From Prevotella sp. (GTDB lineage: Bacteria > Bacteroidota > Bacteroidia > Bacteroidales > Bacteroidaceae): 64,000 nucleotides of DNA. Location of the stretch: positions 62,001 to 126,000 of the forward strand of contig JAFUFJ010000016.1 of NCBI GenBank assembly GCA_017469955.1, given 5' to 3'. Positions within the stretch are counted from its first letter, which is position 1; every line of letters begins with the position of its first letter. Both the position numbers and the translations under genes were made by a program. Shown here one piece after another: positions 1-64,000 of the stretch. The notes beneath the pieces were generated by a model. That model saw only the letters and a list, made by a program, of their open reading frames with translations, ran no database searches and had not been told where the DNA came from.

Positions 1-20
1 GCTGCTTTTCGGGCAGTTCC

Positions 21-36
21 GGCCGGGAGTCCGGCC
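21..36. terminator. short GC-rich hairpin at the window edge
   Basis: Six-base arms GGCCGG and CCGGCC enclose a 4-base loop. There is no clear T-tract. It could end a gene lying to the left of the window, but that gene is not visible. Confidence 0.25.
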
Positions 37-68
37 TTCTGTCGTCAGGCTTCCTTGCCGTTGTGTGC

Positions 69-178
69 GAGAAAGCTTAGGTTTCAGCCCGAGAAGTCTA
101 TGGGTTCTGGGTCAGAAAGCTATGAGTTATTAGGAAGAAAGCTAAGACTTCTCACCCTAAACTCTTAGCTTTCTCGGC
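69..178. repeat. 22-nt-pitch dyad array, family 1, copy A (5 units)
   Basis: Five consecutive 22-nt units start at 69, 91, 113, 135 and 157. Each has a 7-nt half-site, one A or T at the dyad centre, and the reverse complement of another 7-nt half-site, then a 7-nt spacer. The left words are GAAAGCT, GAAGTCT, GAAAGCT, GAAAGCT and AAACTCT. The right words, read on the minus strand, are GAAACCT, GAACCCA, TAACTCA, GAAGTCT and GAAAGCT. The array starts GAGAAAGCT and ends AGCTTTCTC, so its ends are inverted. It lies 144 bp downstream of the alanine dehydrogenase gene. The rest of 1-321 holds only two hairpins. Confidence 0.9.
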
Positions 179-270
179 GACGCCCCTGAGCCCTCTTTCC
201 GGCAAGGCTTTCAAAACACCTCGGACACGGTGGTGTCAGCGTCGGGAAAAACTTCCTGAAGACAAACAGA

Positions 271-297
271 AAGAGCAGGGCTGCGCGCCCTGCTCTT
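271..297 (-). terminator. hairpin terminator after the alanine dehydrogenase gene
   Basis: Perfect 10-bp arms (271-280 and 288-297) enclose a 7-nt loop, 25 bp past the stop codon on the minus strand. The tail is only moderately T-rich. Confidence 0.6.
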
Positions 298-321
298 CTT
301 GTTTCTCGGCTTATTCCCGGC

Positions 322-1428
322 TTATAGCTCTACGGGTTCGTAAGGCATGCCCCATACGTCGGCCACGGCTTTGAACGTGATTTTCCCGTCAACGACGTTG
401 AGACCCTTGAAGAGTGCCTCGTCGTCTTTGCAGGCTTTACGCCAGCCTTTGTCAGCCAAGGCGATGGCATAGCGCAGGGTAGCGTTGGTAAGAGCCATCG
501 TTGACGTGTGTGCAACTGCGCCCGGAATGTTGGCGACTGCATAGTGAAGTATGCCGTCAACCTCATATACAGGCTCGCTATGTGTCGTCGGATGCGACGT
601 CTCGAAGCAGCCTCCTTGGTCGATAGCCACGTCGACAAGCACCGTACCCGGTTCCATCAGCTTCAGCATGTCACGCGTAATAAGATGAGGAGCCTTGTCT
701 CCGGGTATCAGAACCGAACCGATCACGATGTCAACATCGGCCAGTTCCTTGCGGATATTGTGCTCGGAAGAGTAGAGCGTATGCACGTTTGCGGGCGTCT
801 CAATGTCGAGTTGACGCAGGCGAGGCAGCGAGATGTCGGTGATATAGACCTCGGCTCCCATGCCCGCAGCCATCCTTGCTGCAGCTTCACCCACGGTTCC
901 ACCGCCGAGCACGAGCACCTTTGTCGGCTTCACTCCTGGCACACCACCGATGAGTTTGCCCTTTCCGCCCTTGGTCTTCTGCAGGTAATAGGCGCCGTTT
1001 ATGGAGGCCATACGGCCGGCAACCTCACTCATTGGCACGAGAAGAGGCAGCGAACGGTCCTTGAGTTGCACTGTCTCATAGGCTACACAGACGGCTCCGC
1101 TCTTCACCATGGCTTCGGTCAACGGGCGGTCGCAGGCCAAATGGAAATAAGTAAACAGCACTTGGCCGGGCTTGACAAGCTTGTATTCAGGCTCGATGGG
1201 TTCCTTAACTTTGACAATCATCTCTGCCACATCGTAGGTTTCTTCGATGGTCGGCAGGATCTTTGCTCCTACGGCTTCATATTCTTCGTCAGCAAAGCCA
1301 CTGCCAATACCGGCAGTATGTTGTACGAATACTTCGTGTCCGTGCTTGATAAGCTCAGCCACGCCGGCGGGAGTCATGCCGACTCGACTCTCGTTGTTCT
1401 TGATTTCTTTTGGAATACCGATTCTCAT
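322..1428 (-). CDS. ald: alanine dehydrogenase
   Basis: The enzyme interconverts L-alanine and pyruvate plus ammonia with NAD, in the cytoplasm. The 368-aa length is usual for the family. The substrate-site residues R15, K75 and H96 stand in the expected N-terminal context (IPKEIKNNESRVGMTP, VKVKEPIEP, FTYFHLA). The Rossmann glycine motif GGGTVG is at 175-180 and the catalytic aspartate is near residue 270 in VDVAIDQGG. The gene lies 64 bp downstream of the NUDIX gene on the same strand, so it could be co-transcribed, although it is also followed by its own hairpin. A long ORF on the opposite strand (508-1452) has no recognisable domain and is a shadow. Confidence 0.95.
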   Translation of the reverse strand: MRIGIPKEIKNNESRVGMTPAGVAELIKHGHEVFVQHTAGIGSGFADEEYEAVGAKILPTIEETYDVAEMIVKVKEPIEPEYKLVKPGQVLFTYFHLACDRPLTEAMVKSGAVCVAYETVQLKDRSLPLLVPMSEVAGRMASINGAYYLQKTKGGKGKLIGGVPGVKPTKVLVLGGGTVGEAAARMAAGMGAEVYITDISLPRLRQLDIETPANVHTLYSSEHNIRKELADVDIVIGSVLIPGDKAPHLITRDMLKLMEPGTVLVDVAIDQGGCFETSHPTTHSEPVYEVDGILHYAVANIPGAVAHTSTMALTNATLRYAIALADKGWRKACKDDEALFKGLNVVDGKITFKAVADVWGMPYEPVEL

Positions 1429-1492
1429 GATGTTTTAATTTTAGGTGTATAATTAATGATAGATAAAGCATTCTCAGGGCGACACCTTGTGG

Positions 1493-1921
1493 TCATTCTG
1501 CTGAAGGCGCTCCGTTCGCAGCGTCTTCCGTGGGCAGAATCTCCAGTAGTTTTGCGTCGGCTTCGGTCCATCGCAGCCGGTTCATCTCGTCACACGTAAG
1601 CCATTGATAGTCCAAATGCTCGTAAAGTTTGATGCGTCTGTCGCCTTTCTTGCAGAGATAGGCCGTCAGCGTGATGGAGAAGTCGGGATATTCGTGGTCT
1701 ACTGTGCCCAGCTTGCGGCCCACATAGACATCCCAGTCCATCTCTTCTGCTATCTCTCTGATGAGAGCTTCATAGTCGTTCTCGCCCTCTTCTACCTTTC
1801 CTCCCGGGAATTCCCATCGCTCACTTATGTACATAAACCTTGAGCGTGTGCGTTGCATGCATAAATATTTATCGCCGTCTTTCACAACAGCTGCGACGAC
1901 ATTGTAGTGTTTCTTTTCCAT
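1493..1921 (-). CDS. NUDIX hydrolase, MutT-like
   Basis: Predicted to hydrolyse a nucleoside diphosphate linked to X, for example an oxidised dNTP. The NUDIX box spans about residues 40-63 (GGKVEEGE, then REIAEEM), preceded by WEFPGG as in MutT and CTP-pyrophosphorylase-like members. The protein is 142 aa from the ATG at 1921. An upstream in-frame ATG (1972) would add 17 residues (MKIRIILYICGVFYAES) that do not resemble the family and would run through a TATATTTG -7 box on the minus strand (1944-1951), so I prefer 1921. It is divergent from the pantothenate kinase gene. The exact substrate cannot be told from sequence. Confidence 0.85.
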   Translation of the reverse strand: MEKKHYNVVAAVVKDGDKYLCMQRTRSRFMYISERWEFPGGKVEEGENDYEALIREIAEEMDWDVYVGRKLGTVDHEYPDFSITLTAYLCKKGDRRIKLYEHLDYQWLTCDEMNRLRWTEADAKLLEILPTEDAANGAPSAE

Positions 1922-2023
1922 AGATTCAGCATAAAATACACCGCAAATATACAAAATAATCCGTATTTTCATATGTTTTTATCTGTTTTTTCGTATTTTT
2001 GCAGAAATTTTTTTGCATTCCTT

Positions 2024-2845
2024 ATGGCTATAATAATAGGAATAGATGTTGGTATCAGCACAACGAAGATTGTGGGAATTGACGGGAATGGCAAGGTGAT
2101 CTCTCCCATTCGCATCAAAGCTACCGACCCTGTGACGTCGCTTTACGGGGCATTTGGCAAGTATCTTTATGACAATAATATCGCACTTGGACAGGTAGAA
2201 AAGGTGATGATCACGGGTGTAGGCTCGGCTTATATCAATGCTCCCGTCTACGGTTTGCCCACGGAAAAGGCCGAGGAGTTTCTCGCTGACGGCCTTGGAG
2301 CACGCTATGAAACGGGCATCGACCGCATGATTGTCGTCAGCATGGGCACGGGAACGTCGCTTGTTAAGTGCGAAGGCGAGGACATAAGGCACATCGGAGG
2401 CCTGGGCATCGGTGGCGGAACCCTGATGGGACTCTCGCGCATCATGCTGCAAACCGACGACTATCACCAGATAACGGCGCTTGCATCTGAGGGTGATCTT
2501 TCGAACATTGACGTGCAGATTGGCGACATCAGTCCCAATCCTCTGCCAGGGTTGCCGAAGAATGCCACGGCTGCTCTCTTCGGCAATGCCAAGAGTGACG
2601 CTGCGCGAGAGGACATTGCCTTGGGCATTATCACTACCGTCTTGCAGACGATAGGCAGCTCGACCATCCTTGCTTCCTTGGGAAGTGGCATCAAAGACTA
2701 CGTGCTGATTGGCAACTTGACGCTGCTTCCTCAGTGTAAAGAGGTGTTTACGGGCCTCGACATGCTCTATGGAGTCAACTTCATCATTCCCCCGCATAGC
2801 GAATTCTGCACAGCCATCGGGGCCGCATTGAGCTATCGTAAGTAG
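2024..2845 (+). CDS. coaW: type II pantothenate kinase
   Basis: Phosphorylates pantothenate in the first step of coenzyme A synthesis. The ASKHA phosphate-binding loop is at the N-terminus (GIDVGISTTK), followed by GVGSAYIN, SMGTGTSLV and GGLGIGGGTLMGL, typical of the fumble/PanK-II family. Type II enzymes are generally insensitive to CoA feedback. The protein is 273 aa from the ATG at 2024. The longer open frame starting at 1907 overlaps the divergent NUDIX gene and adds non-homologous residues. A TATTTTTG -7 box at 1994-2001 lies just upstream, supporting the short start. Confidence 0.88.
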   Translation: MAIIIGIDVGISTTKIVGIDGNGKVISPIRIKATDPVTSLYGAFGKYLYDNNIALGQVEKVMITGVGSAYINAPVYGLPTEKAEEFLADGLGARYETGIDRMIVVSMGTGTSLVKCEGEDIRHIGGLGIGGGTLMGLSRIMLQTDDYHQITALASEGDLSNIDVQIGDISPNPLPGLPKNATAALFGNAKSDAAREDIALGIITTVLQTIGSSTILASLGSGIKDYVLIGNLTLLPQCKEVFTGLDMLYGVNFIIPPHSEFCTAIGAALSYRK

Positions 2846-2847
2846 CA

Positions 2848-2877
2848 CGGAGGCGGGAAAAGAGCCTGCCCTCCGTT
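2848..2877 (+). terminator. candidate hairpin after the pantothenate kinase gene
   Basis: Seven-base arms ACGGAGG and CCTCCGT begin within a few bases of the stop codon. The loop could pair further. The tail is weakly T-rich, so termination is not certain. Confidence 0.4.
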
Positions 2878-3069
2878 TCGTTGATGACGGGGATTGCCTT
2901 TTGCAGTCCCTGTTTTGCTTGATGCAGGCGGGCTTGAGCCTTCAGGATTTTCCGCGATTCTGGCGGAAAATCGAATATTAAAGATTATTAAAAGAATCGG
3001 CATTTTAGTTGGAAATTGACAGGAAAGGTATAATTTTGCCAACAGCTTAACATTAAAACATTGGTAATT

Positions 3070-3621
3070 ATGAAAGCAAAGTATCTGAAAATTTCAGCCA
3101 TTCTTTTGGCTGCAACGATGCTGTCTACCTCATGTGTAGGCTCGTTTAGTCTGTTCAACAAGCTGGCTTCATGGAACAAGACGGCTACAAAGAGCAAGTT
3201 CCTCAACGAGATTATCTTCCTTGTTATCTCACCTGCCTATGGCATTTGTGCCGTAGCTGACTATCTTGTTCTGAATACAATAGAGTTTTGGTCGGGCTCA
3301 AACCCGGTGACTGCCAATATCGGTAAGACCGTGAATGTGCTGGGTTCAGACGGTAACTACTATGCTGTGAAGACCTTGGAAGACGGTTATGAAATCACTC
3401 AACCCAATGGAGACATGCTGAGACTGGTCTACAATGCCACCGAAAACTCTTGGTCGAAACTGGAAGATGGCGTGATGACTGAGCTCTTCCGCTTCAACGA
3501 AGATGGCACGGTGAAGGCCACTTTGCCGACTGGAGAGCAGATGGACGTGGCCCTGAACGACTTCGGTGTAGCTCAGGTGAAGGATGCCATGAGCACGACT
3601 ACCTATTGGGCTATGCGCTAA
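3070..3621 (+). CDS. DUF3332-type lipoprotein
   Basis: A small exported protein of unknown function, 183 aa from the ATG at 3070. The N-terminus is a lipoprotein signal ending STSC at about residues 18-21. A hydrophobic stretch (IIFLVISPAYGICAVADYLVL, about 46-67) follows, containing the NKLASWNK and PAYGIC segments seen in DUF3332 proteins. The C-terminal part is polar and looks like repeated short beta strands (YAVKTLEDGYEITQPNGD). It stands alone between the pantothenate kinase and sugar kinase genes. No function is assigned. Confidence 0.72.
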   Translation: MKAKYLKISAILLAATMLSTSCVGSFSLFNKLASWNKTATKSKFLNEIIFLVISPAYGICAVADYLVLNTIEFWSGSNPVTANIGKTVNVLGSDGNYYAVKTLEDGYEITQPNGDMLRLVYNATENSWSKLEDGVMTELFRFNEDGTVKATLPTGEQMDVALNDFGVAQVKDAMSTTTYWAMR

Positions 3622-3650
3622 GACTCTTAAGAGCTTGACATTATAAGGAG

Positions 3651-3687
3651 TGTCCGCTAAGGAGGAATAAAGCCTTTTTAGCGGACA
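3651..3687 (+). terminator. hairpin after the DUF3332 gene
   Basis: Ten-base perfect arms, TGTCCGCTAA (3651-3660) and TTAGCGGACA (3678-3687), enclose a 17-nt loop. The tail is TTAATTGTTA, which is AT-rich but not a clean T-tract. Confidence 0.55.
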
Positions 3688-3882
3688 TTAATTGTTAAAA
3701 AACGAAGAAAAAGCAGGACAAAACGCTGCTGAAATGGCGTCGGACAGCCGGTAAGGAGAGCTTTTTGCCGAAAATAAGGCTGTGTGGGTTTGATATTGAT
3801 AATACGTTGAGTATCAGTAATGTATTTCGATTTTGATTGCGATTGCCACTCGTTCGTTCCGCTATCTTCATTCAAAGTTTCC

Positions 3883-3992
3883 GAGAAAGGGCAGTCTTCT
3901 ACCTGAGAAAGCTATGGGTTCTTGCCAAGAAGCCATGGGCTTTAGCGGCTGAAGCCTTTGCCTTATGCGCGAGAAAGGATAGCTTTCTCGAC
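3883..3992. repeat. 22-nt-pitch dyad array, family 1, copy B (5 units, degenerate)
   Basis: Five units start at 3883, 3905, 3927, 3949 and 3971. The last unit is the standard GAAAGGA-T-AGCTTTC. Units 3 and 4 have drifted, with left words GAAGCCA and GAAGCCT, yet the 22-nt pitch is unbroken. The array sits in the 580-bp convergent gap between the DUF3332 gene and the sugar kinase gene. The rest of that gap holds two hairpins (3651-3687 and 4152-4192). In 3690-3880 and 3995-4150 I see no gene. GTTAAAAAACG near 3693 and again near 4087 is a short shared string of unknown meaning. Confidence 0.8.
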
Positions 3993-4151
3993 GTAACGGC
4001 TGAGAAATCACGACTGGAAGTGTTCGGAATCTCCTGCGGAATGGCCAGTTTTTCACCTTGTTTTCCTCCGCCTCTATGCCGTGAAATGTTAAAAAACGGC
4101 AGAAAAATTGACACTTTCCGAGGGCGTTTTTCGGCCTTTGGAGGTGATGGA

Positions 4152-4192
4152 ACAACCATGCAGCCGTCCGCAAAGGACGGCTGCATGGTTGT
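4152..4192 (-). terminator. strong hairpin terminator after the sugar kinase gene
   Basis: Perfect 18-bp arms (4152-4169 and 4175-4192) enclose a 5-nt loop, ending about 10 bp past the stop codon of the minus-strand sugar kinase. The T-run is weak. Confidence 0.75.
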
Positions 4193-4201
4193 GAGTCGGG
4201 G

Positions 4202-5095
4202 CTATGCTTTCAGACTTTCGGGCACAACGGGCATTGCTCCGTCCTGTGTACAGACGAAGGCAGACACGTCAACAGCCCGGCGATGGGCCTCCCTGACGGG
4301 CAGCCCGTTGAGGATGGCTGCACAGAAGGCTCCCGTGAACGAGTCGCCTGCACCTACAGTATCGGCTACTTGGACGGCCGGCGTGGGCAGGAACGACGAC
4401 TCTTCGGGGGTGAACACATGGCTTCCGTCGGTGCCGCAGGTGAGAATCAGCATCTTGAGGCCGTAGGCATTGACGAGGCTACGGCACTGCTCTTCGGCCG
4501 GAAGGCCTTCCAATGCCATCATCTTGCCTACGATAGCCAGCTCTTCATCGTTGATCTTCAGGATGTCGCAGCGTTGCAATGACGTCTCGATCACTTCCCG
4601 TGAATAGTAATGCTGGCGCAGGTTGATGTCGAAAATCTTCAGGCAGTCGGCCTGCGTGGCATCGAGAAATCGCCCGATAGTGGCCTGGGAAACGGCATTG
4701 CGCTGGGCCAAAGAGCCCCAGCACACGGCCAGTGCCTCATGGGCGATGGTCTCCATCTCAGGCGTAAAGGGAATGTTGTCCCACGCCACACCTTCTTTTA
4801 TATGATAGGACGGCACTCCCTGTTCGTCGAGAGTCACCTGCACCGTGCCCGTGGGATAGGGCACACGCGGCATGAGATGCTTCAGGTTGTGCTCGTCAAA
4901 GGCCCTGACGGTGTCGTCGCCCAGGGAGTCTTCTCCCAAAGCACTCACGGCAATGGCGGGAAAACCGAACTGGCTTGCGTGGTAGGCAAAGTTGGCTGGT
5001 GCACCGCCAAGCTGGCTTCCGTCGGGCAGCATGTCCCACAAGGCTTCGCCCAATCCTACGATGGGTCGCCCATGAAGTTTGTCTTGTTTCATCAT
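4202..5095 (-). CDS. PfkB-family carbohydrate kinase, fructokinase-like
   Basis: Predicted ATP-dependent sugar kinase of the ribokinase/PfkB family. The first motif, with ADP-type sugar contacts, is GEALWDMLPDGSQLGGAPANFA (about 16-37). The C-terminal signature DTVGAGDSFTGAF carries the catalytic aspartate. 'GGAPANFA' and the overall pattern fit fructokinases. It is 297 aa from the ATG at 5095; a frame reaching 5119 adds MYYLQLPD and is less likely. No sugar transporter or hydrolase lies next to it, so the substrate is an inference from family resemblance only. Confidence 0.85.
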   Translation of the reverse strand: MMKQDKLHGRPIVGLGEALWDMLPDGSQLGGAPANFAYHASQFGFPAIAVSALGEDSLGDDTVRAFDEHNLKHLMPRVPYPTGTVQVTLDEQGVPSYHIKEGVAWDNIPFTPEMETIAHEALAVCWGSLAQRNAVSQATIGRFLDATQADCLKIFDINLRQHYYSREVIETSLQRCDILKINDEELAIVGKMMALEGLPAEEQCRSLVNAYGLKMLILTCGTDGSHVFTPEESSFLPTPAVQVADTVGAGDSFTGAFCAAILNGLPVREAHRRAVDVSAFVCTQDGAMPVVPESLKA

Positions 5096-5311
5096 GTCTG
5101 GTAGTTGCAAATAATACAAAGGGTCTGTGCAAAGATACGTAAAATGCGCTGAAAGGCAATGTTTTAAAAGTACTTTTTTGAAGAAAAAATACGGTCTGCG
5201 GCATGTTTTCCATGATTTGTGCCGATGAGATTGTGCGGAAAATCAGAAGTGTGGTTGCACATTTTGTCGGCAAACGGGCGGATATTGCGAAAAAATCAGT
5301 AATTTTGCATC

Positions 5312-5526
5312 GTGCAATTGGTTCACTCGCATGCAGTGATTAAAAGGGAATTGGGTGAGAATCCCAGACTGTCCCGCAGCTGTGAGCGGTGTTTGATGCC
5401 GGCTAAGGACATGAGGATGCCCTGTGTTGCCGGCATGTCAATAGGACAAACAGGATGCCACTGACCAAGATACCGATGTCGGGAAGGCGTTTGTCTTGAG
5501 CCGTTTAGTCAGAAGACCTGCCGTTG
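5312..5526 (+). promoter_or_regulatory. cobalamin (B12) riboswitch
   Basis: The conserved parts appear in order: GGGAATTGGGTGAGAATCCC (5346-5365), CTGTCCCGCAGCTGTGA (5369-5385), TGCCACTG (5456-5463), GGGAAGGC (5480-5487), and the B12 box AGTCAGAAGACCTGCC (5507-5522). It ends about 65 bp before the btuB start. Adenosylcobalamin or a related corrinoid is expected to repress the downstream operon. A TAATTTTG -7 box lies at 5300-5307. The stretch 5096-5299 shows nothing else I can name. Confidence 0.95.
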
Positions 5527-5590
5527 CTGTCAGTTTTTCTCGGTCCTCGTGGATTGGGACCGGCAGAAAATAAATAGTAAGATTGAAGAC

Positions 5591-7564
5591 ATGAGGCTCC
5601 TTTCCGTGACGCTTCTGTGGCTCGTTGGTGCTCTGGCAGCATCGGCACAGTCACATGTAGACTCTTTACGTCAGCACGAACTGGCTGACGTAGAGGTCAC
5701 TTCTCGTGCGCTTGGCCGGCGGGTGACGGCCTTGATGCCTGTGCAGTCGATGGACGAAGAGCAGATGAAGCGCCTGGGATTGACGACCATTGCGCAGGTG
5801 ATTCGCCAGATGGCTGGGGCAGAAGTGCGCGACTACGGAGGCATCGGAGGCCTGAAAACCGTCTCGGTCAGGCATCTTGGAGCCCATCATACGGCAGTGA
5901 GCTACGACGGAATGGTGGTCGGTAACGTGCAGGCAGGGCAGATAGACCTGTCGCACTTCTCGCTTGACAACGTGTCGAATGTAAGGTTTGCCGTGGGACA
6001 TGATGCCGATATCATGCAGTCAGCACGCCATTATGCCTCGGCAGGGCTCGTGGATATCACGACGTGGCAGCCCGCTTCACGCCCTACATTGCAAGCCATG
6101 TTGCGCACGGGTGCCTTCGGTTATGTCAATCCGTCGGTGCGTCTTGGACGACAATGGAATGAAAACACGTCGGCTTCGGCAGACATTTCGCTGATGAGGG
6201 CTGACGGAAACTACCCGTTTACCTTGCGTAACGGGCAGAGAAAGACCCTGGAGCATCGGCAGGGAAGCGACGTCAAATCGTGGCAAGGCGAAGCAAACCT
6301 CCAGAGAGTCTTTGCCAATGACGGCGACTTGGCATTGAAAATAGCTTTATATCAGTCTGAAAGGGGGCTGCCAGGTGGCGTCGTTCTTTATGTAAACGAC
6401 CCTTCAGAACGCCTTTGGGACGAAGACTACTTTGCGCAAATGCTATACCGGAAGCGCCTGAACCGGCAGTGGAAACTGGCATTGAGAGCAAAAGTGGAGC
6501 ATGCATGGAATAGATATGAGGATGTCAACGTGAAGTATCCTGGAGGACGACAGGTAGACCTCAACCACCAGAATGAAGCCTATCTGTCAGCGACTCTTGC
6601 CTTCCAACCGTCAGAAAGCTTCTCGGTGGCCGTGGCTCAGGATGGTGTTCTCGGCACGCTTCGCAACAATATATACGAAGAAGCCAACCCGGAACGACTG
6701 ACGTCGCTGACCAATCTCACGGCGAAATATGCCCGAGGACGATGGAAAACAGAAGGAAACCTGCTCGCAACATGGAGCAGGGAATGGATAGATGACCGCG
6801 CAAATAAGGATCGTCAACGGCTTTCTCCGGCCTTGTCGGCCTCGTTTCGCCTGCTCGACAATGCTCCTTTCTACCTTCGGGCAATGCTGAAGCAAACCTT
6901 TCGCATGCCGTCTTTCAATGATTTGTATTACCGACGTTTCGGTAATGTCAACTTGAAATCGGAAAAAGCACGTCTCTATGACGTCGGGATAACATGGGAA
7001 GGTGCTATATATAATAAGGTAAAACTGAAGACAACCCTTGATGCTTATCTGAATATTGTTGACGACAAAATAGTAGCTTTCCCGACAACCTACGTGTGGA
7101 GGATGCAGAATTTCGGGCATGTACGCATCACTGGCGTGGATGCTTCCATTGCATTTGCTATGGGAATGGGCAGGAACGCGCTCCTTGAAGGCACCTTTAA
7201 TTATGCATATCAGCATGCAGCCGACAAGACCGACCGCAGACATTCTACCTATAACGCGCAGCTTCCTTACACACCAAAGCACAGTGGAAACGCGGCTTTG
7301 GTACTGAAAAACAAGTGGATTGACGTGGGCTATACCCTGCAAATGTGCTCCGAGCGGTACAGTATGGCCCTGCATTCGCGCGACTATCGGCTGCATCCTT
7401 ATGCAGAACACAACCTGACATTCTCCAAAGACGTCTGCCTGCTGGGGCAGAACTGGTGGATCAGTGCCGGTTTGATGAACCTGACAAACGAACAATATGA
7501 CATCATTCAATACTATCCCATGCCCGGTCGTCACTGGCAAGCGTCGCTTTCTTGGAGGCTTTAG
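5591..7564 (+). CDS. btuB: TonB-dependent corrinoid outer-membrane receptor
   Basis: Outer-membrane beta-barrel that imports cobalamin using TonB energy. It is 657 aa with an N-terminal signal peptide (MRLLSVTLLWLVGALAASAQ). A plug domain follows at about 28-145 (VTSRALGRRV, VIRQMAGAEVRDYGGIGGLKTVSVR, ISYDG-type loop). The barrel ends with a C-terminal aromatic-rich strand (HWQASLSWRL). The assignment as a B12 receptor rests on the riboswitch directly upstream and the btuG- and btuF-like genes directly downstream. The ATG at 5591 is chosen because the signal peptide begins there; the frame extends to 5549. Which corrinoids are taken up cannot be told. Confidence 0.88.
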   Translation: MRLLSVTLLWLVGALAASAQSHVDSLRQHELADVEVTSRALGRRVTALMPVQSMDEEQMKRLGLTTIAQVIRQMAGAEVRDYGGIGGLKTVSVRHLGAHHTAVSYDGMVVGNVQAGQIDLSHFSLDNVSNVRFAVGHDADIMQSARHYASAGLVDITTWQPASRPTLQAMLRTGAFGYVNPSVRLGRQWNENTSASADISLMRADGNYPFTLRNGQRKTLEHRQGSDVKSWQGEANLQRVFANDGDLALKIALYQSERGLPGGVVLYVNDPSERLWDEDYFAQMLYRKRLNRQWKLALRAKVEHAWNRYEDVNVKYPGGRQVDLNHQNEAYLSATLAFQPSESFSVAVAQDGVLGTLRNNIYEEANPERLTSLTNLTAKYARGRWKTEGNLLATWSREWIDDRANKDRQRLSPALSASFRLLDNAPFYLRAMLKQTFRMPSFNDLYYRRFGNVNLKSEKARLYDVGITWEGAIYNKVKLKTTLDAYLNIVDDKIVAFPTTYVWRMQNFGHVRITGVDASIAFAMGMGRNALLEGTFNYAYQHAADKTDRRHSTYNAQLPYTPKHSGNAALVLKNKWIDVGYTLQMCSERYSMALHSRDYRLHPYAEHNLTFSKDVCLLGQNWWISAGLMNLTNEQYDIIQYYPMPGRHWQASLSWRL

Positions 7565-7652
7565 ATGGCTGATGACGGAAAGAACCGGATGGAAAGATTC
7601 CCCGAACAAGTTGGAAACATACATATTATCAACCCATAAAACAAGTAGAAAC

Positions 7653-8738
7653 ATGAAACTAAGAAGTTATTTCTATGCCATTCTTTGCGCATTGGCAGTA
7701 GTGACAAGCATGACATCGTGTAGCGATGACGATGAAGAAAACGACGAATGGAAGGCAGGATCGAAAGTAGACCTTCCCAGGTATCGTGCCTTTGTGCTTT
7801 GCGAAGGTCAATTCGGCGCCAACAATTCCCATCTGTTCTTCTACAATCCCACGGCAAAGACCGTTATGCAAGACGACATCTATTCCCTTCAAAACGGCCA
7901 AGGGCTCGGCGATACGGCTAATGATATGATCAAGTATGACGGCGACATCTATATCGTTGTCAACAATTCAAGGTTGTTGTTGCGCCTCAATGGCTCGGGC
8001 GTTGAGCAGGCTCGCTATGCTGATTTCTCAGTGTTGGGCGAGCCAAGGAATATGGTTGCCGTCGACGGAAAGCTGTATGTAACCTGTTATGGAGGCTATG
8101 TTGCCCGCTTCGATGCCAAGAGTCTTGCCTTGGAGGCTTCCGTTCAAGTAGATGCCAACCCAGAACAAATCGTCGAGATGGGCGACTCTCTCTATTGTGT
8201 CAACTCGGGTTATGGCTCAGGGCACACACTGTCGGCCATCAGCATCAAGAAGTTTGACGTTGCGACATCGGTTGAAACTCTTAGCAATCCCTATGGCATC
8301 CAGAAGTCAAACGGTCGTCTTTACATCTCAGCCTATGGCGCAGATTACTCAAATCCCGTAGGAGTCTATGACATCAACACCAACAAAACGACCCAGATAG
8401 GTAATGCAGGACGGGTATTAGCCTCGGGTGACAAGCTTTACATGATTCAGTCAACGTCAGAAGACTGGGTTTCTTATGACAAAGAGTATAAGGTTTACGA
8501 CGCCGTTACGGGCAAAGTGTCGGAGTGGAAGCTAAGCAGTCTGCCCGGGGAAATGCAGGAAGGTGCCGCAGTTCCCTACTTTATGACGATCAATCCGATC
8601 GACGGTTCACTTTATATTGGCATGACCGACTACTACTCATCCGGTACCATTTATTACTTTGATGCCAACGACAATTATCAAGGAAACTTCACGGTGCCGG
8701 GCGTGAACCCCAACTCAATGATTTTCCTTGCTAAATGA
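7653..8738 (+). CDS. btuG: BtuG-like surface beta-propeller lipoprotein (DUF5074/YncE type)
   Basis: A 361-aa lipoprotein with signal and lipobox near residues 18-24 (VVTSMTSCSDDDEEND). The acidic run after the cysteine resembles the Bacteroidetes surface-export signal. The remainder is a series of about seven similar blocks (for example GQGLGDTANDMIKYDGDIYIVVNN, LGEPRNMVAVDGKLYVTCYGG, NPEQIVEMGDSLYCVNSGYG), as in YncE/DUF5074 propellers. In Bacteroides thetaiotaomicron, BtuG is a surface propeller lipoprotein that binds B12 tightly and associates with BtuB. The position right after btuB under the riboswitch supports the same role here. It overlaps the next gene by 4 bp. Confidence 0.82.
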   Translation: MKLRSYFYAILCALAVVTSMTSCSDDDEENDEWKAGSKVDLPRYRAFVLCEGQFGANNSHLFFYNPTAKTVMQDDIYSLQNGQGLGDTANDMIKYDGDIYIVVNNSRLLLRLNGSGVEQARYADFSVLGEPRNMVAVDGKLYVTCYGGYVARFDAKSLALEASVQVDANPEQIVEMGDSLYCVNSGYGSGHTLSAISIKKFDVATSVETLSNPYGIQKSNGRLYISAYGADYSNPVGVYDINTNKTTQIGNAGRVLASGDKLYMIQSTSEDWVSYDKEYKVYDAVTGKVSEWKLSSLPGEMQEGAAVPYFMTINPIDGSLYIGMTDYYSSGTIYYFDANDNYQGNFTVPGVNPNSMIFLAK

Positions 8739-9850
8739 AATTATTGAGAATCCTGCTCTTCCTGCCGCTTGCGGCGATGCTTTCAGGGTGTCGTCACGGG
8801 TCGGTGTCGTCCGGAAACGATGTGGGCGACACCTTGAACATCCACTATTCTGAACTGCTTCAGATGGTACATTATCCCGACTATTGGCTCGTAAGCATCA
8901 AGAATCCATGGCACAAGGAGCAGATACTGCATACCTATATGCTTGTCAATCGTTCCGACTCAGCCGCGGTTGAGCCACTTTCCGGGGCGACGACGGTGTA
9001 TCTTCCTGTCGAGCGCAGCGTGGTTTTCACCACAGCCCATTGCCAGTTGCTCTACTGGCTGCAGGCCGAAGAGGCCATTAAGGGTGTGTGCGACCTAAAA
9101 TATATCCACATTCCAAACATCGGGAAACGCGTTGTCGACTGTGGAGACGGCATGCTTCCAATGGTTGAACGGATTGCGGAACTGCAGCCACAGGCCCTGC
9201 TTGTCTCGCCCTTTGAGAACAGTGGTGGCTATGGACGCTTGGAAAACATCGGGACACCGCTTGTCGAAACGGCCGACTATATGGAGACTTCTTCGCTTGG
9301 AAGAGCCGAGTGGATGAGGTTCTATGGCTTGCTCTACGGCCGTGAAAAGCAGGCTGACTCGCTCTTTCAGGTGGTGGAAAACAGCTATAAGAGCCTGAAA
9401 CAACAGGCTGAAAGGCTGCCAAAGGGCCGCTCGTTGCTCACCGAACGCAAGACGGGGAGCGTGTGGTATGTGCCAGGAGGGCGCAGCTCGCTCGCCATAA
9501 CCCTTTCCGACGCCAATGCCGGCTATGCCTTTTCAGCCGACGGTCACAGCGGTTCGCTGGCCTTGTCGTTCGAGGAAGTGCTCGACAAGGCTGGCCAAAG
9601 TGACGCATGGCTCATCAAGTATAACGGGCACAAACCCTTCACTCGTGCCGACCTGCTGGCAGAGTTCCACGGCTATAAGGCCATGAAAGCCTGGCAGACA
9701 GGCGAGGTTTATGCCTGTGATACAGAGCGGAAACGCTATTTCGAAGAGGTGTCTTTCCGCCCTGACTACTTGCTGAAAGAAGTCATTCTGCTGGCTCATC
9801 CTGAACTGATGAAGGGCGATTCGCTGCGATACTACGAGCGTTTGCAGTAG
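8735..9850 (+). CDS. btuF: ABC transporter substrate-binding lipoprotein, BtuF-like
   Basis: Predicted periplasmic binding protein for corrinoid, 371 aa. The lipoprotein signal ends at the cysteine in LAAMLSGC (about residue 19). The fold is the Fe3+/B12 periplasmic-binding type (Peripla_BP_2), with RSVVFTTAHCQLLYWL, LVSPFENSGGYGRL and GTPLVETADYMETSSLGRAEWMRF as the usual lobes. The start overlaps the stop of the btuG-like gene (ATGA), implying translational coupling. No BtuC permease or BtuD ATPase follows; the operon ends at the terminator at 9870-9912. Iron siderophore binding is the alternative, but the riboswitch argues against it. Confidence 0.83.
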   Translation: MKLLRILLFLPLAAMLSGCRHGSVSSGNDVGDTLNIHYSELLQMVHYPDYWLVSIKNPWHKEQILHTYMLVNRSDSAAVEPLSGATTVYLPVERSVVFTTAHCQLLYWLQAEEAIKGVCDLKYIHIPNIGKRVVDCGDGMLPMVERIAELQPQALLVSPFENSGGYGRLENIGTPLVETADYMETSSLGRAEWMRFYGLLYGREKQADSLFQVVENSYKSLKQQAERLPKGRSLLTERKTGSVWYVPGGRSSLAITLSDANAGYAFSADGHSGSLALSFEEVLDKAGQSDAWLIKYNGHKPFTRADLLAEFHGYKAMKAWQTGEVYACDTERKRYFEEVSFRPDYLLKEVILLAHPELMKGDSLRYYERLQ

Positions 9851-9869
9851 GCGCTTCATGCCGTTGACG

Positions 9870-9912
9870 ACTGCCTTTGCGACAGATCATGGTCGCAAAG
9901 GCAGTTTTTCTT
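9870..9912 (+). terminator. Rho-independent terminator of the btu operon
   Basis: Perfect 14-bp arms (9870-9883 and 9892-9905) with an 8-nt loop are followed by TTTTCTTT. It ends the btuB-btuG-btuF transcript. Confidence 0.88.
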
Positions 9913-9937
9913 TGCATGAAAGCATGGACTTCAAGAG

Positions 9938-10025
9938 GAGAAACATCATCTTTTCTTCGGCAAAACATCATCTTTTCCTCGGCAATAGTTGATCTTTTAC
10001 GTTGCAAAACATGATCTTTTGCCAT
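9938..10025. repeat. 22-nt-pitch dyad array, family 2, copy G (4 units)
   Basis: Units start at 9938, 9960, 9982 and 10004. Each is an 8-nt half-site, the trinucleotide TCA or TGA, and the reverse complement of another 8-nt half-site, with a 3-nt spacer. Left words are GAGAAACA, GCAAAACA, GCAATAGT and GCAAAACA. The last right word, read on the minus strand, is GCAAAAGA. It lies in the convergent gap between btuF and pheS, between two terminators. Confidence 0.88.
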
Positions 10026-10047
10026 CACTCTTGCCGTCAGTCTCATG

Positions 10048-10105
10048 AAAAAAGCTTACCTTTCCGGACAGTAGACACGGTGTGTCCCGACAGGAAAGGT
10101 AAGCT
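10048..10105 (-). terminator. Rho-independent terminator of pheS
   Basis: On the minus strand, 13-bp arms (10093-10105 and 10053-10065) enclose a structured loop with an inner GGACA/TGTCC stem, and a run of six T's follows (10053-10048). Confidence 0.8.
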
Positions 10106-10181
10106 ATGGTTTGTTTGCAGACTGTCAATATGTGTCGCAAGGGTTGTCCTTCAGCCAGTGAAGGTGCGTGTGCGTCACCGT

Positions 10182-11219
10182 CTATCGTGCGCTTTCAAAC
10201 TCTTCAAGGAAGCGAGTGTCGTTCTCAGAGAACATGCGAAGGTCGGAGACCCGATACTTAAGGTTGGTGATACGCTCAACTCCCATGCCGAAAGCATAGC
10301 CGGTATAGACGCTGCTGTCAATGCCGCATGCCTCAAGAACGTTAGGATCTACCATGCCACATCCAAGGATTTCGACCCATCCTGTGTGCTTGCAGAACCC
10401 GCAACCCTCGCCACCGCAGATGAAGCATGATATGTCCATTTCGGCAGAAGGCTCAGTGAATGGGAAGTAACTTGGGCGCAATCTGATCTTGGTGTCTGCT
10501 CCGAACATCTCGCGAGCGAACGTAAGCAGCACCTGTTTCAGGTCGGTAAACGAGACGTTCTTGTCGATATACAGGCCTTCAACCTGATGGAAGAAGCAGT
10601 GGGCACGGGCCGAAATGGCCTCGTTGCGATAGACTCTTCCCGGGCAGATGACACGAATCGGGGGCTGATGGGTCTCCATGTAGTGGCTCTGGTCGTTCGA
10701 AGTGTGCGAACGCAGGATGACATTCTTGGCCACATCGTTGGGGTTTGTCTCGATGAAGAATGTGTCTTGCATGTCACGAGCGGGATGGTCGGCAGCGAAG
10801 TTCAGTTTGGTAAATACGTGTAAATCGTCGTCGATCTCGGGACCTTCGGCCAGTGTGAAGCCCATGCGCGAGAAGATATCAATGATTTGGTTCTTGACAA
10901 TCGTCAGCGGATGGCGTGTGCCTAACTTGATGGGATAGGCCGTTCGTGTAAGGTCTATGTCGTTGTCCGTGTCGCCAGAAGCCTCCACTTGTTCCTTCAA
11001 CTCATTGATGCGCTGAAGAGCCAGCTGCTTGAGCTCGTTGATCTTGATGCCGACGGTTTTCTTCTCTTCTGCTGCAACATTGCGGAAATCGGCCATAAGG
11101 GCCGTGATTTCGCCCCTCTTGCTCAGGTATTTCAACCGCAATTGTTCAATTTCTTCAGCATTCTGCGCAGTGAGGTTGCTCACCTCATTCAGCAGTTTCT
11201 CTATCTTTTCTAATATCAT
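10182..11219 (-). CDS. pheS: phenylalanine--tRNA ligase alpha subunit
   Basis: Catalytic alpha subunit of the alpha2-beta2 enzyme that charges tRNA-Phe. It is 345 aa. An N-terminal coiled-coil (about 1-85, MILEKIEKLLNEVSNLTAQN onward) precedes the class II core. Class II motifs are visible as VCPGRVYRNEAISARAHCFFHQVEG (motif 2) and YAFGMGVERITNLKY (motif 3). A C4-like cysteine cluster, CFICGGEGCGFC, sits in the core, as in many Bacteroidetes PheS. The ATG at 11219 is preferred because the upstream extension overlaps the promoter. The beta-subunit gene pheT is not adjacent. Confidence 0.95.
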   Translation of the reverse strand: MILEKIEKLLNEVSNLTAQNAEEIEQLRLKYLSKRGEITALMADFRNVAAEEKKTVGIKINELKQLALQRINELKEQVEASGDTDNDIDLTRTAYPIKLGTRHPLTIVKNQIIDIFSRMGFTLAEGPEIDDDLHVFTKLNFAADHPARDMQDTFFIETNPNDVAKNVILRSHTSNDQSHYMETHQPPIRVICPGRVYRNEAISARAHCFFHQVEGLYIDKNVSFTDLKQVLLTFAREMFGADTKIRLRPSYFPFTEPSAEMDISCFICGGEGCGFCKHTGWVEILGCGMVDPNVLEACGIDSSVYTGYAFGMGVERITNLKYRVSDLRMFSENDTRFLEEFESAR

Positions 11220-11239
11220 AGTCTTGTTTATTTCGATTG

Positions 11240-11270
11240 CAAAGGTAATATTTTTCAATTAAAACGGCAA
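11240..11270 (-). promoter_or_regulatory. Bacteroidetes-type promoter of pheS
   Basis: On the minus strand, TACCTTTG (11247-11240) matches the TAnnTTTG -7 box. A GTTG lies with its TTG 20 nt upstream, matching the -33 element at three of four bases. The ATG follows 20 nt downstream. Confidence 0.6.
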
Positions 11271-11345
11271 CTTTCTCAAAAATAAATTGTATTTTTGTGC
11301 CCAATTTAAACAGTAAGTCCTGATTATCATATCAAACAAAGAGAC

Positions 11346-12206
11346 ATGCGTCGATGGGTCTTGACATCGGCACTGATGCCGGTAATGGTGTTGATGCTTC
11401 TGCTTTTGACAGGTTGCAGCCGTTCTGCAACGGTGGCAGCAGGGCAGGAACAGTCGGAGGAACGGGAGGATTCTGCCCAGGTTTCGGCAGAAGAGGAGCT
11501 GTTGGAGGCCGAGGTTCCGATGCCGAAGGCTGCCGATGAATTGTTTGACGACTTCTTCTTCAACTTCGTAACCAATCACCGTCTGCAGCGCCAGCGCATC
11601 AAATTTCCGCTGCAAGTGTCGACCGATGACGGGGAGGAAAGCAAGGCTATAACCCGTAAAGAGTGGCAGTCGGGCAATTTTTTAGCCTTCCAGGAATTCT
11701 ATACTCTTGTCCTTGACAACCCTGAACAGGCTGAGATGGCCAAGGATTCGGCATTGGTGAAGGTCGTTGTCGAGAAGATTGAACTCGATGAAGGCCGTGT
11801 GGAGCAGTATCTTTTCGACAGGATTGCCGACCAGTGGTACCTCACTTCCATCCATCGTCAGGCTCTGAACCACAACAGAAATGCCTCGTTTTGGGAGTTC
11901 TATCAGCAGTTTTCTACCGACAGTTTGTTTCAGAAAGAGAGCCTGAATGACCATGTTCGTTTCACAACAACCGACCCTGACGATGACTTTCAGATTATCT
12001 CTGGCACGATGGAGCCTGAGCAATGGGAGGCATTTCGGCCGGTCATCATCCCGAGCGGGACGGTCTACAACGTTGTCTATGGCGACTCGGGCGAGGGCGA
12101 AACGGAGAAAGTCTTCGGCATCCACGGCATGGCCAATGAGATAGAAAGCGAGTTTGTTTTCCGTAAACGCAATGGAGAATGGCGGTTGACCAGTTTCTCT
12201 GAATAG
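11346..12206 (+). CDS. DUF4348-type lipoprotein
   Basis: An exported 286-aa lipoprotein of unknown function. The signal ends at the lipobox LLLLTGC (about 19-25). A Glu-rich linker (about 37-60) leads into a globular domain that starts ADELFDDFFFNFVTNHRLQRQRIKFPL, the DUF4348 signature. The C-terminal part includes a repeated 'F-x-W' strand pattern (ITRKEWQSGNFLAF, RNGEWRLTSF). It is divergent from pheS. A TATTTTTG -7 box lies at 11290-11297. The gap of 74 bp to murB allows co-transcription, but no shared role is apparent. Confidence 0.75.
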   Translation: MRRWVLTSALMPVMVLMLLLLTGCSRSATVAAGQEQSEEREDSAQVSAEEELLEAEVPMPKAADELFDDFFFNFVTNHRLQRQRIKFPLQVSTDDGEESKAITRKEWQSGNFLAFQEFYTLVLDNPEQAEMAKDSALVKVVVEKIELDEGRVEQYLFDRIADQWYLTSIHRQALNHNRNASFWEFYQQFSTDSLFQKESLNDHVRFTTTDPDDDFQIISGTMEPEQWEAFRPVIIPSGTVYNVVYGDSGEGETEKVFGIHGMANEIESEFVFRKRNGEWRLTSFSE

Positions 12207-12280
12207 CTGTTTTCTTTTTCCTCTGATGCTGACGTGTAGCGTTTCTCCTGATGATTCACATTGAAAAGATATGATTTTGC

Positions 12281-13321
12281 ATGAAAGATATTCTTGACTA
12301 CAGTCTTTTTCACCACAACACTTTTGGCATTTCCGCCCGTTGTCGGCGTTTCCTGGAGTTTGCAACCGTCGGTGAAGCCGTCGAGGCGGCTCGCATTATT
12401 CGCTCGTCGGACATGCCGTTCCTGATCATCGGGGGCGGAAGCAACCTGCTGTTGACGAAGGATTTTGACGGAATAGTGGTACGTTCGGCGATAAGAGGCA
12501 TCGACAATGTTGAGGCAGAAGACGCGTCAATCAGTCCCAGACTGCTATGCGGAAGCGGCGAGAAGTGGGACAATGTAGTGGCTGAATCGCTGCGGAGGAA
12601 GTGCTTCGGAGCCGAGAATCTGTCGCTGATTCCTGGTGATGTAGGGGCAAGTGTGGTGCAGAACATCGGCGCCTATGGTGTGGAAGTGAAGGATTTAGTG
12701 GCCCGTGTCGAGGCTGTTTCCATTGCCGATGGCGAGGTGAAGTGGTTTGACTGTGCCGACCTTGGCTATGGCTATCGCGACAGCAGGTTCAAGCATGACC
12801 TGAAAAACCGCTTTCTGATTACGCAAGTAGAATATCGTTTTTCTTCGGAGTTCCAGCCCCGTCTCGACTATGGCAACCTGCGTCGCGAGCTTGCCGGACG
12901 AGGGTTTGCGGGGGAAGATGTGTCGGCGAAGCTCACGGCAGAGCAGCTTCGCGAGGTAGTCATCGCAGTGAGACAGGCCAAACTGCCTGCTCCTGAGGTG
13001 CTTGGCAATGCCGGAAGTTTCTTTATGAACCCAGTGGTGAGCCAGGAGAAGTTGGCCGAACTGATTGCCGACTATCCCGAAATGCCCCACTATCAGTCAG
13101 GCACGCAGGGCGTAAAGGTGCCTGCCGGATGGCTGATCGACCAGTGCGGATGGCGAGGAAGGTCGCTTGGAAGGGCCGGAGTCTACGAGCGTCAGGCCCT
13201 TGTTCTGGTCAATTTGGGCGGAGCCGAGGGGTGTGAAGTCGTAGACTTGTGTCACAAGATACAGGCTGACGTCAAAGCCAAGTTCGGCATCACCATCACC
13301 CCCGAGGTGAACATTGTATAG
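12281..13321 (+). CDS. murB: UDP-N-acetylenolpyruvoylglucosamine reductase
   Basis: FAD enzyme that reduces UDP-GlcNAc-enolpyruvate to UDP-MurNAc in cytoplasmic peptidoglycan synthesis. It is 346 aa. The FAD-binding PP-loop region is IIGGGSNLLLTKDF (about 46-59). SLIPGDVGASVVQNIGAYGVEV (about 111-132) and YRDSRFK follow. The catalytic serine lies in LGNAGSFFMNP and the C-terminal TPEVNIV closes the protein. Length and the YRDSRFK arrangement fit type I MurB. The next frame opens upstream of the murB stop, so the two genes are probably co-transcribed. Confidence 0.95.
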   Translation: MKDILDYSLFHHNTFGISARCRRFLEFATVGEAVEAARIIRSSDMPFLIIGGGSNLLLTKDFDGIVVRSAIRGIDNVEAEDASISPRLLCGSGEKWDNVVAESLRRKCFGAENLSLIPGDVGASVVQNIGAYGVEVKDLVARVEAVSIADGEVKWFDCADLGYGYRDSRFKHDLKNRFLITQVEYRFSSEFQPRLDYGNLRRELAGRGFAGEDVSAKLTAEQLREVVIAVRQAKLPAPEVLGNAGSFFMNPVVSQEKLAELIADYPEMPHYQSGTQGVKVPAGWLIDQCGWRGRSLGRAGVYERQALVLVNLGGAEGCEVVDLCHKIQADVKAKFGITITPEVNIV

Positions 13322-13382
13322 CAGAGGCGCGATGTGTGGCCACGGCTCTGCACCGCATATGCACATGATGAATATGGAAAAG

Positions 13383-14147
13383 ATGAGACTTACATTTCTT
13401 GGAACCGGCACTTCTGTGGGAGTTCCGGCAATAGGCTGCCGGTGCAGGACCTGCCAAAGCACTGATCAGCACGACAAACGGCTGCGTTGCTCGGCACTTG
13501 TCGAGACGGCTTCGACGCGGATGGTCATCGATGTCGGTCCCGACTTTCGCCAGCAGATGATGCCCTTGCCGTTCAGGAAGCTCGACGCCGTGCTGCTGAC
13601 CCATATCCATTACGACCATGTAGGGGGCATTGACGACCTGAGACCCTTCTGCCAGTTCGGCGAGGTGAATGTCTATGCTGACGAACTGACGGCAGAGGGG
13701 CTGATGCATACCGTGCCTTATTGCTTTGCCGAAAACCGCTATCCCGGAGCACCGGCCATCAGGTTGCACCGCGTGAAGTGGCACGAAGTGCTGCGCGTCA
13801 ACGAGCTTGATGTGCTGCCTTTGCAAGTGTGGCACGGGAAACTTCCCGTCACTGCCTATCGCATCGGCGGTCTTCTTTACATTACGGACATGAGTATGAT
13901 CGACGAAACCGAGCTTGACTACTGCCGGAACGTCGACACATTGGTGGTGAATGCCTTGCGGTTCGGCCCTCCACACCATTCGCATCAGACGGTGGACGAT
14001 GCCGTAGCCTTCGCACGTGGCATAGGAGCCCGCCAGACATTCCTCATACACTGCTGCCACGATATCGGCCTGCACGCCGAGGTGAACGCCCAGTTGCCAG
14101 ACGACATCAGGCTGGCTTACGACGGGCAGCAGGTGGAAATAGGCTGA
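13383..14147 (+). CDS. metallo-beta-lactamase-fold hydrolase, PhnP-like
   Basis: Predicted zinc phosphodiesterase, 254 aa from the ATG at 13383. The first beta strand is LTFLGTGTSVGVPAIGC. A cysteine set (GCRCRTC and RLRC, about 15-36) resembles the structural zinc site of PhnP and related phosphodiesterases. The catalytic motif HIHYDH is near residues 72-77, and further metal ligands are H in VWHGKLPV, D in ITDMS and H near HHSHQT. Cyclic phosphate or lipoate-linked substrates are known for relatives, but the substrate here is not known. Alternative in-frame ATGs (13374 and upstream) overlap the murB end; 13383 fits the fold start. Confidence 0.83.
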   Translation: MRLTFLGTGTSVGVPAIGCRCRTCQSTDQHDKRLRCSALVETASTRMVIDVGPDFRQQMMPLPFRKLDAVLLTHIHYDHVGGIDDLRPFCQFGEVNVYADELTAEGLMHTVPYCFAENRYPGAPAIRLHRVKWHEVLRVNELDVLPLQVWHGKLPVTAYRIGGLLYITDMSMIDETELDYCRNVDTLVVNALRFGPPHHSHQTVDDAVAFARGIGARQTFLIHCCHDIGLHAEVNAQLPDDIRLAYDGQQVEIG

Positions 14148-14277
14148 AAAGGCGCCTTCGCGACGGCAGGAGAAGACATTGGACTTGCACGGCTGCAGCA
14201 CTCTGCACAGGCTTCCCAGACGGCCTTGCAGGGCGCTTTTCTTTTGTCTGCGGGCGAAGAGTCTGGCAGGTGCGGGC

Positions 14278-14387
14278 GAGAAAGCTTAGATTTTAGGGTG
14301 AGAAGTCTTAGGTTTCATCATGAGAAGTCTATCCTTTCTCGTCCATAACCCATAGGGTTCTCGGGCTGAAAGGATAGCTTTCTCGCC
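14278..14387. repeat. 22-nt-pitch dyad array, family 1, copy C (5 units)
   Basis: Units start at 14278, 14300, 14322, 14344 and 14366. Left words are GAAAGCT, GAAGTCT, GAAGTCT, TAACCCA and GAAAGGA. Right words on the minus strand are AAAATCT, GAAACCT, GAAAGGA, GAACCCT and GAAAGCT. The ends are GAGAAAGCT and AGCTTTCTC in inverted orientation. It lies in the convergent gap between the PhnP-like gene and the 88-aa gene. Nothing else but the hairpin at 14437-14468 is seen in that gap. Confidence 0.92.
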
Positions 14388-14436
14388 GGGCATCGGAAGC
14401 CCTTTCTTCCGAATTACATACGCTTTATGACGGAAA

Positions 14437-14468
14437 CAGGGGCATCCTCGTGCGAGAATGCCCCTGTC
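14437..14468 (-). terminator. hairpin at the end of the envelope trio
   Basis: Arms of about 15 bp with one mismatch (14437-14451 and 14454-14468) lie 24 bp past the stop of the 88-aa gene on the minus strand. The tail CCTGTTTCC is only weakly T-rich. Confidence 0.65.
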
Positions 14469-14491
14469 TGTGGGTGAAAAGGGAAACGGCC

Positions 14492-14758
14492 TTAGCGCAG
14501 AAAGCCTTTCTTTCCCTTGAACTTACGGTAGAGCTTCCATCCGAGAATAAGCCCGTCGACGACGTTGACGCTGGTCCCCATGATGCCCTGCAGGCGCTTT
14601 GTAGGCGTCATAAGGCCACTCTGCTGCTCGGGAGTGAACAGCTTGTTCCACAAGGTCTGCACCTGTTGCTCGTCTTTGTGGATGTCGGTGCGCAGCGATT
14701 CCTTACGCAGTCTGATCTCGCCGAGCGAGGTAATGGGAGTTGAAAGATTGCTGTCCAT
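14492..14758 (-). CDS. small conserved envelope-trio protein, unknown function
   Basis: An 88-aa protein with no signal peptide. The N-terminal half (TSLGEIRLRKESLRTDIHKDEQQVQTLWNKLF) is charged and probably helical. The C-terminal half contains a modest hydrophobic stretch (GTSVNVVDGLILGWKLY) and a very basic tail (RKFKGKKGFLR). It is the third gene of a run with YtxH-like and holin-like genes, 13 bp after the holin-like stop. By position it parallels YqjK in the enterobacterial yqjD-yqjE-yqjK run, but I see no sequence proof of homology. Confidence 0.7.
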   Translation of the reverse strand: MDSNLSTPITSLGEIRLRKESLRTDIHKDEQQVQTLWNKLFTPEQQSGLMTPTKRLQGIMGTSVNVVDGLILGWKLYRKFKGKKGFLR

Positions 14759-14771
14759 AGCAGATAAGGTT

Positions 14772-15119
14772 TTATTCCATCAACAGGCTGGCAAGAAATC
14801 TGACCACGGGACGTTCGATCCAACGCTCGCGGAAGGCAAGCAACAGGAGGAACAAGGCCACGTAGAAACCTGACACACACAAGAAAGCTCCCGGTAGTCC
14901 CAGAGCTCCCGACAGGGCATATGCCACGGCAAACGACACATAAATGAGGGCAAAGAGCAGCGTCAGGGCCAGCACTACCGTCAGCGTAAGCACGGTAATA
15001 AGCCTTACGATCTTCTCAATCAGGTCGAGCTTCACATACTCTTTCTGCAGCCCCACATAGTGTTTCGCCGCTTCAACGAGCTGTCCTATGGTCTCGATGT
15101 TCTGGTCGTTGGAGAACAT
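14772..15119 (-). CDS. holin-X/YqjE-like inner-membrane protein
   Basis: A 115-aa membrane protein of the 'phage holin family' (Actinobacterial Holin-X, DUF1469), which is a chromosomal envelope family and not a phage gene here. An amphipathic N-terminus (IETIGQLVEAAKHYVGLQKEYVKLDLIEKIVRL, about 8-40) is followed by two hydrophobic hairpin segments: ITVLTLTVVLALTLLFALIYV (about 41-61) and LGLPGAFLCVSGFYVALFLLLL (about 73-94). I chose the ATG at 15119, 13 bp after the YtxH-like gene. The longer frame to 15185 overlaps that gene and is unlikely. Confidence 0.8.
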   Translation of the reverse strand: MFSNDQNIETIGQLVEAAKHYVGLQKEYVKLDLIEKIVRLITVLTLTVVLALTLLFALIYVSFAVAYALSGALGLPGAFLCVSGFYVALFLLLLAFRERWIERPVVRFLASLLME

Positions 15120-15132
15120 GCCTCGTCGGTGT

Positions 15133-15351
15133 TTAGTCGATAACGTCGGTGGCTGCGTCCTTGATGTCGTCAACCAAGTCTTCAACCTCCTTGCGGGTGA
15201 GCTTGATATTGTGCTTCTCGCAGAAGTCTTCTACTGTCTTGCTGATGCGAGTGCGCGTGTCTTCGCCCTTCTCGGGAGCCATCAGCAGTCCTAATGCGGC
15301 ACCGGCAATGGCACCACTCAGGAACGCTCCGAAGTATCCAAATGTCTTCAT
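15133..15351 (-). CDS. YtxH-domain protein
   Basis: A 72-aa protein with an N-terminal glycine-rich membrane segment (FGYFGAFLSGAIAGAALGLLMAPEKG, about 4-29) followed by a charged helical tail (GEDTRTRISKTVEDFCEKHNIKLTRKEVEDLVDDIKDAA). The LLMAPEKGEDTR junction is the YtxH signature. Such proteins are linked to general stress and envelope functions. It is the first gene of the trio. A TACTTTTG -7 box on the minus strand (15400-15393) lies upstream. Confidence 0.85.
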   Translation of the reverse strand: MKTFGYFGAFLSGAIAGAALGLLMAPEKGEDTRTRISKTVEDFCEKHNIKLTRKEVEDLVDDIKDAATDVID

Positions 15352-15580
15352 ATCCTTTTAAATGTTTTGGTTTAACACTAAAATATCACGGGCAAAAGTA
15401 CAAAAGTTTTCAGGATATGCCATAATACTTCTTGCAATTTTTTGTTAAAAAAACACCAAGTTTGCGACATTTAACAAACTTTATGCGCAGTTTTGAACGT
15501 TCTTTGGCAGATATTTGCTAACTTCGCCCCAAATTGCAGAAGACAAAAGAAGTTTAATCTAATAACAAATAAAAAGAAGT

Positions 15581-16069
15581 ATGAAGAAATCAATGGTAAT
15601 CTGCGCAGGATTGTGCGCCGTATTAGTTTTGACAGGTTGTAAATCAAAGGAGAGTGCTTACAAGAAAGCATATATGCAAGCTACTCAGGAAAACAACGAA
15701 GTCGTGCAGCAACAGCCTACAACAGTGACTCCAGTTGTTACCCCCGTACAGCAGCAACCAGTGCAGCAACCCGTCGTGACCGACAACTATGACAACGTGC
15801 CTACACGCTCAGAATCACTCACACTCGTCAGCGGTTCAGGCCTGAAGGCTTACAGTGTAGTGGTAGGATCGTTCGGAGTCAAGGCCAATGCAGAGGGTCT
15901 GCAACGTACACTTAGAGCAGCCGGATATGACGCACAGATTGCATATAACGCCAGCAACAACATGTATCGCGTCATAGCTTCGACCTTCAACGAGAAGGGA
16001 GCTGCCGTGCAGTCGCGCGATCAGCTGCGCTCCAAATATGCAGATGCATGGCTGCTCTATAACAAATAA
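15581..16069 (+). CDS. SPOR-domain lipoprotein
   Basis: A 162-aa lipoprotein with signal and lipobox VLVLTGC (about 14-20), a Gln/Pro/Val-rich linker (about 42-72), and a C-terminal SPOR domain (about 87-160, AYSVVVGSFGVKANAEGLQRTL, then YRVIASTF). SPOR domains bind denuded peptidoglycan glycan strands, often at the division site. It precedes ruvX by 3 bp, so ruvX and def are likely expressed with it. The partner process is not shown by the sequence. Confidence 0.88.
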   Translation: MKKSMVICAGLCAVLVLTGCKSKESAYKKAYMQATQENNEVVQQQPTTVTPVVTPVQQQPVQQPVVTDNYDNVPTRSESLTLVSGSGLKAYSVVVGSFGVKANAEGLQRTLRAAGYDAQIAYNASNNMYRVIASTFNEKGAAVQSRDQLRSKYADAWLLYNK

Positions 16070-16072
16070 GCA

Positions 16073-16561
16073 GTGCGCATCCTCTCAATAGACTACGGAC
16101 GCAAGCGTACCGGTATAGCAGTCACCGATCCATTGCAGATCATTGCCAATGGATTGGCGACTGTTTCTACGTCTGAACTCTATGCCTATCTGGCGGAATA
16201 CGTCGGTCGTGAACCCGTAGAGCGCATAGTGATCGGGAAACCTTTGCAGACCAACGGACGGCCAAGTGAGAACCTTGCAAGGGTAGAGCAGTTTGTCAAC
16301 CGATGGAGAAAGAACCGCCCCGACATACCCATCGACTACTATGACGAGCGGTTTACGTCGGTGATGGCCCACAGAACGATGATCGATGCCGGCCTGAAAA
16401 AGACCGCCCGGCAGGATAAAGCCCTCGTGGACACCATCAGTGCCACCATCATCCTGCAGGGCTATCTGGAGAACCGACGCATGAAAGGCAGGCATGACAC
16501 ATCCTCGCACGCTCCCGATCCCGACATCCCCACAAGCCTTTTAAAAAAGAAAACAAAATGA
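16073..16561 (+). CDS. ruvX: putative pre-16S rRNA nuclease / Holliday junction resolvase-like
   Basis: A 162-aa YqgF/RuvX-family protein with an RNase H-like fold. The first catalytic aspartate is in [16 protein letters not shown] (about 4-19). The [13 protein letters not shown] loop, the glutamate in [11 protein letters not shown], and the last aspartate in [17 protein letters not shown] follow. The family processes the 16S rRNA 5' end in E. coli and was earlier proposed as a resolvase. The start is GTG at 16073, which aligns with the family start; there is no ATG nearby. The stop overlaps the def start (ATGA). Confidence 0.92.
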
Positions 16562-17121
16562 TTCTACCTATTTATATATATGGACAGCCCGTGCTTCGCA
16601 AAGTGTCAGAAGACATAACTCCCGACTATCCCGGGCTGGACAAGCTGATTCCTGACATGTTTGAGACGCTTACCGAGAGCGAAGGCGTGGGCCTTGCTGC
16701 CCCGCAAATCGGAAAGAACATCCGCGTAGTGGTGATCGATCTTGACGTGTTGAGCGACGATCTTCCCGAATACAAGGATTTCCGTAAGGTCTACATCAAT
16801 CCGCATATCATGGAGGTTGACGAAGAAAGCCCCAAGGAAACGATGGAGGAGGGATGCCTGTCGCTGCCTGGAATCCACGAAAAAGTGACGCGTCCGACTC
16901 GTATTCGCGTGAAATACCAGGACAAAGACTTCGAACAGCACGATGAGTGGGTGGAGGGTTATCTGGCTCGAGTGATGCAACACGAGTTCGATCATCTTGA
17001 CGCTCACATGTTCATCGACCACATATCACCCCTGCGTAAGCAGCTGATACAAGGCAAGCTCAGGTCGCTGTTGCAAGGCAGATACCGTTGCGGATATCGT
17101 ACAAAACCAGTGAAACGATAG
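16558..17121 (+). CDS. def: peptide deformylase
   Basis: Removes the formyl group from nascent peptides, using a metal ion in the cytoplasm. It is 187 aa. The three family motifs are present: [10 protein letters not shown] (about 43-52), EGCLSLPG (about 99-106) with the metal-binding cysteine, and QHEFDHLD (about 141-148) with the two histidines and catalytic glutamate. It overlaps ruvX by 4 bp. The downstream TPR gene follows after 38 bp. Confidence 0.96.
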
Positions 17122-17159
17122 CAAAGCGGTCGGGAAAAGAGAAGAAAAAGAGGAATAGC

Positions 17160-19169
17160 ATGGCCATCCTGAGAAAGAAAACAGGGGAGAAGAGCAAGCG
17201 ACCGGCCGGTCTCTTGCTGCTTCTCCTTTTTGCAATCTTTCCATTTAAGTCATTGGCCCAGTACAATATAGACCGGCTTATGACGAGTGGTGAAATCGCA
17301 CTTCACTATGAAGATTACGTGCTTTCCATACAATACTTCAACCAAATCATATCACAAAAGCCCTACATCTTTCAGCCCTGGCAATATAGAGCCATTGCAA
17401 AATACTACTTGGACGACTTTGTCGGTGCCGAGGCCGATGCAACAGAAGCACTGAGACTCAACCCCTATGTAGAGGGAATGTATGACCTTCGTGCCATAGC
17501 AAGGATACGACAGCAGAACTATCAAGGAGCCATTGACGACTACAACAAGGCCATAAGACTGAATCCAAGGTCACAGAACTATCGGTTCAACAGGGCATTG
17601 TGCATGATGAATGTCAAAGACTTTGACCATGCTTTGCTTGAAACCGACACGATGATGATGCGGTGGTCGCGCATGGCCAATGCCTATACATTGCGAGCAG
17701 AGATATACTTGCTGCAGGCAGATACGACGGAAGCAGTGGTCTGGCTTGACAAAAGTCTTGAAATAGACCCGTATACGGCCGACACCTGGACCACGAGAGC
17801 AATCGTGAGTCTGGCAAGAAAAGAATGGAGAAAGGCCGATGAATATCTGGGGAAAGCTATACACTTGAAGCCTAAAACGGCAGTTAACTATATCAACAGG
17901 GCGCTGGCTCGTCTGAACTTCAACAATCTTCGTGGGGCAATGTCAGACTATGACACGGCCATAGATCTCGACCCTCATAACTTCCTCGCACACTATAATA
18001 GAGGACTGTTGCGCATGCAAATAGGAGACGATAACCGTGCAATTGAGGATTTTGACTATGTCATCACGATGGAACCCGATAACGTGATGGCCATCTTCAA
18101 TCGTGGAGTACTGCATGAACAGACAGGAAACCTGCGCGCAGCCATTGCCGATTATACCACCGTAATTGACCAGTTTCCGAATTTCTGGACAGGATTGACA
18201 GCCAGGGCGCGCTGCTATGAACGGCTTGGTATGCACAATGAAGCCGAACTTGACAACTTTAAGGTGTTGAAAGCCCAGATGGATAAGCATCTCGGAATTC
18301 AGCAACGTTGGAGCGAAGAAAAGGTGAAGCAGGTGAGGAAACGTAGCGAAATAGACCTTGATAAGTATGACCAGTTGGTCGTAGACGATGAGAATAAGGT
18401 GGAGCATGAGTACCAAAGTGCCTATAGAGGGAAAATACAAAACCGCAGTGTTGAAGTGACTATCATGCCAATGTACCAGCTTTCATACTTTCCTTATCAG
18501 AATGGTCTGCAGAGCTATCAGGCTTTTGATCATGATGTTGAGTCGTTTAACATGCTCACAGAGACCGGTGAAGATGGCCGGCTTTTCGTAAATTGTCACG
18601 TCACACAGCTTAGCGAAGAGCAGTCGAATGATTTCTTTCAAACCATTAACGAATTGACGGTTCGTATCGACACTGCTGGCACTCAAAGGTTGTCTCACTT
18701 ATTGTTGCTGAGGTCAGTCGCCTATTCTGTCATGCAGGATTATAATGATGCCATCACAGATTTATCGGCAATTCTTGACATTGACAATAATTCTTGTCTG
18801 GCATATTGGCAACGGGCCGTGTGCCAATCGATGCTCAATCAGTTTAACAAAGCTCATGGAATAGAGTCTAAACTCAATGCAGGCAAGGTGCAGTTGGATC
18901 TGACTCATGCCATAGAAATCAACCCTCAGAACCCATATTTATATTATAATCGAGGCAATCATTATTTCCAAACATCCGACTACAATAGGGCAATCGATGA
19001 CTACACCAAGGCGATTGAACTTGACTCTCGTCTTGCTGAAGCCTATTATAACCGCGGACTTTCCCATATTCAGGCAGGACACAAGCTTGAAGGTATTGCC
19101 GATTTGAGCAAGGCAGGTGAGCTTGGAATATACGATGCATATAGTATTATCAAGAAGAATTCTAAGTAA
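17160..19169 (+). CDS. exported tetratricopeptide-repeat protein
   Basis: A 669-aa protein with a basic N-terminus and a signal-like hydrophobic segment (GLLLLLLFAIFPFKSLAQ, about 17-34). Two blocks of TPR units follow. The first runs about 40-400, with repeats such as GAIDDYNKAIRLNPRSQNYRFNRALC and GAMSDYDTAIDLDPHNFLAHYNRGLL. A charged central region (about 400-500) separates it from a C-terminal block that ends with RAIDDYTKAIELDSRLAEAYYNRGLSH. It is probably periplasmic and a scaffold for partners. I cannot name a specific process. It may belong to the SPOR-ruvX-def transcript. Confidence 0.85.
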   Translation: MAILRKKTGEKSKRPAGLLLLLLFAIFPFKSLAQYNIDRLMTSGEIALHYEDYVLSIQYFNQIISQKPYIFQPWQYRAIAKYYLDDFVGAEADATEALRLNPYVEGMYDLRAIARIRQQNYQGAIDDYNKAIRLNPRSQNYRFNRALCMMNVKDFDHALLETDTMMMRWSRMANAYTLRAEIYLLQADTTEAVVWLDKSLEIDPYTADTWTTRAIVSLARKEWRKADEYLGKAIHLKPKTAVNYINRALARLNFNNLRGAMSDYDTAIDLDPHNFLAHYNRGLLRMQIGDDNRAIEDFDYVITMEPDNVMAIFNRGVLHEQTGNLRAAIADYTTVIDQFPNFWTGLTARARCYERLGMHNEAELDNFKVLKAQMDKHLGIQQRWSEEKVKQVRKRSEIDLDKYDQLVVDDENKVEHEYQSAYRGKIQNRSVEVTIMPMYQLSYFPYQNGLQSYQAFDHDVESFNMLTETGEDGRLFVNCHVTQLSEEQSNDFFQTINELTVRIDTAGTQRLSHLLLLRSVAYSVMQDYNDAITDLSAILDIDNNSCLAYWQRAVCQSMLNQFNKAHGIESKLNAGKVQLDLTHAIEINPQNPYLYYNRGNHYFQTSDYNRAIDDYTKAIELDSRLAEAYYNRGLSHIQAGHKLEGIADLSKAGELGIYDAYSIIKKNSK

Positions 19170-19199
19170 TCGTTCTCTTTTCTCATTGCAAAGAGCGAT
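19167..19199 (+). terminator. imperfect hairpin after the TPR gene
   Basis: AATCG..CTC pairs with GAGCGATT across the region just past the stop codon, with a bulge. No T-run follows. Weak support. Confidence 0.3.
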
Positions 19200-19326
19200 T
19201 GGTTTCATAAGATTTTCTTTTGCATCCCTATGTTACCAGGTGCAGACCGCGCCCCTTAATGTATGATACGGAGGAGAGTTTTTTGTCAATGAAAATATAA
19301 AAAAAAGCAAACAACTTTTCTTTTTC

Positions 19327-19357
19327 TTTGTGTTGTGCATACTTATTCGTACCTTTG
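19327..19357 (+). promoter_or_regulatory. consensus Bacteroidetes promoter of thrS
   Basis: TTTG (19327-19330), 19 nt, then TACCTTTG (19350-19357). This matches both -33 and -7 consensus elements and the 19-21 nt spacing. Transcription should start near 19363, about 26 nt before the thrS ATG. Confidence 0.85.
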
Positions 19358-19388
19358 TCGCTGATTTATAAAAATAAAACTAATTTGT

Positions 19389-21335
19389 ATGATAGTAAAA
19401 ATCACATTTCCCGACGGGTCTGTTCGCTCGTATGAACAGGGCGTCACTGGACTTCAAATCGCCGAGAGTATATCGCCGGCTCTCGCTCGCAACGTTGTAT
19501 CTTGCGGTGTAAATGGCGAGACTGTAGAACTTAACCGTCCGATCAACAAGGATGCTACCATCGCCCTTTACAAGTTCGAAGATGAGGAAGGCAAGCATAC
19601 TTTCTGGCATACCTCGGCCCATTTGCTCGCTGAAGCATTGCAGGAATTGTATCCTGGCATCCAGTTTGGCTTTGGACCTGCCGTTGAAAACGGTTTCTTT
19701 TATGATGTATTATTGCCGAACGGAGAGTCGATCAAGGAAAGCGATTTTCCTGCTATTGAGGCCAAGATGATGGAGTTGGCCCGCAAAGATGAGGCTGTGA
19801 TTCGTCGTGAAGTCAGCAAGAAAGATGCGCTGAAAGAGTTTGAAAACGATGGACAAACCTATAAATGTGAGCATATTGATCAAGATCTTGAGGATGGCAC
19901 TATTACAACATATACCCAAGGAGCGTTCACGGATCTTTGCCGTGGTCCTCATCTTATGTCTACGGGTTTAATCAAAGCTGTAAAGCTAACCAATGTAGCT
20001 GGAGCCTTCTGGAGGGGTGATGCAGAGCGTGAACAAATGCAGCGTCTCTATGGAATCTCGTTCCCGAAGAAGAAACTTCTCGACGAATATCTTGTGATGT
20101 TGGAGGAAGCCAAGAAAAGGGATCACCGCAAGATTGGTAAGGAAATGGAACTGTTTATGTTCTCGGAAAAGGTAGGCAAGGGTCTGCCTATATGGTTGCC
20201 AAAGGGCACAGAGCTGCGTCTTCGCTTGCAGGATCATCTGCGTAAAGTGCAGAAAAGATTCGGCTATCAGGAGGTCATCACGCCCCATATCGGCTCCAAG
20301 TCACTCTATGTTACCTCGGGACACTACGCTCACTATGGTAAGGATTCTTTCCGTCCCATCACGACTCCTGAGGAGGGCGAGGAATACATGTTAAAGCCAA
20401 TGAACTGTCCTCACCACTGTGAAATCTTTGCAAACAAGCCTCGCTCCTATCGTGATTTACCCCTGCGAATAGCAGAGTTTGGAACGGTCTATCGCTATGA
20501 GCAAAGCGGAGAACTGCATGGACTGACCCGTGTACGTTCATTCACTCAGGACGATGCCCACCTCTTCTGTCGTCCAGATCAGGTAAAGCAAGAGTTCCTT
20601 AATGTGATGGATATCATCAACATTGTGCTCACTGCTTTCGGATTTGACTTTGAGGCGCAGATCTCACTTCGTGACCCTAACGACCATGAGAAGTATGTCG
20701 GCAGCGACGAAGACTGGGCTTTGGCCGAGCGAGCCATTGTGGAAGCCTGCGAGGAAAAGGGCCTTCCTGCCAAGGTTGAGTATGGCGAGGCGGCCTTCTA
20801 TGGTCCGAAGCTCGACTTCATGATTAAGGATGCCATCGGACGTCGCTGGCAGTTGGGCACCATTCAGGTCGACTATAACCTGCCAAAACGCTTCCAGTTG
20901 GAGTACACAGACGAGGACAATCAGAAGAAGACTCCTGTAATGATCCACCGTGCACCGTTTGGCTCTTTGGAGCGTTTCTGTGCCGTTCTTATCGAACATA
21001 CGTCAGGACACTTCCCCCTTTGGCTTACTCCCGATCAGGTTGCCATCTTGCCACTCTCCGAGAAATACAATGACTATGCCAAGGAGGTTGCTAAGAAATT
21101 TGACCTGCAAGGCGTGAGAGCTAACATCGACTTACGTAACGAAAAACTCGGTCGTAAGATACGCGACAACGAGTTGAAGCGCATCCCTTATATGGTGATC
21201 GTCGGTGAAAAAGAGGCTGCAGAGGGTTTGGTTTCCATGCGCCAGCAGGGTGGTGGCGAGCAAGCTACGATGACTATTCAGGAGTTTATCGACCGCATCA
21301 ATGGCCAGGTTGCCGAGATGACAAAGGACTTTTAG
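19389..21335 (+). CDS. thrS: threonine--tRNA ligase
   Basis: Charges tRNA-Thr. It is 648 aa with all usual domains: TGS (about 1-62, [21 protein letters not shown]), the editing domain with [11 protein letters not shown] (about 75-85), the class II core with the zinc ligands in [10 protein letters not shown] and later histidines ([12 protein letters not shown]), and the C-terminal anticodon-binding domain ([17 protein letters not shown] onward). It has its own consensus promoter and is followed by a terminator. No translation-factor IF3 gene follows within the window, although thrS-infC pairing is common elsewhere. Confidence 0.97.
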
Positions 21336-21361
21336 GCTCCTGTCCGACAGATAATCATGAT

Positions 21362-21399
21362 CCCCACTCCCAATCATCCATTCGGGGGTGGGGATTTTT
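21362..21399 (+). terminator. Rho-independent terminator of thrS
   Basis: Ten-base arms (21362-21371 and 21384-21393, one G-T pair) with a 12-nt loop, followed by ATTTTTG. Confidence 0.85.
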
Positions 21400-21427
21400 G
21401 CTGACCGAATTTCTTTTAAAGGCTGAC

Positions 21428-22102
21428 ATGAGACACGAAGAAGACGAACTGAAGGCTCCCTTGATAGGCATCAGCCGGCACCGTCTGGCTACCGATGGCG
21501 CGGGAGTAACGACACTGGTCACCTTTCATGGCTGCCCGCTTCACTGCCGGTATTGCCTCAATCCACGGTGTCTTTCGCCACAAGGCGTCTGGCGAATGTT
21601 CACGCCCGTCAACCTGCTCAATGCCGTTTTTCCCGATGATCTCTACTTCCAGGCAACGGGCGGAGGCATCACTTTCGGTGGGGGAGAGCCCCTGTTGCGC
21701 AGCCGGTTCATCCGGGTTTTCTGCGAGATGGCTCCCGATGACTGGCGCATTACGATAGAGACGTCGCTCAATGCCGACCTCGTCCAGCTGCAGGAAGTTG
21801 CCCCGTTTGTCAGTGAATACTATGTCGACGTGAAGGATATGAATCCCGACATCTACCGCCGCTATGCCCTTCGCGACAACCAACGCGTGCTGTCCTGCCT
21901 GCGATGGCTGGCCGGCGAGGGGCTGCAAGACAAGGTTGTCGTCAGACTTCCGCTCATTCCCGACTTCAATACCGACGCCGATCGTGGCCAAAGCCGGCAG
22001 CAGTTGCAGGCTTTGGGCTTCACCCGCTTCGGCCTTTTCACCTACATTCGCGACGTCGAAGCCCACAAGTTGCAGCAGCTGCAAGACGATCTGCAGGTTT
22101 GA
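21428..22102 (+). CDS. radical SAM activating enzyme, PflA/YjjW type
   Basis: Predicted 4Fe-4S radical SAM enzyme, 224 aa. The cluster motif is CPLHCRYC (CxxxCxxC), near residues 36-43. The glycine-rich SAM contact GGGITFGGGEPLL follows at about 77-90. Later segments YYVDVKDMNP and VVRLPLIPDFNTD match glycyl-radical-enzyme activases. It lacks the extra ferredoxin insert of larger activases. No glycyl radical enzyme gene is adjacent, so the partner is unknown. The ATG at 21428 is chosen because the upstream part (MLTEFLLKAD) overlaps the thrS terminator tail. Confidence 0.82.
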   Translation: MRHEEDELKAPLIGISRHRLATDGAGVTTLVTFHGCPLHCRYCLNPRCLSPQGVWRMFTPVNLLNAVFPDDLYFQATGGGITFGGGEPLLRSRFIRVFCEMAPDDWRITIETSLNADLVQLQEVAPFVSEYYVDVKDMNPDIYRRYALRDNQRVLSCLRWLAGEGLQDKVVVRLPLIPDFNTDADRGQSRQQLQALGFTRFGLFTYIRDVEAHKLQQLQDDLQV

Positions 22103-22186
22103 CTTCAACGCTGTCTCTGTAGGAAGGCTGCTGTTCAATCTGTTTTCGGCAGCCCTTTATGACGGCAACAAGTGTCCCTTCGCCGG

Positions 22187-22252
22187 GTGAAAGATGAACT
22201 ATTGCGCAGTAAAAGATGAACTGTTGCGTGGCAAAAGATGATCTTTTGCATC
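22187..22252. repeat. 22-nt-pitch dyad array, family 2, copy H (3 units)
   Basis: Units start at 22187, 22209 and 22231. Left words are GTGAAAGA, GTAAAAGA and GCAAAAGA, all followed by TGA. Right words on the minus strand are GCAATAGT, GCAACAGT and GCAAAAGA. The last unit is an almost perfect palindrome, GCAAAAGATGATCTTTTGC. GCAATAGT also occurs as a left word in copy G, 12 kb away. The array lies between two same-direction genes. Confidence 0.88.
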
Positions 22253-22359
22253 CTGAAAAAGCGTCTTTCTGCTCAGGTTTCTTATCCAAAAAGCATGGTA
22301 TTTGCAGAAAAAGCTGTAAATTTGCATCATTATTTACGTCTTATCAGCTGAAACTGTAT

Positions 22360-23289
22360 ATGGTAATCAATCTTCTGCTTATCGTTGTTGGCATCATTGT
22401 CGTGCTGTGGGGAGCCGACCGTCTCACCGACGGAGCCGTGGCTTTGGCCGAACGAATGAAGCTCTCTCAGATGGTGATCGGCCTGACAATAGTGGCGCTT
22501 GGCACGTCGATGCCCGAGTTTTTCGTCAGCCTTATGTCGGCCTTGAAGGGCACAACCGACCTTGCCGTGGGCAATGTCGTGGGGTCGAACATCTTCAATG
22601 CGATGCTCATTGTGGGCTGTGCAGCCCTTGTCATGCCCATGTCCATCCTGCGTTCGACGGTCAGGAAAGACATTCCCTTTGCCCTTTTAGCCTCGATCAT
22701 GTTGATGCTGATGTGTCTCGACGGAACCATTTCCCGGCTTGATGCAGCCCTGCTATTCGCTGCGCTGCTGGTGTTTTTCTATGTGTCGCTGAAGGGTTCT
22801 AAGCCAGACAACTCGGCCGAAGTGCAGAGGGGTGAGCCCTATTCTGTGGCAAAAGCGGTTATGCTGGTGGTCATCGGCTTGGCAGGTCTGGTCGTCGGTT
22901 CTAATGTTTTTGTCGACAATGCCTCGGCTTTGGCCGGACGACTGGGCCTGAGCGAGGCCGTGATCGGTCTGACCATTGTGGCAGGAGGCACGTCGCTGCC
23001 CGAGTTGGCCACGAGCATTGTCGCTGCGCGCAAGGGCAATTCAGGCATAGCCATCGGCAATGTGCTGGGGTCTAACGTGATGAACATCCTCTTCATCCTC
23101 GGCCTTACAGGCCTTATTAGCCCCATGACCATCAACGGCATCACGTGGATCGACCTCTCGATGCTTGGCATCTCGATGCTGCTGCTGTGGATATTCTCTT
23201 TCACGAAATATCGCATCGAGCGGTGGGAGGGAGCCGTTCTCGTGGCGATATTCCTGCTCTACATGGGCTCGCTGATAGCCGGTGCATAA
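22360..23289 (+). CDS. calcium/sodium antiporter, YrbG family
   Basis: Inner-membrane cation exchanger of the CaCA superfamily, 309 aa with about ten hydrophobic segments. The two inverted alpha repeats are clear: VIGLTIVALGTSMPEFFVSL with VGNVVGSNIFNAMLIVG in the first half, and VIGLTIVAGGTSLPELATSI with IGNVLGSNVMNILFILG in the second. The acidic residues in each GTSxPE motif bind the cation. I use the ATG at 22360, where the first membrane segment begins; the frame opens upstream at 22216. A TAAATTTG -7 box lies at 22317-22324. Confidence 0.93.
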   Translation: MVINLLLIVVGIIVVLWGADRLTDGAVALAERMKLSQMVIGLTIVALGTSMPEFFVSLMSALKGTTDLAVGNVVGSNIFNAMLIVGCAALVMPMSILRSTVRKDIPFALLASIMLMLMCLDGTISRLDAALLFAALLVFFYVSLKGSKPDNSAEVQRGEPYSVAKAVMLVVIGLAGLVVGSNVFVDNASALAGRLGLSEAVIGLTIVAGGTSLPELATSIVAARKGNSGIAIGNVLGSNVMNILFILGLTGLISPMTINGITWIDLSMLGISMLLLWIFSFTKYRIERWEGAVLVAIFLLYMGSLIAGA

Positions 23290-23291
23290 AC

Positions 23292-23334
23292 GAAGAATCC
23301 CCCTGCCGTCGTTGGTTTGGCAGGGGGATTCTTC
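23292..23334. terminator. bidirectional terminator
   Basis: Perfect 16-bp arms (23292-23307 and 23319-23334) with an 11-nt loop. It serves the antiporter gene on the plus strand and touches the stop codon of the TlpA-like gene on the minus strand. Confidence 0.85.
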
Positions 23335-24203
23335 TACTTGAGCAGTTCGCCGAGCTTCTTCAGCAGGTCTTCACCCCGTAAGTCGCATGCAACGATGACG
23401 CCATCAGGGCCGACAAGTATGTTAGAAGGAATGCTGTTCACTCCGTATACGTCGTGAGCCTGACACTTCCATCCCTTCAAGTCCGACATCTGGTGCCACT
23501 TCATTCCGAGGTCTTCCACTGCCTTCTTCCAGGCATCGGCCTTCTGGTCGAACGACACACCTACGATGTCATATCCTTTTCCTTGATAGAGCTCGTAGCT
23601 TTTCACCACGTTTGGCATCTCCTGTCGGCAGGGTCCGCACCATGAAGCCCAGAAGTCGACGAGCACATACTTGCCCTTGCCGACGAATTGGCTCAGCCTT
23701 ACTGCGTTGCCGTCGAGATCGTTCATCTCCAGTTCGGCAAACTTTCGGCCCGGCTGTCGCTTCCCAAGTGCGGCAAAATGGGTCTTCACGCGCTCCATTT
23801 CCGGATGGTTGTAGTAGCCAGTAGCTGGCTCAAGCAGGCCTTTCAGTTCGTCGTAGCTGAAGTTGTAGAAAGCCTTGCTGATGACGTAGGCCGGCAGTTC
23901 GTTGTCGCGGTTCTGCCTGATGAAGGCGAGCATGGCCTCGTTGGCCTCTGCCTCCAGCTTGTCATATCGGGCTACAATCTCCTGCTTCTTTGCCTGAGCC
24001 TCGGGAGTCGTGTCGTTGTCCAGGGCTCGGTAAGCCATGGCTTCGGCCCCCATTTTCTCGCGATAGCCCGCCAAGTCTTGCTGGAAAGCCTCATACTTAG
24101 CCTTCAGGGCCTCGTCTTTGATGTCGGGTTTCTTGTCTCCCGTCTGTGCGTTTGCTGCGAAAGCCATGACGATGGTCGCCGCCATGATGAATAGTTTTTT
24201 CAT
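23334..24203 (-). CDS. TlpA-like thioredoxin-fold lipid- or periplasm-targeted oxidoreductase
   Basis: A 289-aa exported protein with signal MKKLFIMAATIVMAFAANAQ. An N-terminal helical domain (about 25-140) is typical of Bacteroidetes TlpA/AhpC-type proteins. The C-terminal thioredoxin fold has the active site WASWCGPCRQEM (about 190-201) and the cis-proline loop SIPSNILVGPDG. It probably reduces or exchanges disulfides in the periplasm. No cytochrome maturation genes are adjacent. It is divergent from yhhQ. Confidence 0.9.
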   Translation of the reverse strand: MKKLFIMAATIVMAFAANAQTGDKKPDIKDEALKAKYEAFQQDLAGYREKMGAEAMAYRALDNDTTPEAQAKKQEIVARYDKLEAEANEAMLAFIRQNRDNELPAYVISKAFYNFSYDELKGLLEPATGYYNHPEMERVKTHFAALGKRQPGRKFAELEMNDLDGNAVRLSQFVGKGKYVLVDFWASWCGPCRQEMPNVVKSYELYQGKGYDIVGVSFDQKADAWKKAVEDLGMKWHQMSDLKGWKCQAHDVYGVNSIPSNILVGPDGVIVACDLRGEDLLKKLGELLK

Positions 24204-24307
24204 TGTCTTATTGTTTATTGTTGGTTCATGTGTGTCGTATGAGCTGTGATATGGTGCTGCAAAAGTATGAAAAATTGTGCTAAACGGAAAATATTTTTTA
24301 CAAAAGT

Positions 24308-24339
24308 CTTGCTTTTTTAGCGATTAATAACTAACTTTG
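24308..24339 (+). promoter_or_regulatory. promoter of the queuosine operon
   Basis: CTTG (24308-24311), 20 nt, then TAACTTTG (24332-24339). The -7 box is consensus and the -33 box has one mismatch. Initiation near 24345 would place the riboswitch at the very 5' end of the mRNA. Confidence 0.72.
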
Positions 24340-24353
24340 CTGCCACTTTACGA

Positions 24354-24390
24354 CAGGGGTACTTGCTCAACCCCCTTTAACAAAACAAGA
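24354..24390 (+). promoter_or_regulatory. preQ1-I riboswitch
   Basis: A compact H-type pseudoknot can be drawn. P1 pairs AGGGG (24355-24359) with CCCCT (24372-24376). P2 pairs loop CTTG (24362-24365) with tail CAAG (24386-24389). The tail TTAACAAAACAAG is the A-rich minor-groove strand characteristic of class I, and the loop GCTC corresponds to the ligand-binding segment. The tail ends 3-4 nt before the ATG at 24393, so binding should block ribosome access. The two genes it precedes are queuosine genes, which is the expected regulon. Confidence 0.9.
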
Positions 24391-24392
24391 AT

Positions 24393-25082
24393 ATGAAAGA
24401 ACAAAAAGCCAAGGTGAGTGTGCTTTTTATGCTGATGAGCATACTCTTTTGTGTTTGCCTGATTGCGGCAAACCTGTTAGAAACCAAACAAATCGCTGTA
24501 GGACCCATATCCCTGACGGGCGGGTTGCTGGTGTTTCCTGTGTCATACATCATCAACGACTGCGTCAGCGAGGTATGGGGTTTTCGCAAGGCTCGCCTGC
24601 TTATCTGGACAGGATTCGCGATGAACTTCTTCTTTGTCATGCTTGGGGCGCTCTGCGACTGGATTCCCGGTGCGCCATATTGGCACAATGACGAGGGCTT
24701 TCATGCCGTCTTTGGCCTCGCCCCACGCATCGCTGCTGCCTCGTTTGTGGCCTTTCTTGCGGGCTCGTTTGTCAATGCTTACGTGATGAGCCGCATGAAA
24801 GTGCGCGATCAAGGGCGCCGGTTCCCGCTGAGAGCCATCCTCAGTTCTGTCTATGGAGAGGCCGTCGACTCGGTGATTTTCTTCCCGCTTGCCCTCTGGG
24901 GAGTTATCCCAAATGAGGAACTTCCCGTGCTGATGCTGTGGCAGGTCATCCTGAAAACAGCCTATGAAGTGGTGGCCTTGCCGTTGACCATCCGTGTGGT
25001 CAAGTGGGTGAAGCGCTACGAGCACGAGGATGTCTACGACGAGAACATCAGCTACAACATTTTGAAAATCTTCAGCCTATGA
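24393..25082 (+). CDS. yhhQ: queuosine precursor transporter
   Basis: Inner-membrane protein of the YhhQ/VUT-1 family, which imports preQ0 or preQ1. It is 229 aa with six to seven membrane segments, beginning [27 protein letters not shown] (about 7-33). The family features [32 protein letters not shown] (about 37-68) and [17 protein letters not shown] are clear. It is translated directly behind the preQ1-I aptamer and overlaps queF by ATGA. Confidence 0.93.
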
Positions 25083-25540
25083 ACGACAACCGACGACAAG
25101 AGGGGCTCCGTCAGCTGGGCACTCATACTCATTATCGCGACGACTACGCGCCGGAAGTGCTCGAGACTTTCCAGAACCGCCACCCTGAAAACGACTATTG
25201 GGTGCGCTTCAACTGTCCCGAATTCACTTCCTTATGTCCCATTACCGGCCAGCCTGACTTTGCAGAGATACGCATAAGCTATGTCCCTGCAGAGCGCATG
25301 GTTGAGAGTAAAAGCCTGAAACTCTATCTGTTCTCGTTTCGAAACCACGGCGACTTCCATGAAGATTGCGTCAACATCATCATGAAAGACCTCATCCGCC
25401 TGATGCAGCCGAAGTACATCGAAGTGACAGGACTCTTCACTCCGCGCGGAGGAATCAGCATCTGGCCCTATGCCAACTACGGCCAGCCTGGCACACGATG
25501 GGAGCAACTGGCTGTCAGAAGGCTCGAAGAACACCAGTAG
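25079..25540 (+). CDS. queF: NADPH-dependent 7-cyano-7-deazaguanine reductase
   Basis: Reduces the nitrile preQ0 to the amine preQ1 in queuosine synthesis. It is 153 aa, the short unimodular type. The catalytic cysteine is in [13 protein letters not shown] (about 55) and the general acid aspartate in [21 protein letters not shown] (about 79-99). The QueF motif E(S/L)K(S/A)hK(L/Y)hhhSFRxH is intact. The start overlaps the yhhQ stop, which implies translational coupling. The presence of both yhhQ and queF suggests the cell salvages preQ0 as well as preQ1. Confidence 0.95.
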
Positions 25541-25618
25541 GCAAGGGCTTCTTCATGCCGACATGCCAGCTGACTGTCGGCGGAAAGCCCCTGCTTTCCC
25601 TTCCTGTTTCCATGCCTA

Positions 25619-25651
25619 TTTTGTGGTGATTCCGCCGGAATCACCACAAAA
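25619..25651. terminator. hairpin after queF
   Basis: Fifteen-base perfect arms (25619-25633 and 25637-25651) with a 3-nt loop. The arm ends are A/T-rich on both strands, so it could work in both directions. Confidence 0.7.
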
Positions 25652-25669
25652 CACCGTACCTTTCGTCTC

Positions 25670-25757
25670 GATATATCTAAGGAATATGGTCCATACATCT
25701 AAGGTGTATGCTTCGTACATGGCAGATGTATGGAGTGTACACCTTAGATGTATGGGC
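25670..25757. repeat. 22-nt-pitch dyad array, family 4 (4 units)
   Basis: Units start at 25670, 25692, 25714 and 25736. Each is an 8-nt half-site, a central NNA trinucleotide, the reverse complement of another half-site, and a 3-nt spacer. Left words are GATATATC, CATACATC, CGTACATG and TGTACACC. Right words on the minus strand are CATATTCC, CATACACC, CATACATC and CATACATC. Positions 25691-25708 and 25738-25755 form a perfect 18-bp inverted repeat. The array lies in the convergent gap between queF and the TonB receptor gene. Confidence 0.85.
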
Positions 25758-25775
25758 CGGTATGACGGGCAGTCG

Positions 25776-27896
25776 TCAGATAAAGAGCGTCAGCTTCAGG
25801 GTTAAGTTGCGCCCCATGTTGTAGATACCCCTGCGCCGGGTGGCGTTGTTGAGGTCGGTATATTTCAGTCTGCTCAGATGGTTCTGGTAGGCTTTGTCGG
25901 TGAGATTGCTGCCGATGAGGCTGACTGATGCCACACGACGGCCGTTCTTCGTCAGGTCGGTGCCCACCGATGCGTTGAGCAAGGTGTAGGAAGGCGTGGC
26001 GGTCTCGGTGTCGTCGACGGCATAGAAGTGGTTCTGCCGCAGGTTACATTCCAGTCCTCCTGCCACATAGGCATTGGTCAGTCTCAGGCTGTTGGCTTTG
26101 AGATGCAGTGCAGGCCACTCGTATCTGACGTCCATATTCCATCGCGGTGCGGGCGTGAGTGGCAGCCATTTGGCATCTTCGGTCTGATGGAGCAGGCGGG
26201 CATTGACCATCGAGAAGGCGTTGATGAAGTGAAGGTTCTTCATGGGATGCATGTCGATGGTGGCTTCTCCTCCATAGAGTCGTGCGTCGCCTTGGGTATA
26301 GACGTAGGTGCGATAGCCGGTGAATGCAGGCGATGAAGGGTCGTGGCGTGCAAAGATGAAGTGGTCGATCTGGTTGGCGAAGAGGGCCACTTGCACCGAT
26401 ACAAGGTAAGAGGAATAGTCGACACCGAGGTCGATTTGTGTGCTGTATTCTGGCTTTAGACGGTCGTTTCCGATCTCATAGCGGGCCGTACCTTCATGCT
26501 CTCCGTTCGACGCAAGTTCTGAAATATTGGGAGCACGGAACCCTCTTGAGAGGTTGGCACGCAGGTTAAGTCGGGGAGTAAGGTTATAGATTGCGCCCGC
26601 ACTGCCGGTATATCCCGTGATGTTCCGGCTGAAGTGATGGAAGCGCAGGTCGTCGTCCTCGTAGAGCTCGCTGGCATTGATGTGCCGGTAGTCGGCCCTC
26701 AGACCTCCGCTGAACGTCCAGTCGCGGTGGTTGTAGGAAAGGGTGGTGAAGAGCCCTGCATCGAAAAGACGGTAGTCGGGAATCAGATACTCCTCGCCTT
26801 TGTTCGACGAATGCTGGTACATTCCGCCAGCTCCGACGACCAGTTGCAGCTCGTATGAGAGGGGCACGTGGTAGTGAATGTCATAGTTGATGGTATGCAA
26901 TAAGAAGTCGAGTTCTGCCTCTTTAGGCTCTTCATACTCCTGTCTGCGGTTCTGTTGATAGGCCAAAATGGCCTTCAAAGACCCTTCGCCAAGGGCCAGC
27001 GTGTTGTCGAAGACGGCCTTGTAGTGGTTGATTTGCTGGTAAGGAAGGGCATGATGGTAGCTCTTCAGGCTTTCGTATCCGTCGGCCACTTCAAAGGCTC
27101 CTGTGTCTTCGTCGCGCTCTCCCTCGACGATACTCGGCAGGAGATGATAGTACGACAGTTTCAGTTGCGACTGGCCAAGGGCATGATGCAGACCGACATT
27201 CCCCGTGAGAGCCTGCTCGGAAAACTGCGATCCATAGACATAACCGTCGTATCTGTTCTTGTAAGCATGGGCCGTTTTCTGCGACCAACGTGCTCCCCAA
27301 AACAGTTTTTCCTGCCTTCCCTGCATGGCTAATGAGTAGTCAAACAGGCCATTATTGGTCTGATACTCGCTCGAAACCGTGGTCCGTATGCCGTTGTTTG
27401 TCAGTTGGGGTGCATCATGAAAGATAATGACGCCGGCCATTGCGTCGCTTCCATAGCGCAGCGAGGCTGGCCCTTTAAGTATTTCAACCGAGTTGACGGT
27501 TTCGGCATCTATCTCTATTCCGTGCTCGTCTCCCCACTGTTGACCCTCTTGACGGATGCCGTCGTTCACGACAACGACGCGATTATAGCCCAATCCTCGT
27601 ATAACAGGCTTGGAGATACCACTGCCGGTTGTTACCTGCGAAACGCCCGGTTGACGACTTATTGCGTCGATGATATTGGTCGAGAATTGTTGATGAAGAT
27701 CGTTGTGATTGACCACGGAAATGGGGGTAGGAGAGTACTTCATCTTGGTCGTTCCAGTAAGACCTGTTACGACGACTTCGTTGATTTCTACGCAGGAATC
27801 CTGTTCTACGTAGAGGTGAGGCGTGACCGTTTGCGCCTGTATGGACATCGGTGTCACCAGACATAGCGATGCCATGATAATATGTTTTTTGATCAT
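25776..27896 (-). CDS. TonB-dependent receptor, ZnuD-like (probable metal or metal-complex uptake)
   Basis: A 706-aa outer-membrane receptor with signal MIKKHIIMASLCLVTPMSIQAQ. A TonB-box-like EINEVVVTG (about 37-45) is followed by a plug with ISRQPGVSQVTTGSGISKPVIRGLGYNRVVVVNDG and VEILKGPASLRYGSDAMAGVI. In the barrel, FRAPNISELASNGEHEGTARYEIGNDRLKPE resembles the zinc receptor ZnuD more than heme receptors. It ends with a classical terminal strand (NLTLKLTLFI). A small Cys/His-rich exported protein lies 46 bp upstream on the same strand. Zinc or copper is the likely cargo; the sequence does not decide between them. Confidence 0.82.
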   Translation of the reverse strand: MIKKHIIMASLCLVTPMSIQAQTVTPHLYVEQDSCVEINEVVVTGLTGTTKMKYSPTPISVVNHNDLHQQFSTNIIDAISRQPGVSQVTTGSGISKPVIRGLGYNRVVVVNDGIRQEGQQWGDEHGIEIDAETVNSVEILKGPASLRYGSDAMAGVIIFHDAPQLTNNGIRTTVSSEYQTNNGLFDYSLAMQGRQEKLFWGARWSQKTAHAYKNRYDGYVYGSQFSEQALTGNVGLHHALGQSQLKLSYYHLLPSIVEGERDEDTGAFEVADGYESLKSYHHALPYQQINHYKAVFDNTLALGEGSLKAILAYQQNRRQEYEEPKEAELDFLLHTINYDIHYHVPLSYELQLVVGAGGMYQHSSNKGEEYLIPDYRLFDAGLFTTLSYNHRDWTFSGGLRADYRHINASELYEDDDLRFHHFSRNITGYTGSAGAIYNLTPRLNLRANLSRGFRAPNISELASNGEHEGTARYEIGNDRLKPEYSTQIDLGVDYSSYLVSVQVALFANQIDHFIFARHDPSSPAFTGYRTYVYTQGDARLYGGEATIDMHPMKNLHFINAFSMVNARLLHQTEDAKWLPLTPAPRWNMDVRYEWPALHLKANSLRLTNAYVAGGLECNLRQNHFYAVDDTETATPSYTLLNASVGTDLTKNGRRVASVSLIGSNLTDKAYQNHLSRLKYTDLNNATRRRGIYNMGRNLTLKLTLFI

Positions 27897-27942
27897 TCTG
27901 ATTCTTTTTTATATGAATAATGTGTGAGATATAAAAGGAAAG

Positions 27943-28296
27943 TCAGAATGAATAGGGTGGTGCGCGTGGAGAATAGATGCAGGATGCTGCCGTCGGGAGC
28001 ATGCTCTCTCGGGCAGGCACGGCCGGGTTGATAACTGCGAAAAGAAGGGGAGTGCCCGTCAGTGTGGGCAGAAGACAGGGAGCATCATGCAACTGGCAGA
28101 GCACACAGTCGTCAATCGTGAAGCTCTTTTGGCTGAAATGCAGTTCATGGCAGACATGGTTGACACACTCTTCACAGGTCGTTTCGTCGGCAATCTGTCC
28201 CGAATGCACATGGGTACTGATAGCCAACAGCAACGGCACGTAGAGCATTAACAGCAGCCAGGCCGTGAGTCTTTGTCTTCTTTCGTATCTTTTCAT
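27943..28296 (-). CDS. small Cys/His-rich exported protein beside the TonB receptor
   Basis: A 117-aa protein with an N-terminal membrane or signal segment (LTAWLLLMLYVPLLLAISTHVH, about 10-31). A metal-binding-looking region follows at about 39-75: TCEEC, HVCHELH and CVLCQLHDAPC. The C-terminus is hydrophobic and proline-rich. The start overlaps the GSCFA gene stop by 4 bp, and the TonB receptor gene follows. Position and composition suggest a metal-handling partner of the receptor. I do not recognise the family with confidence. Confidence 0.68.
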   Translation of the reverse strand: MKRYERRQRLTAWLLLMLYVPLLLAISTHVHSGQIADETTCEECVNHVCHELHFSQKSFTIDDCVLCQLHDAPCLLPTLTGTPLLFAVINPAVPARESMLPTAASCIYSPRAPPYSF

Positions 28297-29138
28297 GACA
28301 TGATAAAGCCTTCGTAACGTGAAGCCAGTAGGCTCATCTTCTCTTTTTGCAGGGCCAGAAAGGCCTTGTATTCTTCGCTTTCAGGATTGAAAGGACGATG
28401 GTTCAGCGCCTCTTTTACCGGTCTCCATTTGCGAAGAAACTGATGGGTGCGGTCGGAAAAGAACGTCTCTCCAAACCGCTTCCATATGTATTCCACGGCT
28501 TGTTCGGAAGGATGCAGCATGTCAGGTTTGTAGAATCTGTAGCTGCGCAGTTCGTCAAGTACGATTTCATAGGCAGGAAAATAGCAGAGCCGGGGTCTCT
28601 CTTCGGCAGGCATTTCCCTGACTTCATGGAGCAATTGGTCAATGGCGAGCAGCAGAACTGCCTTCGACAGCTGGCTTTCATGATAGCCGTATTTGCGATA
28701 TCGGATAGGGCTCACTGTGAGGATGACCCTCACTGCCGGCTGCCTGGCTTGCAGAACAGCCAGTGATTGGCGCAGATAGCCGACACAATCTGCCACGGAA
28801 AGCACCTCTTCCGTGAAGAGGTCTTGCGGGCGTTTCTGGCAGTTGTCGACGATTTTCCCCGAGTCTTTTTCCCGATATATGTGGTTGGTGCCGAGGGTAA
28901 TCAGCACGGTTGTGTCGCAGAATGCTCGGTCGTCAAGGGCGTGAAGTCTTTCGATAGTGTGCAAGACTGATGCTGGATTATACATTACTCCGAAAGGGTT
29001 TACGGTAGCCCTGAACTTCTCTTCTCGGGCTCTTTGGCCAATGTTGTCGGCAAAACACGAGCCTACGAAGAGCAGCTTTTGGCACGGCTCTATCGTGAAC
29101 GGGGCTTTCGGGATGTCGACAATCGTTCTGAATTCCAT
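28293..29138 (-). CDS. GSCFA-domain protein
   Basis: A 281-aa cytoplasmic protein named for its motif GSCFADNIG (about 26-34), where the serine sits in an SGNH-hydrolase-like block. NPFGVMYNPASVLHTIERL, then VLITLGTNHIYREKDSG and RVILTVSPIRYRKYGYHESQLSKAVL follow, consistent with an SGNH/GDSL-type fold. DMLHPSEQAVEYIWKRF near residues 226-240 supplies the expected D-x-x-H. The family is common in Bacteroidetes and its substrate is not known to me. It may be the first gene of the receptor transcript. Confidence 0.85.
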   Translation of the reverse strand: MEFRTIVDIPKAPFTIEPCQKLLFVGSCFADNIGQRAREEKFRATVNPFGVMYNPASVLHTIERLHALDDRAFCDTTVLITLGTNHIYREKDSGKIVDNCQKRPQDLFTEEVLSVADCVGYLRQSLAVLQARQPAVRVILTVSPIRYRKYGYHESQLSKAVLLLAIDQLLHEVREMPAEERPRLCYFPAYEIVLDELRSYRFYKPDMLHPSEQAVEYIWKRFGETFFSDRTHQFLRKWRPVKEALNHRPFNPESEEYKAFLALQKEKMSLLASRYEGFIMS

Positions 29139-29212
29139 GTGCTTGCTTTCGGGTTATGCGACTGATCGGTCCTCTTTCTGTGCGACCATGTTATTCTTCC
29201 TGTAGGCCGATG

Positions 29213-31819
29213 CTACGGCTGCTGCTCGCGATGTCTTCTGTTTCTGAGCGAGAAACACGCTCCTCCAACCAGAGAAAGAATCAATATCGCGTAGGCAACA
29301 TAGGCTATTGTCTCGGTTGTCTTTACCGAGTCTGGCTTGAAAGTGAGTACAATCTCGTGCTTTCCTGCCGGCACTTTAAGGGCACGGAGCACATAGTTGA
29401 CGCGGCCAATCTCGGCCTTTTCGCCGTCGATTGTTGCCTTCCAACCTGGATAATAGATCTCGGAGAAGACCACGATGCCTCCGTCTGTGCTCTCGATCTG
29501 ATACTTCAGTTCGTTAGGTTCGTAGGCCGTGAGGGTGACTTGTCTCGTGGAGTCATTGTCAGAACCGGCAGCTTCGCCCAGCACTTCTGCGAACTTCCTG
29601 TCGGCAACTGCTTCGTGTCGCAGGTTTGAAAGGGCCAGTCCGTCGAGCTCTTCGTTGGCATTTTCCACGTAGTTCACTCGGTCAACAAACCACGCATTGC
29701 CCTGTGCATAGGGGTTGGTCAGCGGGAATAGTCCTCCGCCTTGCAGCGGGATGATGAAGTATTTGGTGTTGAGCATGTTCAGCACGGGGAAGATACTGTC
29801 GCCGTCAATCGTAGAGAAGTCGCCCTGCGAAGCGTTGATTGCCTTGGCGAGCTGCGACATTTCCGGCAGCAGACAGGCATCGATGAGCTCCTGATAGCGA
29901 CGAAGTTTGGCTGCATGATAGCCCCCAATAGACTTATGATAATAGGAAGTCTCGTTCTCATTGAACGTGTTTGTGGTGAGGTTCAGTACACGATAGTCGA
30001 GCGTAGAGTCCTTTAAGATCTCGCGGTCGGCTATGGTTGGCTGCTGAGGTTGCTCACGAACTGACTTCTTGACAAACATCGAGTCGTTCAGGTATCGTTT
30101 GTTGACCATCCACATTTCGCCCAGACAGAGCACCGCAATGGCCATGATGGCGACAGGCTTCTGCAGCTTTTTATACCTGACAGCCAGCATGATGACCGTG
30201 CCGATGGCGATGACTATGAACGAGCGCCAGCAGTCTGCTGTGAATACAGCCTTGCGTACTTCGCTGATGCTTTGCAGCACACTGGGCAGGTATTCCTGCG
30301 AAACATACTGGCTCAGCTGTATCTTGTCGGCCGTAGAGACAAACTGGTTGGAGTAGCATCCCGGCGCAAGTGCGAAGAGAAGGCATGCTCCGCCAGTCAG
30401 TGCGAAGGCTGTCCAGAAGGGCTTCCGGTATTTCTCAGGCTGGTCGAGCAGCTCCTTCAGGCCCATGACGCCCAGCAAGGGAATGGTGAACTCGGCGATG
30501 ACCAGTATGGAAGAGACTGTCCTGAACTTGGCATACATCGGCATGTAGTCGATGAACAGGTTGGTGAACGGCATGAAATTCTTTCCCCACGAGAGCAGAA
30601 TGGAAAGGATGGTGGCTGTGAGCAGTGCCCACTTCATGGGACCTCGCACGATGAACAGCGCCAGAACGGCCAGCATCAACACGAATGCTCCTACATAGAC
30701 GGGGCCTGCAGTGAAGGGCTGTTCGCCCCAGTATTGATACCATTGCCCGACAAACTGGCGCAGGTCGGGGTCGGCTTTCCCGAGTGCTTTCGTGTTGTCG
30801 GCAAGCTGAATATTGTGAGCTCCGCCCTTGGCGTTAGGTATCAGGAGCGTCCATGTCTCGCCGATGCCATACGACCATTGGGTGATATAGTCGCGGTCGA
30901 GCCCGCTTGAGGTCTGGTTTCCTGTGTCTTGTTTTACCAGTTCGCTCTTGCTTCTCATTGACTCCTTGGAGTATTGCCACGTATGGTAAAGGTTTGAAAT
31001 GTTGACGGCAATGCCTACCATGGCACCAGCCATGCAGATGACAGTGGCCTTTGCAAAGCGTGGAAGCAGTCGTCTTCTCACGGCTTCTACGGCATAGGCT
31101 ATGACCATCAGCACGATGACAAACAGGTAGTAGTAGGTCATCTGCACGTGGTTGGCGTTCACTTCGAATGCCGTAAACACCGCAGTAAGGATGAATCCCC
31201 ACAGGTAGCGCCCCTTGTAGGCCATCACGATGCCGGCAATGAGTGGCGGAAGATAGGCCAGTGCCCACACTTTCCAGATGTGTCCGGCTGCGATGATGAT
31301 GAAGAAATAGCTGGAGAAGGCCCATGCCACGGCGCCAAGCAGGGCGAGCAACATGTCTCGCCAGGGGCTTTGCCCGTCGGCTTTTGCCGGATGAGGGGGC
31401 GGATTGCCGGCCGTGGCAGGCATGCCTTTCGAGCGAGTGGTGCCGGCTTCAGGTGCTGTAAAGGACCGGATGAGGATGTAGAAGCCCAGCAGATAGACAA
31501 AGACATACCACACATTCTCGGGCAACCACAGGTGGTAGGCCTTCACGCCTGCCTGCAAAGCGTCGGTAGAGTCATAGGAAGGTGCCGTCTGATAGGTAGG
31601 CATCCCGCTGAACGTCGAGTTGGTCCACCGGGTTCTCTCGCCCGTTCGTTGCCGGTATTCCAGCTGTTCCTGTCCGGCTCCACGGCCTGCTGAGGCGTCG
31701 TGATGATAGAGAATACGTCCTTCCAGGTCGGCAGGAATGAAGTAGGCGAATGATATAATAGCGAATAAGGCCACTGCCACCACGTCGGGCAGCCATTTTC
31801 TGATGATGTTGCTTTTCAT
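29213..31819 (-). CDS. YfhO-family multi-pass membrane protein
   Basis: An 868-aa integral membrane protein with about 13 membrane segments in the first 630 residues and a soluble C-terminal domain (about 700-830, QVTLTAYEPNELKYQIESTDGGIVVFSEIYYPGWKATIDG), which is the YfhO signature. A last membrane segment is near the C-terminus. YfhO proteins are GT-C-like and are linked to glycosylation of teichoic acids in Gram-positives; the role in Bacteroidetes is not established. I chose the ATG at 31819 because the preceding 14 residues are not conserved-looking. It is divergent from the efflux operon. Confidence 0.88.
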   Translation of the reverse strand: MKSNIIRKWLPDVVAVALFAIISFAYFIPADLEGRILYHHDASAGRGAGQEQLEYRQRTGERTRWTNSTFSGMPTYQTAPSYDSTDALQAGVKAYHLWLPENVWYVFVYLLGFYILIRSFTAPEAGTTRSKGMPATAGNPPPHPAKADGQSPWRDMLLALLGAVAWAFSSYFFIIIAAGHIWKVWALAYLPPLIAGIVMAYKGRYLWGFILTAVFTAFEVNANHVQMTYYYLFVIVLMVIAYAVEAVRRRLLPRFAKATVICMAGAMVGIAVNISNLYHTWQYSKESMRSKSELVKQDTGNQTSSGLDRDYITQWSYGIGETWTLLIPNAKGGAHNIQLADNTKALGKADPDLRQFVGQWYQYWGEQPFTAGPVYVGAFVLMLAVLALFIVRGPMKWALLTATILSILLSWGKNFMPFTNLFIDYMPMYAKFRTVSSILVIAEFTIPLLGVMGLKELLDQPEKYRKPFWTAFALTGGACLLFALAPGCYSNQFVSTADKIQLSQYVSQEYLPSVLQSISEVRKAVFTADCWRSFIVIAIGTVIMLAVRYKKLQKPVAIMAIAVLCLGEMWMVNKRYLNDSMFVKKSVREQPQQPTIADREILKDSTLDYRVLNLTTNTFNENETSYYHKSIGGYHAAKLRRYQELIDACLLPEMSQLAKAINASQGDFSTIDGDSIFPVLNMLNTKYFIIPLQGGGLFPLTNPYAQGNAWFVDRVNYVENANEELDGLALSNLRHEAVADRKFAEVLGEAAGSDNDSTRQVTLTAYEPNELKYQIESTDGGIVVFSEIYYPGWKATIDGEKAEIGRVNYVLRALKVPAGKHEIVLTFKPDSVKTTETIAYVAYAILILSLVGGACFSLRNRRHREQQP

Positions 31820-31984
31820 TGTTTGCGTCTTTACGAAATTGCGTTTGTTATTGATATGCAAAGTTAATCATCTGTCGGCACATGGCAAAGAACGAGGGCT
31901 TTAGTTTATGTTTTTTTATGTTTTGCAGCCCGTTGCTTCCGGCATTTCTGTCGCTATTCAACGTGAGGGCCGTGGCTACTGTCT

Positions 31985-32116
31985 GAGAAAGCTATCCTTT
32001 CAGGTTGAGAAGTCTATGGGTTCTGGGCGAGAAAGCTAAGAGTTATTGGGATGAAAGCTAAGACTTCTGGGGCTGAAAGCTAAGACTTCTGGGGCTGAAA
32101 GGATAGCTTTCTCAGA
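31985..32116. repeat. 22-nt-pitch dyad array, family 1, copy D (6 units)
   Basis: Units start at 31985, 32007, 32029, 32051, 32073 and 32095. Left words are GAAAGCT, GAAGTCT, GAAAGCT, GAAAGCT, GAAAGCT and GAAAGGA. Right words on the minus strand are GAAAGGA, GAACCCA, TAACTCT, GAAGTCT, GAAGTCT and GAAAGCT. The first and last units with flanks form a perfect 25-bp inverted repeat (31979-32003 and 32095-32119). Units 4 and 5 are near-identical, a recent tandem duplication. It is in the 480-bp divergent gap between the YfhO and tolC-like genes. The rest of the gap holds only a TACCTTTG -7 box at 32266-32273. Confidence 0.94.
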
Positions 32117-32299
32117 CAGGTCGTGCAGCGCTTGCCGGGCGAAGGCTTTCCCTTCTTCTCGTCAAGGGGCAGAACTGCCCGCAGAATGCCGGCCGGTTTT
32201 CTTATTGAATGCTAACAGATATTAATTAATGTTATCTATAAATAGCCATTCCCAGATATTCTGTTTACCTTTGCATCCGCAAATTAGCAGAAAACAAAC

Positions 32300-33661
32300 A
32301 TGTATTTACGACAAGTGAGTGTGCTTGTCTTAGTCGCAGTGGGCGCACTGTCGGCGACAGCACAGGGCAGAGATGGGAGCGTCTCGCTGACCCAAAAATC
32401 ATTGACCGTAGCAGAATTATTTAGTCTTGTAGAATCAAACAGTAGTAGTCTTCAAGCAGCGAAGACGGGCGTACAATTTGCCGACCTCGGGGTCGCATCA
32501 GCCAAAACTGATCGACTGCCGGATGTTTCAACTTCTCTATCGGCCTCATTCAATGGCAATGTGCTCATCACCAACCGCGAGTTTGGCGATGTGCACGGCT
32601 ATCATGCGCCCCATTTTGGCAACTCTTTTGCGCTTGAAGCCCGTCAGACTGTCTACACAGGCGGAGCTCAAAGCGCAGCCGTCCGCATGGCAGAGATCGG
32701 CCGTGAGCAGGCCTTGGCTGGTGTCGACGAGGCACGAAGACAGGTGCGGTTCGTCGCCCTCGGCCAGTATCTCGACCTGCTCAAGCTGAGCAACGGCATG
32801 CAAGTCTATGAACACAACATCAGACTGACCGAGCGTCTCATCGACAACATTCGCGAAAAACACGCACAGGGCATGGTGCTGCTCAACGATGTGACACGCT
32901 ATGAGCTGCAGATGGAGACCCTTCGCCTCGGACTTCGCAAGCTTTCCGACCAGCGAAGCATCCTGAACCACCAGCTCTGTACGACCCTGAGACTGGCTGA
33001 GGGCACACAGATCGTGCCGGCAGACGACGTGACAGACGGTTTTCAGCAGGCTGTCCCTGCCGGAGAACCAGATGCGGCCTGTCCCGCAGATGCCAGCATG
33101 GACGCCGTGCCGGCAGAGCCTCCTTCGCTGCGTATGGCCCGACTCAACGTCGAACAGGCCCGCCAGCATGAGCGCATGGCTAAGAGCGAACGCCGGCCGA
33201 AAGTAGCCTTCTTTGCCATAGACCAGCTGGCCGGCCCGTTCACCTATGACATTCCACCCGTTGACAAGAACGTCAACTACTGGTGTGTGGGCATCGGGCT
33301 GACCTACAACCTCAGCGCATTGTTCAAAAACAGCAGCAAAATCAGGCAGGCACACACCGACACTCAACGGCAAAACCAGCTGGAAACCCTCGAGCAAGAA
33401 CGCTTCGGCAACGACATGCAGTCGGCCGAAACGCTTTACAAGCAGTCGTATGTAGAGTGGCAGACACAGCAGAAGAGCGTCGAACTGGCCACGCAGAACT
33501 ATCAGATAGTGAACGACCGCTACCTGAACCAGCTGGCACTTGTCACCGACATGGTCGACGCTTCTAACCTGAAACTCAATGCCGAGTTGCAGGAAGTGAA
33601 TGCCCGTATCGGCATCATCTATGCCTATTACCGAATCAAATACATCACAGGAACAATATGA
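32300..33661 (+). CDS. TolC-family outer-membrane efflux protein
   Basis: Outer-membrane channel of a tripartite efflux pump, 453 aa, with signal MYLRQVSVLVLVAVGALSATAQ. Two OEP repeats are visible. The first begins LTVAELFSLVESNSSSLQAAKTGVQFADLGVASAKTDRLPDVSTSLS, and the second begins PSLRMARLNVEQARQHERMAKSERRPKVAFFA. Long alpha-helical coiled-coil stretches make up the periplasmic barrel. It is first in an operon with an EmrA-like adaptor (4-bp overlap) and an MFS pump. Substrates are unknown, and no regulator gene is adjacent. Confidence 0.93.
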   Translation: MYLRQVSVLVLVAVGALSATAQGRDGSVSLTQKSLTVAELFSLVESNSSSLQAAKTGVQFADLGVASAKTDRLPDVSTSLSASFNGNVLITNREFGDVHGYHAPHFGNSFALEARQTVYTGGAQSAAVRMAEIGREQALAGVDEARRQVRFVALGQYLDLLKLSNGMQVYEHNIRLTERLIDNIREKHAQGMVLLNDVTRYELQMETLRLGLRKLSDQRSILNHQLCTTLRLAEGTQIVPADDVTDGFQQAVPAGEPDAACPADASMDAVPAEPPSLRMARLNVEQARQHERMAKSERRPKVAFFAIDQLAGPFTYDIPPVDKNVNYWCVGIGLTYNLSALFKNSSKIRQAHTDTQRQNQLETLEQERFGNDMQSAETLYKQSYVEWQTQQKSVELATQNYQIVNDRYLNQLALVTDMVDASNLKLNAELQEVNARIGIIYAYYRIKYITGTI

Positions 33662-34692
33662 ACAAGAAGAATATCAAGAGAGTCTACAATGCCTTCGTCG
33701 TCACACTGCTGCTTGCAGCCGTCGCCTATTGCTGCTCGCGTATGATACATTGGGGCAATGTCGAGTATACAGACAACGCGCAAGTATGGCGACATATCAC
33801 ACCTGTCAACACGAGAGTGCAGGGATTTGTCAGGGAAATACGTTTCAATGACTATCAGAAAGTCAGAAAAGGCGACACGTTGGTCATCATCGACGACAGC
33901 GAGTATCGGCTGCAACTTGCACAGGCCGAGGCTGCATTGCAGGGGTCGAAGTCGGGCTCTCAGGCCGTCTCGGCCGGCATGAATACCGCACAAAGCAACG
34001 TGCGCGTGGCGTCGGCCGGCATCGAAGAGACACGGGTGGACATGGAAAATGCCCGGGCCGACTATGAACGCTACGAGGCTTTGCTGAAGAAAGACGCCGT
34101 CACCCGCCAGCAATACGACAATGCACGCGCACGCTATGAGGCCGCGAAAGCCCGCTATGATCAGGCACAAGCCAGCCGACAGTCGTCTTCATCGGTGCTG
34201 GGCGAGCAGGCGGGAAGGCTGGGACAAACCCATGCAGGCACAAGTGTCGCCGAGGCTCAGGTCAACCTTGCGCGCCTGAATCTTTCCTATACAGTCGTTG
34301 TTGCCACGTGTGACGGTGTGATGGGACGTAAGGGAATACACGAAGGACAGCTCGTGCAGCAAGGCCAACAGCTGGCAAAAATCGTCGACGCCGACGACGT
34401 CTGGGTGGTGGCCAACTATCGGGAGTCGCAGATGAAGCATGTAGACGTGGGCAACAAAGTGAAGCTCACAGCAGATGCCATACCCGGCATCACCTACGAA
34501 GGCGAGGTGGAAGCCATTGCCGGAGGTACGGGAAGTGCCTTCTCAATGATACCTGTCGACAACGCGACTGGAAACTTCGTGAAGGTAGAACAGCGCGTGC
34601 CTGTCCGTATCCGCTTGTCAGACAGCAACTCAAAAGCCGACGTTCAGAAGCTTCTGGCCGGCATGAATGTGGAAGTTGAGGTGGAATACTGA
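33658..34692 (+). CDS. HlyD/EmrA-family membrane fusion protein
   Basis: Periplasmic adaptor of the efflux pump, 344 aa. A single N-terminal membrane anchor is at about 10-28 (YNAFVVTLLLAAVAYCCSRMI). The barrel-sandwich hybrid half-motif VQGFVREIRFNDYQKVRKGDTLVIID (about 52-77) follows. A coiled-coil hairpin runs about 82-205 and the second half-motif is TVVVATCDGVMGRKGIHEGQLVQQGQ. The C-terminal beta barrel has VKVEQRVPVRIRL. It is translationally coupled to both neighbours, overlapping the tolC-like stop by 4 bp and the MFS start by 1 bp. Confidence 0.93.
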   Translation: MNKKNIKRVYNAFVVTLLLAAVAYCCSRMIHWGNVEYTDNAQVWRHITPVNTRVQGFVREIRFNDYQKVRKGDTLVIIDDSEYRLQLAQAEAALQGSKSGSQAVSAGMNTAQSNVRVASAGIEETRVDMENARADYERYEALLKKDAVTRQQYDNARARYEAAKARYDQAQASRQSSSSVLGEQAGRLGQTHAGTSVAEAQVNLARLNLSYTVVVATCDGVMGRKGIHEGQLVQQGQQLAKIVDADDVWVVANYRESQMKHVDVGNKVKLTADAIPGITYEGEVEAIAGGTGSAFSMIPVDNATGNFVKVEQRVPVRIRLSDSNSKADVQKLLAGMNVEVEVEY

Positions 34693-36233
34693 TGGCAAGA
34701 GACCTGCAAAAGTTTGCGATGCCCATGTATAACTCATGGGTGCCAGAGCGCATTCGTCCCTGGATATACCTGCTTTTTGCCTTTCTTTTCCAGCTGTCGG
34801 GAGGCGTATATTTCTCGCTGAACAGCCATATGATGGGCGCAACAGGCCTGATGCGCGAAGACATTCAGCTGATAGCCATGTTCGGAGTGGTGGGCGTCAA
34901 CATGCCATTCCCGTTTATCTTCCGCTTTAAGATGCGGTTTACCAACCGCCAGCTGATGATCAATGCTGCGGCAGTCATCATAGTTTGCAACATCCTCTGC
35001 CTGTACGTAAGGTCGCTTCCCCTGCTTTGCGCCATCTCTTATGTGGCAGGCTTCTTCAAGTTGTGCGGAACGTTTGAATGCTTTTCGAACATCCGTCTTT
35101 GGATATCGCCACGGCAAGACTTTGGAGTGTTCCTGCCAGCTATATACATTATTATATTAGCAGCAGCTCCTGCTTCCAATTGGACGGCTCTTTGGCTGAC
35201 ACAGACGTTAGGGTCGTGGCAGGCAATGCACTGGCTGATGTGCGTGTTGATGCTCGTTGTCATACTTTCAGTCTATGTGTTGACCCACGATTTCCGCTTT
35301 ATGCCTCGTGTTCCGCTGGTGTCACTCGACATACTCGGATGCTTGTTGTGGTCGGCCATGATGCTGGAAATCATCTGGCTCTTCACCTATGGCGAGTATT
35401 ATAACTGGTGGGACTCACGCATATGGCGCGAGGTGTTGTGTGCATTACCGGTAACGATTGCCGTCTGTTTGCTGCGCAGTCGCCGCATCAGGCACCCCTA
35501 TATATCGTTTGACATCTGGCAGCACTGGCGTATGTTGCCTATCCTTGGCATGTTCTTCGTGGCCGAAGTGATGAATGCTACACCACATGTGATGCAGAAT
35601 ACGCTGACGGGAATGCTGGGATTTGGATGGACAACCACGAAACAACTCTATCTGGTCGAGATGGCAGGGGCGATGGCTGGTTGCGTCTTTACGATCTTTT
35701 GGCATCGGCCTCTGCACCAGAAATACACCCGGTTGCTGGCAGTAGGGCTCTTTGTTTTGGTGCTGCATCAGGTGATGATGTACTTCTATGTGAGCCAGAA
35801 CCTTAATATGGAACGGCTATGGCTACCGACGTTTCTGCGTACGTTTGGCTATGCTATCTTCTTCTCAACCATGACGCTTTATCTGAAGGATCTTATCGAG
35901 TTTCCTGCATTTCTGATGGCATTGACGGTGAGCGGGTTTATCCGTAACGGGGTATGTGAGAGCCTGTGCTCGGGAGTTTATTCCTACGGGCTGCGGCTAA
36001 AGCTGGCAGAAGCCATGAACAGAGGGCTGCAGTCAGACATTCATCAGATGGTGCTCACGGCCGTCAAGGAGAGCTATGGCGTCGTCTGTATTGTGGGCTC
36101 CGTACTGTTTCTGCTGGTATTGCTCTACGATGCACAGCCCATTCGCCGTTCAATGTTTCATATGCCAGGCGATCAGGCCCTGTTGAAACGGGCCAGACGA
36201 CAACTGGGCAACCTCGTGCAATGGCATGGCTAA
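34692..36233 (+). CDS. MFS efflux transporter, EmrB/DHA2-like
   Basis: Inner-membrane proton-driven exporter, 513 aa, with about 14 membrane segments as in the DHA2 (EmrB) group. Hydrophobic segments include WIYLLFAFLFQLSGGVYF (about 19-36), LMINAAAVIIVCNILCLYV, FGVFLPAIYIIILAAAPASNWTALWL and AGAMAGCVFTIFW. The sequence has drifted from canonical EmrB and shows no clear antiporter motif C, so the assignment rests partly on its place after the tolC- and emrA-like genes. The operon ends with the terminator at 36298-36332. Confidence 0.85.
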   Translation: MARDLQKFAMPMYNSWVPERIRPWIYLLFAFLFQLSGGVYFSLNSHMMGATGLMREDIQLIAMFGVVGVNMPFPFIFRFKMRFTNRQLMINAAAVIIVCNILCLYVRSLPLLCAISYVAGFFKLCGTFECFSNIRLWISPRQDFGVFLPAIYIIILAAAPASNWTALWLTQTLGSWQAMHWLMCVLMLVVILSVYVLTHDFRFMPRVPLVSLDILGCLLWSAMMLEIIWLFTYGEYYNWWDSRIWREVLCALPVTIAVCLLRSRRIRHPYISFDIWQHWRMLPILGMFFVAEVMNATPHVMQNTLTGMLGFGWTTTKQLYLVEMAGAMAGCVFTIFWHRPLHQKYTRLLAVGLFVLVLHQVMMYFYVSQNLNMERLWLPTFLRTFGYAIFFSTMTLYLKDLIEFPAFLMALTVSGFIRNGVCESLCSGVYSYGLRLKLAEAMNRGLQSDIHQMVLTAVKESYGVVCIVGSVLFLLVLLYDAQPIRRSMFHMPGDQALLKRARRQLGNLVQWHG

Positions 36234-36297
36234 TGGTCATGATGCGGAGGAAAATGCTTCAAAGAAAAAAGGAATACGGGCAAGAACGGTACCTGAA

Positions 36298-36332
36298 GCA
36301 GGGAAATCTCAAAACGGTTTCTCTGCTTTTTT
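36298..36332 (+). terminator. Rho-independent terminator of the efflux operon
   Basis: Arms GCAGGGAAA (36298-36306) and TTTCTCTGC (36318-36326), with one G-T pair, are followed by six T's. Confidence 0.88.
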
Positions 36333-36461
36333 AGAAATATTATGACAGACATAGGATAGTGTTCGGGATTTTCTTTGTACCTTTGCCGACGTAGGCATCA
36401 GGTTTTTCAATTGATGCCTATACACGAAAAAAGAAATGAAACGACAGGCTTGGAGGGCCTA

Positions 36462-39400
36462 ATGGTTATGAAGAAGATCGTATTGGCAATGATGGCTTTG
36501 GCATTGTTGCTACCCATGAGTATGAAAGCTGACGGATATACACAATTATGGAAGCAAGTGGCAACGGCAGAAGAAAAAGACCTGCCACAGACTGTCATGG
36601 AGATTCTCGCCCATATTGAGACGAAGGCCAGTGTGGAACGCTCGTATGGCAATCTGCTGAGAGCTCAGCTAATGAAAGCAAAAATGCAGGCAGTCTTGTC
36701 GCCAGACTCACTGCCTGTTGCCGTAAAAAGGCTGGAAACACTGGCAGAAGAGTCGGCAAGCTCAGAAAGAGTACTGGCCGCAGTCTACGAGACAGTGCTC
36801 GGTGCTATTTATCGTGACAATGCCCAACTGGCTGATGACAGCAGGAAAATCTCAGAAAGATATTTCGAACGAGCCATGCAGAAGGCTGACGTCTTGGTGA
36901 AACAGCGCGACGGAAGTATGGAACCTTTCGTAGCTGTTAGCAGTGACAGTCGCATCTTTATGCATGACTTGTTGCATGTGGTAGGATTTGAAGGCAAAGC
37001 CTACCAGCAGTTGCATGATATATATAAAGCCCGTGGAAATAGGTCGGCATCTTGTATTTGTGCATTGTATATGACCAGAGAACATCGGTCGGATTATGGT
37101 GTTGAACTAAAGAAGTCGACTTATGTACAGAAGATTGACTCGCTGATAGACGAATATCGCGACTTGCCTGAAGCAGGCGAGTTGGCCATCGCACGCTATC
37201 AAGCCATGGAAGAGATGGAGGATGCTACGGCAGAAGATAAATACAACTACGTGAATTATGCACTGCAACATTGGGGCGTATGGCCGAGAATGAACGTGCT
37301 CCGCAATGCTCAGCAGCGATTGACGCTGCCGTCTTTTCACGTGATGTTGGGCGAGGGAATGCTGCTTCCCGGCATTTCAAGACAGATAGAGGTCTTGGGA
37401 GTGACGCATCTTGATCAGTTGGTCATGTCGGTAAGACGCCTGACTGTCGACGGCGATACAAAGCTAAATCCTCAAGATGATGCAGATTACCAGAAACTTC
37501 GGAAGACCATTGACCCTCAGGCCGTGAATCCTTCTCCAGTAGTAAAGCGCTATATCGGGCAGCCAGACTATATGGTTCTGCGTGACACCATGATGCTGGA
37601 AGGCTTGCCAGTGGGAGTATATCTCGTGGAATTTACAACGAATAACAGCAATGTGGCTGTGGAAAGAGCCCTGCTGAGAGTGACAAATGTGAGTGTGATT
37701 CACCAGACACTTCCAGACAGAAAGATAAGACTTGTTGCCGTCGATCGTGCGACAGGCCGGCCAATACCCGAATGCAAGATACGCTTGACCACTAATATTC
37801 GTGGCAATCAGTCACAGGTAAATACTTTAGTTACCGATCGGCAAGGCGAGGTAATCTATCAATATCAGAATCGTCAACCTGACCTGATATACGCATATAC
37901 GGAAACGGACAAGGCAAGTCAGGAAACCTATCTTGGCGGCTATTTTAATTACTATGATAATAATCAGAGCTATAGCACGGCGTCTCTTTTTACTGATCGC
38001 CGGATCTATAGGCCAGGGCAAGCTGTGCATGTAGGTGTTGTTACCTATCGAAACATCCGCCATGAAGATATGGAAGTTGAAGGTGGCAAGAGAGTAAAGC
38101 TCTCTTTGTGCGATGCAAATGGCAAGACAATTAGTGAGAAGAGTGTCGTTACAGATGATTATGGAACAGCATCGGCCGACTTCATATTGCCTCGGGAAGG
38201 GTTGACAGGAATATTTACTGTTCGTTCTGACTATGGAAACCGGCAGACAACATCCTTCTCTGTTGAGGAATACAAGCGCCCTGCCTTTGAAGTTGCATTA
38301 GAAGACTATGCGGAAAAATATGTAGCTGGTGACACGATTCGTATCTCTGGTTCGGCAAGAAGCTATGCTGGCGTGCCGATACAGAATGCACTTGTGAATG
38401 TGAAAGTGACGAGAAAACCTGCATATTTCTGGTGGAATCGTACCAATAAGGATCAGGAAAAGGTTATAAAAACTGACACCTTGCATACAGATGCGGATGG
38501 AAACTTCAGCTTTCCTGTGGAAATGTTGATGCCAGACGGATATGATTCCCGTCGTCCTCGTTATTTCAGTATTGTCATAGAAGCCACAGTTACTGATGCT
38601 GCAGGTGAGACTCATGAGTCGTCTTTATCGTTGCCTTTATGTGACAAGTCTACGACTTTGACTTGCGATTTGCCTGAAAAGATTTTGAAAGACAGTTTGT
38701 CTTCTATACGGTTTAATTATCTAAATAGTGCAGGACAGCCCATTGACGCAGAGATTTCCTATGCGTTTGACGGGGGCAAACGTCAGGTTTGTAAGGCAAA
38801 TGAGTCGGTCAGTCTGCCCAAGCAACTTTCTTCGGGTGATCACCTTCTCAAGGCAATTTGTGGGACAGACACCCTTGAACAGCATGTGATAGTATTCTCA
38901 ATGACAGATAAACACCCGGTAATCGACACCCATGACTGGTTCTATGTATCTTCTAATGAGTTCCATCGTGACGGCAGTCCTGTATGGGTTCAGGTTGGTT
39001 CTTCTGACAAAGACCAGCATGTCGTCTATACAATCATATCGGGAAAGACCGTGCTTGAAAGTGGTGTCATCGACCAAAGCAATGCACTTACGACGAGACA
39101 ATTCAAATATGATGAAGCCTATGGCAATGGTCTTCTGTTGGCTTATGCATGGGTGAGGGACGGAAAACTATATGAGCATACCGCACAAATAGCCAAACCT
39201 TTGCCAGACAAGCGTTTGATAATGGAGTGGACAACGTTCCGAGACAAGTTGGTTCCTGGACAAAAGGAGGAATGGTCGCTGTCTATAAAGCGTCCGGATG
39301 GCAAGCCTGCAGATGCCCAATTAATGGCTGCAATGTATGATAAGTCATTAGACCAGATACGTCAACATTCGTGGAACTTTTTCCCACAATTATATCTAAA

Positions 39401-42011
39401 TTTGCCGAGTACACGCTGGTATGCCCAATATAATGGTACGATAGGGCTCTATGGTGAGCAGCCTTTGAAGCTTCTTTCCGAGAAATCACTTGTCTGGAGC
39501 CAGATAGATGAGTCGGTATTTCCTTCGTTTTATTATTATGGACGGCCGAGAATGCTGGGCTCGAAGCAGATGATGGCAAATACTTCTGTTGTAGAACTGA
39601 GCGCGATGTCGGCAGATGCGGCTCCGCCAATGGTACAGATGGCTGCCAAATCAGCAGATGCTGATGCCGTAGAAGAGTCGAAGATTGTCGCAGATGACGT
39701 TGCCGGAAGTGGGCAATCAACGTCTGAAACAGCCAGCCAAATGCGTGAGAACCTTAACGAAACGGCATTCTTCTATCCAGCGTTGTTGGCCGACGAAAAT
39801 GGCAATGTCCGTCTCTCTTTCACTCTTCCTGAGAGTGTTACCACTTGGCGCATGATGGGATTTGCCCACGATAAGAATATGTGCTACGGTAATATAGAGG
39901 GTGAAACCGTGGCACAGAAGACGATAATGGTTCAGCCTAACCTGCCTCGTTTCCTGCGTTCTGGCGATCAATCACAATTGACGACGCGTCTTTTCAATAC
40001 TTCTGAGAAGGAAGTCTCTGGGGAAGCAAAGCTGCAGTTCATTGATCCAGAGACAGAAAAGGTTCTTCTTGAGCAGACAAGTCGGTTTGCTGTATCGGCA
40101 AAAGAGTCGTCTTCTATTTCGTTTTTCATTAATGCAGCATCGCTTCCTTCATTGGTTATTTGTCGTGTTTCGGCCTCTGGCAAGGGATATAGTGATGGGG
40201 AACAGCACTATCTGGCCATTCTTCCCGACAAGCAACTGGTCACTAACACCCAACCGTTTACTCAGAATGAGCCTGGAGTGAAGACCATAGATGTCGCAAA
40301 ACTCTTCCCTCTGAATGACGATAGCAACAAACTGACCGTTGAGTATACCAACAATCCTTCCTGGCTAATGATACAGGCATTGCCGTCAGTAGCCAGCCCT
40401 GACAGCAAGAATGCCTTCAGTCTGTCGTCAGCTCTCTATGCCAACAGCATCGCTTCCTATATACTTCATCGATATCCGGTTATCAAGAAAACGATTGAAT
40501 TATGGCAACAAGAGCCAGAAGGCCAGTCGCTGATGAGCAGTTTGCAAAAGAATGAAGAACTCAAGTCTCTTGCACTCAGTGAGACTCCTTGGCTGATGGA
40601 TGCCGATAAGGAAGCAGATCAAAAGCACCAGCTAATAGGATTCTTTGACGAAAACGCTGTAAGCTACAGGCTTTCTGACGAGTTTTCCCAGCTTCGTAAG
40701 TTGCAAAACCTTGACGGTTCTTTCTCCTGGTGGCCTGGCATGCCTGGCAATCGCTATGTGACTTCCAATGTGATAGAGACACTTGTACGCCTCAATAAGA
40801 TGGGATGTCGTCAGGAAGAAGCCTATGGACTGATCGAAAACGGGCTGTCTTTCCTGGCAGCCAAGGCTCACGAAGAGGTGATAGAACTGAAGAAACTTGA
40901 AAAGAAAGGACAAAAAAACCTGCGTCCAAGCGAGTGGGCTGTTGACTATCTTTACATTCTTTCGTTACATGATGACGAGTTGGCGACGAGCGTTGAAGCC
41001 GATATAGACTATCTCGTTTCCCTTCTTGAGAAGCAGACCACGTCATTGACTATCTATGGAAAGGCCCGCGCAGCAATTATTCTTGCGGCAAACCACCGCA
41101 CAGCCAAGGCCAGAGAACTTCTGCAAAGCCTTCGCGAATACACCGTCTATAAGGAAGAGACGGGGCGCTATTTTGACACATATAAGGCGCAATACTCTTG
41201 GCGCGACTACCGTATTCCCACTCAAGTGGCAACCATCGAGACCTTAAAGGCGCTGGTTCCCAACGACCTGCAGACCATTCAAGAGATGCAACGCTGGCTT
41301 TTGCAGTCAAAAAGAACCCAGTCTTGGGACACTCCTGTTAATGCTGTTGACGCAGTTTATGCCTTCATGGACGGAAGAATCGATCACTTGACGGACGAAA
41401 TGGCTACGCCTTCCCGCCTTACTGTCAATGGAAATCTGCTCGACTTGCCAAAGGCAACTGCCGGTCTTGGCTATGTGAAAACGGCCATTACAGGAAAGAA
41501 TCTGCGTGAGTTCAAGGCCGAGAAGACTTCAGAAGGAGTCTCCTGGGGCGCATTATATGCTCAGTTCATGCAGCCAATTTCCGACATAGAAGCTCTTTCT
41601 TCAGACCTTAGCGTGAAGCGAGAACTGTATGTACTGCGTGGCAGCGACTACGTGTTGACCGACCCTTCGCAAGCAGTCTTGAAGACGGGTGACAGGGTTA
41701 AGGTCAGAATTACACTCGTTGCTGACCGTGATTACGACTTTGTGCAGGTCGTCGACCAGCGTGCAGCTTGTCTTGAACCCGTCAGTCAGCTGAGTGGATA
41801 TCAAAGAGGTTGCTATGTAACTCCTCGCGATGCTTCCACGAATTTCTACTTTGACATCCTTGCAAAAGGCAAGCATGTCGTTGAGACCGAGTATTTTGTC
41901 GACCGTGAGGGCACCTATATGAGCGGCACTTGTACAGCCCAATGTGCCTATAGTCCTGAGTATATGGGGCGTTCCGAGGCTATGGTCTTGAACGTGGTCG
42001 GTGCCGAATAG
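36462..42011 (+). CDS. alpha-2-macroglobulin family protein lacking the thioester motif
   Basis: A 1849-aa exported protein with a signal peptide just after the start (KKIVLAMMALALLLPMSMKA). Macroglobulin-like domains include TDRRIYRPGQAVHVGVVTYR and the following GIFTVRSDYGNRQTTSFSVEEYKRPAFEV (about 510-610). The A2M core ETAFFYPALLADENGNVRLSFTLPESVTTWRMMGFAHDK lies near 1100-1140, followed by an alpha-toroid complement-like domain. Where relatives carry Cys-x-Glu-Gln after NPSWLMIQALPS (about 1290-1320), this protein reads SKNAFSLSSALYANS, so it cannot form a thioester. The ATG at 36462 has GGAGG 6 bp upstream; 36468 is a close alternative. It may trap or bind proteases without covalent capture. 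Confidence 0.85.
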   Translation: MVMKKIVLAMMALALLLPMSMKADGYTQLWKQVATAEEKDLPQTVMEILAHIETKASVERSYGNLLRAQLMKAKMQAVLSPDSLPVAVKRLETLAEESASSERVLAAVYETVLGAIYRDNAQLADDSRKISERYFERAMQKADVLVKQRDGSMEPFVAVSSDSRIFMHDLLHVVGFEGKAYQQLHDIYKARGNRSASCICALYMTREHRSDYGVELKKSTYVQKIDSLIDEYRDLPEAGELAIARYQAMEEMEDATAEDKYNYVNYALQHWGVWPRMNVLRNAQQRLTLPSFHVMLGEGMLLPGISRQIEVLGVTHLDQLVMSVRRLTVDGDTKLNPQDDADYQKLRKTIDPQAVNPSPVVKRYIGQPDYMVLRDTMMLEGLPVGVYLVEFTTNNSNVAVERALLRVTNVSVIHQTLPDRKIRLVAVDRATGRPIPECKIRLTTNIRGNQSQVNTLVTDRQGEVIYQYQNRQPDLIYAYTETDKASQETYLGGYFNYYDNNQSYSTASLFTDRRIYRPGQAVHVGVVTYRNIRHEDMEVEGGKRVKLSLCDANGKTISEKSVVTDDYGTASADFILPREGLTGIFTVRSDYGNRQTTSFSVEEYKRPAFEVALEDYAEKYVAGDTIRISGSARSYAGVPIQNALVNVKVTRKPAYFWWNRTNKDQEKVIKTDTLHTDADGNFSFPVEMLMPDGYDSRRPRYFSIVIEATVTDAAGETHESSLSLPLCDKSTTLTCDLPEKILKDSLSSIRFNYLNSAGQPIDAEISYAFDGGKRQVCKANESVSLPKQLSSGDHLLKAICGTDTLEQHVIVFSMTDKHPVIDTHDWFYVSSNEFHRDGSPVWVQVGSSDKDQHVVYTIISGKTVLESGVIDQSNALTTRQFKYDEAYGNGLLLAYAWVRDGKLYEHTAQIAKPLPDKRLIMEWTTFRDKLVPGQKEEWSLSIKRPDGKPADAQLMAAMYDKSLDQIRQHSWNFFPQLYLNLPSTRWYAQYNGTIGLYGEQPLKLLSEKSLVWSQIDESVFPSFYYYGRPRMLGSKQMMANTSVVELSAMSADAAPPMVQMAAKSADADAVEESKIVADDVAGSGQSTSETASQMRENLNETAFFYPALLADENGNVRLSFTLPESVTTWRMMGFAHDKNMCYGNIEGETVAQKTIMVQPNLPRFLRSGDQSQLTTRLFNTSEKEVSGEAKLQFIDPETEKVLLEQTSRFAVSAKESSSISFFINAASLPSLVICRVSASGKGYSDGEQHYLAILPDKQLVTNTQPFTQNEPGVKTIDVAKLFPLNDDSNKLTVEYTNNPSWLMIQALPSVASPDSKNAFSLSSALYANSIASYILHRYPVIKKTIELWQQEPEGQSLMSSLQKNEELKSLALSETPWLMDADKEADQKHQLIGFFDENAVSYRLSDEFSQLRKLQNLDGSFSWWPGMPGNRYVTSNVIETLVRLNKMGCRQEEAYGLIENGLSFLAAKAHEEVIELKKLEKKGQKNLRPSEWAVDYLYILSLHDDELATSVEADIDYLVSLLEKQTTSLTIYGKARAAIILAANHRTAKARELLQSLREYTVYKEETGRYFDTYKAQYSWRDYRIPTQVATIETLKALVPNDLQTIQEMQRWLLQSKRTQSWDTPVNAVDAVYAFMDGRIDHLTDEMATPSRLTVNGNLLDLPKATAGLGYVKTAITGKNLREFKAEKTSEGVSWGALYAQFMQPISDIEALSSDLSVKRELYVLRGSDYVLTDPSQAVLKTGDRVKVRITLVADRDYDFVQVVDQRAACLEPVSQLSGYQRGCYVTPRDASTNFYFDILAKGKHVVETEYFVDREGTYMSGTCTAQCAYSPEYMGRSEAMVLNVVGAE

Positions 42012-42052
42012 GCACATTTCTCATAGTGTTATCCGCAGAAAAAGAAAAAGTA

Positions 42053-43117
42053 ATGATGAAGAGATTCATATTTGCAGCGTTGCTACTTTCGCTCACGTTT
42101 GCAGTTCAGGCACAGCGTCTCGGTGCCATCAATCAGACTCTTGACCTGGGACAGGTTACATTCAACCGGCCAGTGACGGCAGAGTTCGAGATGATCAATA
42201 AGTCTGATAGAGATGTACGCATCGTACAGGCCCGTAGCAGTTGCGGGTGTACGACCGTTGACTATCCCCAACGACTGATTTCCCGCGACGAGAAGTTTAT
42301 GGTTTCCGTCACCTACGACGCCCGCATGCTTGGTCATTTTCATAAGTCGGTATCGCTCTATGTCGATGGCGACGACGCCCCGGTCATGCTTGTCTTGAAA
42401 GGAGTCGTGGTCGACAAGGTTGTCAATTATGCCGGCGACTATGCCTATCAGCTGGGTGAACTGAAAGCCGACAAGAACAATATTGAGTTTGACGACGTCA
42501 ACAGTGGCGACATGCCTACGGCACGCATCCACATCTTGAATCCGACAGACAAGGTCGCCCAACCCACGGTGATGCATCTTCCTGACTATCTGAAGGCAGA
42601 AGTGTCGCCGTCGAAGCTGGCTCCGGGACAGGGCGGAGTCGTCACTTTCTCACTTGATTCGCATGCATTGCACGACTATGGCCTGACCCAGACGAACGTC
42701 TATCTTGGGATGAATCCGGGAGAACGCGTAGCTTCAAACAAGGGAATCGGCATCTCTGCCGTCTTACTTCCCAGCTTTTCCAACCTGACAGAGCTCGATA
42801 TTGCTCAGTCACCTAAGTTGCATCTCTCGACCACAACCCTCGACCTTGGCGCCTTTGGTAACAAGAAAAAGCTGAAGGGAGACATCTTCATCATCAACGA
42901 GGGCAATACGCCTTTGGAGATTAACAACCTGCAGATGTTCACCGAAGGCATCCAGCTTTCGCTTGGCAAACGCCGTCTGGAGCCGGGCGAAATTACTACG
43001 TTGAAGGTCACGGCCGTGGCGAAAGACCTGCGTCAGGCACGCAGCAAACCACGTGTTCTCATGATAACCAACGACCCGAAACGCCCGAAAGAGACCATCG
43101 AGATTCACGTAGAATAG
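42053..43117 (+). CDS. exported DUF1573-domain protein
   Basis: A 354-aa protein with signal KRFIFAALLLSLTFAVQAQ. Its N-terminal Ig-like domain is DUF1573, with the hallmark VRIVQARSSCGCTTVDYP (about 50-67) and a paired cysteine motif. Two or three further Ig-like beta domains follow (SPSKLAPGQGGVVTFSL, LHLSTTTLDLGAFGNKKKLKGDIFIINEGNTPLEI). It lies 41 bp after the macroglobulin-like gene, which makes co-transcription likely. Function is unknown; DUF1573 proteins are abundant in Bacteroidetes envelopes. ATG 42056 is a possible alternative start. Confidence 0.85.
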   Translation: MMKRFIFAALLLSLTFAVQAQRLGAINQTLDLGQVTFNRPVTAEFEMINKSDRDVRIVQARSSCGCTTVDYPQRLISRDEKFMVSVTYDARMLGHFHKSVSLYVDGDDAPVMLVLKGVVVDKVVNYAGDYAYQLGELKADKNNIEFDDVNSGDMPTARIHILNPTDKVAQPTVMHLPDYLKAEVSPSKLAPGQGGVVTFSLDSHALHDYGLTQTNVYLGMNPGERVASNKGIGISAVLLPSFSNLTELDIAQSPKLHLSTTTLDLGAFGNKKKLKGDIFIINEGNTPLEINNLQMFTEGIQLSLGKRRLEPGEITTLKVTAVAKDLRQARSKPRVLMITNDPKRPKETIEIHVE

Positions 43118-43142
43118 GGCCGTTTCCGGCAGTTTACAAGAC

Positions 43143-44012
43143 ATGCAGATAGAGATTGACAGCAGCAGTGGATTCTGTTTCGGAGTGACCACTGCCATCA
43201 GAAAGGCAGAAGAGGAGCTTGCGTCGGGGCAAACGCTCTATTGTCTGGGTGATATTGTACACAATAGCATCGAGGTTGAGCGCCTGCATGCGAAGGGCCT
43301 CGTCACGATTAATCACGACCAGTTGCGAGAGTTGCGTGGCGTAAAGGTGCTGCTTCGGGCCCACGGAGAGCCCCCTGAAACCTATGAAATAGCCCGGAAC
43401 AACAACATAGAGATCATCGATGCCACCTGTCCTGTGGTGTTGCAGTTGCAACGCCGCATCAAGAAACAGTGGGAGAACGGTGGCGAAGGCTCAGTCGTTA
43501 TCTTCGGAAAGAACGGACATGCCGAGGTGCTTGGTCTTGTCGGACAGACCCAAGGCAAGGCTATTGTGATTGAAAACTTTGACGATGTGAAGTCGCTTGA
43601 CTTCGCCCATGACATCTATCTTTACTCGCAGACGACCAAGAACATCGACGAATACCATCGTCTCATCGACTATATCCAGCATCATATCTCCTCTGAAGCC
43701 ACGTTCAAGAGCTTCGACACCATATGCCGTCAGGTGGCAAGCCGTATGCCCAACATCGCCGCTTTTGCCCGCCGTCACGACCTGATATTGTTCGTCAGCG
43801 GGCGTAAGAGCTCCAACGGGCGCGTGCTTTTCCATGAGTGTCTGTCGGTCAATCCCAACAGTCACCAGATTGAACGTCCTGAAGAAATCAATCCAGAGTG
43901 GCTGAAAGACATCCAGACCGTAGGCATCTGCGGGGCTACAAGCACGCCGCTTTGGCTCATGGAGCAATGTCGCGACCATATAGAGGAGGCCCTTTCCCGA
44001 TCGTTAGCCTGA
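43143..44012 (+). CDS. ispH: 4-hydroxy-3-methylbut-2-enyl diphosphate reductase
   Basis: Last enzyme of the MEP isoprenoid pathway, a 4Fe-4S reductase giving IPP and DMAPP. It is 289 aa. The three cluster cysteines sit in GFCFGV (residue 13), IDATCPVV and VGICGATSTP. The AHG and GH(A) substrate histidines are in LLRAHGEPPETY and KNGHAEVLG. The gene is near cmk and porQ, as in Porphyromonas gingivalis, except that ispH here converges on cmk with two repeat arrays between them. Confidence 0.96.
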   Translation: MQIEIDSSSGFCFGVTTAIRKAEEELASGQTLYCLGDIVHNSIEVERLHAKGLVTINHDQLRELRGVKVLLRAHGEPPETYEIARNNNIEIIDATCPVVLQLQRRIKKQWENGGEGSVVIFGKNGHAEVLGLVGQTQGKAIVIENFDDVKSLDFAHDIYLYSQTTKNIDEYHRLIDYIQHHISSEATFKSFDTICRQVASRMPNIAAFARRHDLILFVSGRKSSNGRVLFHECLSVNPNSHQIERPEEINPEWLKDIQTVGICGATSTPLWLMEQCRDHIEEALSRSLA

Positions 44013-44020
44013 TAAACTTG

Positions 44021-44086
44021 CAGGATCTTGCATTCCTGTGTCTTGCAGAATGCATTCCGATGTTTTGCAGAATGCATTCCGATGTT
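44021..44086. repeat. 22-nt-pitch array, family 3 (3 units)
   Basis: Units start at 44021, 44043 and 44065. Units 2 and 3 are identical; each contains the palindrome GAATGCATTC. Unit 1 shares GCATTCC at the same register, with a different left half. The array starts 9 bp after the ispH stop codon and ends 3 bp before family 1 copy E, with a 3-nt change of phase. Confidence 0.82.
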
Positions 44087-44089
44087 CTT

Positions 44090-44199
44090 GAGAAAGCTTA
44101 GCTTTTAGGGTCAGAAAGGATAGAGTTATGGGCGAGAAAGCTATGGGTTATTGACAAGAAAGCTATGGCTTCTCGGGCTGAAACCTAAGCTTTCTTGCC
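44090..44199. repeat. 22-nt-pitch dyad array, family 1, copy E (5 units)
   Basis: Units start at 44090, 44112, 44134, 44156 and 44178. Left words are GAAAGCT, GAAAGGA, GAAAGCT, GAAAGCT and GAAACCT. Right words on the minus strand are AAAAGCT, TAACTCT, TAACCCA, GAAGCCA and GAAAGCT. It ends 31 bp before the cmk stop codon in the convergent ispH-cmk gap. Confidence 0.92.
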
Positions 44200-44229
44200 G
44201 GCAGTCATTGTCTTTTTTGTGAAAACGTG

Positions 44230-44922
44230 TTACGATTCGATGACTCTTCGGGCCTGTTCGAGGAGCCATTTGTTCTGCTCTTCGATGGTGAGTAGGCTGT
44301 TGTCAAGCAGTAAGGCGTCGTCGGCCTGCTTCAGAGGCGACACCTCTCTGTGTGAGTCTATATAGTCTCTCTCGATGACATTTCGCAGTATTTCGTCGTA
44401 GTCGGCAGGCATTCCTTTCTCTTGAAGCTCCTTGTAGCGGCGTTGAGCCCTTACCTCTGCCGAGGCTGTCACGAAGACTTTCAGCTCGGCATCGGGAAAG
44501 ACAACCGTGCCAATGTCGCGTCCGTCCATCACGATTCCGCCGTCTTCTCCCATTTTCTGCTGCTGTTCGACCAGTGCTTCGCGTACGAAAGCCAGCGTGG
44601 CAATGGGGCTTACATGGTTGCTCACCTCGAGGGTTCTGATGTCTTTCTCTATGAGTTCTCCGTTGAGGAAGGTGTCGGGGCGCCCTGTTTCCGGATTGAA
44701 TCTGAACGAGATGTGTATGTCGTCCATGGCATCTTCCAGCTCGCCGGTCTTGATGGAGCCGTCGGTTCCAAACAGATTGTGGCGCAGGGCATAGAGTGTT
44801 ACGGCACGATACATGGCCCCAGTGTCTACGTAAACATACCCTAATTGCTTAGCCAGGTCTTTGGCCATCGTACTCTTTCCGCACGACGAATGGCCGTCAA
44901 TGGCAATGGTTATCTTCTTCAT
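44230..44922 (-). CDS. cmk: cytidylate kinase
   Basis: Phosphorylates CMP and dCMP with ATP. It is 230 aa. The P-loop is [17 protein letters not shown] (about 8-24), followed by [20 protein letters not shown]. The [34 protein letters not shown] block (about 148-181) is diagnostic. It is upstream of nothing on its strand within 200 bp. The divergent-to-porQ arrangement is not seen; porQ and cmk are on the same strand, porQ first, 54 bp apart. Confidence 0.96.
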
Positions 44923-44976
44923 ATGTGCAATGGAAAATTAAGATCAGAGGGTTTCGGGAGAAAAGTCAGGGGAACC

Positions 44977-45927
44977 TCAGATGTTGAAGGCGGTGCTGAT
45001 GACGAGCGATGAGCTGGAGACATGGTATTTCCCATAGGCCAAGTTCAGCTTGAAGCGCTCCAGCTGCAGGCCTGCTCCGAACGAGAGACCTGCTCCGTGG
45101 CTGCTTTCTTCGTCGCCAGTCCCGATGCGCATCTCATGCGCTCTGCGGAAGTTGTAGCCCATTCCCACCCATATCTGCTGCGAGAGTATGAGGTCAATGC
45201 CCCCGACCAAGTGGTCGATGAACTTGTAGTCGTCCCAATGATTCAGCCCCACAAGCGTCGCAGAGAAGCGCAAAGGTGTGTGGACAAGTCGCTTGCTTAC
45301 GCCTATTTGTACGTCGATAGGCAGGCGTTCATATTCGTCTTCATAGGCAGAAAGCTGCCCTCCCAGGTTCTTCGCCACGGCAGAAACCGACCACTCTCGT
45401 TCGGGATCATAGTAGTTTAAGCCCAGGTCGACGCCCACACCCACCGAGCTGTATTGGCCTATATACGAAGCAATGAACTTCGCGGTGATGCCTCCTGAGA
45501 GCCTGTCAGTCAAGAGATATGAGAAATAACCGGCGACGGCGATGTCCTTTGCAGAGAAGTCTCCTGTCTGAATATTGTTCTCATCGACCTCCTTCATGCT
45601 GCCGTAATTGATGTATTGACCAGACACTCCTGCCGAAGCACGCTCAGTCAAAGTGCGGTTGAAGGCTGCTCCAAGCGAGTTGCTTCCCTGCATGTAGTTC
45701 ATGTAAGAAAGGCTGATGGTCTTGTCGTTGACCGAGGAAAGCAGGGCAGGATTGTTGAAAATCAGGGCTTCGTCGTCTTCCACTATCGAGATGTTGTCTC
45801 CTCCGAGTGCTGCAGCATGTCCGCTCATCGGAAGACGAAGAAAATTATACACGGTCTGGCTTTCCTGTGCTCTTGTTGCAGAGACAAGCATAGTCAGCAG
45901 CAGTGTGAAAAGAAATTTTTTCATCAA
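44977..45927 (-). CDS. porQ: type IX secretion system protein PorQ
   Basis: Outer-membrane beta-barrel protein of the type IX secretion/attachment complex. It is 316 aa with signal MMKKFLFTLLLTMLVSATRAQ. The family hallmark YNFLRLPMSGHAAALGGDNISIVEDDEALIFNNPALLS (about 27-64) is followed by a series of amphipathic strands ending ISTAFNI. In P. gingivalis, porQ is next to cmk and ispH, which is also the local context here. PorQ belongs to the PorQ-U-V-Z complex that anchors cargo to the surface. Confidence 0.9.
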   Translation of the reverse strand: MMKKFLFTLLLTMLVSATRAQESQTVYNFLRLPMSGHAAALGGDNISIVEDDEALIFNNPALLSSVNDKTISLSYMNYMQGSNSLGAAFNRTLTERASAGVSGQYINYGSMKEVDENNIQTGDFSAKDIAVAGYFSYLLTDRLSGGITAKFIASYIGQYSSVGVGVDLGLNYYDPEREWSVSAVAKNLGGQLSAYEDEYERLPIDVQIGVSKRLVHTPLRFSATLVGLNHWDDYKFIDHLVGGIDLILSQQIWVGMGYNFRRAHEMRIGTGDEESSHGAGLSFGAGLQLERFKLNLAYGKYHVSSSSLVISTAFNI

Positions 45928-46035
45928 TTTTCTCTAATTATTGGGCAAAGATACGGCTTTTTTGCTGTTTTTGCACTATCTTTGTCGTTAAATTCATATA
46001 ATGATAACGCAGAAATGCACCTTTTAGTGTGTATG

Positions 46036-46743
46036 ATGGCAAATGTAGCAGAAGGAACAAAGCGCCTCAATGGCGGGGAAAGTCGCCTGCAAATGTTTCT
46101 GTTTGGCATGGTTGTCGTGCTGGCAACATGCTTTGTTGCGTTGGAATGGAACAGCCCTTCTGCCGGCGATGAGGACGAACGCCTGCTTGAAGAGCTTGCC
46201 CAGGACCTCGAAATGCTTCCCGCCATGGAGCAGGAACGCATGCTCTATGAGCTGCAACTGCCGTCAGCACCGGTCGTTACGCCCGTCATCCATGTTGTCG
46301 ATGATGCCGTGAGCGACGCAGAGATGCCCGACGAGCAGGGCGACGTAAGCCTTTTTGCGGAAGACGAGGCTGACGGAGAAGATGCTGAAGAGCCAGACAT
46401 CCCCCAGTTTGTTGACAGTGAAGAAAAGCCCTTGGACATGCGTGTTGTGGAACAATTGCCTGAGTTTCCCGGCGGAATGCTCTATTTCATCAAGTGGGTC
46501 ACTCACGAAATACGCTATCCTCAGGCAGCCCAGTCGCGCAAAGTGCAGGGCCGTCTGGCCGTTTCGTTTATCGTTAACAAGGATGGAACGACAAGCGACT
46601 TGAAGATAGTCGAACCCTTGGATCCCGTCATCGACGAGGAAGTACTGCGTGTGATGCGACGGATGCCGGACTGGACCCCGGGCATTGACGGCGGGAAGCC
46701 TTGCCGTACTATGCTGGTTGTGCCCATCAAGTTTCAGTTGTAG
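46036..46743 (+). CDS. TonB-family energy transducer
   Basis: A 235-aa protein with a membrane anchor near the N-terminus (MFLFGMVVVLATCFVAL, about 15-31). An acidic periplasmic linker (about 37-130, rich in Glu and Asp rather than the usual Pro/Lys) leads to a C-terminal TonB_C domain (about 145-235, IKWVTHEIRYPQAAQSRKVQGRLAVSFIVNKDGTTSDLKIVEPLDPVIDEEVLRVMRRMPDWTPG). It may serve a receptor outside the local area. A TATCTTTG -7 box lies at 45977-45984. ATGs at 46015 and 46033 are possible starts. No exbBD genes are adjacent. Confidence 0.85.
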   Translation: MANVAEGTKRLNGGESRLQMFLFGMVVVLATCFVALEWNSPSAGDEDERLLEELAQDLEMLPAMEQERMLYELQLPSAPVVTPVIHVVDDAVSDAEMPDEQGDVSLFAEDEADGEDAEEPDIPQFVDSEEKPLDMRVVEQLPEFPGGMLYFIKWVTHEIRYPQAAQSRKVQGRLAVSFIVNKDGTTSDLKIVEPLDPVIDEEVLRVMRRMPDWTPGIDGGKPCRTMLVVPIKFQL

Positions 46744-46786
46744 CTGCTGAAACAGACCGTAAAGACATTTTTCAAACGATAAGAAT

Positions 46787-47761
46787 ATGTATACATCTGA
46801 CGAACTTCTCAATCTTGTTAACCGGACTCTTGACGAGCTTCCTTACGATCGGAAGCCAGCCTCGCTCTATGCTCCGATACGCTATGTGCTGTCGATTGGC
46901 GGCAAGCGCGTGCGTCCTTTGCTGGTGTTGCTGGCCTACAACATGTATAAAGACCGCCCGGAAGACATCCTCAATGTGGCGATAGGCTTGGAGACCTACC
47001 ACAACTACACGCTGCTTCACGACGACCTGATGGACAATGCTTCGATGCGCAGGGGACACCTTACGGTGCATAAGCGCTGGGATGAGAACACGGCTATTCT
47101 CTCTGGTGACTCAATGTTGGTGCTTGCCTACCACTATATGGCCATGTGCAAGCCTGAGAAGCTGCCCGAAATAGTGGGACTTTTCACGGAAACTGCGCTC
47201 GAGATAGGTGAGGGCCAGCAGTATGACATGGACTTTGAGCGTCGCAACGACGTGAGCGAGGACGAGTATATCGAGATGATTCGTCTGAAGACAAGCGTGC
47301 TGTTGGCCTGCGCTTTGAAGACGGGTGCGCTGCTGGCTGATGCTCCTGCTGCCGATGCAGCCAACCTGTATCGCTTCGGAGAGCTGGTCGGTCTGTCGTT
47401 CCAGTTGCAGGATGACTACCTTGATGTCTATGGCGACCCGAAGGTGTTCGGCAAGGCTATCGGAGGCGACATTTTGTGTAATAAGAAGACCTTCATGCTC
47501 ATCAATGCCTTCTCGCATGCCAACGAGCGGCAGCGGCGCGAGCTTGAACACTGGGTTTCGGCCGTGGGCTACGAGCCGAAGGAGAAGATTGCTGCCGTGA
47601 CTCGTCTCTATGACGAGATTGGTATCGGGCAGATGGCGCAGGCAAAGATCAGCCATTACTTCGACTTGAGTCGGCAATACATCGACGCAGTGGCACTGCC
47701 CGACGGGCGCAAGCAGCAGCTGATTGCCTATGTTCAGCAGATGATGAAGCGCGAATATTGA
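46787..47761 (+). CDS. trans-polyprenyl diphosphate synthase
   Basis: Condenses IPP with an allylic diphosphate. It is 324 aa. The substrate basic motif is IGGKRVRPLL (about 37-46), the first aspartate-rich motif HDDLMDNASMRRG (about 78-90), GEGQQYDMDFE, and the second aspartate-rich motif LQDDYLDVYGD (about 207-217). The first motif is DDxxD with tyrosine five residues upstream, which points to a short or medium chain product, but the length cannot be set from sequence. It is part of a likely run with tatD (25 bp gap). Confidence 0.9.
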   Translation: MYTSDELLNLVNRTLDELPYDRKPASLYAPIRYVLSIGGKRVRPLLVLLAYNMYKDRPEDILNVAIGLETYHNYTLLHDDLMDNASMRRGHLTVHKRWDENTAILSGDSMLVLAYHYMAMCKPEKLPEIVGLFTETALEIGEGQQYDMDFERRNDVSEDEYIEMIRLKTSVLLACALKTGALLADAPAADAANLYRFGELVGLSFQLQDDYLDVYGDPKVFGKAIGGDILCNKKTFMLINAFSHANERQRRELEHWVSAVGYEPKEKIAAVTRLYDEIGIGQMAQAKISHYFDLSRQYIDAVALPDGRKQQLIAYVQQMMKREY

Positions 47762-47786
47762 ATCCTTTTTCACCCGAACAGCGACT

Positions 47787-48590
47787 ATGTTGATTGACAC
47801 CCATACCCATCTCGACGGAGAAGAGTTCAGAGACGACCTTGAAGAGGTGGTCGGCCGTGCCCGGGAGGCTGGCGTTGGACGGATGTTTCTGCCGGCCATC
47901 GACCTCGCGTCGTCTGAAAAAGTGCTGCAGTTGAGCCGTCTTCATCGGGGTGTGCTCTATCCCATGCTGGGCCTGCATCCCGAGGAAGTGAAGAGCGACT
48001 GGCGTGAAACGCTGGCGTCCATCCGTCGGTTGCTGCTCGACAACCTTGACGATGTCATTGCAATAGGCGAGGTTGGTCTCGACTATTACTGGTCTCGCGA
48101 CTTCGAAAGCGAGCAGCTTGAGGCTTTCGAGGAGCAGGTGAGATGGTCGGTTGAGACCCGTCTGCCCCTGATGATACACTGCAGGAAGGCTCAGAACGAG
48201 ATGGTGCGTCTGCTGAGAAAGTATGAAAGCGACCTGCCGGGAGGCGTGTTCCACTGCTTCACGGGCAACCGTTTCGAGGCAGAAGAGCTGCTCTCCTTCG
48301 AGCGTTTCATGCTGGGCATCGGCGGTGTGCTTACGTTTAAGAGCAGCCATCTGCCTGAAGTGCTGCCTGCCACGGTGCCCCTTTCGCGCATCGTGCTTGA
48401 GACCGACAGCCCTTATATGGCCCCGGTGCCCCACAGAGGGAAGCGCAACGAGAGCGCGTTTGTGGCCTGTGTAGCCTGGCGTCTGGCCGAAAGCTACGGC
48501 ATTGGTGTCGAGGAAGTTGCGCTTCAGACGACCCGAAACGCGTGCCGACTGTTCGGCCTTCAGGAGGCGGATGCTTCCGTTTCAAGTTGA
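47787..48590 (+). CDS. TatD-family metal-dependent hydrolase
   Basis: Putative deoxyribonuclease of the TatD family, 267 aa. The TIM-barrel metal ligands are visible: DTHTHLD (about 3-9), the glutamate in IGEVGLDYY, MIHCRKAQ, FHCFTGN, and the aspartate in LETDSPYMAPVPHRGKRNES. The stop codon at 48588-48590 overlaps the first base pair of the family 1 array copy F. The physiological substrate is unknown; 3'-5' DNA exonuclease activity is reported for relatives. Confidence 0.92.
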   Translation: MLIDTHTHLDGEEFRDDLEEVVGRAREAGVGRMFLPAIDLASSEKVLQLSRLHRGVLYPMLGLHPEEVKSDWRETLASIRRLLLDNLDDVIAIGEVGLDYYWSRDFESEQLEAFEEQVRWSVETRLPLMIHCRKAQNEMVRLLRKYESDLPGGVFHCFTGNRFEAEELLSFERFMLGIGGVLTFKSSHLPEVLPATVPLSRIVLETDSPYMAPVPHRGKRNESAFVACVAWRLAESYGIGVEEVALQTTRNACRLFGLQEADASVSS

Positions 48591-48698
48591 GAAAGCTTAG
48601 GTTTCAAGGTCAGAAAGGATAGGTTTCTGGGTGAGAAAGGATAGCTTTCTCGTGCATAACCCTAAGACTTCTCGGGCTGAAGTCTTAGCTTTCTCGGC
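48589..48698. repeat. 22-nt-pitch dyad array, family 1, copy F (5 units)
   Basis: Units start at 48589, 48611, 48633, 48655 and 48677. Left words are GAAAGCT, GAAAGGA, GAAAGGA, TAACCCT and GAAGTCT. Right words on the minus strand are GAAACCT, GAAACCT, GAAAGCT, GAAGTCT and GAAAGCT. It starts inside the tatD stop codon. It lies in the convergent gap to the dihydrofolate reductase gene, with a terminator hairpin further on. Confidence 0.93.
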
Positions 48699-48762
48699 AG
48701 GCATGCTTTCCTGTCTGCCTTTTTTGATATAGACTTCCCTGCGGGAGTCCGCAGAAACCTAT

Positions 48763-48807
48763 ACGAGAAGGACGCCCTCGAGCAAGCATCGGGGGCGTCC
48801 TTCTCGT
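48763..48807. terminator. hairpin between tatD and folA
   Basis: Perfect 15-bp arms (48763-48777 and 48793-48807) enclose a 15-nt loop, ending 17 bp from the folA stop. Neither side has a strong T-run, but it is placed to end the minus-strand folA transcript. Confidence 0.65.
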
Positions 48808-48823
48808 TGTATGTCGTTCGTTG

Positions 48824-49348
48824 TCAGGCTTGCGTGTCGGCTGGTTCGTCAACCGTTTCCGGTCCGCTCTTCCTCACGTAGTCGGCAAAGGCATAGCGCT
48901 GTCGGTGCTTTTCGTCGGGCTCATGCTGCTCGATGTGCTCCAGTTGCCAGTCGTCGTAGGACGGGAAGAAGGTGTCGGCCTCGTCGGGAGTGTCGTCGAT
49001 CTCGGTCAGACAGAGGCGGTCGGCCAGCGGGAGAGCTTGCCTATAGACGCTGGCTCCGCCTATGATATACACCTCTTCGTCCGTTTCGCAGTGGGCGAGG
49101 GCTGCTTCCAGCGTCGGGAAACACTCACATCTGGGCAGCTCTTTTGTCGTCCGGCTGAGCACGATGTTGCGCCGGTTGGGCAGTGCTCCCTTAGGCAACG
49201 ACTCGAAAGTGCGCCGTCCCATGATGATGGTATGGCCCGTTGTCAGCTGCTTAAAGCGCTTCAAGTCGTTGGGCAACCAGTAGAGAAGTCGGTTTTGAAA
49301 GCCAATGGCGCGGTTCTTTGCCACGGCAGCTATGATGCTGATCGTCAT
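48824..49348 (-). CDS. folA: dihydrofolate reductase
   Basis: Reduces dihydrofolate to tetrahydrofolate with NADPH. It is 174 aa. IIAAVAKNRAIGFQNRLLYWLPNDLKRFKQLTTGH (about 4-38) holds the substrate aspartate in the WLPNDLKRFK block. TIIMGRRTFESLP, NIVLSR and EVYIIGGASVYRQALPLADRLCLTEID complete the set. It is directly downstream of thyA (48 bp). The two enzymes are coupled: ThyA produces dihydrofolate and FolA regenerates tetrahydrofolate. Confidence 0.96.
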   Translation of the reverse strand: MTISIIAAVAKNRAIGFQNRLLYWLPNDLKRFKQLTTGHTIIMGRRTFESLPKGALPNRRNIVLSRTTKELPRCECFPTLEAALAHCETDEEVYIIGGASVYRQALPLADRLCLTEIDDTPDEADTFFPSYDDWQLEHIEQHEPDEKHRQRYAFADYVRKSGPETVDEPADTQA

Positions 49349-49396
49349 GTCTTCGGGGTTTTGATGGTGGTAAGTTGCGTTGTCGTTTCAGGGCCT

Positions 49397-50191
49397 TTAC
49401 ACGCTGACCTCGGCCTTGATGTGCGGCCATGGGTCGTAGTCTACGAGCTGGAAGTCCTCATATTGGAAGTCGAAGAGCGACTTTACGTCGGGATTGATGA
49501 GCATTTTCGGCAGACGCCGGGGCTCTCTCGTGAGCTGAAGGCGTGCCTGTTCGAGGTGGTTCAGGTAGAGATGTGTGTCTCCTGTGGTATGGATGAAGTC
49601 GCCGACACGCAGACCTGTGACCTGCGCCATCATCTGAAGCAGCAGGGCATAGCTTGCAATGTTGAACGGAACGCCGAGGAACGTGTCGGCCGAACGCTGG
49701 TAGAGCTGCAGCGAAAGACGGCCGTCGGCCACGTAGAACTGGAACAGTGTGTGGCAGGGAGGCAGTGCCATCTTGCCGACTTCGGCCACGTTCCATGCCG
49801 AGACAATCATGCGGCGTGAGTCAGGAGAGTGCTTCAACAGGTCGAGCACCTGCTGGATCTGGTCGATGGTTCCGCCGTCATAATCGGGCCAAGAGCGCCA
49901 CTGATGGCCATAGACGGGTCCCAGTTCGCCGTTCTCGTCGGCCCATTCATTCCAGATGCGCACGCCATGCTCCTGCAGATAGCGCACGTTGGTGTCGCCC
50001 TTCAGAAACCAAAGCAGTTCGTAGATGATTGACTTCAGGTGGAGCTTTTTCGTGGTAAGCACGGGAAAACCCTCCTCGAGATTGAAACGCATCTGGTGGC
50101 CAAAGATGCTCATAGTTCCCGTTCCTGTACGGTCAGTCTTGACGGTTCCTTCTGTGAGTATGCGGTCAAGCAGGTCTAAATATTGCTTCAT
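49397..50191 (-). CDS. thyA: thymidylate synthase
   Basis: Methylates dUMP to dTMP with methylene-tetrahydrofolate. It is 264 aa, the standard length for bacterial Thy[19 protein letters not shown] (about 19-36), the nucleophile in [13 protein letters not shown] (about 143-155), [23 protein letters not shown] and [12 protein letters not shown] are all intact. The start overlaps the end of the upstream methyltransferase gene by 26 bp. Confidence 0.97.
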
Positions 50192-51479
50192 AATCGGGTA
50201 TGTGTGTACTTCTTATCTTCCATTCTTGTGGGTAAAGATTGTTGGCTCTGCTGCCGATGTTCTTGGCAAACCCTAAGGGAAGTCCCTGAAAAGTGAGAGC
50301 AACGATGCCGCGGGGAACGTCGGATGAGAGCGTGACGGTTTCTTTTCGCAGGTAGGAAATGGCCTGGTCGTAGCTGATTTCAGCCTGCGGATACACCTTA
50401 TTATATATATAGGAGAGCGCCTCAGAGGTGTCGGGTATGAGGTCGTTTCCTTTCTTTTGCGGAGCCAAAGGACCGTGAGAGAGCACGCGAAGGCTTCTCT
50501 TGGTCTTTTCAAGGGCAGGCCTCTTGGCTCCGTAAAAGTCGTCTTTGTCAGCGTCTTTCTTTCTTAATACGGCCATGAAGAGGCCTTCGCCACGGGTCAT
50601 GCCGGGCAGAAACCGGCAGACTTTCCGGCCGTCAGCTCCCTTCAATGACGGCTCGTCAAGGAGCGAACCCGCAATGCCCCACGACGCATCGGTGGGAATA
50701 TCGACGAAGTCGGCACCCAGTTCGCGGGCTATCCACAGCACGTTCTCCTCGTTTTCATGGACATTGAAGGTGCAGGTGGAATAGACAAGCACACCGCCAG
50801 GCTTCAGTGCCTGCCAGATGTCGCTGACGATTTCGCGCTGCAACTGCTGGCAATGGCAGACGTTTTGCAGGCTCCACTCTTCAATGGCCTGGGCATCTTT
50901 GCGGAACATTCCTTCACCCGAACAGGGTACATCGGCCAGTATCAGGTCGAACATCAGACCGCTTCGCCGGTAGTCGAGGGCATAGTTGTTGGTGACAACC
51001 ACGTCGGGATGGCCCCATTTCAGGATGTTCTCGTTCAGTATCTGAGCCCGTTGTCTGACAGGTTCGTTGCTGAACAGCAGACAATCGTCGGGCAAGGCAG
51101 CCCGCAAACAGGTCGACTTGCCCCCGGGAGCAGCACATAAATCTAAGGCAAGGGTGGGGTGAAAGTTGAAGGAAGAATGATGGAAAAGGTGGCGAACCAC
51201 ATGGTCGAGAAACATCGAGGAGGCTTCTTGCACGTAGTATACTCCGGCATGAAACAATGGATCGAACGTGAAACCGGGCCGAAAGGGAAGGTAATATCCC
51301 GACGGGCACCACGGAACAGGCTCTATATCAGCAGGAGAGAGAACCAGCGAGGAAACTTTCCTACGGTTGACACGAATGCTTACAGGCACTTCTTGTTGAA
51401 GTCCGTCCATCAACCGTGCAAAGAGTTCTTTGCTCATCAGTTGTTGCGTTTCCCTTATAAAATCATCTGGCAACAACAT
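50166..51479 (-). CDS. rRNA cytosine-C5 methyltransferase, NOL1/NOP2/Sun (RsmF-like)
   Basis: SAM-dependent RNA m5C methyltransferase, 437 aa. The SAM-binding block is [15 protein letters not shown] (about 110-124). The two catalytic cysteines are in [14 protein letters not shown] and [18 protein letters not shown]-terminal RNA-binding domain (about 325-437) ends with [12 protein letters not shown], as in RsmF. The ATG at 51479 gives [15 protein letters not shown], matching the family; the frame runs 45 bp further up. It overlaps thyA by 26 bp. Confidence 0.9.
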
Positions 51480-51607
51480 GCAGATCGTCGCTTGCGGGCA
51501 GATATCTGCCCTTTCTTCTTGCAAAATTAGAAAAAAAATCGTTTCTTTGCAACTAATTTAAAAAGAGATGCGTCAAACATGCAGAAAAAACTTAATAAAC
51601 AGAAAAT

Positions 51608-52417
51608 ATGAAACAGATTTTAATAGCGTTGGTATCTTTGCTCTCGATGAGCGCCACCTCTATGAATGCCCAGTCGCATGCAGCCTCTGCTGCAAAGAAA
51701 ATGACTGCAGAAATCATGGAGAAAATAGCTGAGGAAATCAATCAGAGTGGTGCCTTGGACAGCGGACTCGTGGCTTTCTCCGATACGTCAGACGTGGAAA
51801 TCAAGGCCGATTCCTCATCACTTACCATCCGTTCGGGCAACAAGAACATCAAGATAGGGCTGCCTGACGACTGGTTTGATGATGATGAAAACTGGACTGA
51901 CGATGATGAATTTATTTCATCTTCCGGCCATGTACGCATCGGAAAAGTAAGCGAGCTAATGTCGACTATCAGCAATTTGTTCGAAGGAACATCGGTAGGC
52001 TTGTTCGCAGGAAGTACCATTGCCGGAGTGCTTGCTGTGGCTTTCGGACTGATGTTATTGTTTGCCATTATCCCAATCCTAATCATTGCCTTTGTGCTTA
52101 GATACGTTATCAAGCGTCATAATGCACAAGTCAACGAACGACAAGATTTCTATGAGGCTCAAGGCGACAACCTGTATGACCGTCAGTCGACGGCAAGTCA
52201 TGCCGAGCAAATGGGGCAAACTCCGCCTCCTGTGCCCCCATTCACGGGCAGCCGGCCTGAAGATCTGCAGTGGAAGCGCGGTGTGCGTAACACATCTATA
52301 GGCATTGGACTGATGGCTCTCTTTAAGATAATGGGACTGAGCAACCTCGTAGGACTCGGAGTTCTCATTGCCGTCCTTGGAATCGGACAAATGGTTATAG
52401 CGAAAACATCAAAATAG
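51608..52417 (+). CDS. exported/membrane protein, DUF6249-like
   Basis: A 269-aa protein with signal KQILIALVSLLSMSATSMNAQ and a periplasmic N-terminal domain (about 25-120) that ends in an acidic patch (DDWFDDDENWTDDDEF). Two close membrane segments follow: SVGLFAGSTIAGVLAVAFGLMLLFAIIPILIIAFVLRYVI (about 132-172). A cytoplasmic segment and a final hydrophobic pair (SIGIGLMALFKIMGLSNLVGLGVLIAVLGIGQMVIA) close it. It is upstream of the sigma factor gene by 134 bp on the same strand. I do not know its function. Confidence 0.75.
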   Translation: MKQILIALVSLLSMSATSMNAQSHAASAAKKMTAEIMEKIAEEINQSGALDSGLVAFSDTSDVEIKADSSSLTIRSGNKNIKIGLPDDWFDDDENWTDDDEFISSSGHVRIGKVSELMSTISNLFEGTSVGLFAGSTIAGVLAVAFGLMLLFAIIPILIIAFVLRYVIKRHNAQVNERQDFYEAQGDNLYDRQSTASHAEQMGQTPPPVPPFTGSRPEDLQWKRGVRNTSIGIGLMALFKIMGLSNLVGLGVLIAVLGIGQMVIAKTSK

Positions 52418-52551
52418 CAGGCAGGGGAAAGCAGGCAAGACTGTAAGTCAAAGAAAATAGAATACTGTAGCCCGAGCGCCTTCTCTGGCCGGAAAGCATC
52501 CCTTCGGGCAGATGAAAGCCCCAGACTTACCCCTGCATCTTGAGGATTTGT

Positions 52552-53106
52552 ATGTCTAATCTCAGCGATATCTCTCTCGTTACTCAGGTGACTGTATTTC
52601 ACAACCTGCGGGCTTTCGACCGTCTGGTGGTGAAATACCAGTCGCCTATACGGCGTTTCTTCCTTAATTTGACAGGAGGTGACGGGCAGACGAGCGATGA
52701 TCTCGCCCAGGAAACCTTTGTGAAGGCTTATACACATCTTGAGCAATTCAGGGCTACAGCCAGTTTCTCTACATGGCTTTACCGCATCGCTTACAACGTG
52801 TTTTACGACTATAGAAGGAAATATTCGGGCAGGGAAAACAGGGAAGATGCCATGCAGGCAGAAGAGAATCGCAACCTGTCGGCATCGCCAACCTGGGAAA
52901 ACTCGTCTTTGAGGATGGACATGCAGAAGGCCATGGGTTGTCTTTCTGACAATGAGCGCCTGTGCATTACGCTTCAACTGATTGAGGGACAAACAATTGA
53001 AGAGATAGGAAAGATCATGCAAATGCCTACGGGAACGGTGAAGTCACACCTCTCAAGAGGAAAGGAAAAACTGGCAAAATACCTGAAGGCGAATGGCTAT
53101 CAATAG
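52552..53106 (+). CDS. RNA polymerase sigma factor, ECF-type
   Basis: A 184-aa sigma-70-family protein. Region 2 is about 22-85 (FDRLVVKYQSPIRRFFLNLTGGDGQTSDDLAQETFVKAYTHLEQF, then FSTWLYRIAYNVFYDYRR). Region 4 is about 128-178 (LSDNERLCITLQLIEGQTIEEIGKIMQMPTGTVKSHLSRGKEKL), with a helix-turn-helix. I take the ATG at 52552; a TTG at 52540 is in frame. A small membrane protein gene follows after 30 bp and may be its regulator. Confidence 0.92.
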   Translation: MSNLSDISLVTQVTVFHNLRAFDRLVVKYQSPIRRFFLNLTGGDGQTSDDLAQETFVKAYTHLEQFRATASFSTWLYRIAYNVFYDYRRKYSGRENREDAMQAEENRNLSASPTWENSSLRMDMQKAMGCLSDNERLCITLQLIEGQTIEEIGKIMQMPTGTVKSHLSRGKEKLAKYLKANGYQ

Positions 53107-53136
53107 GACAACAAAAACAATAGAAAGAGGGAAACA

Positions 53137-53538
53137 ATGACTGACGAAAGAAAGAAAATAGCCGATGAGGCGCTTGTAGAGCAGTTCTTTATGGAACATC
53201 GGCAAGCTTCAATACCCGATAATGGATTTGCAGAGAAGGTCATGGAGGCTGTTGCGCAACTGCCTGCAGCCCAAAAGCCCCGGGTATACCAGCTCAATCG
53301 CATCTGGTCTGTAGCCTGTGGTGTGGCTGCTGTCATATTCCTTATAAGGGCAGACGCCCTGACTCAGCTCAAACAGTGTTTCTGGAATATAGTAAATGAG
53401 GTGCAAAACGTATTCACGGCAATAGACATTACGTCGTCAACTGTTGTCACTTTACTGCTGGGATCACTGACTTTGCTGTACGTAGGCTTGTTCAATATCG
53501 TGGCCGACAGCCGCTATTCTTCAATGAGAAATTCATAG
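53137..53538 (+). CDS. small membrane protein after the sigma gene, possible anti-sigma factor (DUF5056-like)
   Basis: A 133-aa protein. The cytoplasmic N-terminal part (about 1-55, EALVEQFFMEHRQASIPDNGFAEKVMEAVAQLP) has the layout of the short proteins that follow sigma genes in Bacteroidales. Two membrane segments follow: IWSVACGVAAVIFLI (about 57-71) and VVTLLLGSLTLLYVGLFNIVA (about 106-126). It probably holds the sigma factor at the membrane, but this is inferred from position. Its last 25 bp overlap the end of the convergent porE gene. Confidence 0.72.
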   Translation: MTDERKKIADEALVEQFFMEHRQASIPDNGFAEKVMEAVAQLPAAQKPRVYQLNRIWSVACGVAAVIFLIRADALTQLKQCFWNIVNEVQNVFTAIDITSSTVVTLLLGSLTLLYVGLFNIVADSRYSSMRNS

Positions 53539-55586
53539 TCGTCGGTGACAATCGGCTTCTTTGCCGGCTTGGGTTGCATCTTTAGATTGCCTTGTTCATC
53601 GAACAAACCGTAGGTAGTCCTTAGCACACTGAACTCAGTACGGCGGTTTAGCTGATTGCAAATCTCTTGCTTCTCTTCGTCAAGTCCTTTGATGAATTCC
53701 TCCGTCAGCACGTCATCAACTTTTAGCCAGTCATATTTCTCCGTCAGCTTCTTTCTGACCACCTTCGGCTTCTCTTTGCCATATCCTACGGCTGTCAGTC
53801 TATCTTCGGCAATACCATGGGCAATAAGATAGTTGACAACAGATTCTGCTCTGCGTTGTGAAAGACGCTTGTTGTACTCAGCAGAGCCTTTATAGTCGCA
53901 GTGTGAGGACAGTTCAATGGTAACATTGGGATTCTCTTCAAGCAAAGCAACCAGCTCATCCAGTGACTCAGTTGACTCTGGCCTGAGAGTTGCCTTGTCA
54001 AAATCATAGAAAATGTTGTCGATTAGAACCGGGACATTAATGGAAGCCAGCGGAAACTGAAGAGTGTACTCCTCGGATTCTTCGGATTGGCTTACTCGCA
54101 GTTCTTCCTTATGATTGAGGAAACCTTTGCATGTCGCCAGAAAAAGGTAGTCAATGTCAGGTTTGATGACATAGGTGAACGAACCGTCTCCCTTTACTCC
54201 AAGCCGTTGGTTGGTGCCGTCGCTGCCGACGACATATACTTGAGCATCAATAAGCTCATATCCGTCTTGCTCGTAAATCCATCCCTTGACGGCCTGCACC
54301 ACTTCCGGATTTACAAAACTATAGATGTGGTCCCATCCTTGTCCGTCGCCTCTGTTGGAAGAGAAATATCCACGGTTATACGGTCCTTCAAAAGTCATTC
54401 CGAAGTCATCGCCTTGTGAATTCAGCGGATACCCTGGGTGTTCTATTTCATATTTCCCGTCTTTGCCGACAGTAGCAATGAAGATGTCAAGGCCTCCCAT
54501 TCCCGGATGTCCGTCACTTGAGAAATAGAAATCCCCGTTAGGACGAAAGGTTGGGAACATCTCATTTCCGGGAGTATTGATAGGTTCGCCAAGGTTCTCT
54601 ATGCCTCCAAGTCCACTTGCCGTTAGTCTTACGCGCCATATATCATGGCCCCCCATACCTCCAGGCATGTCACTGGTAAAGTATAACCACTCTCCGTCAG
54701 GTGAAACAGCCGGATGAGCATAACAAGAAAGCGTGTCGCGTGTAATATTTAACGGAGAGGCTTTGCCCCATGCAGCATCAGAACGGTTAGATGTCACGAT
54801 TTGAGCGTATCGGGGATAGGAGGGATCTGTTACACATTGTGTCAAATACATGGTCCTTCCATCGGGAGAAAAGGTACATGCGCCTTCGTCATATGCCGTG
54901 TTGACGCCTCCCGTAACAGCTTCAGGCTTGCTCCATTTACCCTTGTCGTCCTTCTCAGAAACGAAGATGTCGGCGGGCTTTGCTCCGGTAATGCCACTTA
55001 ATTCGTCGCCTTCGGCATCATTTCTTGTCGATGAAAAGTAAAGCCTGTCAGAGTCATCACCTAATAACATGGGTGAATAGTCTGCGCGTCTTGAATTGAA
55101 TACGTCTTGTCTCTTTACCGTATATCGTGAGCCTTCCTGTTTCCATTGGGAAGCATGTTGGGCGGAATAGAGCCCGTTTCTTGCCAAAATATCGTTAGGA
55201 ATAGAGTCAAGAACGGTGGTAAACTCGCTGGCAGCCTGTTTGTATTCTCCGTTTTTAAGCAATTGCCGCGCAAAAGAGCGACGGTCTTCAATGTCTGCTT
55301 GTTCATATCTGATGGCGTTACGATACCCGGCAATAGCCTTTTGGGTAGCATTGATCTTTTCGTAGCACTTGGCCATTTTTAAGGCAATTTGTCCGCGTTC
55401 GTTACGCTCTTTGGGGGAAGTCATGGTATAGGCACGCTTGAATTCGTTGGCTGCATCATTGTATTCGCCAACGGCAAGATACTTTTCTGCCTTCTTGAGA
55501 TGCTTTTCAGCTCCACAATTAATCAGCAAGAAACATCCTGCCAACATCAGAATGCACGGTAGTATCTTTCTCTTTTGTGTGCCCAT
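53514..55586 (-). CDS. porE: type IX secretion system peptidoglycan-associated lipoprotein PorE
   Basis: A 690-aa outer-membrane lipoprotein with lipobox CFLLINC (about 18-24). The domain order matches PorE of P. gingivalis (PG1058): TPR units (about 30-150), a PD40/WD40 beta-propeller (about 160-430, YFSSTRNDAEGDELSG, FSPDGRTMYLTQC, YFTSDMPGGMGGHDIW, FYFSSDGHPGMGGLDIF), a carboxypeptidase-regulatory-like domain (about 440-510), and a C-terminal OmpA domain (about 530-640, FDKATLRPESTESLDEL and SSHCDYKGSAEYNKRLSQRRAESVVNYL). It probably links the secretion complex to peptidoglycan. The gene end overlaps the end of the small membrane protein gene by 25 bp. The 261-bp stretch 55587-55847 upstream is AT-rich and shows no repeat array. 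Confidence 0.85.
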   Translation of the reverse strand: MGTQKRKILPCILMLAGCFLLINCGAEKHLKKAEKYLAVGEYNDAANEFKRAYTMTSPKERNERGQIALKMAKCYEKINATQKAIAGYRNAIRYEQADIEDRRSFARQLLKNGEYKQAASEFTTVLDSIPNDILARNGLYSAQHASQWKQEGSRYTVKRQDVFNSRRADYSPMLLGDDSDRLYFSSTRNDAEGDELSGITGAKPADIFVSEKDDKGKWSKPEAVTGGVNTAYDEGACTFSPDGRTMYLTQCVTDPSYPRYAQIVTSNRSDAAWGKASPLNITRDTLSCYAHPAVSPDGEWLYFTSDMPGGMGGHDIWRVRLTASGLGGIENLGEPINTPGNEMFPTFRPNGDFYFSSDGHPGMGGLDIFIATVGKDGKYEIEHPGYPLNSQGDDFGMTFEGPYNRGYFSSNRGDGQGWDHIYSFVNPEVVQAVKGWIYEQDGYELIDAQVYVVGSDGTNQRLGVKGDGSFTYVIKPDIDYLFLATCKGFLNHKEELRVSQSEESEEYTLQFPLASINVPVLIDNIFYDFDKATLRPESTESLDELVALLEENPNVTIELSSHCDYKGSAEYNKRLSQRRAESVVNYLIAHGIAEDRLTAVGYGKEKPKVVRKKLTEKYDWLKVDDVLTEEFIKGLDEEKQEICNQLNRRTEFSVLRTTYGLFDEQGNLKMQPKPAKKPIVTDDYEFLIEE

Positions 55587-55847
55587 ATTCTATGTTTACT
55601 GTTACTTATCGGTTGAAGCGTTATACCATATTTAGTATAATGTAATAACGACTTTGCTTTTGTTTTATTGCTTTTCCTTTTGTTATTATAGGCAGAAAAA
55701 TCATGGTTAGAGGATAATCGTGGTAAAAATGCGAATGTTATGATGAAAAATGATTTTCTTGCTTACGGTATATTCTATATAGGCAAAGGCATTTATGCCG
55801 AGGTTCACACTTATTGCAGCATATGGACTTAGGAATACCGGCTGTCC

Positions 55848-57956
55848 TTACTTATCGGTATTGGAAGCCAGGAAGGGCTTTCTCCATGCACATCCTTCTT
55901 TCCAGCGTGAACATCCGTAGGCAGTTTTCCCCTTAATGATGGTGCCTTTCCCACAAAGAGGGCATGACTTTCCTATTATAGAATCGTCAAATACGGAGAT
56001 TTTCGTGCTTGTGTTTGCCTTTAGGGACGTTTGCCTTCTTTTGTTTTCTTTAGTTTTTTTCTTTTTAGTCTCATCCTGAGGCTGTTCGATAGCGACATGT
56101 CTGTTAGTGTTGTCTCGCATTACTTCGAGTACAATCTGCGTGATTTGTTCCTTCAGTTCGCTGATGAATTGCTGCGGATCATACTTTTGATGTTCAATAT
56201 CGCGTAGTTTCTTTTCCCATATTCCCGTCAATTCGCAGCTTTTAAGCAGTTCTTCTCTGATAAGTCCAATGAGCTCTATCCCTGTTGGTGTGGCAACCAG
56301 ACGTTTGCGTTCACGACGGATATAATGACGTTTGAAAAGAGTTTCTATGATACTTGCACGTGAGGATGGCCGACCGATGCCGTTTTCTTTGAGTGCAGCT
56401 CTCAATTCTTCATCTTCGACAAATTTGCCGGCAGTCTCCATCGCGCGGAGCAGAGTAGCCTCGGTATAATATGGCGGAGGTGTCGTTTGTTTTTCTGTTA
56501 GGGTAGGAGTATGTGGTCCGCTTTCACCTTTTACGAAAGTGGGAAGCGTCTTTTCTTCATCGTCTTTTTTCTCTTCTCCGTCATCGGTAGGCTTGATGTC
56601 TTTCGCATAGACTACGCGCCATCCTGGTTCGAGAATCTCTTTTCCCGATACTTTGAATTCAATGGGGCCAGAAACCTTGCCGTCTTCTGTGATGGTGGCT
56701 GTCGTTTCTGTGTTGCCTACTTCGCCTAATACGGTCGTAGTAGAGAACTTGCAATCTGGATAGAACACGGAAATAAAACGACAGGCGATAAGATTGAAAA
56801 CCTGTTGCTCGGCATCTGTGAGCCCTTGTGGTGGCACTCCTGTGGGAATGATGGCATGGTGGTCGGTCACTTTCGAAGTGTCAAACACTTTCTTTGTCTT
56901 TCTAAGCGACTTTCCACCCAAAGCTTTTACGAGCTCGGCGTACGGTCTTTGTCCGTTTCTTACGGTCTGAAACAGCCCGTTCATGATCGAAGGACATTTG
57001 GGATAGATGTCGTCAGACAGGTATTGAGTGTCCACACGTGGATAGGTGCAGAACTTCTTTTCGTAGAGACTTTGTATGAGATTGAGAGTCGTTTCCGCCG
57101 AATATCCGAACTTCTTGTTGCACTCTACTTGAAGTGATGTGAGGTCAAAGAGGTTCGGTGGCAGTTCGGTTCCTTTCTTCTTTTCTACGTTAGTGACCAG
57201 GAAAGGCTTTCCTTCGATAGTCAGAAAGGCTTTTTCCCCCTCTTCTTTTGAGGTGAAACGTCCTTTTGTAGCCGTAAAAGTCGTATCGCGATAGACAGTG
57301 GCAAGTACCCAGTATGGTTCAGGTTTGAAGTTTTCAATCTCCTTTTGCCGGTTGACAATGAGCGCCAATGTCGGCGTCTGCACTCGTCCAATGCTGAGCA
57401 CTTGTCTATTCTGTCCGTATTTTAACGTATAGAGTCGTGTGGCATTCATGCCGAGCAACCAGTCTCCGATTGCTCGTGAAAGACCGGCAAGATACAGAGG
57501 TTGATAGGCCGACTGGTCTTTGAGTTTTCGGAAACCTTCACGAATAGACTCGTCGGTCATCGACGATATCCATAGTCGTTTTACGGGGCATTTCGCGCCC
57601 GCTTTCTGCATCACCCATCGCTGTATTAGCTCACCTTCCTGCCCGGCATCACCACAGTTTATGATCTCATCTGCCTTCTTCATGAGCTGTTCAATCACGG
57701 CAAACTGGCGTTTAATGCTTTCTTCTTCAATGAGTTTGATGCCGAATCTCTGAGGAATCATCGGCAGTGAACCGAGTGACCACCGTTTCCATCCTTCTGC
57801 ATAGTCGTGTGGTTCCTTGAGCGTACACAGGTGGCCAAACGTCCACGTCACTTGGTAGCCATTGCCTTCCATGTAGCTGCGATGGTCGACAGTGGCTCCA
57901 AGAATGCGTGCGATGTCACGTCCTACACTGGGTTTCTCGGCGATGCAAACAATCAT
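55848..57956 (-). CDS. topB: DNA topoisomerase III
   Basis: Type IA topoisomerase, 702 aa. The Toprim domain starts CIAEKPSVGRDIARILGA (about 4-21) and includes NCGDAGQEGELIQRWV. The active-site tyrosine lies in FCTYPRVDTQYL (about 305-316). IGRVQTPTLALI, ENGIGRPSSRASIIETL and a C-terminal zinc finger-like CPLCGKGTIIKGKTAYGCSRW (about 664-684) are present. TopB decatenates replication intermediates. TopB genes also occur on conjugative elements, but nothing here suggests one. Confidence 0.93.
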   Translation of the reverse strand: MIVCIAEKPSVGRDIARILGATVDHRSYMEGNGYQVTWTFGHLCTLKEPHDYAEGWKRWSLGSLPMIPQRFGIKLIEEESIKRQFAVIEQLMKKADEIINCGDAGQEGELIQRWVMQKAGAKCPVKRLWISSMTDESIREGFRKLKDQSAYQPLYLAGLSRAIGDWLLGMNATRLYTLKYGQNRQVLSIGRVQTPTLALIVNRQKEIENFKPEPYWVLATVYRDTTFTATKGRFTSKEEGEKAFLTIEGKPFLVTNVEKKKGTELPPNLFDLTSLQVECNKKFGYSAETTLNLIQSLYEKKFCTYPRVDTQYLSDDIYPKCPSIMNGLFQTVRNGQRPYAELVKALGGKSLRKTKKVFDTSKVTDHHAIIPTGVPPQGLTDAEQQVFNLIACRFISVFYPDCKFSTTTVLGEVGNTETTATITEDGKVSGPIEFKVSGKEILEPGWRVVYAKDIKPTDDGEEKKDDEEKTLPTFVKGESGPHTPTLTEKQTTPPPYYTEATLLRAMETAGKFVEDEELRAALKENGIGRPSSRASIIETLFKRHYIRRERKRLVATPTGIELIGLIREELLKSCELTGIWEKKLRDIEHQKYDPQQFISELKEQITQIVLEVMRDNTNRHVAIEQPQDETKKKKTKENKRRQTSLKANTSTKISVFDDSIIGKSCPLCGKGTIIKGKTAYGCSRWKEGCAWRKPFLASNTDK

Positions 57957-58005
57957 GCCTGTCTCTTTGTTTCGGTTCTTTGGTTGCAGAAGACTCTCTG
58001 TTTCC

Positions 58006-59958
58006 TTAGTTTCGCGGAGTTATCACGCCTGCAAAACCGCCGTTCCGAGCCATGTGTATGGTGATTGGACTGTTGGCTGATACGGAAGAACCCTTGTACA
58101 TTCGGTAGTCAATGGCCTTCCTGTCTGAATTTTCACCGTCGGTGAACAAGGTGAGTTGTTGTGCATTGCTGTCCAGGAAACTCAAGTCAATTTCCACGTC
58201 GCGCGGATCGTTGTCGTTGATACCGCCGATGAACCAACGGCTGCCCGACCGTCTTGCCATGACACAATACTTGCCCGGTTCGGCCAGCAGGACGCGTGTT
58301 TCGTCCCACAACACGGGCACACTTGTGATGAATTCGGTACAGTCAGGGTTCTGATAGTAGCGCGAAGGTGTGTCGGCCAGCATCTGAATACCTGTTGTAA
58401 AGAGCACATACAGGGCCATTTGGTAGGCTCTTGTGCCGCTTGCCATTCCCACTTCGTTGGTAGTTTGGTTGTTTTCGGGCTGCACGTTGAGCATGCCTCC
58501 GGGTGTGAAGTCCATCGGTCCTACGGCATTTCTGACGAATGGCAACCAGTTGGTGTTTTCCGGTTTACAGCGACCACCCTGCTCAAGTCCGAGCACAGCT
58601 TCATAGGAAATGAGGTTTGGATATTTGCGTTCAAGTCCAGCCGGCTTGAATGATCCGTGGAAGTCTACTAACAGATGGTGCTTGGCAGCCTCCTTACACA
58701 CGCGCTCATAGTAGTTCACCATCCATTGGTCTGATCGATCCATAAAGTCGATTTTCACGCCGGCGATGCCCCACTTTTCATATTCTTCAAAGAGGTTGAA
58801 GTTGCGCTCCACCTCCAGCCACGTGAGCCATAAGATGAGGTCTACGCCTTTTTCCTTGCCATATTGGATAAGGCGTGGCATGTTGATGTCCTTGTTGGTG
58901 TGGAACGGGTCGGCTGTCGATACGGCCCAACCCTCGTCCAGTATGATGTATTTCACACCGTATTTTGCAGCAAAGTCGATGAAGTATTTGTAGGTTTCTT
59001 CGTTGCAGCCGGCCTTGAAGTCCACTCCCCATGCCTGTCTACAGTTCCACCAATCCCAAGCTACCTGTCCCGGACGTATCCAAGAGGTGTCGCCGATGAC
59101 GTTGGGAGTTGCCAGAACATATTCCATTTCGTTGGCAACGATGTCGCGGGCATCCTTTGATATGACGAAGAATCGCCAGGGGAACGGCCGTGTTCCGTCA
59201 GTCTCGGCGATGTATTCGGCTTCCTTTGTAGGGATGAGGAAACGGTCCCACTGCTGCTCAACTTCCAAGGCGAACTTCGGGAATACGGCCTTCATGCCGC
59301 CTTTTCCGTTGCTCTTGAGGAACATGTGCGGATAGTCTTCGACGGCACTTTCAGAGAAAAGCACCTGATAGCCCTTTGGAGTCTGCACGTAGAGGGGCAG
59401 ATAGTTCATCGGCGACTCTTTGGTATATTCCCTTGCAGCCAGATGTACGTAGCGCTCTTCATAGTTCTGTCTGAACGTTCCGCACTGCGACATTGTCAGT
59501 TGGCTCTCGCTGTCAAGGTCGAACTCCAGCATCTCGTCGTCAACCGTCACTTGGCCTTTTTTCTCGGTAACGAACCGATAGGCCACGCCATTGTCATAGG
59601 CTCTGAAGTCCACTCGGTAGCCTCCTTTCATGGTGAGGCGCACTTCGTTGGCGTGATTCTTCACGATGGCGTTCTTGATAGGTATCTCGCGCTGGATGTT
59701 TTCGTCGTAAGTCAGGCGCTTGATGCTCTTCACTTGTGGCTTTTCGCCCAGTCTTTCTCCTGATAAGGTGAGCCCTATCTGGCAGTTTTTCAGCACGACA
59801 TCGTTGCCGGATACGACACTGTAGGAGATGCCGTCGGCCACTTGGATGTTGATGGTTAGCAGTCCGTTAGGCGAACTGACACTCACGTTTTTGGCTGCAA
59901 ACACGCCGTTGCACACCGTCAAAGCTGCCATGAACAGCAGAGTCTTCAAAGTCTTCAT
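58006..59958 (-). CDS. glycoside hydrolase family 97 (SusB-like)
   Basis: A 650-aa periplasmic glycosidase with signal KTLLFMAALTVCNGVFA. The N-terminal beta-sandwich (about 25-270, VSSPNGLLTINIQVADGISYSVV) precedes a TIM barrel with YIILDEGWAV, WLTWLEVERNFNLFEEYEKWGIAGVKIDFMDRSDQWM and VDFHGSFKPAGLERKYPNLISYEAVLGLEQ. A C-terminal beta domain closes it. GH97 holds both inverting alpha-glucosidases and retaining alpha-galactosidases; I cannot safely choose. No SusCD pair is adjacent. The ATG at 59958 begins the signal peptide; the frame reaches 60075. Confidence 0.9.
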   Translation of the reverse strand: MKTLKTLLFMAALTVCNGVFAAKNVSVSSPNGLLTINIQVADGISYSVVSGNDVVLKNCQIGLTLSGERLGEKPQVKSIKRLTYDENIQREIPIKNAIVKNHANEVRLTMKGGYRVDFRAYDNGVAYRFVTEKKGQVTVDDEMLEFDLDSESQLTMSQCGTFRQNYEERYVHLAAREYTKESPMNYLPLYVQTPKGYQVLFSESAVEDYPHMFLKSNGKGGMKAVFPKFALEVEQQWDRFLIPTKEAEYIAETDGTRPFPWRFFVISKDARDIVANEMEYVLATPNVIGDTSWIRPGQVAWDWWNCRQAWGVDFKAGCNEETYKYFIDFAAKYGVKYIILDEGWAVSTADPFHTNKDINMPRLIQYGKEKGVDLILWLTWLEVERNFNLFEEYEKWGIAGVKIDFMDRSDQWMVNYYERVCKEAAKHHLLVDFHGSFKPAGLERKYPNLISYEAVLGLEQGGRCKPENTNWLPFVRNAVGPMDFTPGGMLNVQPENNQTTNEVGMASGTRAYQMALYVLFTTGIQMLADTPSRYYQNPDCTEFITSVPVLWDETRVLLAEPGKYCVMARRSGSRWFIGGINDNDPRDVEIDLSFLDSNAQQLTLFTDGENSDRKAIDYRMYKGSSVSANSPITIHMARNGGFAGVITPRN

Positions 59959-60027
59959 AGTTGTATATGTTTCTCTTATTTTCTGCAAAAGTACATAAAA
60001 AAAACGAGATTCCTGCAGAATGACGGC

Positions 60028-60093
60028 GTAAAAGATGATGTATTGGCAAGCAAAAGATGATGTTTTGCCCACCAATACATCATCTTTTGCACC
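60028..60093. repeat. 22-nt-pitch dyad array, family 2, copy I (3 units)
   Basis: Units start at 60028, 60050 and 60072. Left words are GTAAAAGA, GCAAAAGA and CCAATACA. Right words on the minus strand are CCAATACA, GCAAAACA and GCAAAAGA. The first and last units carry CCAATACA in opposite orientation, so the array is itself an inverted repeat. It lies in the divergent gap between GH97 and the lipoprotein gene. Confidence 0.9.
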
Positions 60094-60220
60094 GGGAAGG
60101 CTTTCCTTTCTGCCTGATGACGGATGCCGGACTGGCCGTTAAGGGAAGTTTTTTAGGACGACGGTGCAAGTTCCTCCCGCCTTTTCCGTTTATATATCAT
60201 CAATGGTATATGATTTGAGT

Positions 60221-60856
60221 ATGAAGAAAATACGTATGAACCCCATTCTTTTTTCGGCTCTTGTGCCGGCACTGATGTCGCTGATGCTTCTGTCATTTGC
60301 GGGCTGTTCGCTCGACGATGGCGACGACATGTCGCAGGAATTGTGGCAGGACATGGCCTTGGCGCAGGGCTATGGCGAGTTTAACGGCCGGTGGTTGATA
60401 GGCGGAAGGCTGGCCTCTGAGGCGGTGCTCAGTATCGGCAGTGCCCCAAAGGGGGCATCGTCGCAGGCCGCTTCGGTCGCTTATGGCGAGGCAGTTTTGA
60501 CATCTTTCCCCCTGGCTTCGCTGCTTGTCGAGACCGTGGGCGACATGGCTTTACGCCAGGCTCCGGCATTGGCGTTCTCAAGTATGCTGAAGGGCTACTC
60601 TGACGCAGCGCTCTATTATGACCTTACTGTCGGCCCTTGTCAGTATGAAATAGAGGTCGGAGGCCGGCAGCTTTCGGCACAAGTCACGTTCGCGTCCGAC
60701 AGGTCGGTGGCCATCTACGACTATGACATTGACCATTGGACACTCACGTTCTATGTCGACAGTGTGGTGCTGGCCGATCAGGAAAGTGGCGAAACAGTCT
60801 GGCAGACATCAGGAAAGGAGCAGAAACTGACCTTTACTTCGACCTTGAGAAAGTAG
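60221..60856 (+). CDS. DUF4840-like lipoprotein
   Basis: An exported 211-aa lipoprotein of unknown function. The signal ends at the lipobox LSFAGC (about 22-27), followed by an acidic run (SLDDGDDMSQEL). The rest is a mainly beta-strand domain, ending WQTSGKEQKLTFTSTL. I place it in DUF4840 by its overall layout, with modest confidence. It lies 37 bp before an ECF sigma factor gene on the same strand, so it may be co-transcribed. An upstream in-frame ATG at 60164 is less likely because the signal peptide starts at 60221. Confidence 0.65.
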   Translation: MKKIRMNPILFSALVPALMSLMLLSFAGCSLDDGDDMSQELWQDMALAQGYGEFNGRWLIGGRLASEAVLSIGSAPKGASSQAASVAYGEAVLTSFPLASLLVETVGDMALRQAPALAFSSMLKGYSDAALYYDLTVGPCQYEIEVGGRQLSAQVTFASDRSVAIYDYDIDHWTLTFYVDSVVLADQESGETVWQTSGKEQKLTFTSTLRK

Positions 60857-60893
60857 GGCAGAGGGTGACAGACATCACGGAGAGACGACAGAA

Positions 60894-61436
60894 ATGAAGG
60901 AAACCGAAGAGCAACTGCTCGCTCAGGTGAGAAATGGCGACCGTAGAGCCATGCGCCGACTCTACGACCGCTACGTGCGTTGGGCCACGGCCATTGCCGG
61001 CAGATATGTCGGTAACAGCGATGATGTGCGTGACGTGTTGCAGGAAAGCTTCCTGAAAGTCTTTGCCTCTGTCAGTGGTTTTTCCTATCGCGGGGAAGGG
61101 TCGTTGAGGGCATGGGTGGGGCGTCTCGTGGCCAACACGGCCCTTGACCACCTGCGAAAGCACCGCCAAATGGTCTATATCGACAGCATACCCGAGCTGA
61201 CCGATGAGCCGGAACCTGATATTGGGGGCGTTGACGACGCGACACTCTTCAAGATGATCAGCCGCCTGCCCGACGGTTGCCGTACGGTACTCAACCTGTT
61301 CGTGTTCGAAGGCATGAGCCATCGCGAGATCGGAGAGCGCTTAGGCATACGTCCTGACTCGTCGGCTTCTCAGTTGTTTCATGCCAAACGTCTGCTTGGA
61401 AAAATGATAAAGGAGATGAGAAATGAGAGACTTTAA
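60894..61436 (+). CDS. ECF RNA polymerase sigma factor
   Basis: A 180-aa ECF sigma factor. Region 2 spans about 14-80 (DRRAMRRLYDRYVRWATAIAGRYVGNSDDVRDVLQESFLKVFASV, then GSLRAWVGRLVANTALDHLRKHR). Region 4 is about 122-170 (LPDGCRTVLNLFVFEGMSHREIGERLGIRPDSSASQLFHAKRLL). The 3' end overlaps the next gene by 14 bp, so the two are coupled. The target regulon is unknown. Confidence 0.92.
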   Translation: MKETEEQLLAQVRNGDRRAMRRLYDRYVRWATAIAGRYVGNSDDVRDVLQESFLKVFASVSGFSYRGEGSLRAWVGRLVANTALDHLRKHRQMVYIDSIPELTDEPEPDIGGVDDATLFKMISRLPDGCRTVLNLFVFEGMSHREIGERLGIRPDSSASQLFHAKRLLGKMIKEMRNERL

Positions 61437-62676
61437 GAATGAATTATACAACCGTCTGGCCCGCTTCGAGGCCGATGCCCCCGACGATTTGTGGAGCTCC
61501 ATCGAGCAGAAGCTTGACGAGTCAGCCCGTGAAGTGCCGACCAATCCTGCCGGGAATGGAGCCCGTCGTGCGCGGGTTGTCTGGCTGAAGCGCCTCACGG
61601 CCGTGGCTGCTTCTGCAGCACTTCTGGCAGGTCTGTGGCAGATGATGTCCACTGATCAGCCCGTCGTGCAGGAGTCTTCATATGCAGAAACGGCAGCACC
61701 GCAGCCGTCGGACGGCGCCGTTCAGGCGCAGTCTGACGGGGAAACGGCACGCGTCGCACCGTCATTCCTGGCACAAACAGTAGCGCATCCTGTAAGGAAG
61801 ACAGTGGCATCAGAGCCGGAAAGATTTCCGAAAGCAGGAAAAGAAGTTTCGCTTCTCGACAAGGATGGGCAGGAAAATGGTCCGGAGATGCCTTCGCCAA
61901 AGTCAGAGACGGATGCCGATGACTCCCGGCAGGCTGGCCATTCCCAGCCTTCTCGCAGGCAGAACCCGACTTCAGGCCATTCTGTCTACTCCTATCAGGG
62001 AAAAGAATCCCGTGCTGAAAGGCTGACACTGACAGCCTATGCTGCCAACTCCTTCGCCGAGGAACGGGCTGTTCATGAAGTGCCAATGAGCATGGCCTAT
62101 GCAAGTAAGTATGGAGATGTGCTGAGAAATGGTGAGGAGGCTGTGGCAGCAGCCAAAAATTCTACGATCTATTTGGCCGATGCCATTGAGCGTAAAAAGC
62201 ACTATCAGCCGGTGTCTTTCGGCCTCTCTGTGGGCTATGGACTTAACGAAAGACTGACGCTTTCATCAGGCGTCGTCTATACGAAGCTGCGTTCTGATTT
62301 CACAAAAACGATAGACATGAACCGCGTAGAGAGCAGACAGACGCTCCACTATGTGGGCATACCGCTGCACCTTTCCTGCAAGATCTTCACCACCGGAGGT
62401 CTGAAAGCCTACGTGAAGGCTGGCGGACAAACCGACATCAACGTAAGAGCAACGGCCGAGAACGATGGCCGTTCACGGGCTGCCAGCAAAGACAAGCTGC
62501 AGTTTTCTGCCGATGTGTCTGCCGGGCTTCAATATGACTTCTTGCCCGAACTGGGTGTCTATGCTGAGCCTGGAGTTCGCTATTATTTTGATAATGGGTC
62601 AGCAGTCGACAACTATTTCAAGGATCGTCCTACGGCGTTTAGTCTGCAATTAGGGGTTAGGTGGAACTTGAAATAG
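61423..62676 (+). CDS. membrane-anchored protein with C-terminal outer-membrane beta-barrel-like domain
   Basis: A 417-aa protein. Residues 1-45 (FKNELYNRLARFEADAPDDLWSSIEQKLDE) look like the N-terminus of anti-sigma partners in Bacteroidales. One membrane segment is at about 60-75 (LTAVAASAALLAGLW). A long polar linker (about 85-210) leads to a C-terminal region with beta strands (about 260-417, YQPVSFGLSVGYGLNERLTLSSGVVYTKLRSDF, ending AFSLQLGVRWNLK) typical of the PorT/OMP_b-brl family. It overlaps the sigma gene by 14 bp. The unusual mix suggests a sensor spanning the envelope, but this is inference. Confidence 0.8.
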   Translation: MRDFKNELYNRLARFEADAPDDLWSSIEQKLDESAREVPTNPAGNGARRARVVWLKRLTAVAASAALLAGLWQMMSTDQPVVQESSYAETAAPQPSDGAVQAQSDGETARVAPSFLAQTVAHPVRKTVASEPERFPKAGKEVSLLDKDGQENGPEMPSPKSETDADDSRQAGHSQPSRRQNPTSGHSVYSYQGKESRAERLTLTAYAANSFAEERAVHEVPMSMAYASKYGDVLRNGEEAVAAAKNSTIYLADAIERKKHYQPVSFGLSVGYGLNERLTLSSGVVYTKLRSDFTKTIDMNRVESRQTLHYVGIPLHLSCKIFTTGGLKAYVKAGGQTDINVRATAENDGRSRAASKDKLQFSADVSAGLQYDFLPELGVYAEPGVRYYFDNGSAVDNYFKDRPTAFSLQLGVRWNLK

Positions 62677-62695
62677 CTGTGAACACGGTGTCCTG

Positions 62696-63790
62696 CTAAA
62701 AAGAATTGACGGCTTCGACCACCTGTTTGGCCTCTTCCCAGGTGAGCGTCTGGTTGCATGGCAGGGAAAGTTCCTCACGGTGAATGCGCTCGGTGATGGG
62801 GAAAGAAAGGGAGTTCCATTCCCTGTAACAGGCTTGTTTGTGAGGAGGAATGGGATAGTGGATGACCGTTTGCACGCCGTTTTCTTTCAGATGTTGCTGC
62901 AAATGGTCACGGTTCTCGCAGAGAACGGGGAAGATGTGCCACACCGATTCTTGCGTTTCTCCTTCTGAAGGCATAGGTATCGTCACCTTGTCGCTGCGGA
63001 TATTGTCGATGTAGTATTGCGCTATTTGGCGACGACGGGCATTGTCCTCGTCCAGGTATCTTAGCTTTACGCTGAGGATGGCTGCCTGAACTTCGTCCAT
63101 TCGGCTGTTTCTTCCGAGATAAGGGAATACGTATTTGCGTGAGGATCCATAGTTTCCCAGAGCACGTATGATGTCACTGACGCGCTCGTCGTTGGTCGTT
63201 ACGGCCCCCGCATCACCCAAAGCTCCGAGATTTTTGCCCGGGTAGAAGCTGTGAGCCTGGGCGTTTCCGTGGATTTCAAGGCCGTGTCCTTGGGCACAGT
63301 CTTCAAAAAGCAGCAGCTGATGCCTTCGGCAAATGTCGCCAATGCGTGAGGTATATGCCTGACGACCGTAAAGGTGGACGATGAGAATGGCACGCGTTCG
63401 CGGGGTAATGGCTCGCTCAATGAGACTGTCATCGATCTGCAAAGTGTCGTAGCGAGGTTCGACAAGTACGGGAGAAAGACGGTTGGCGGTGACGCTAAGG
63501 ATGGTGGCTATGTAGGTGTTTGCCGGCACAATCACCTCGTCGCCCTTATGAAGCAGGCCGATTTCGACATATGCTCTCAGCATGATTGTTAAGGCATCAA
63601 GCCCGTTGGCGCAGCTGATGCAGTGCTTTTTGCCCGTGTATTCGGCGTATTTCCGTTCAAAGTTCTCGACGGCTTTTCCTTGCAAGTACCACCCGCTGTC
63701 AATGACTTCATTGGCAGCTTTGCGTATTTCCTCGGCGTGCATGTCGGTCACTCTCTTCAAGGAAAGGTATTCTATCGGTTGTCGTTCCAT
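62696..63790 (-). CDS. DegT/DnrJ/EryC1/StrS aminotransferase
   Basis: PLP-dependent sugar aminotransferase, 364 aa. The pyridoxal lysine is in [22 protein letters not shown] (about 181-202). The substrate-binding block [23 protein letters not shown], and the C-terminal VWHIFPV fit enzymes that make 3-amino or 4-amino deoxy sugars. It is part of a surface-polysaccharide-type pair with the GNAT-like gene 31 bp upstream. The nucleotide-sugar substrate cannot be fixed from sequence; dTDP-3-oxo-6-deoxyhexose is a plausible one. Confidence 0.9.
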
Positions 63791-63821
63791 TGTCTTCGGC
63801 TCGTAGTCTATGTGGCTTCAG

Positions 63822-64000
63822 TCACAGTTCCCATTCATAAGTGTCGTAGCAGACGGCCCTTCCTCCGTAGCCTTCCTTATGGGCTATGAGGCCTTCGTTG
63901 ATCAGGCTGCCCTGGTTTTCTGTCGAACTACCGAAATCAAGGTAGGCCATGTCGCTGTAGTCGTGGTGGATTATCTGCTCGTAGATGGCTTCCATTGCTC
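63822..64000 (-). CDS. C-terminal end of a GNAT/FemAB-like acetyltransferase-family gene (partial)
   Basis: The open frame enters from the right window edge and ends with TGA at 63822-63824. The 59 visible residues include SDMAYLDFGSSTENQGSL, NEGLIAHKEGYGGRAVCYD and the C-terminus TYEWEL. The pattern DFG-x-STEN, then NEGLI-x-x-KEG-x-GGR, is one I associate with GNAT-like proteins next to sugar aminotransferases in Bacteroidales. The N-terminal part is outside the window, so length and start are unknown. Confidence 0.7.
   Translation of the reverse strand, partial: AMEAIYEQIIHHDYSDMAYLDFGSSTENQGSLINEGLIAHKEGYGGRAVCYDTYEWEL

Follow-up and report, generated by a model that had tools for sequence, protein, structure and literature searches.

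Intergenic regions of the Prevotella genome studied here carry arrays of imperfect dyads on an exact 22-nt pitch, which fall into three families of unrelated sequence and one common geometry. The arrays lie at the boundaries of transcription units, one to a gap; arrays of different families exclude each other, and arrays on this pitch occur in many Prevotella. The observation from which the analysis started, six arrays in a stretch of 64,000 nucleotides (the window; contig JAFUFJ010000016.1, positions 62,001 to 126,000), is real and larger than first described.

Arrays in the window

By direct reading, six arrays were found at the coordinates given by the first-pass annotation, with 5, 5, 5, 6, 5 and 5 units, 31 altogether, in exact 22-nt register. 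The unit plan described there, namely a word, A or T, the reverse complement of a word and a 7-nt spacer, was confirmed, as was the perfect 25-bp inverted repeat at the ends of the fourth array (array D), formed by 31979-32003 with 32095-32119 (direct reading). Units 1 and 3 of the array at 3883-3992 are weak, with PWM scores of 10.9 and 11.8 versus 18.9-26.5 in the remaining 29 units. Under a stricter unit scan this array has 4 units, and the array at 31985 gains two weak units. The window was also found to hold four arrays, absent from the earlier annotation, that share this geometry but use different words; three belong to family II and one to family III. The features are listed below.

69-178, plus strand: family I array, 5 units; the 3' end of the alanine dehydrogenase gene (322-1428, minus) is 143 bp away
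3883-3992, no strand: family I array, 5 units (two weak); convergent gap between DUF3332 (3070-3621, plus) and PfkB-family (4202-5095, minus) genes
9940-10020, no strand: family II array (AAWASAT-S-ATSTWTT plus GC-rich 7-nt spacer), 4 clear units
14278-14387, minus strand: family I array, 5 units; convergent gap past an MBL-fold gene (13521-14147, plus)
22189-22247, no strand: family II array, 3 units
25672-25752, no strand: family III array (TACATCT-A-AGGTGTA plus TGGTCCA-like spacer), 4 units
31979-32003, plus strand: left arm of the perfect 25-bp inverted repeat of array D
31985-32116, no strand: family I array D, 6 units; divergent gap between YfhO-like (29213-31861, minus) and outer-membrane efflux (32300-33661, plus) genes
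32095-32119, minus strand: right arm of the perfect 25-bp inverted repeat of array D
44090-44199, plus strand: family I array, 5 units; convergent gap between ispH (43143-44012, plus) and cmk (44230-44922, minus)
48589-48698, plus strand: family I array, 5 units; convergent gap between tatD (47787-48590, plus) and DHFR (48824-49348, minus) genes
60030-60088, no strand: family II array, 3 units

Genes were called here and below with a simple hexamer-based caller, not taken from a curated annotation. The intergenic siting claimed for the arrays was borne out in the larger set described below, in which 131 of 133 arrays overlap called genes by 10 bp or less. An Rfam scan of the window at gathering thresholds gave a cobalamin riboswitch (RF00174) at 5302-5539, upstream of an ORF starting near 5549, as the sole match; the arrays match no model. 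At 44046-44089, two units CAGAATGCATTCCGATGTTNTN with other words abut the array at 44090-44199 in identical 22-nt phase. An inverted repeat, AAGCTTACCTTTCC...GGAAAGGTAAGCT, is located at 10045-10115, close downstream of the family II array at 9940-10020.

Three families built on one geometry

The source genome comprises 2.26 Mb in 22 contigs and is 75.6% complete; 804 kb of it, the window included, was scanned for arrays. Genome-wide, the two-unit pattern GAAN4WN4TTM-N7-GAAN4WN4TTM gave 332 forward and 352 reverse matches, whereas the same pattern read backwards gave 3 and 0. By a de novo lag scan of the first 464 kb, 77 segments were found at lag 22 as against 0-18 at the other lags between 19 and 43, and 25 segments at lag 44 (2 × 22). 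Chance origin of the arrays is excluded by this reversed-pattern control and the lag-22 excess.

In the same lag-22 scan, families II and III were found beside family I, with unrelated words. All three are built 7+1+7+7, from a half-word, one nucleotide, the reverse-complemented half-word and a spacer. The unit is GAAxxC-TWA-GyyTTC in family I, with a TpA step in 358 of 407 centres, AAWASAT-S-ATSTWTT with a GC-rich spacer in family II, and TACATCT-A-AGGTGTA with a TGGTCCA-like spacer in family III. GAA..TTC, the unit by which a genome search had been proposed, represents just one vocabulary of three or more in this genome, so that geometry and not this unit defines the class.

A total of 133 arrays was identified in 804 kb, approximately one per 6 kb, after arrays left with fewer than three units by trimming were dropped. 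Family I accounts for 80 arrays, 69 of them with exactly five units, a count that the unit scan itself favours by preferring intact register. Families II and III contribute 23 arrays (17 with three units) and 30 arrays (23 with three units), respectively.

Half-words are mostly drawn from a small recurring set. Among the 69 oriented arrays of family I, whose mean pairwise identity is 0.70, AA and TT are near-invariant (entropy 0.02-0.11 bit at offsets 4, 5, 15 and 16) and the inner half-word letters are variable (0.88-1.14 bit at offsets 6, 7, 9-11, 13 and 14), the kind of conservation to be expected in operator half-sites. Arrays of family I are polar and use both orientations, 44 of the 69 being flipped relative to the alignment. 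Their ends are symmetrical: GAAAGC stands at half-site 1 in 35 of 37 five-unit arrays and at half-site 10 in 34 of 37, and no array seen shows this family-wide symmetry more strongly than array D with its 25-bp inverted repeat. Border half-sites, ...TTC on the left and GAA... on the right, were found at 23/80 and 20/80 arrays of family I, 15/23 and 12/23 of family II, and 14/30 and 15/30 of family III, the expectation with equal letters being about 1 in 64. As judged by eye, the loci L036:17907, L037:1419 and L037:15674 share a left flank, with the array inverted in one of them. Two seven-unit arrays of family I (L031 14865-15018 and L032 6515-6668), also compared by eye, have similar flanks and seem to differ in part by swaps of whole words (for example GCTTTC to GACTTC).

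Position relative to genes and promoters

Arrays are located closer to the 3' ends of genes (medians 84-123 bp) than to the 5' ends (179-244 bp). Among gaps of at least 100 bp, 36 of 55 convergent, 30 of 66 divergent and 56 of 152 tandem gaps are occupied (convergent versus the others, 86/218, P=0.0008), as counted for the 124 of 133 arrays inside gaps with each stretch gene-called singly. Raw gap length is not independent evidence in relation to occupancy, because an array lengthens its own gap. The -7 promoter motif of Bacteroidetes is TAnnTTTG. Within 250 bp of 129 of the 133 arrays, those far enough from a stretch end, this motif was found outward 93 times, approximately the intergenic average, inward 12 times and inside arrays twice; the arrays keep out of leaders.

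In tandem gaps, no link was observed between array polarity and the direction of transcription (9/8/7/7). This independence, together with the presence of arrays in 30 divergent gaps, argues against a function as sense-strand RNA. A reading of the arrays as T-run terminators was rejected, since terminator-like runs of at least five T facing outward were detected within 100 bp at just 53 of 266 array edges.

Mutual exclusion between arrays

Spacing in this genome was analysed for the 129 of 133 arrays within called gaps. With the families pooled, 127 gaps carry one array and one gap carries two, whereas 19.3 ± 3.0 (uniform) or 23.5 ± 3.0 (length-weighted) double gaps are expected under independent placement. 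The distance between neighbours has a mean of 5.65 kb and a CV of 0.51-0.52, versus 0.84-0.87 in three gap-sampling nulls and 0.75 ± 0.05 under a null matched for gap orientation and array-free gap length (0/3000). Neighbours closer than 3 kb make up 12.9%, as against 28.1 ± 3.0% in the class-matched null (0/3000).

Marked exclusion was also observed between families. The median distance from arrays of families II and III (n=50) to the nearest family I array is 5708 bp versus 3781 ± 540 expected (P=0.0013), and 16% of them lie within 3 kb of a family I array, as against 41% expected (0/3000). Since even families without a word in common keep apart in this way, recombination between homologous copies does not explain the exclusion. 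For single families, even spacing is borderline in family II (P=0.056) and absent in family III (CV 0.88 versus 0.89, P=0.50). How the families follow one another along the chromosome is uninformative (same-family neighbours 43/113 versus 48.4 ± 4.5). In a second species, represented by genome G132, neighbours closer than 3 kb make up 10.2% versus 26.9 ± 4.8% (0/3000), and two double gaps were found where 7.1 ± 2.0 or 9.2 ± 2.1 are expected; its overall spacing CV is not below the null (0.82 versus 0.84, P=0.47).

Distribution in Prevotella and other Bacteroidales

G132 carries four further families, with 62 arrays in 420 kb, a count that leaves out one coding segment and the 11 of 73 intergenic lag-22 segments that fit no word family. 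Across the genus, 20-kb stretches of 19 Prevotella, chosen blind to arrays (380 kb), contain 26 lag-22 segments, all intergenic and counted by periodicity, versus 0-9 segments at any other lag between 17 and 32. This set had 20 stretches before removal of L155 (G450), which is of another genus and has no lag-22 segment. Nineteen stretches from other genera of Bacteroidales (336 kb, four stretches shorter than 20 kb) gave a single lag-22 segment.

Neighbourhoods of XerD in the best 80 of 472 contigs gave 41 lag-22 segments, 39 of them intergenic, in 29 contigs. Five of the 12 named species in these best 80 contigs, P. aurantiaca, P. histicola, P. veroralis, P. vespertina and P. brunnea, have a lag-22 segment at XerD, and the remaining seven have none there at the threshold used. 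Many segments, mostly coding, were also found at lags 15, 18 and 21, and 14-29 intergenic segments at lags 16, 20, 21 and 28. Because several other lags are thus rich in segments, dyad symmetry was scored: strongly dyadic are 14 of 39 intergenic segments at lag 22, as against 1/23, 3/17, 2/29, 0/4, 0/7 and 0/14 at lags 16, 20, 21, 23, 24 and 28. At XerD of P. denticola and P. multiformis, which lack lag-22 segments there, intergenic runs of a 10-nt repeat (GTGATAAGCG-like; L179 8034-9511 and 20777-20863, L180 8195-8283) surface at lag 20.

In two genomes, G140 and G097, the units on the 22-nt pitch are perfect or near-perfect palindromes. Arrays of three different vocabularies were seen by eye downstream of one orthologous gene in P. 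veroralis, P. histicola and P. vespertina; beyond the array the next gene is not the same at this locus, and the case of one orthologous boundary holding different vocabularies in three species is suggestive only. Breakpoints in gene order between P. veroralis and P. vespertina coincide with arrays of one family (L181 4332 and 15462; L183 5607) and look as if the arrays recombine. Among 398 genus genomes from a larger group, the nearest relatives of the source genome are 78-79% identical in IspH.

Comparison with known repeat systems

The statement that the arrays are not CRISPR, REP/BIME or an IS is supported by the features tested. CRISPR was rejected, as the units, dyads whose words vary, are separated by 7-nt spacers taken from recurring words, and are not identical repeats with unique spacers. 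REP/BIME elements are extragenic, present in hundreds of copies and mosaic in make-up, with inverted units alternating in orientation. The Prevotella arrays resemble them in these respects, and are also commoner at gene 3' ends and in convergent gaps. REP sequences are described as 20-40-bp palindromes with a GTAG/CGTC-type tag (PMC3733652), whereas the arrays consist of 15-nt dyads on a 22-nt pitch with other words, and one geometry is common to unrelated sequences. With no tag-type palindrome, and no match to a RAYT (Y1) transposase in the source genome at its 75.6% completeness, REP/BIME was also rejected.

The BrickBuilt MITE of Porphyromonas gingivalis is described with a 23-nt unit, 19 copies of 1 to 22.8 units, some indels, leader and tail segments, and IS5-like 12-nt terminal repeats (PMC4596501). 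By that description, BrickBuilt resembles the arrays as a Bacteroidales element with inverted ends that lies between genes and contains short tandem repeats (PMC4596501). The Prevotella arrays differ in the 22-nt unit, in their number (133 in 804 kb), in the family-typical number of units and in their ends. As no common leader or tail was seen in the 30-nt flanks of the arrays, and pitch and ends differ, identity with BrickBuilt was ruled out. MITEs in general fit poorly, as no consistent target-site duplication of 2-9 nt was found; as to terminal inverted repeats, the ends of family I mirror each other and families II and III share only the TTC..GAA border half-sites.

The claim that the arrays belong to no known class holds in that no described match was found for the class as a whole, and needs amendment in that PINSR of P. 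intermedia is probably a member. Among the titles and opening lines of abstracts listed in searches of open-access literature, no account of 22-nt dyad arrays in Prevotella was found. PINSR is reported as a 188-bp intergenic non-coding repeat of 177-184 copies per genome, with about three-quarters of the sites common to two strains; it is missing from most strain-specific elements, occurs downstream of tnaA, is clade-specific (PCR-negative in other clades) and lacks terminal inverted repeats (PMC4755523). The section that describes it treats it as a single repeat and makes no mention of a 22-nt unit, dyads, multiple families or spacing (PMC4755523). A repeat of genome G084, whose XerD is 94% identical to that of P. 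aurantiaca, has matches spanning 182-188 of 188 bp at all 40 candidates scored (290 first-look candidates), and all 20 copies retrieved are intergenic and in 22-nt register. One copy is located approximately 230 bp downstream of a tryptophanase-family gene; this neighbour is weak evidence because three of the other four loci found in that search have copies too. The G084 repeat was compared with PINSR by features, namely the 188-bp length, intergenic siting and a copy near a tryptophanase-family gene. We infer that the two are probably the same, and PINSR is then probably one already published family, or dialect, of the 22-nt array class.

Folding, mobility and decay as alternatives

As single strands, the arrays fold strongly, with mean z of -5.7, -4.2 and -4.1 for families I, II and III versus -1.2 in control gaps (both strands; 30 of 80 family I arrays, 23 of family II and 30 of family III), and 51-72% of the predicted pairs are in end-to-end register. 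Minimum-energy folds so far below the shuffled ones in every family speak for foldback elements, in which a transcript or an extruded cruciform would form a long imperfect rod hairpin and foldability, not sequence, would be kept, for ending transcription, protecting 3' ends or absorbing torsion. The enrichment in convergent gaps fits this role, as do a slight gain in folding of the native word order of family I over permuted orders (z -0.83 ± 0.21, 45 of 69 arrays) and the end-to-end matching of its words (19 identical inner end pairs versus 11.7 expected, P=0.016; complementarity in excess at two single pairs, spacers 1 and 4 and half-sites 2 and 9). However, no such gain by word order was found in family II (16 arrays) or III (23 arrays), and arrays are present in 30 divergent gaps. 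As whole rods, own halves pair no better than foreign halves (z -1.3, -1.9 and -1.1), and all three families have less complementarity than expected at the central dyad, the point from which a hairpin or cruciform would grow. The two half-words of a dyad are identical more rarely than expected in families I (9/345 versus 27.1), II (2/51 versus 7.5) and III (3/69 versus 9.2), and in family I after orientation also as three-letter words (23/345 versus 35.7 ± 3.2). We read this pattern as double-stranded half-sites under selection against perfect palindromes, an avoidance that is not universal in view of the palindromic units of G140 and G097. RNA covariation was rejected, as column covariation in 34 oriented arrays is found mainly between neighbouring letters of a word and not across a stem. 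The foldback explanation is altogether rather improbable.

Unlikely, if still to be taken seriously, is an origin of the arrays as non-autonomous mobile elements of several families with related recombinases, in which target immunity would keep new copies off old ones and copies would persist between transcription units, where insertion harms least. Target immunity occurs in Tn7, Mu and Tn3. The positional exclusion, the symmetrical ends of family I, the many dispersed copies in both orientations and the family-typical unit numbers of 5, 3 and 3 agree with mobility. In contrast, no consistent target-site duplication was found for 2-9 nt over 36 × 36 edge offsets (10,368 cells per family), the best cell being a 3-mer at unequal offsets in family I with 11/80 versus 2.4 expected, and families II and III being lower. 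The Y1 family (PF01797), to which the transposase search was devoted, gave 0 matches in the source genome, 75.6% complete, whereas 5 of 14 control genomes were positive. Immunity across families would require one machinery acting on unrelated ends. Furthermore, transposases and a primase of G132 lie in a 39-kb stretch free of arrays (L269 4886 to L271 4076; IS66-type and DDE transposases and a CHC2/Toprim primase, Pfam matches in 4 of 10 proteins tested), which is likely a mobile island. Repeats between genes are common in bacteria and the function of the arrays is a predicted one, so the arrays might instead be functionless, decaying relics of tandem repeats with a spacing that merely mirrors operon layout. 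This is very improbable: family I arrays are just 0.70 identical and yet 69 of 80 hold exactly five units in register, AA and TT of the half-words are near-invariant, and mutual exclusion exceeds the three gap-sampling nulls and the class-matched null.

Proposed role and significance

The reading that we tentatively prefer, at somewhat less than an even chance, is that the arrays are platforms for dimeric DNA-binding proteins that punctuate transcription-unit boundaries. Each array would act as double-stranded DNA, on which 3-5 protein dimers might bind side by side along one helix face, with one imperfect 15-bp dyad per dimer and two turns per 22-bp pitch. The helical repeat in vivo is near 11 bp, so that 22 bp make two turns. 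We infer for each sequence family its own DNA-binding protein, and these putative readers are probably paralogues of one structural type, which would account for a fixed geometry with differing words. As a rule, at most one array would stand at a transcription-unit boundary, outside leaders and genes, as interchangeable punctuation, and the nucleoprotein block might insulate neighbouring units, either torsionally or against read-through. This protein-platform reading is supported by the one 7+1+7+7 geometry in three unrelated families and by the 22-nt pitch with other words elsewhere in Prevotella, as well as by the operator-like letters of the family I half-words, the avoidance of genes and leaders, the mutual exclusion within this genome, across its families and in G132, and the independence of polarity from transcription. 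Counting against it are the strong single-strand foldability, which is superfluous to reading by protein, the end-to-end word matching of family I, and the spacing of family III alone, of family II alone (borderline) and of G132 by its CV; in addition, transcription-unit boundaries are where one would also find a repeat that persists only at sites where it does no harm.

A bolder proposal, which we hold to be possible and on balance doubtful, is a geometry-coded punctuation of the chromosome. Unrelated vocabularies would be interchangeable since it is the 22-bp dyad pitch that is read, with at most one mark per boundary and one per approximately 5.7 kb, and lineages would rewrite the words together with their own readers. 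If so, the arrays would be evenly spaced domain or transcription insulators, unlike the bacterial repeats known to us. The class is defined by geometry and by mutual exclusion across unrelated sequences.

Extragenic repeats are usually defined by sequence, whereas these arrays conserve geometry, position and mutual exclusion but not sequence. The pattern holds inside a single genome and between members of a genus of major gut and oral commensals. Should the arrays prove to be boundary marks, they would open to direct test the ways in which Bacteroidota keep transcription units apart or organise supercoiled domains, and would represent hundreds of natural insulators with a readable code.
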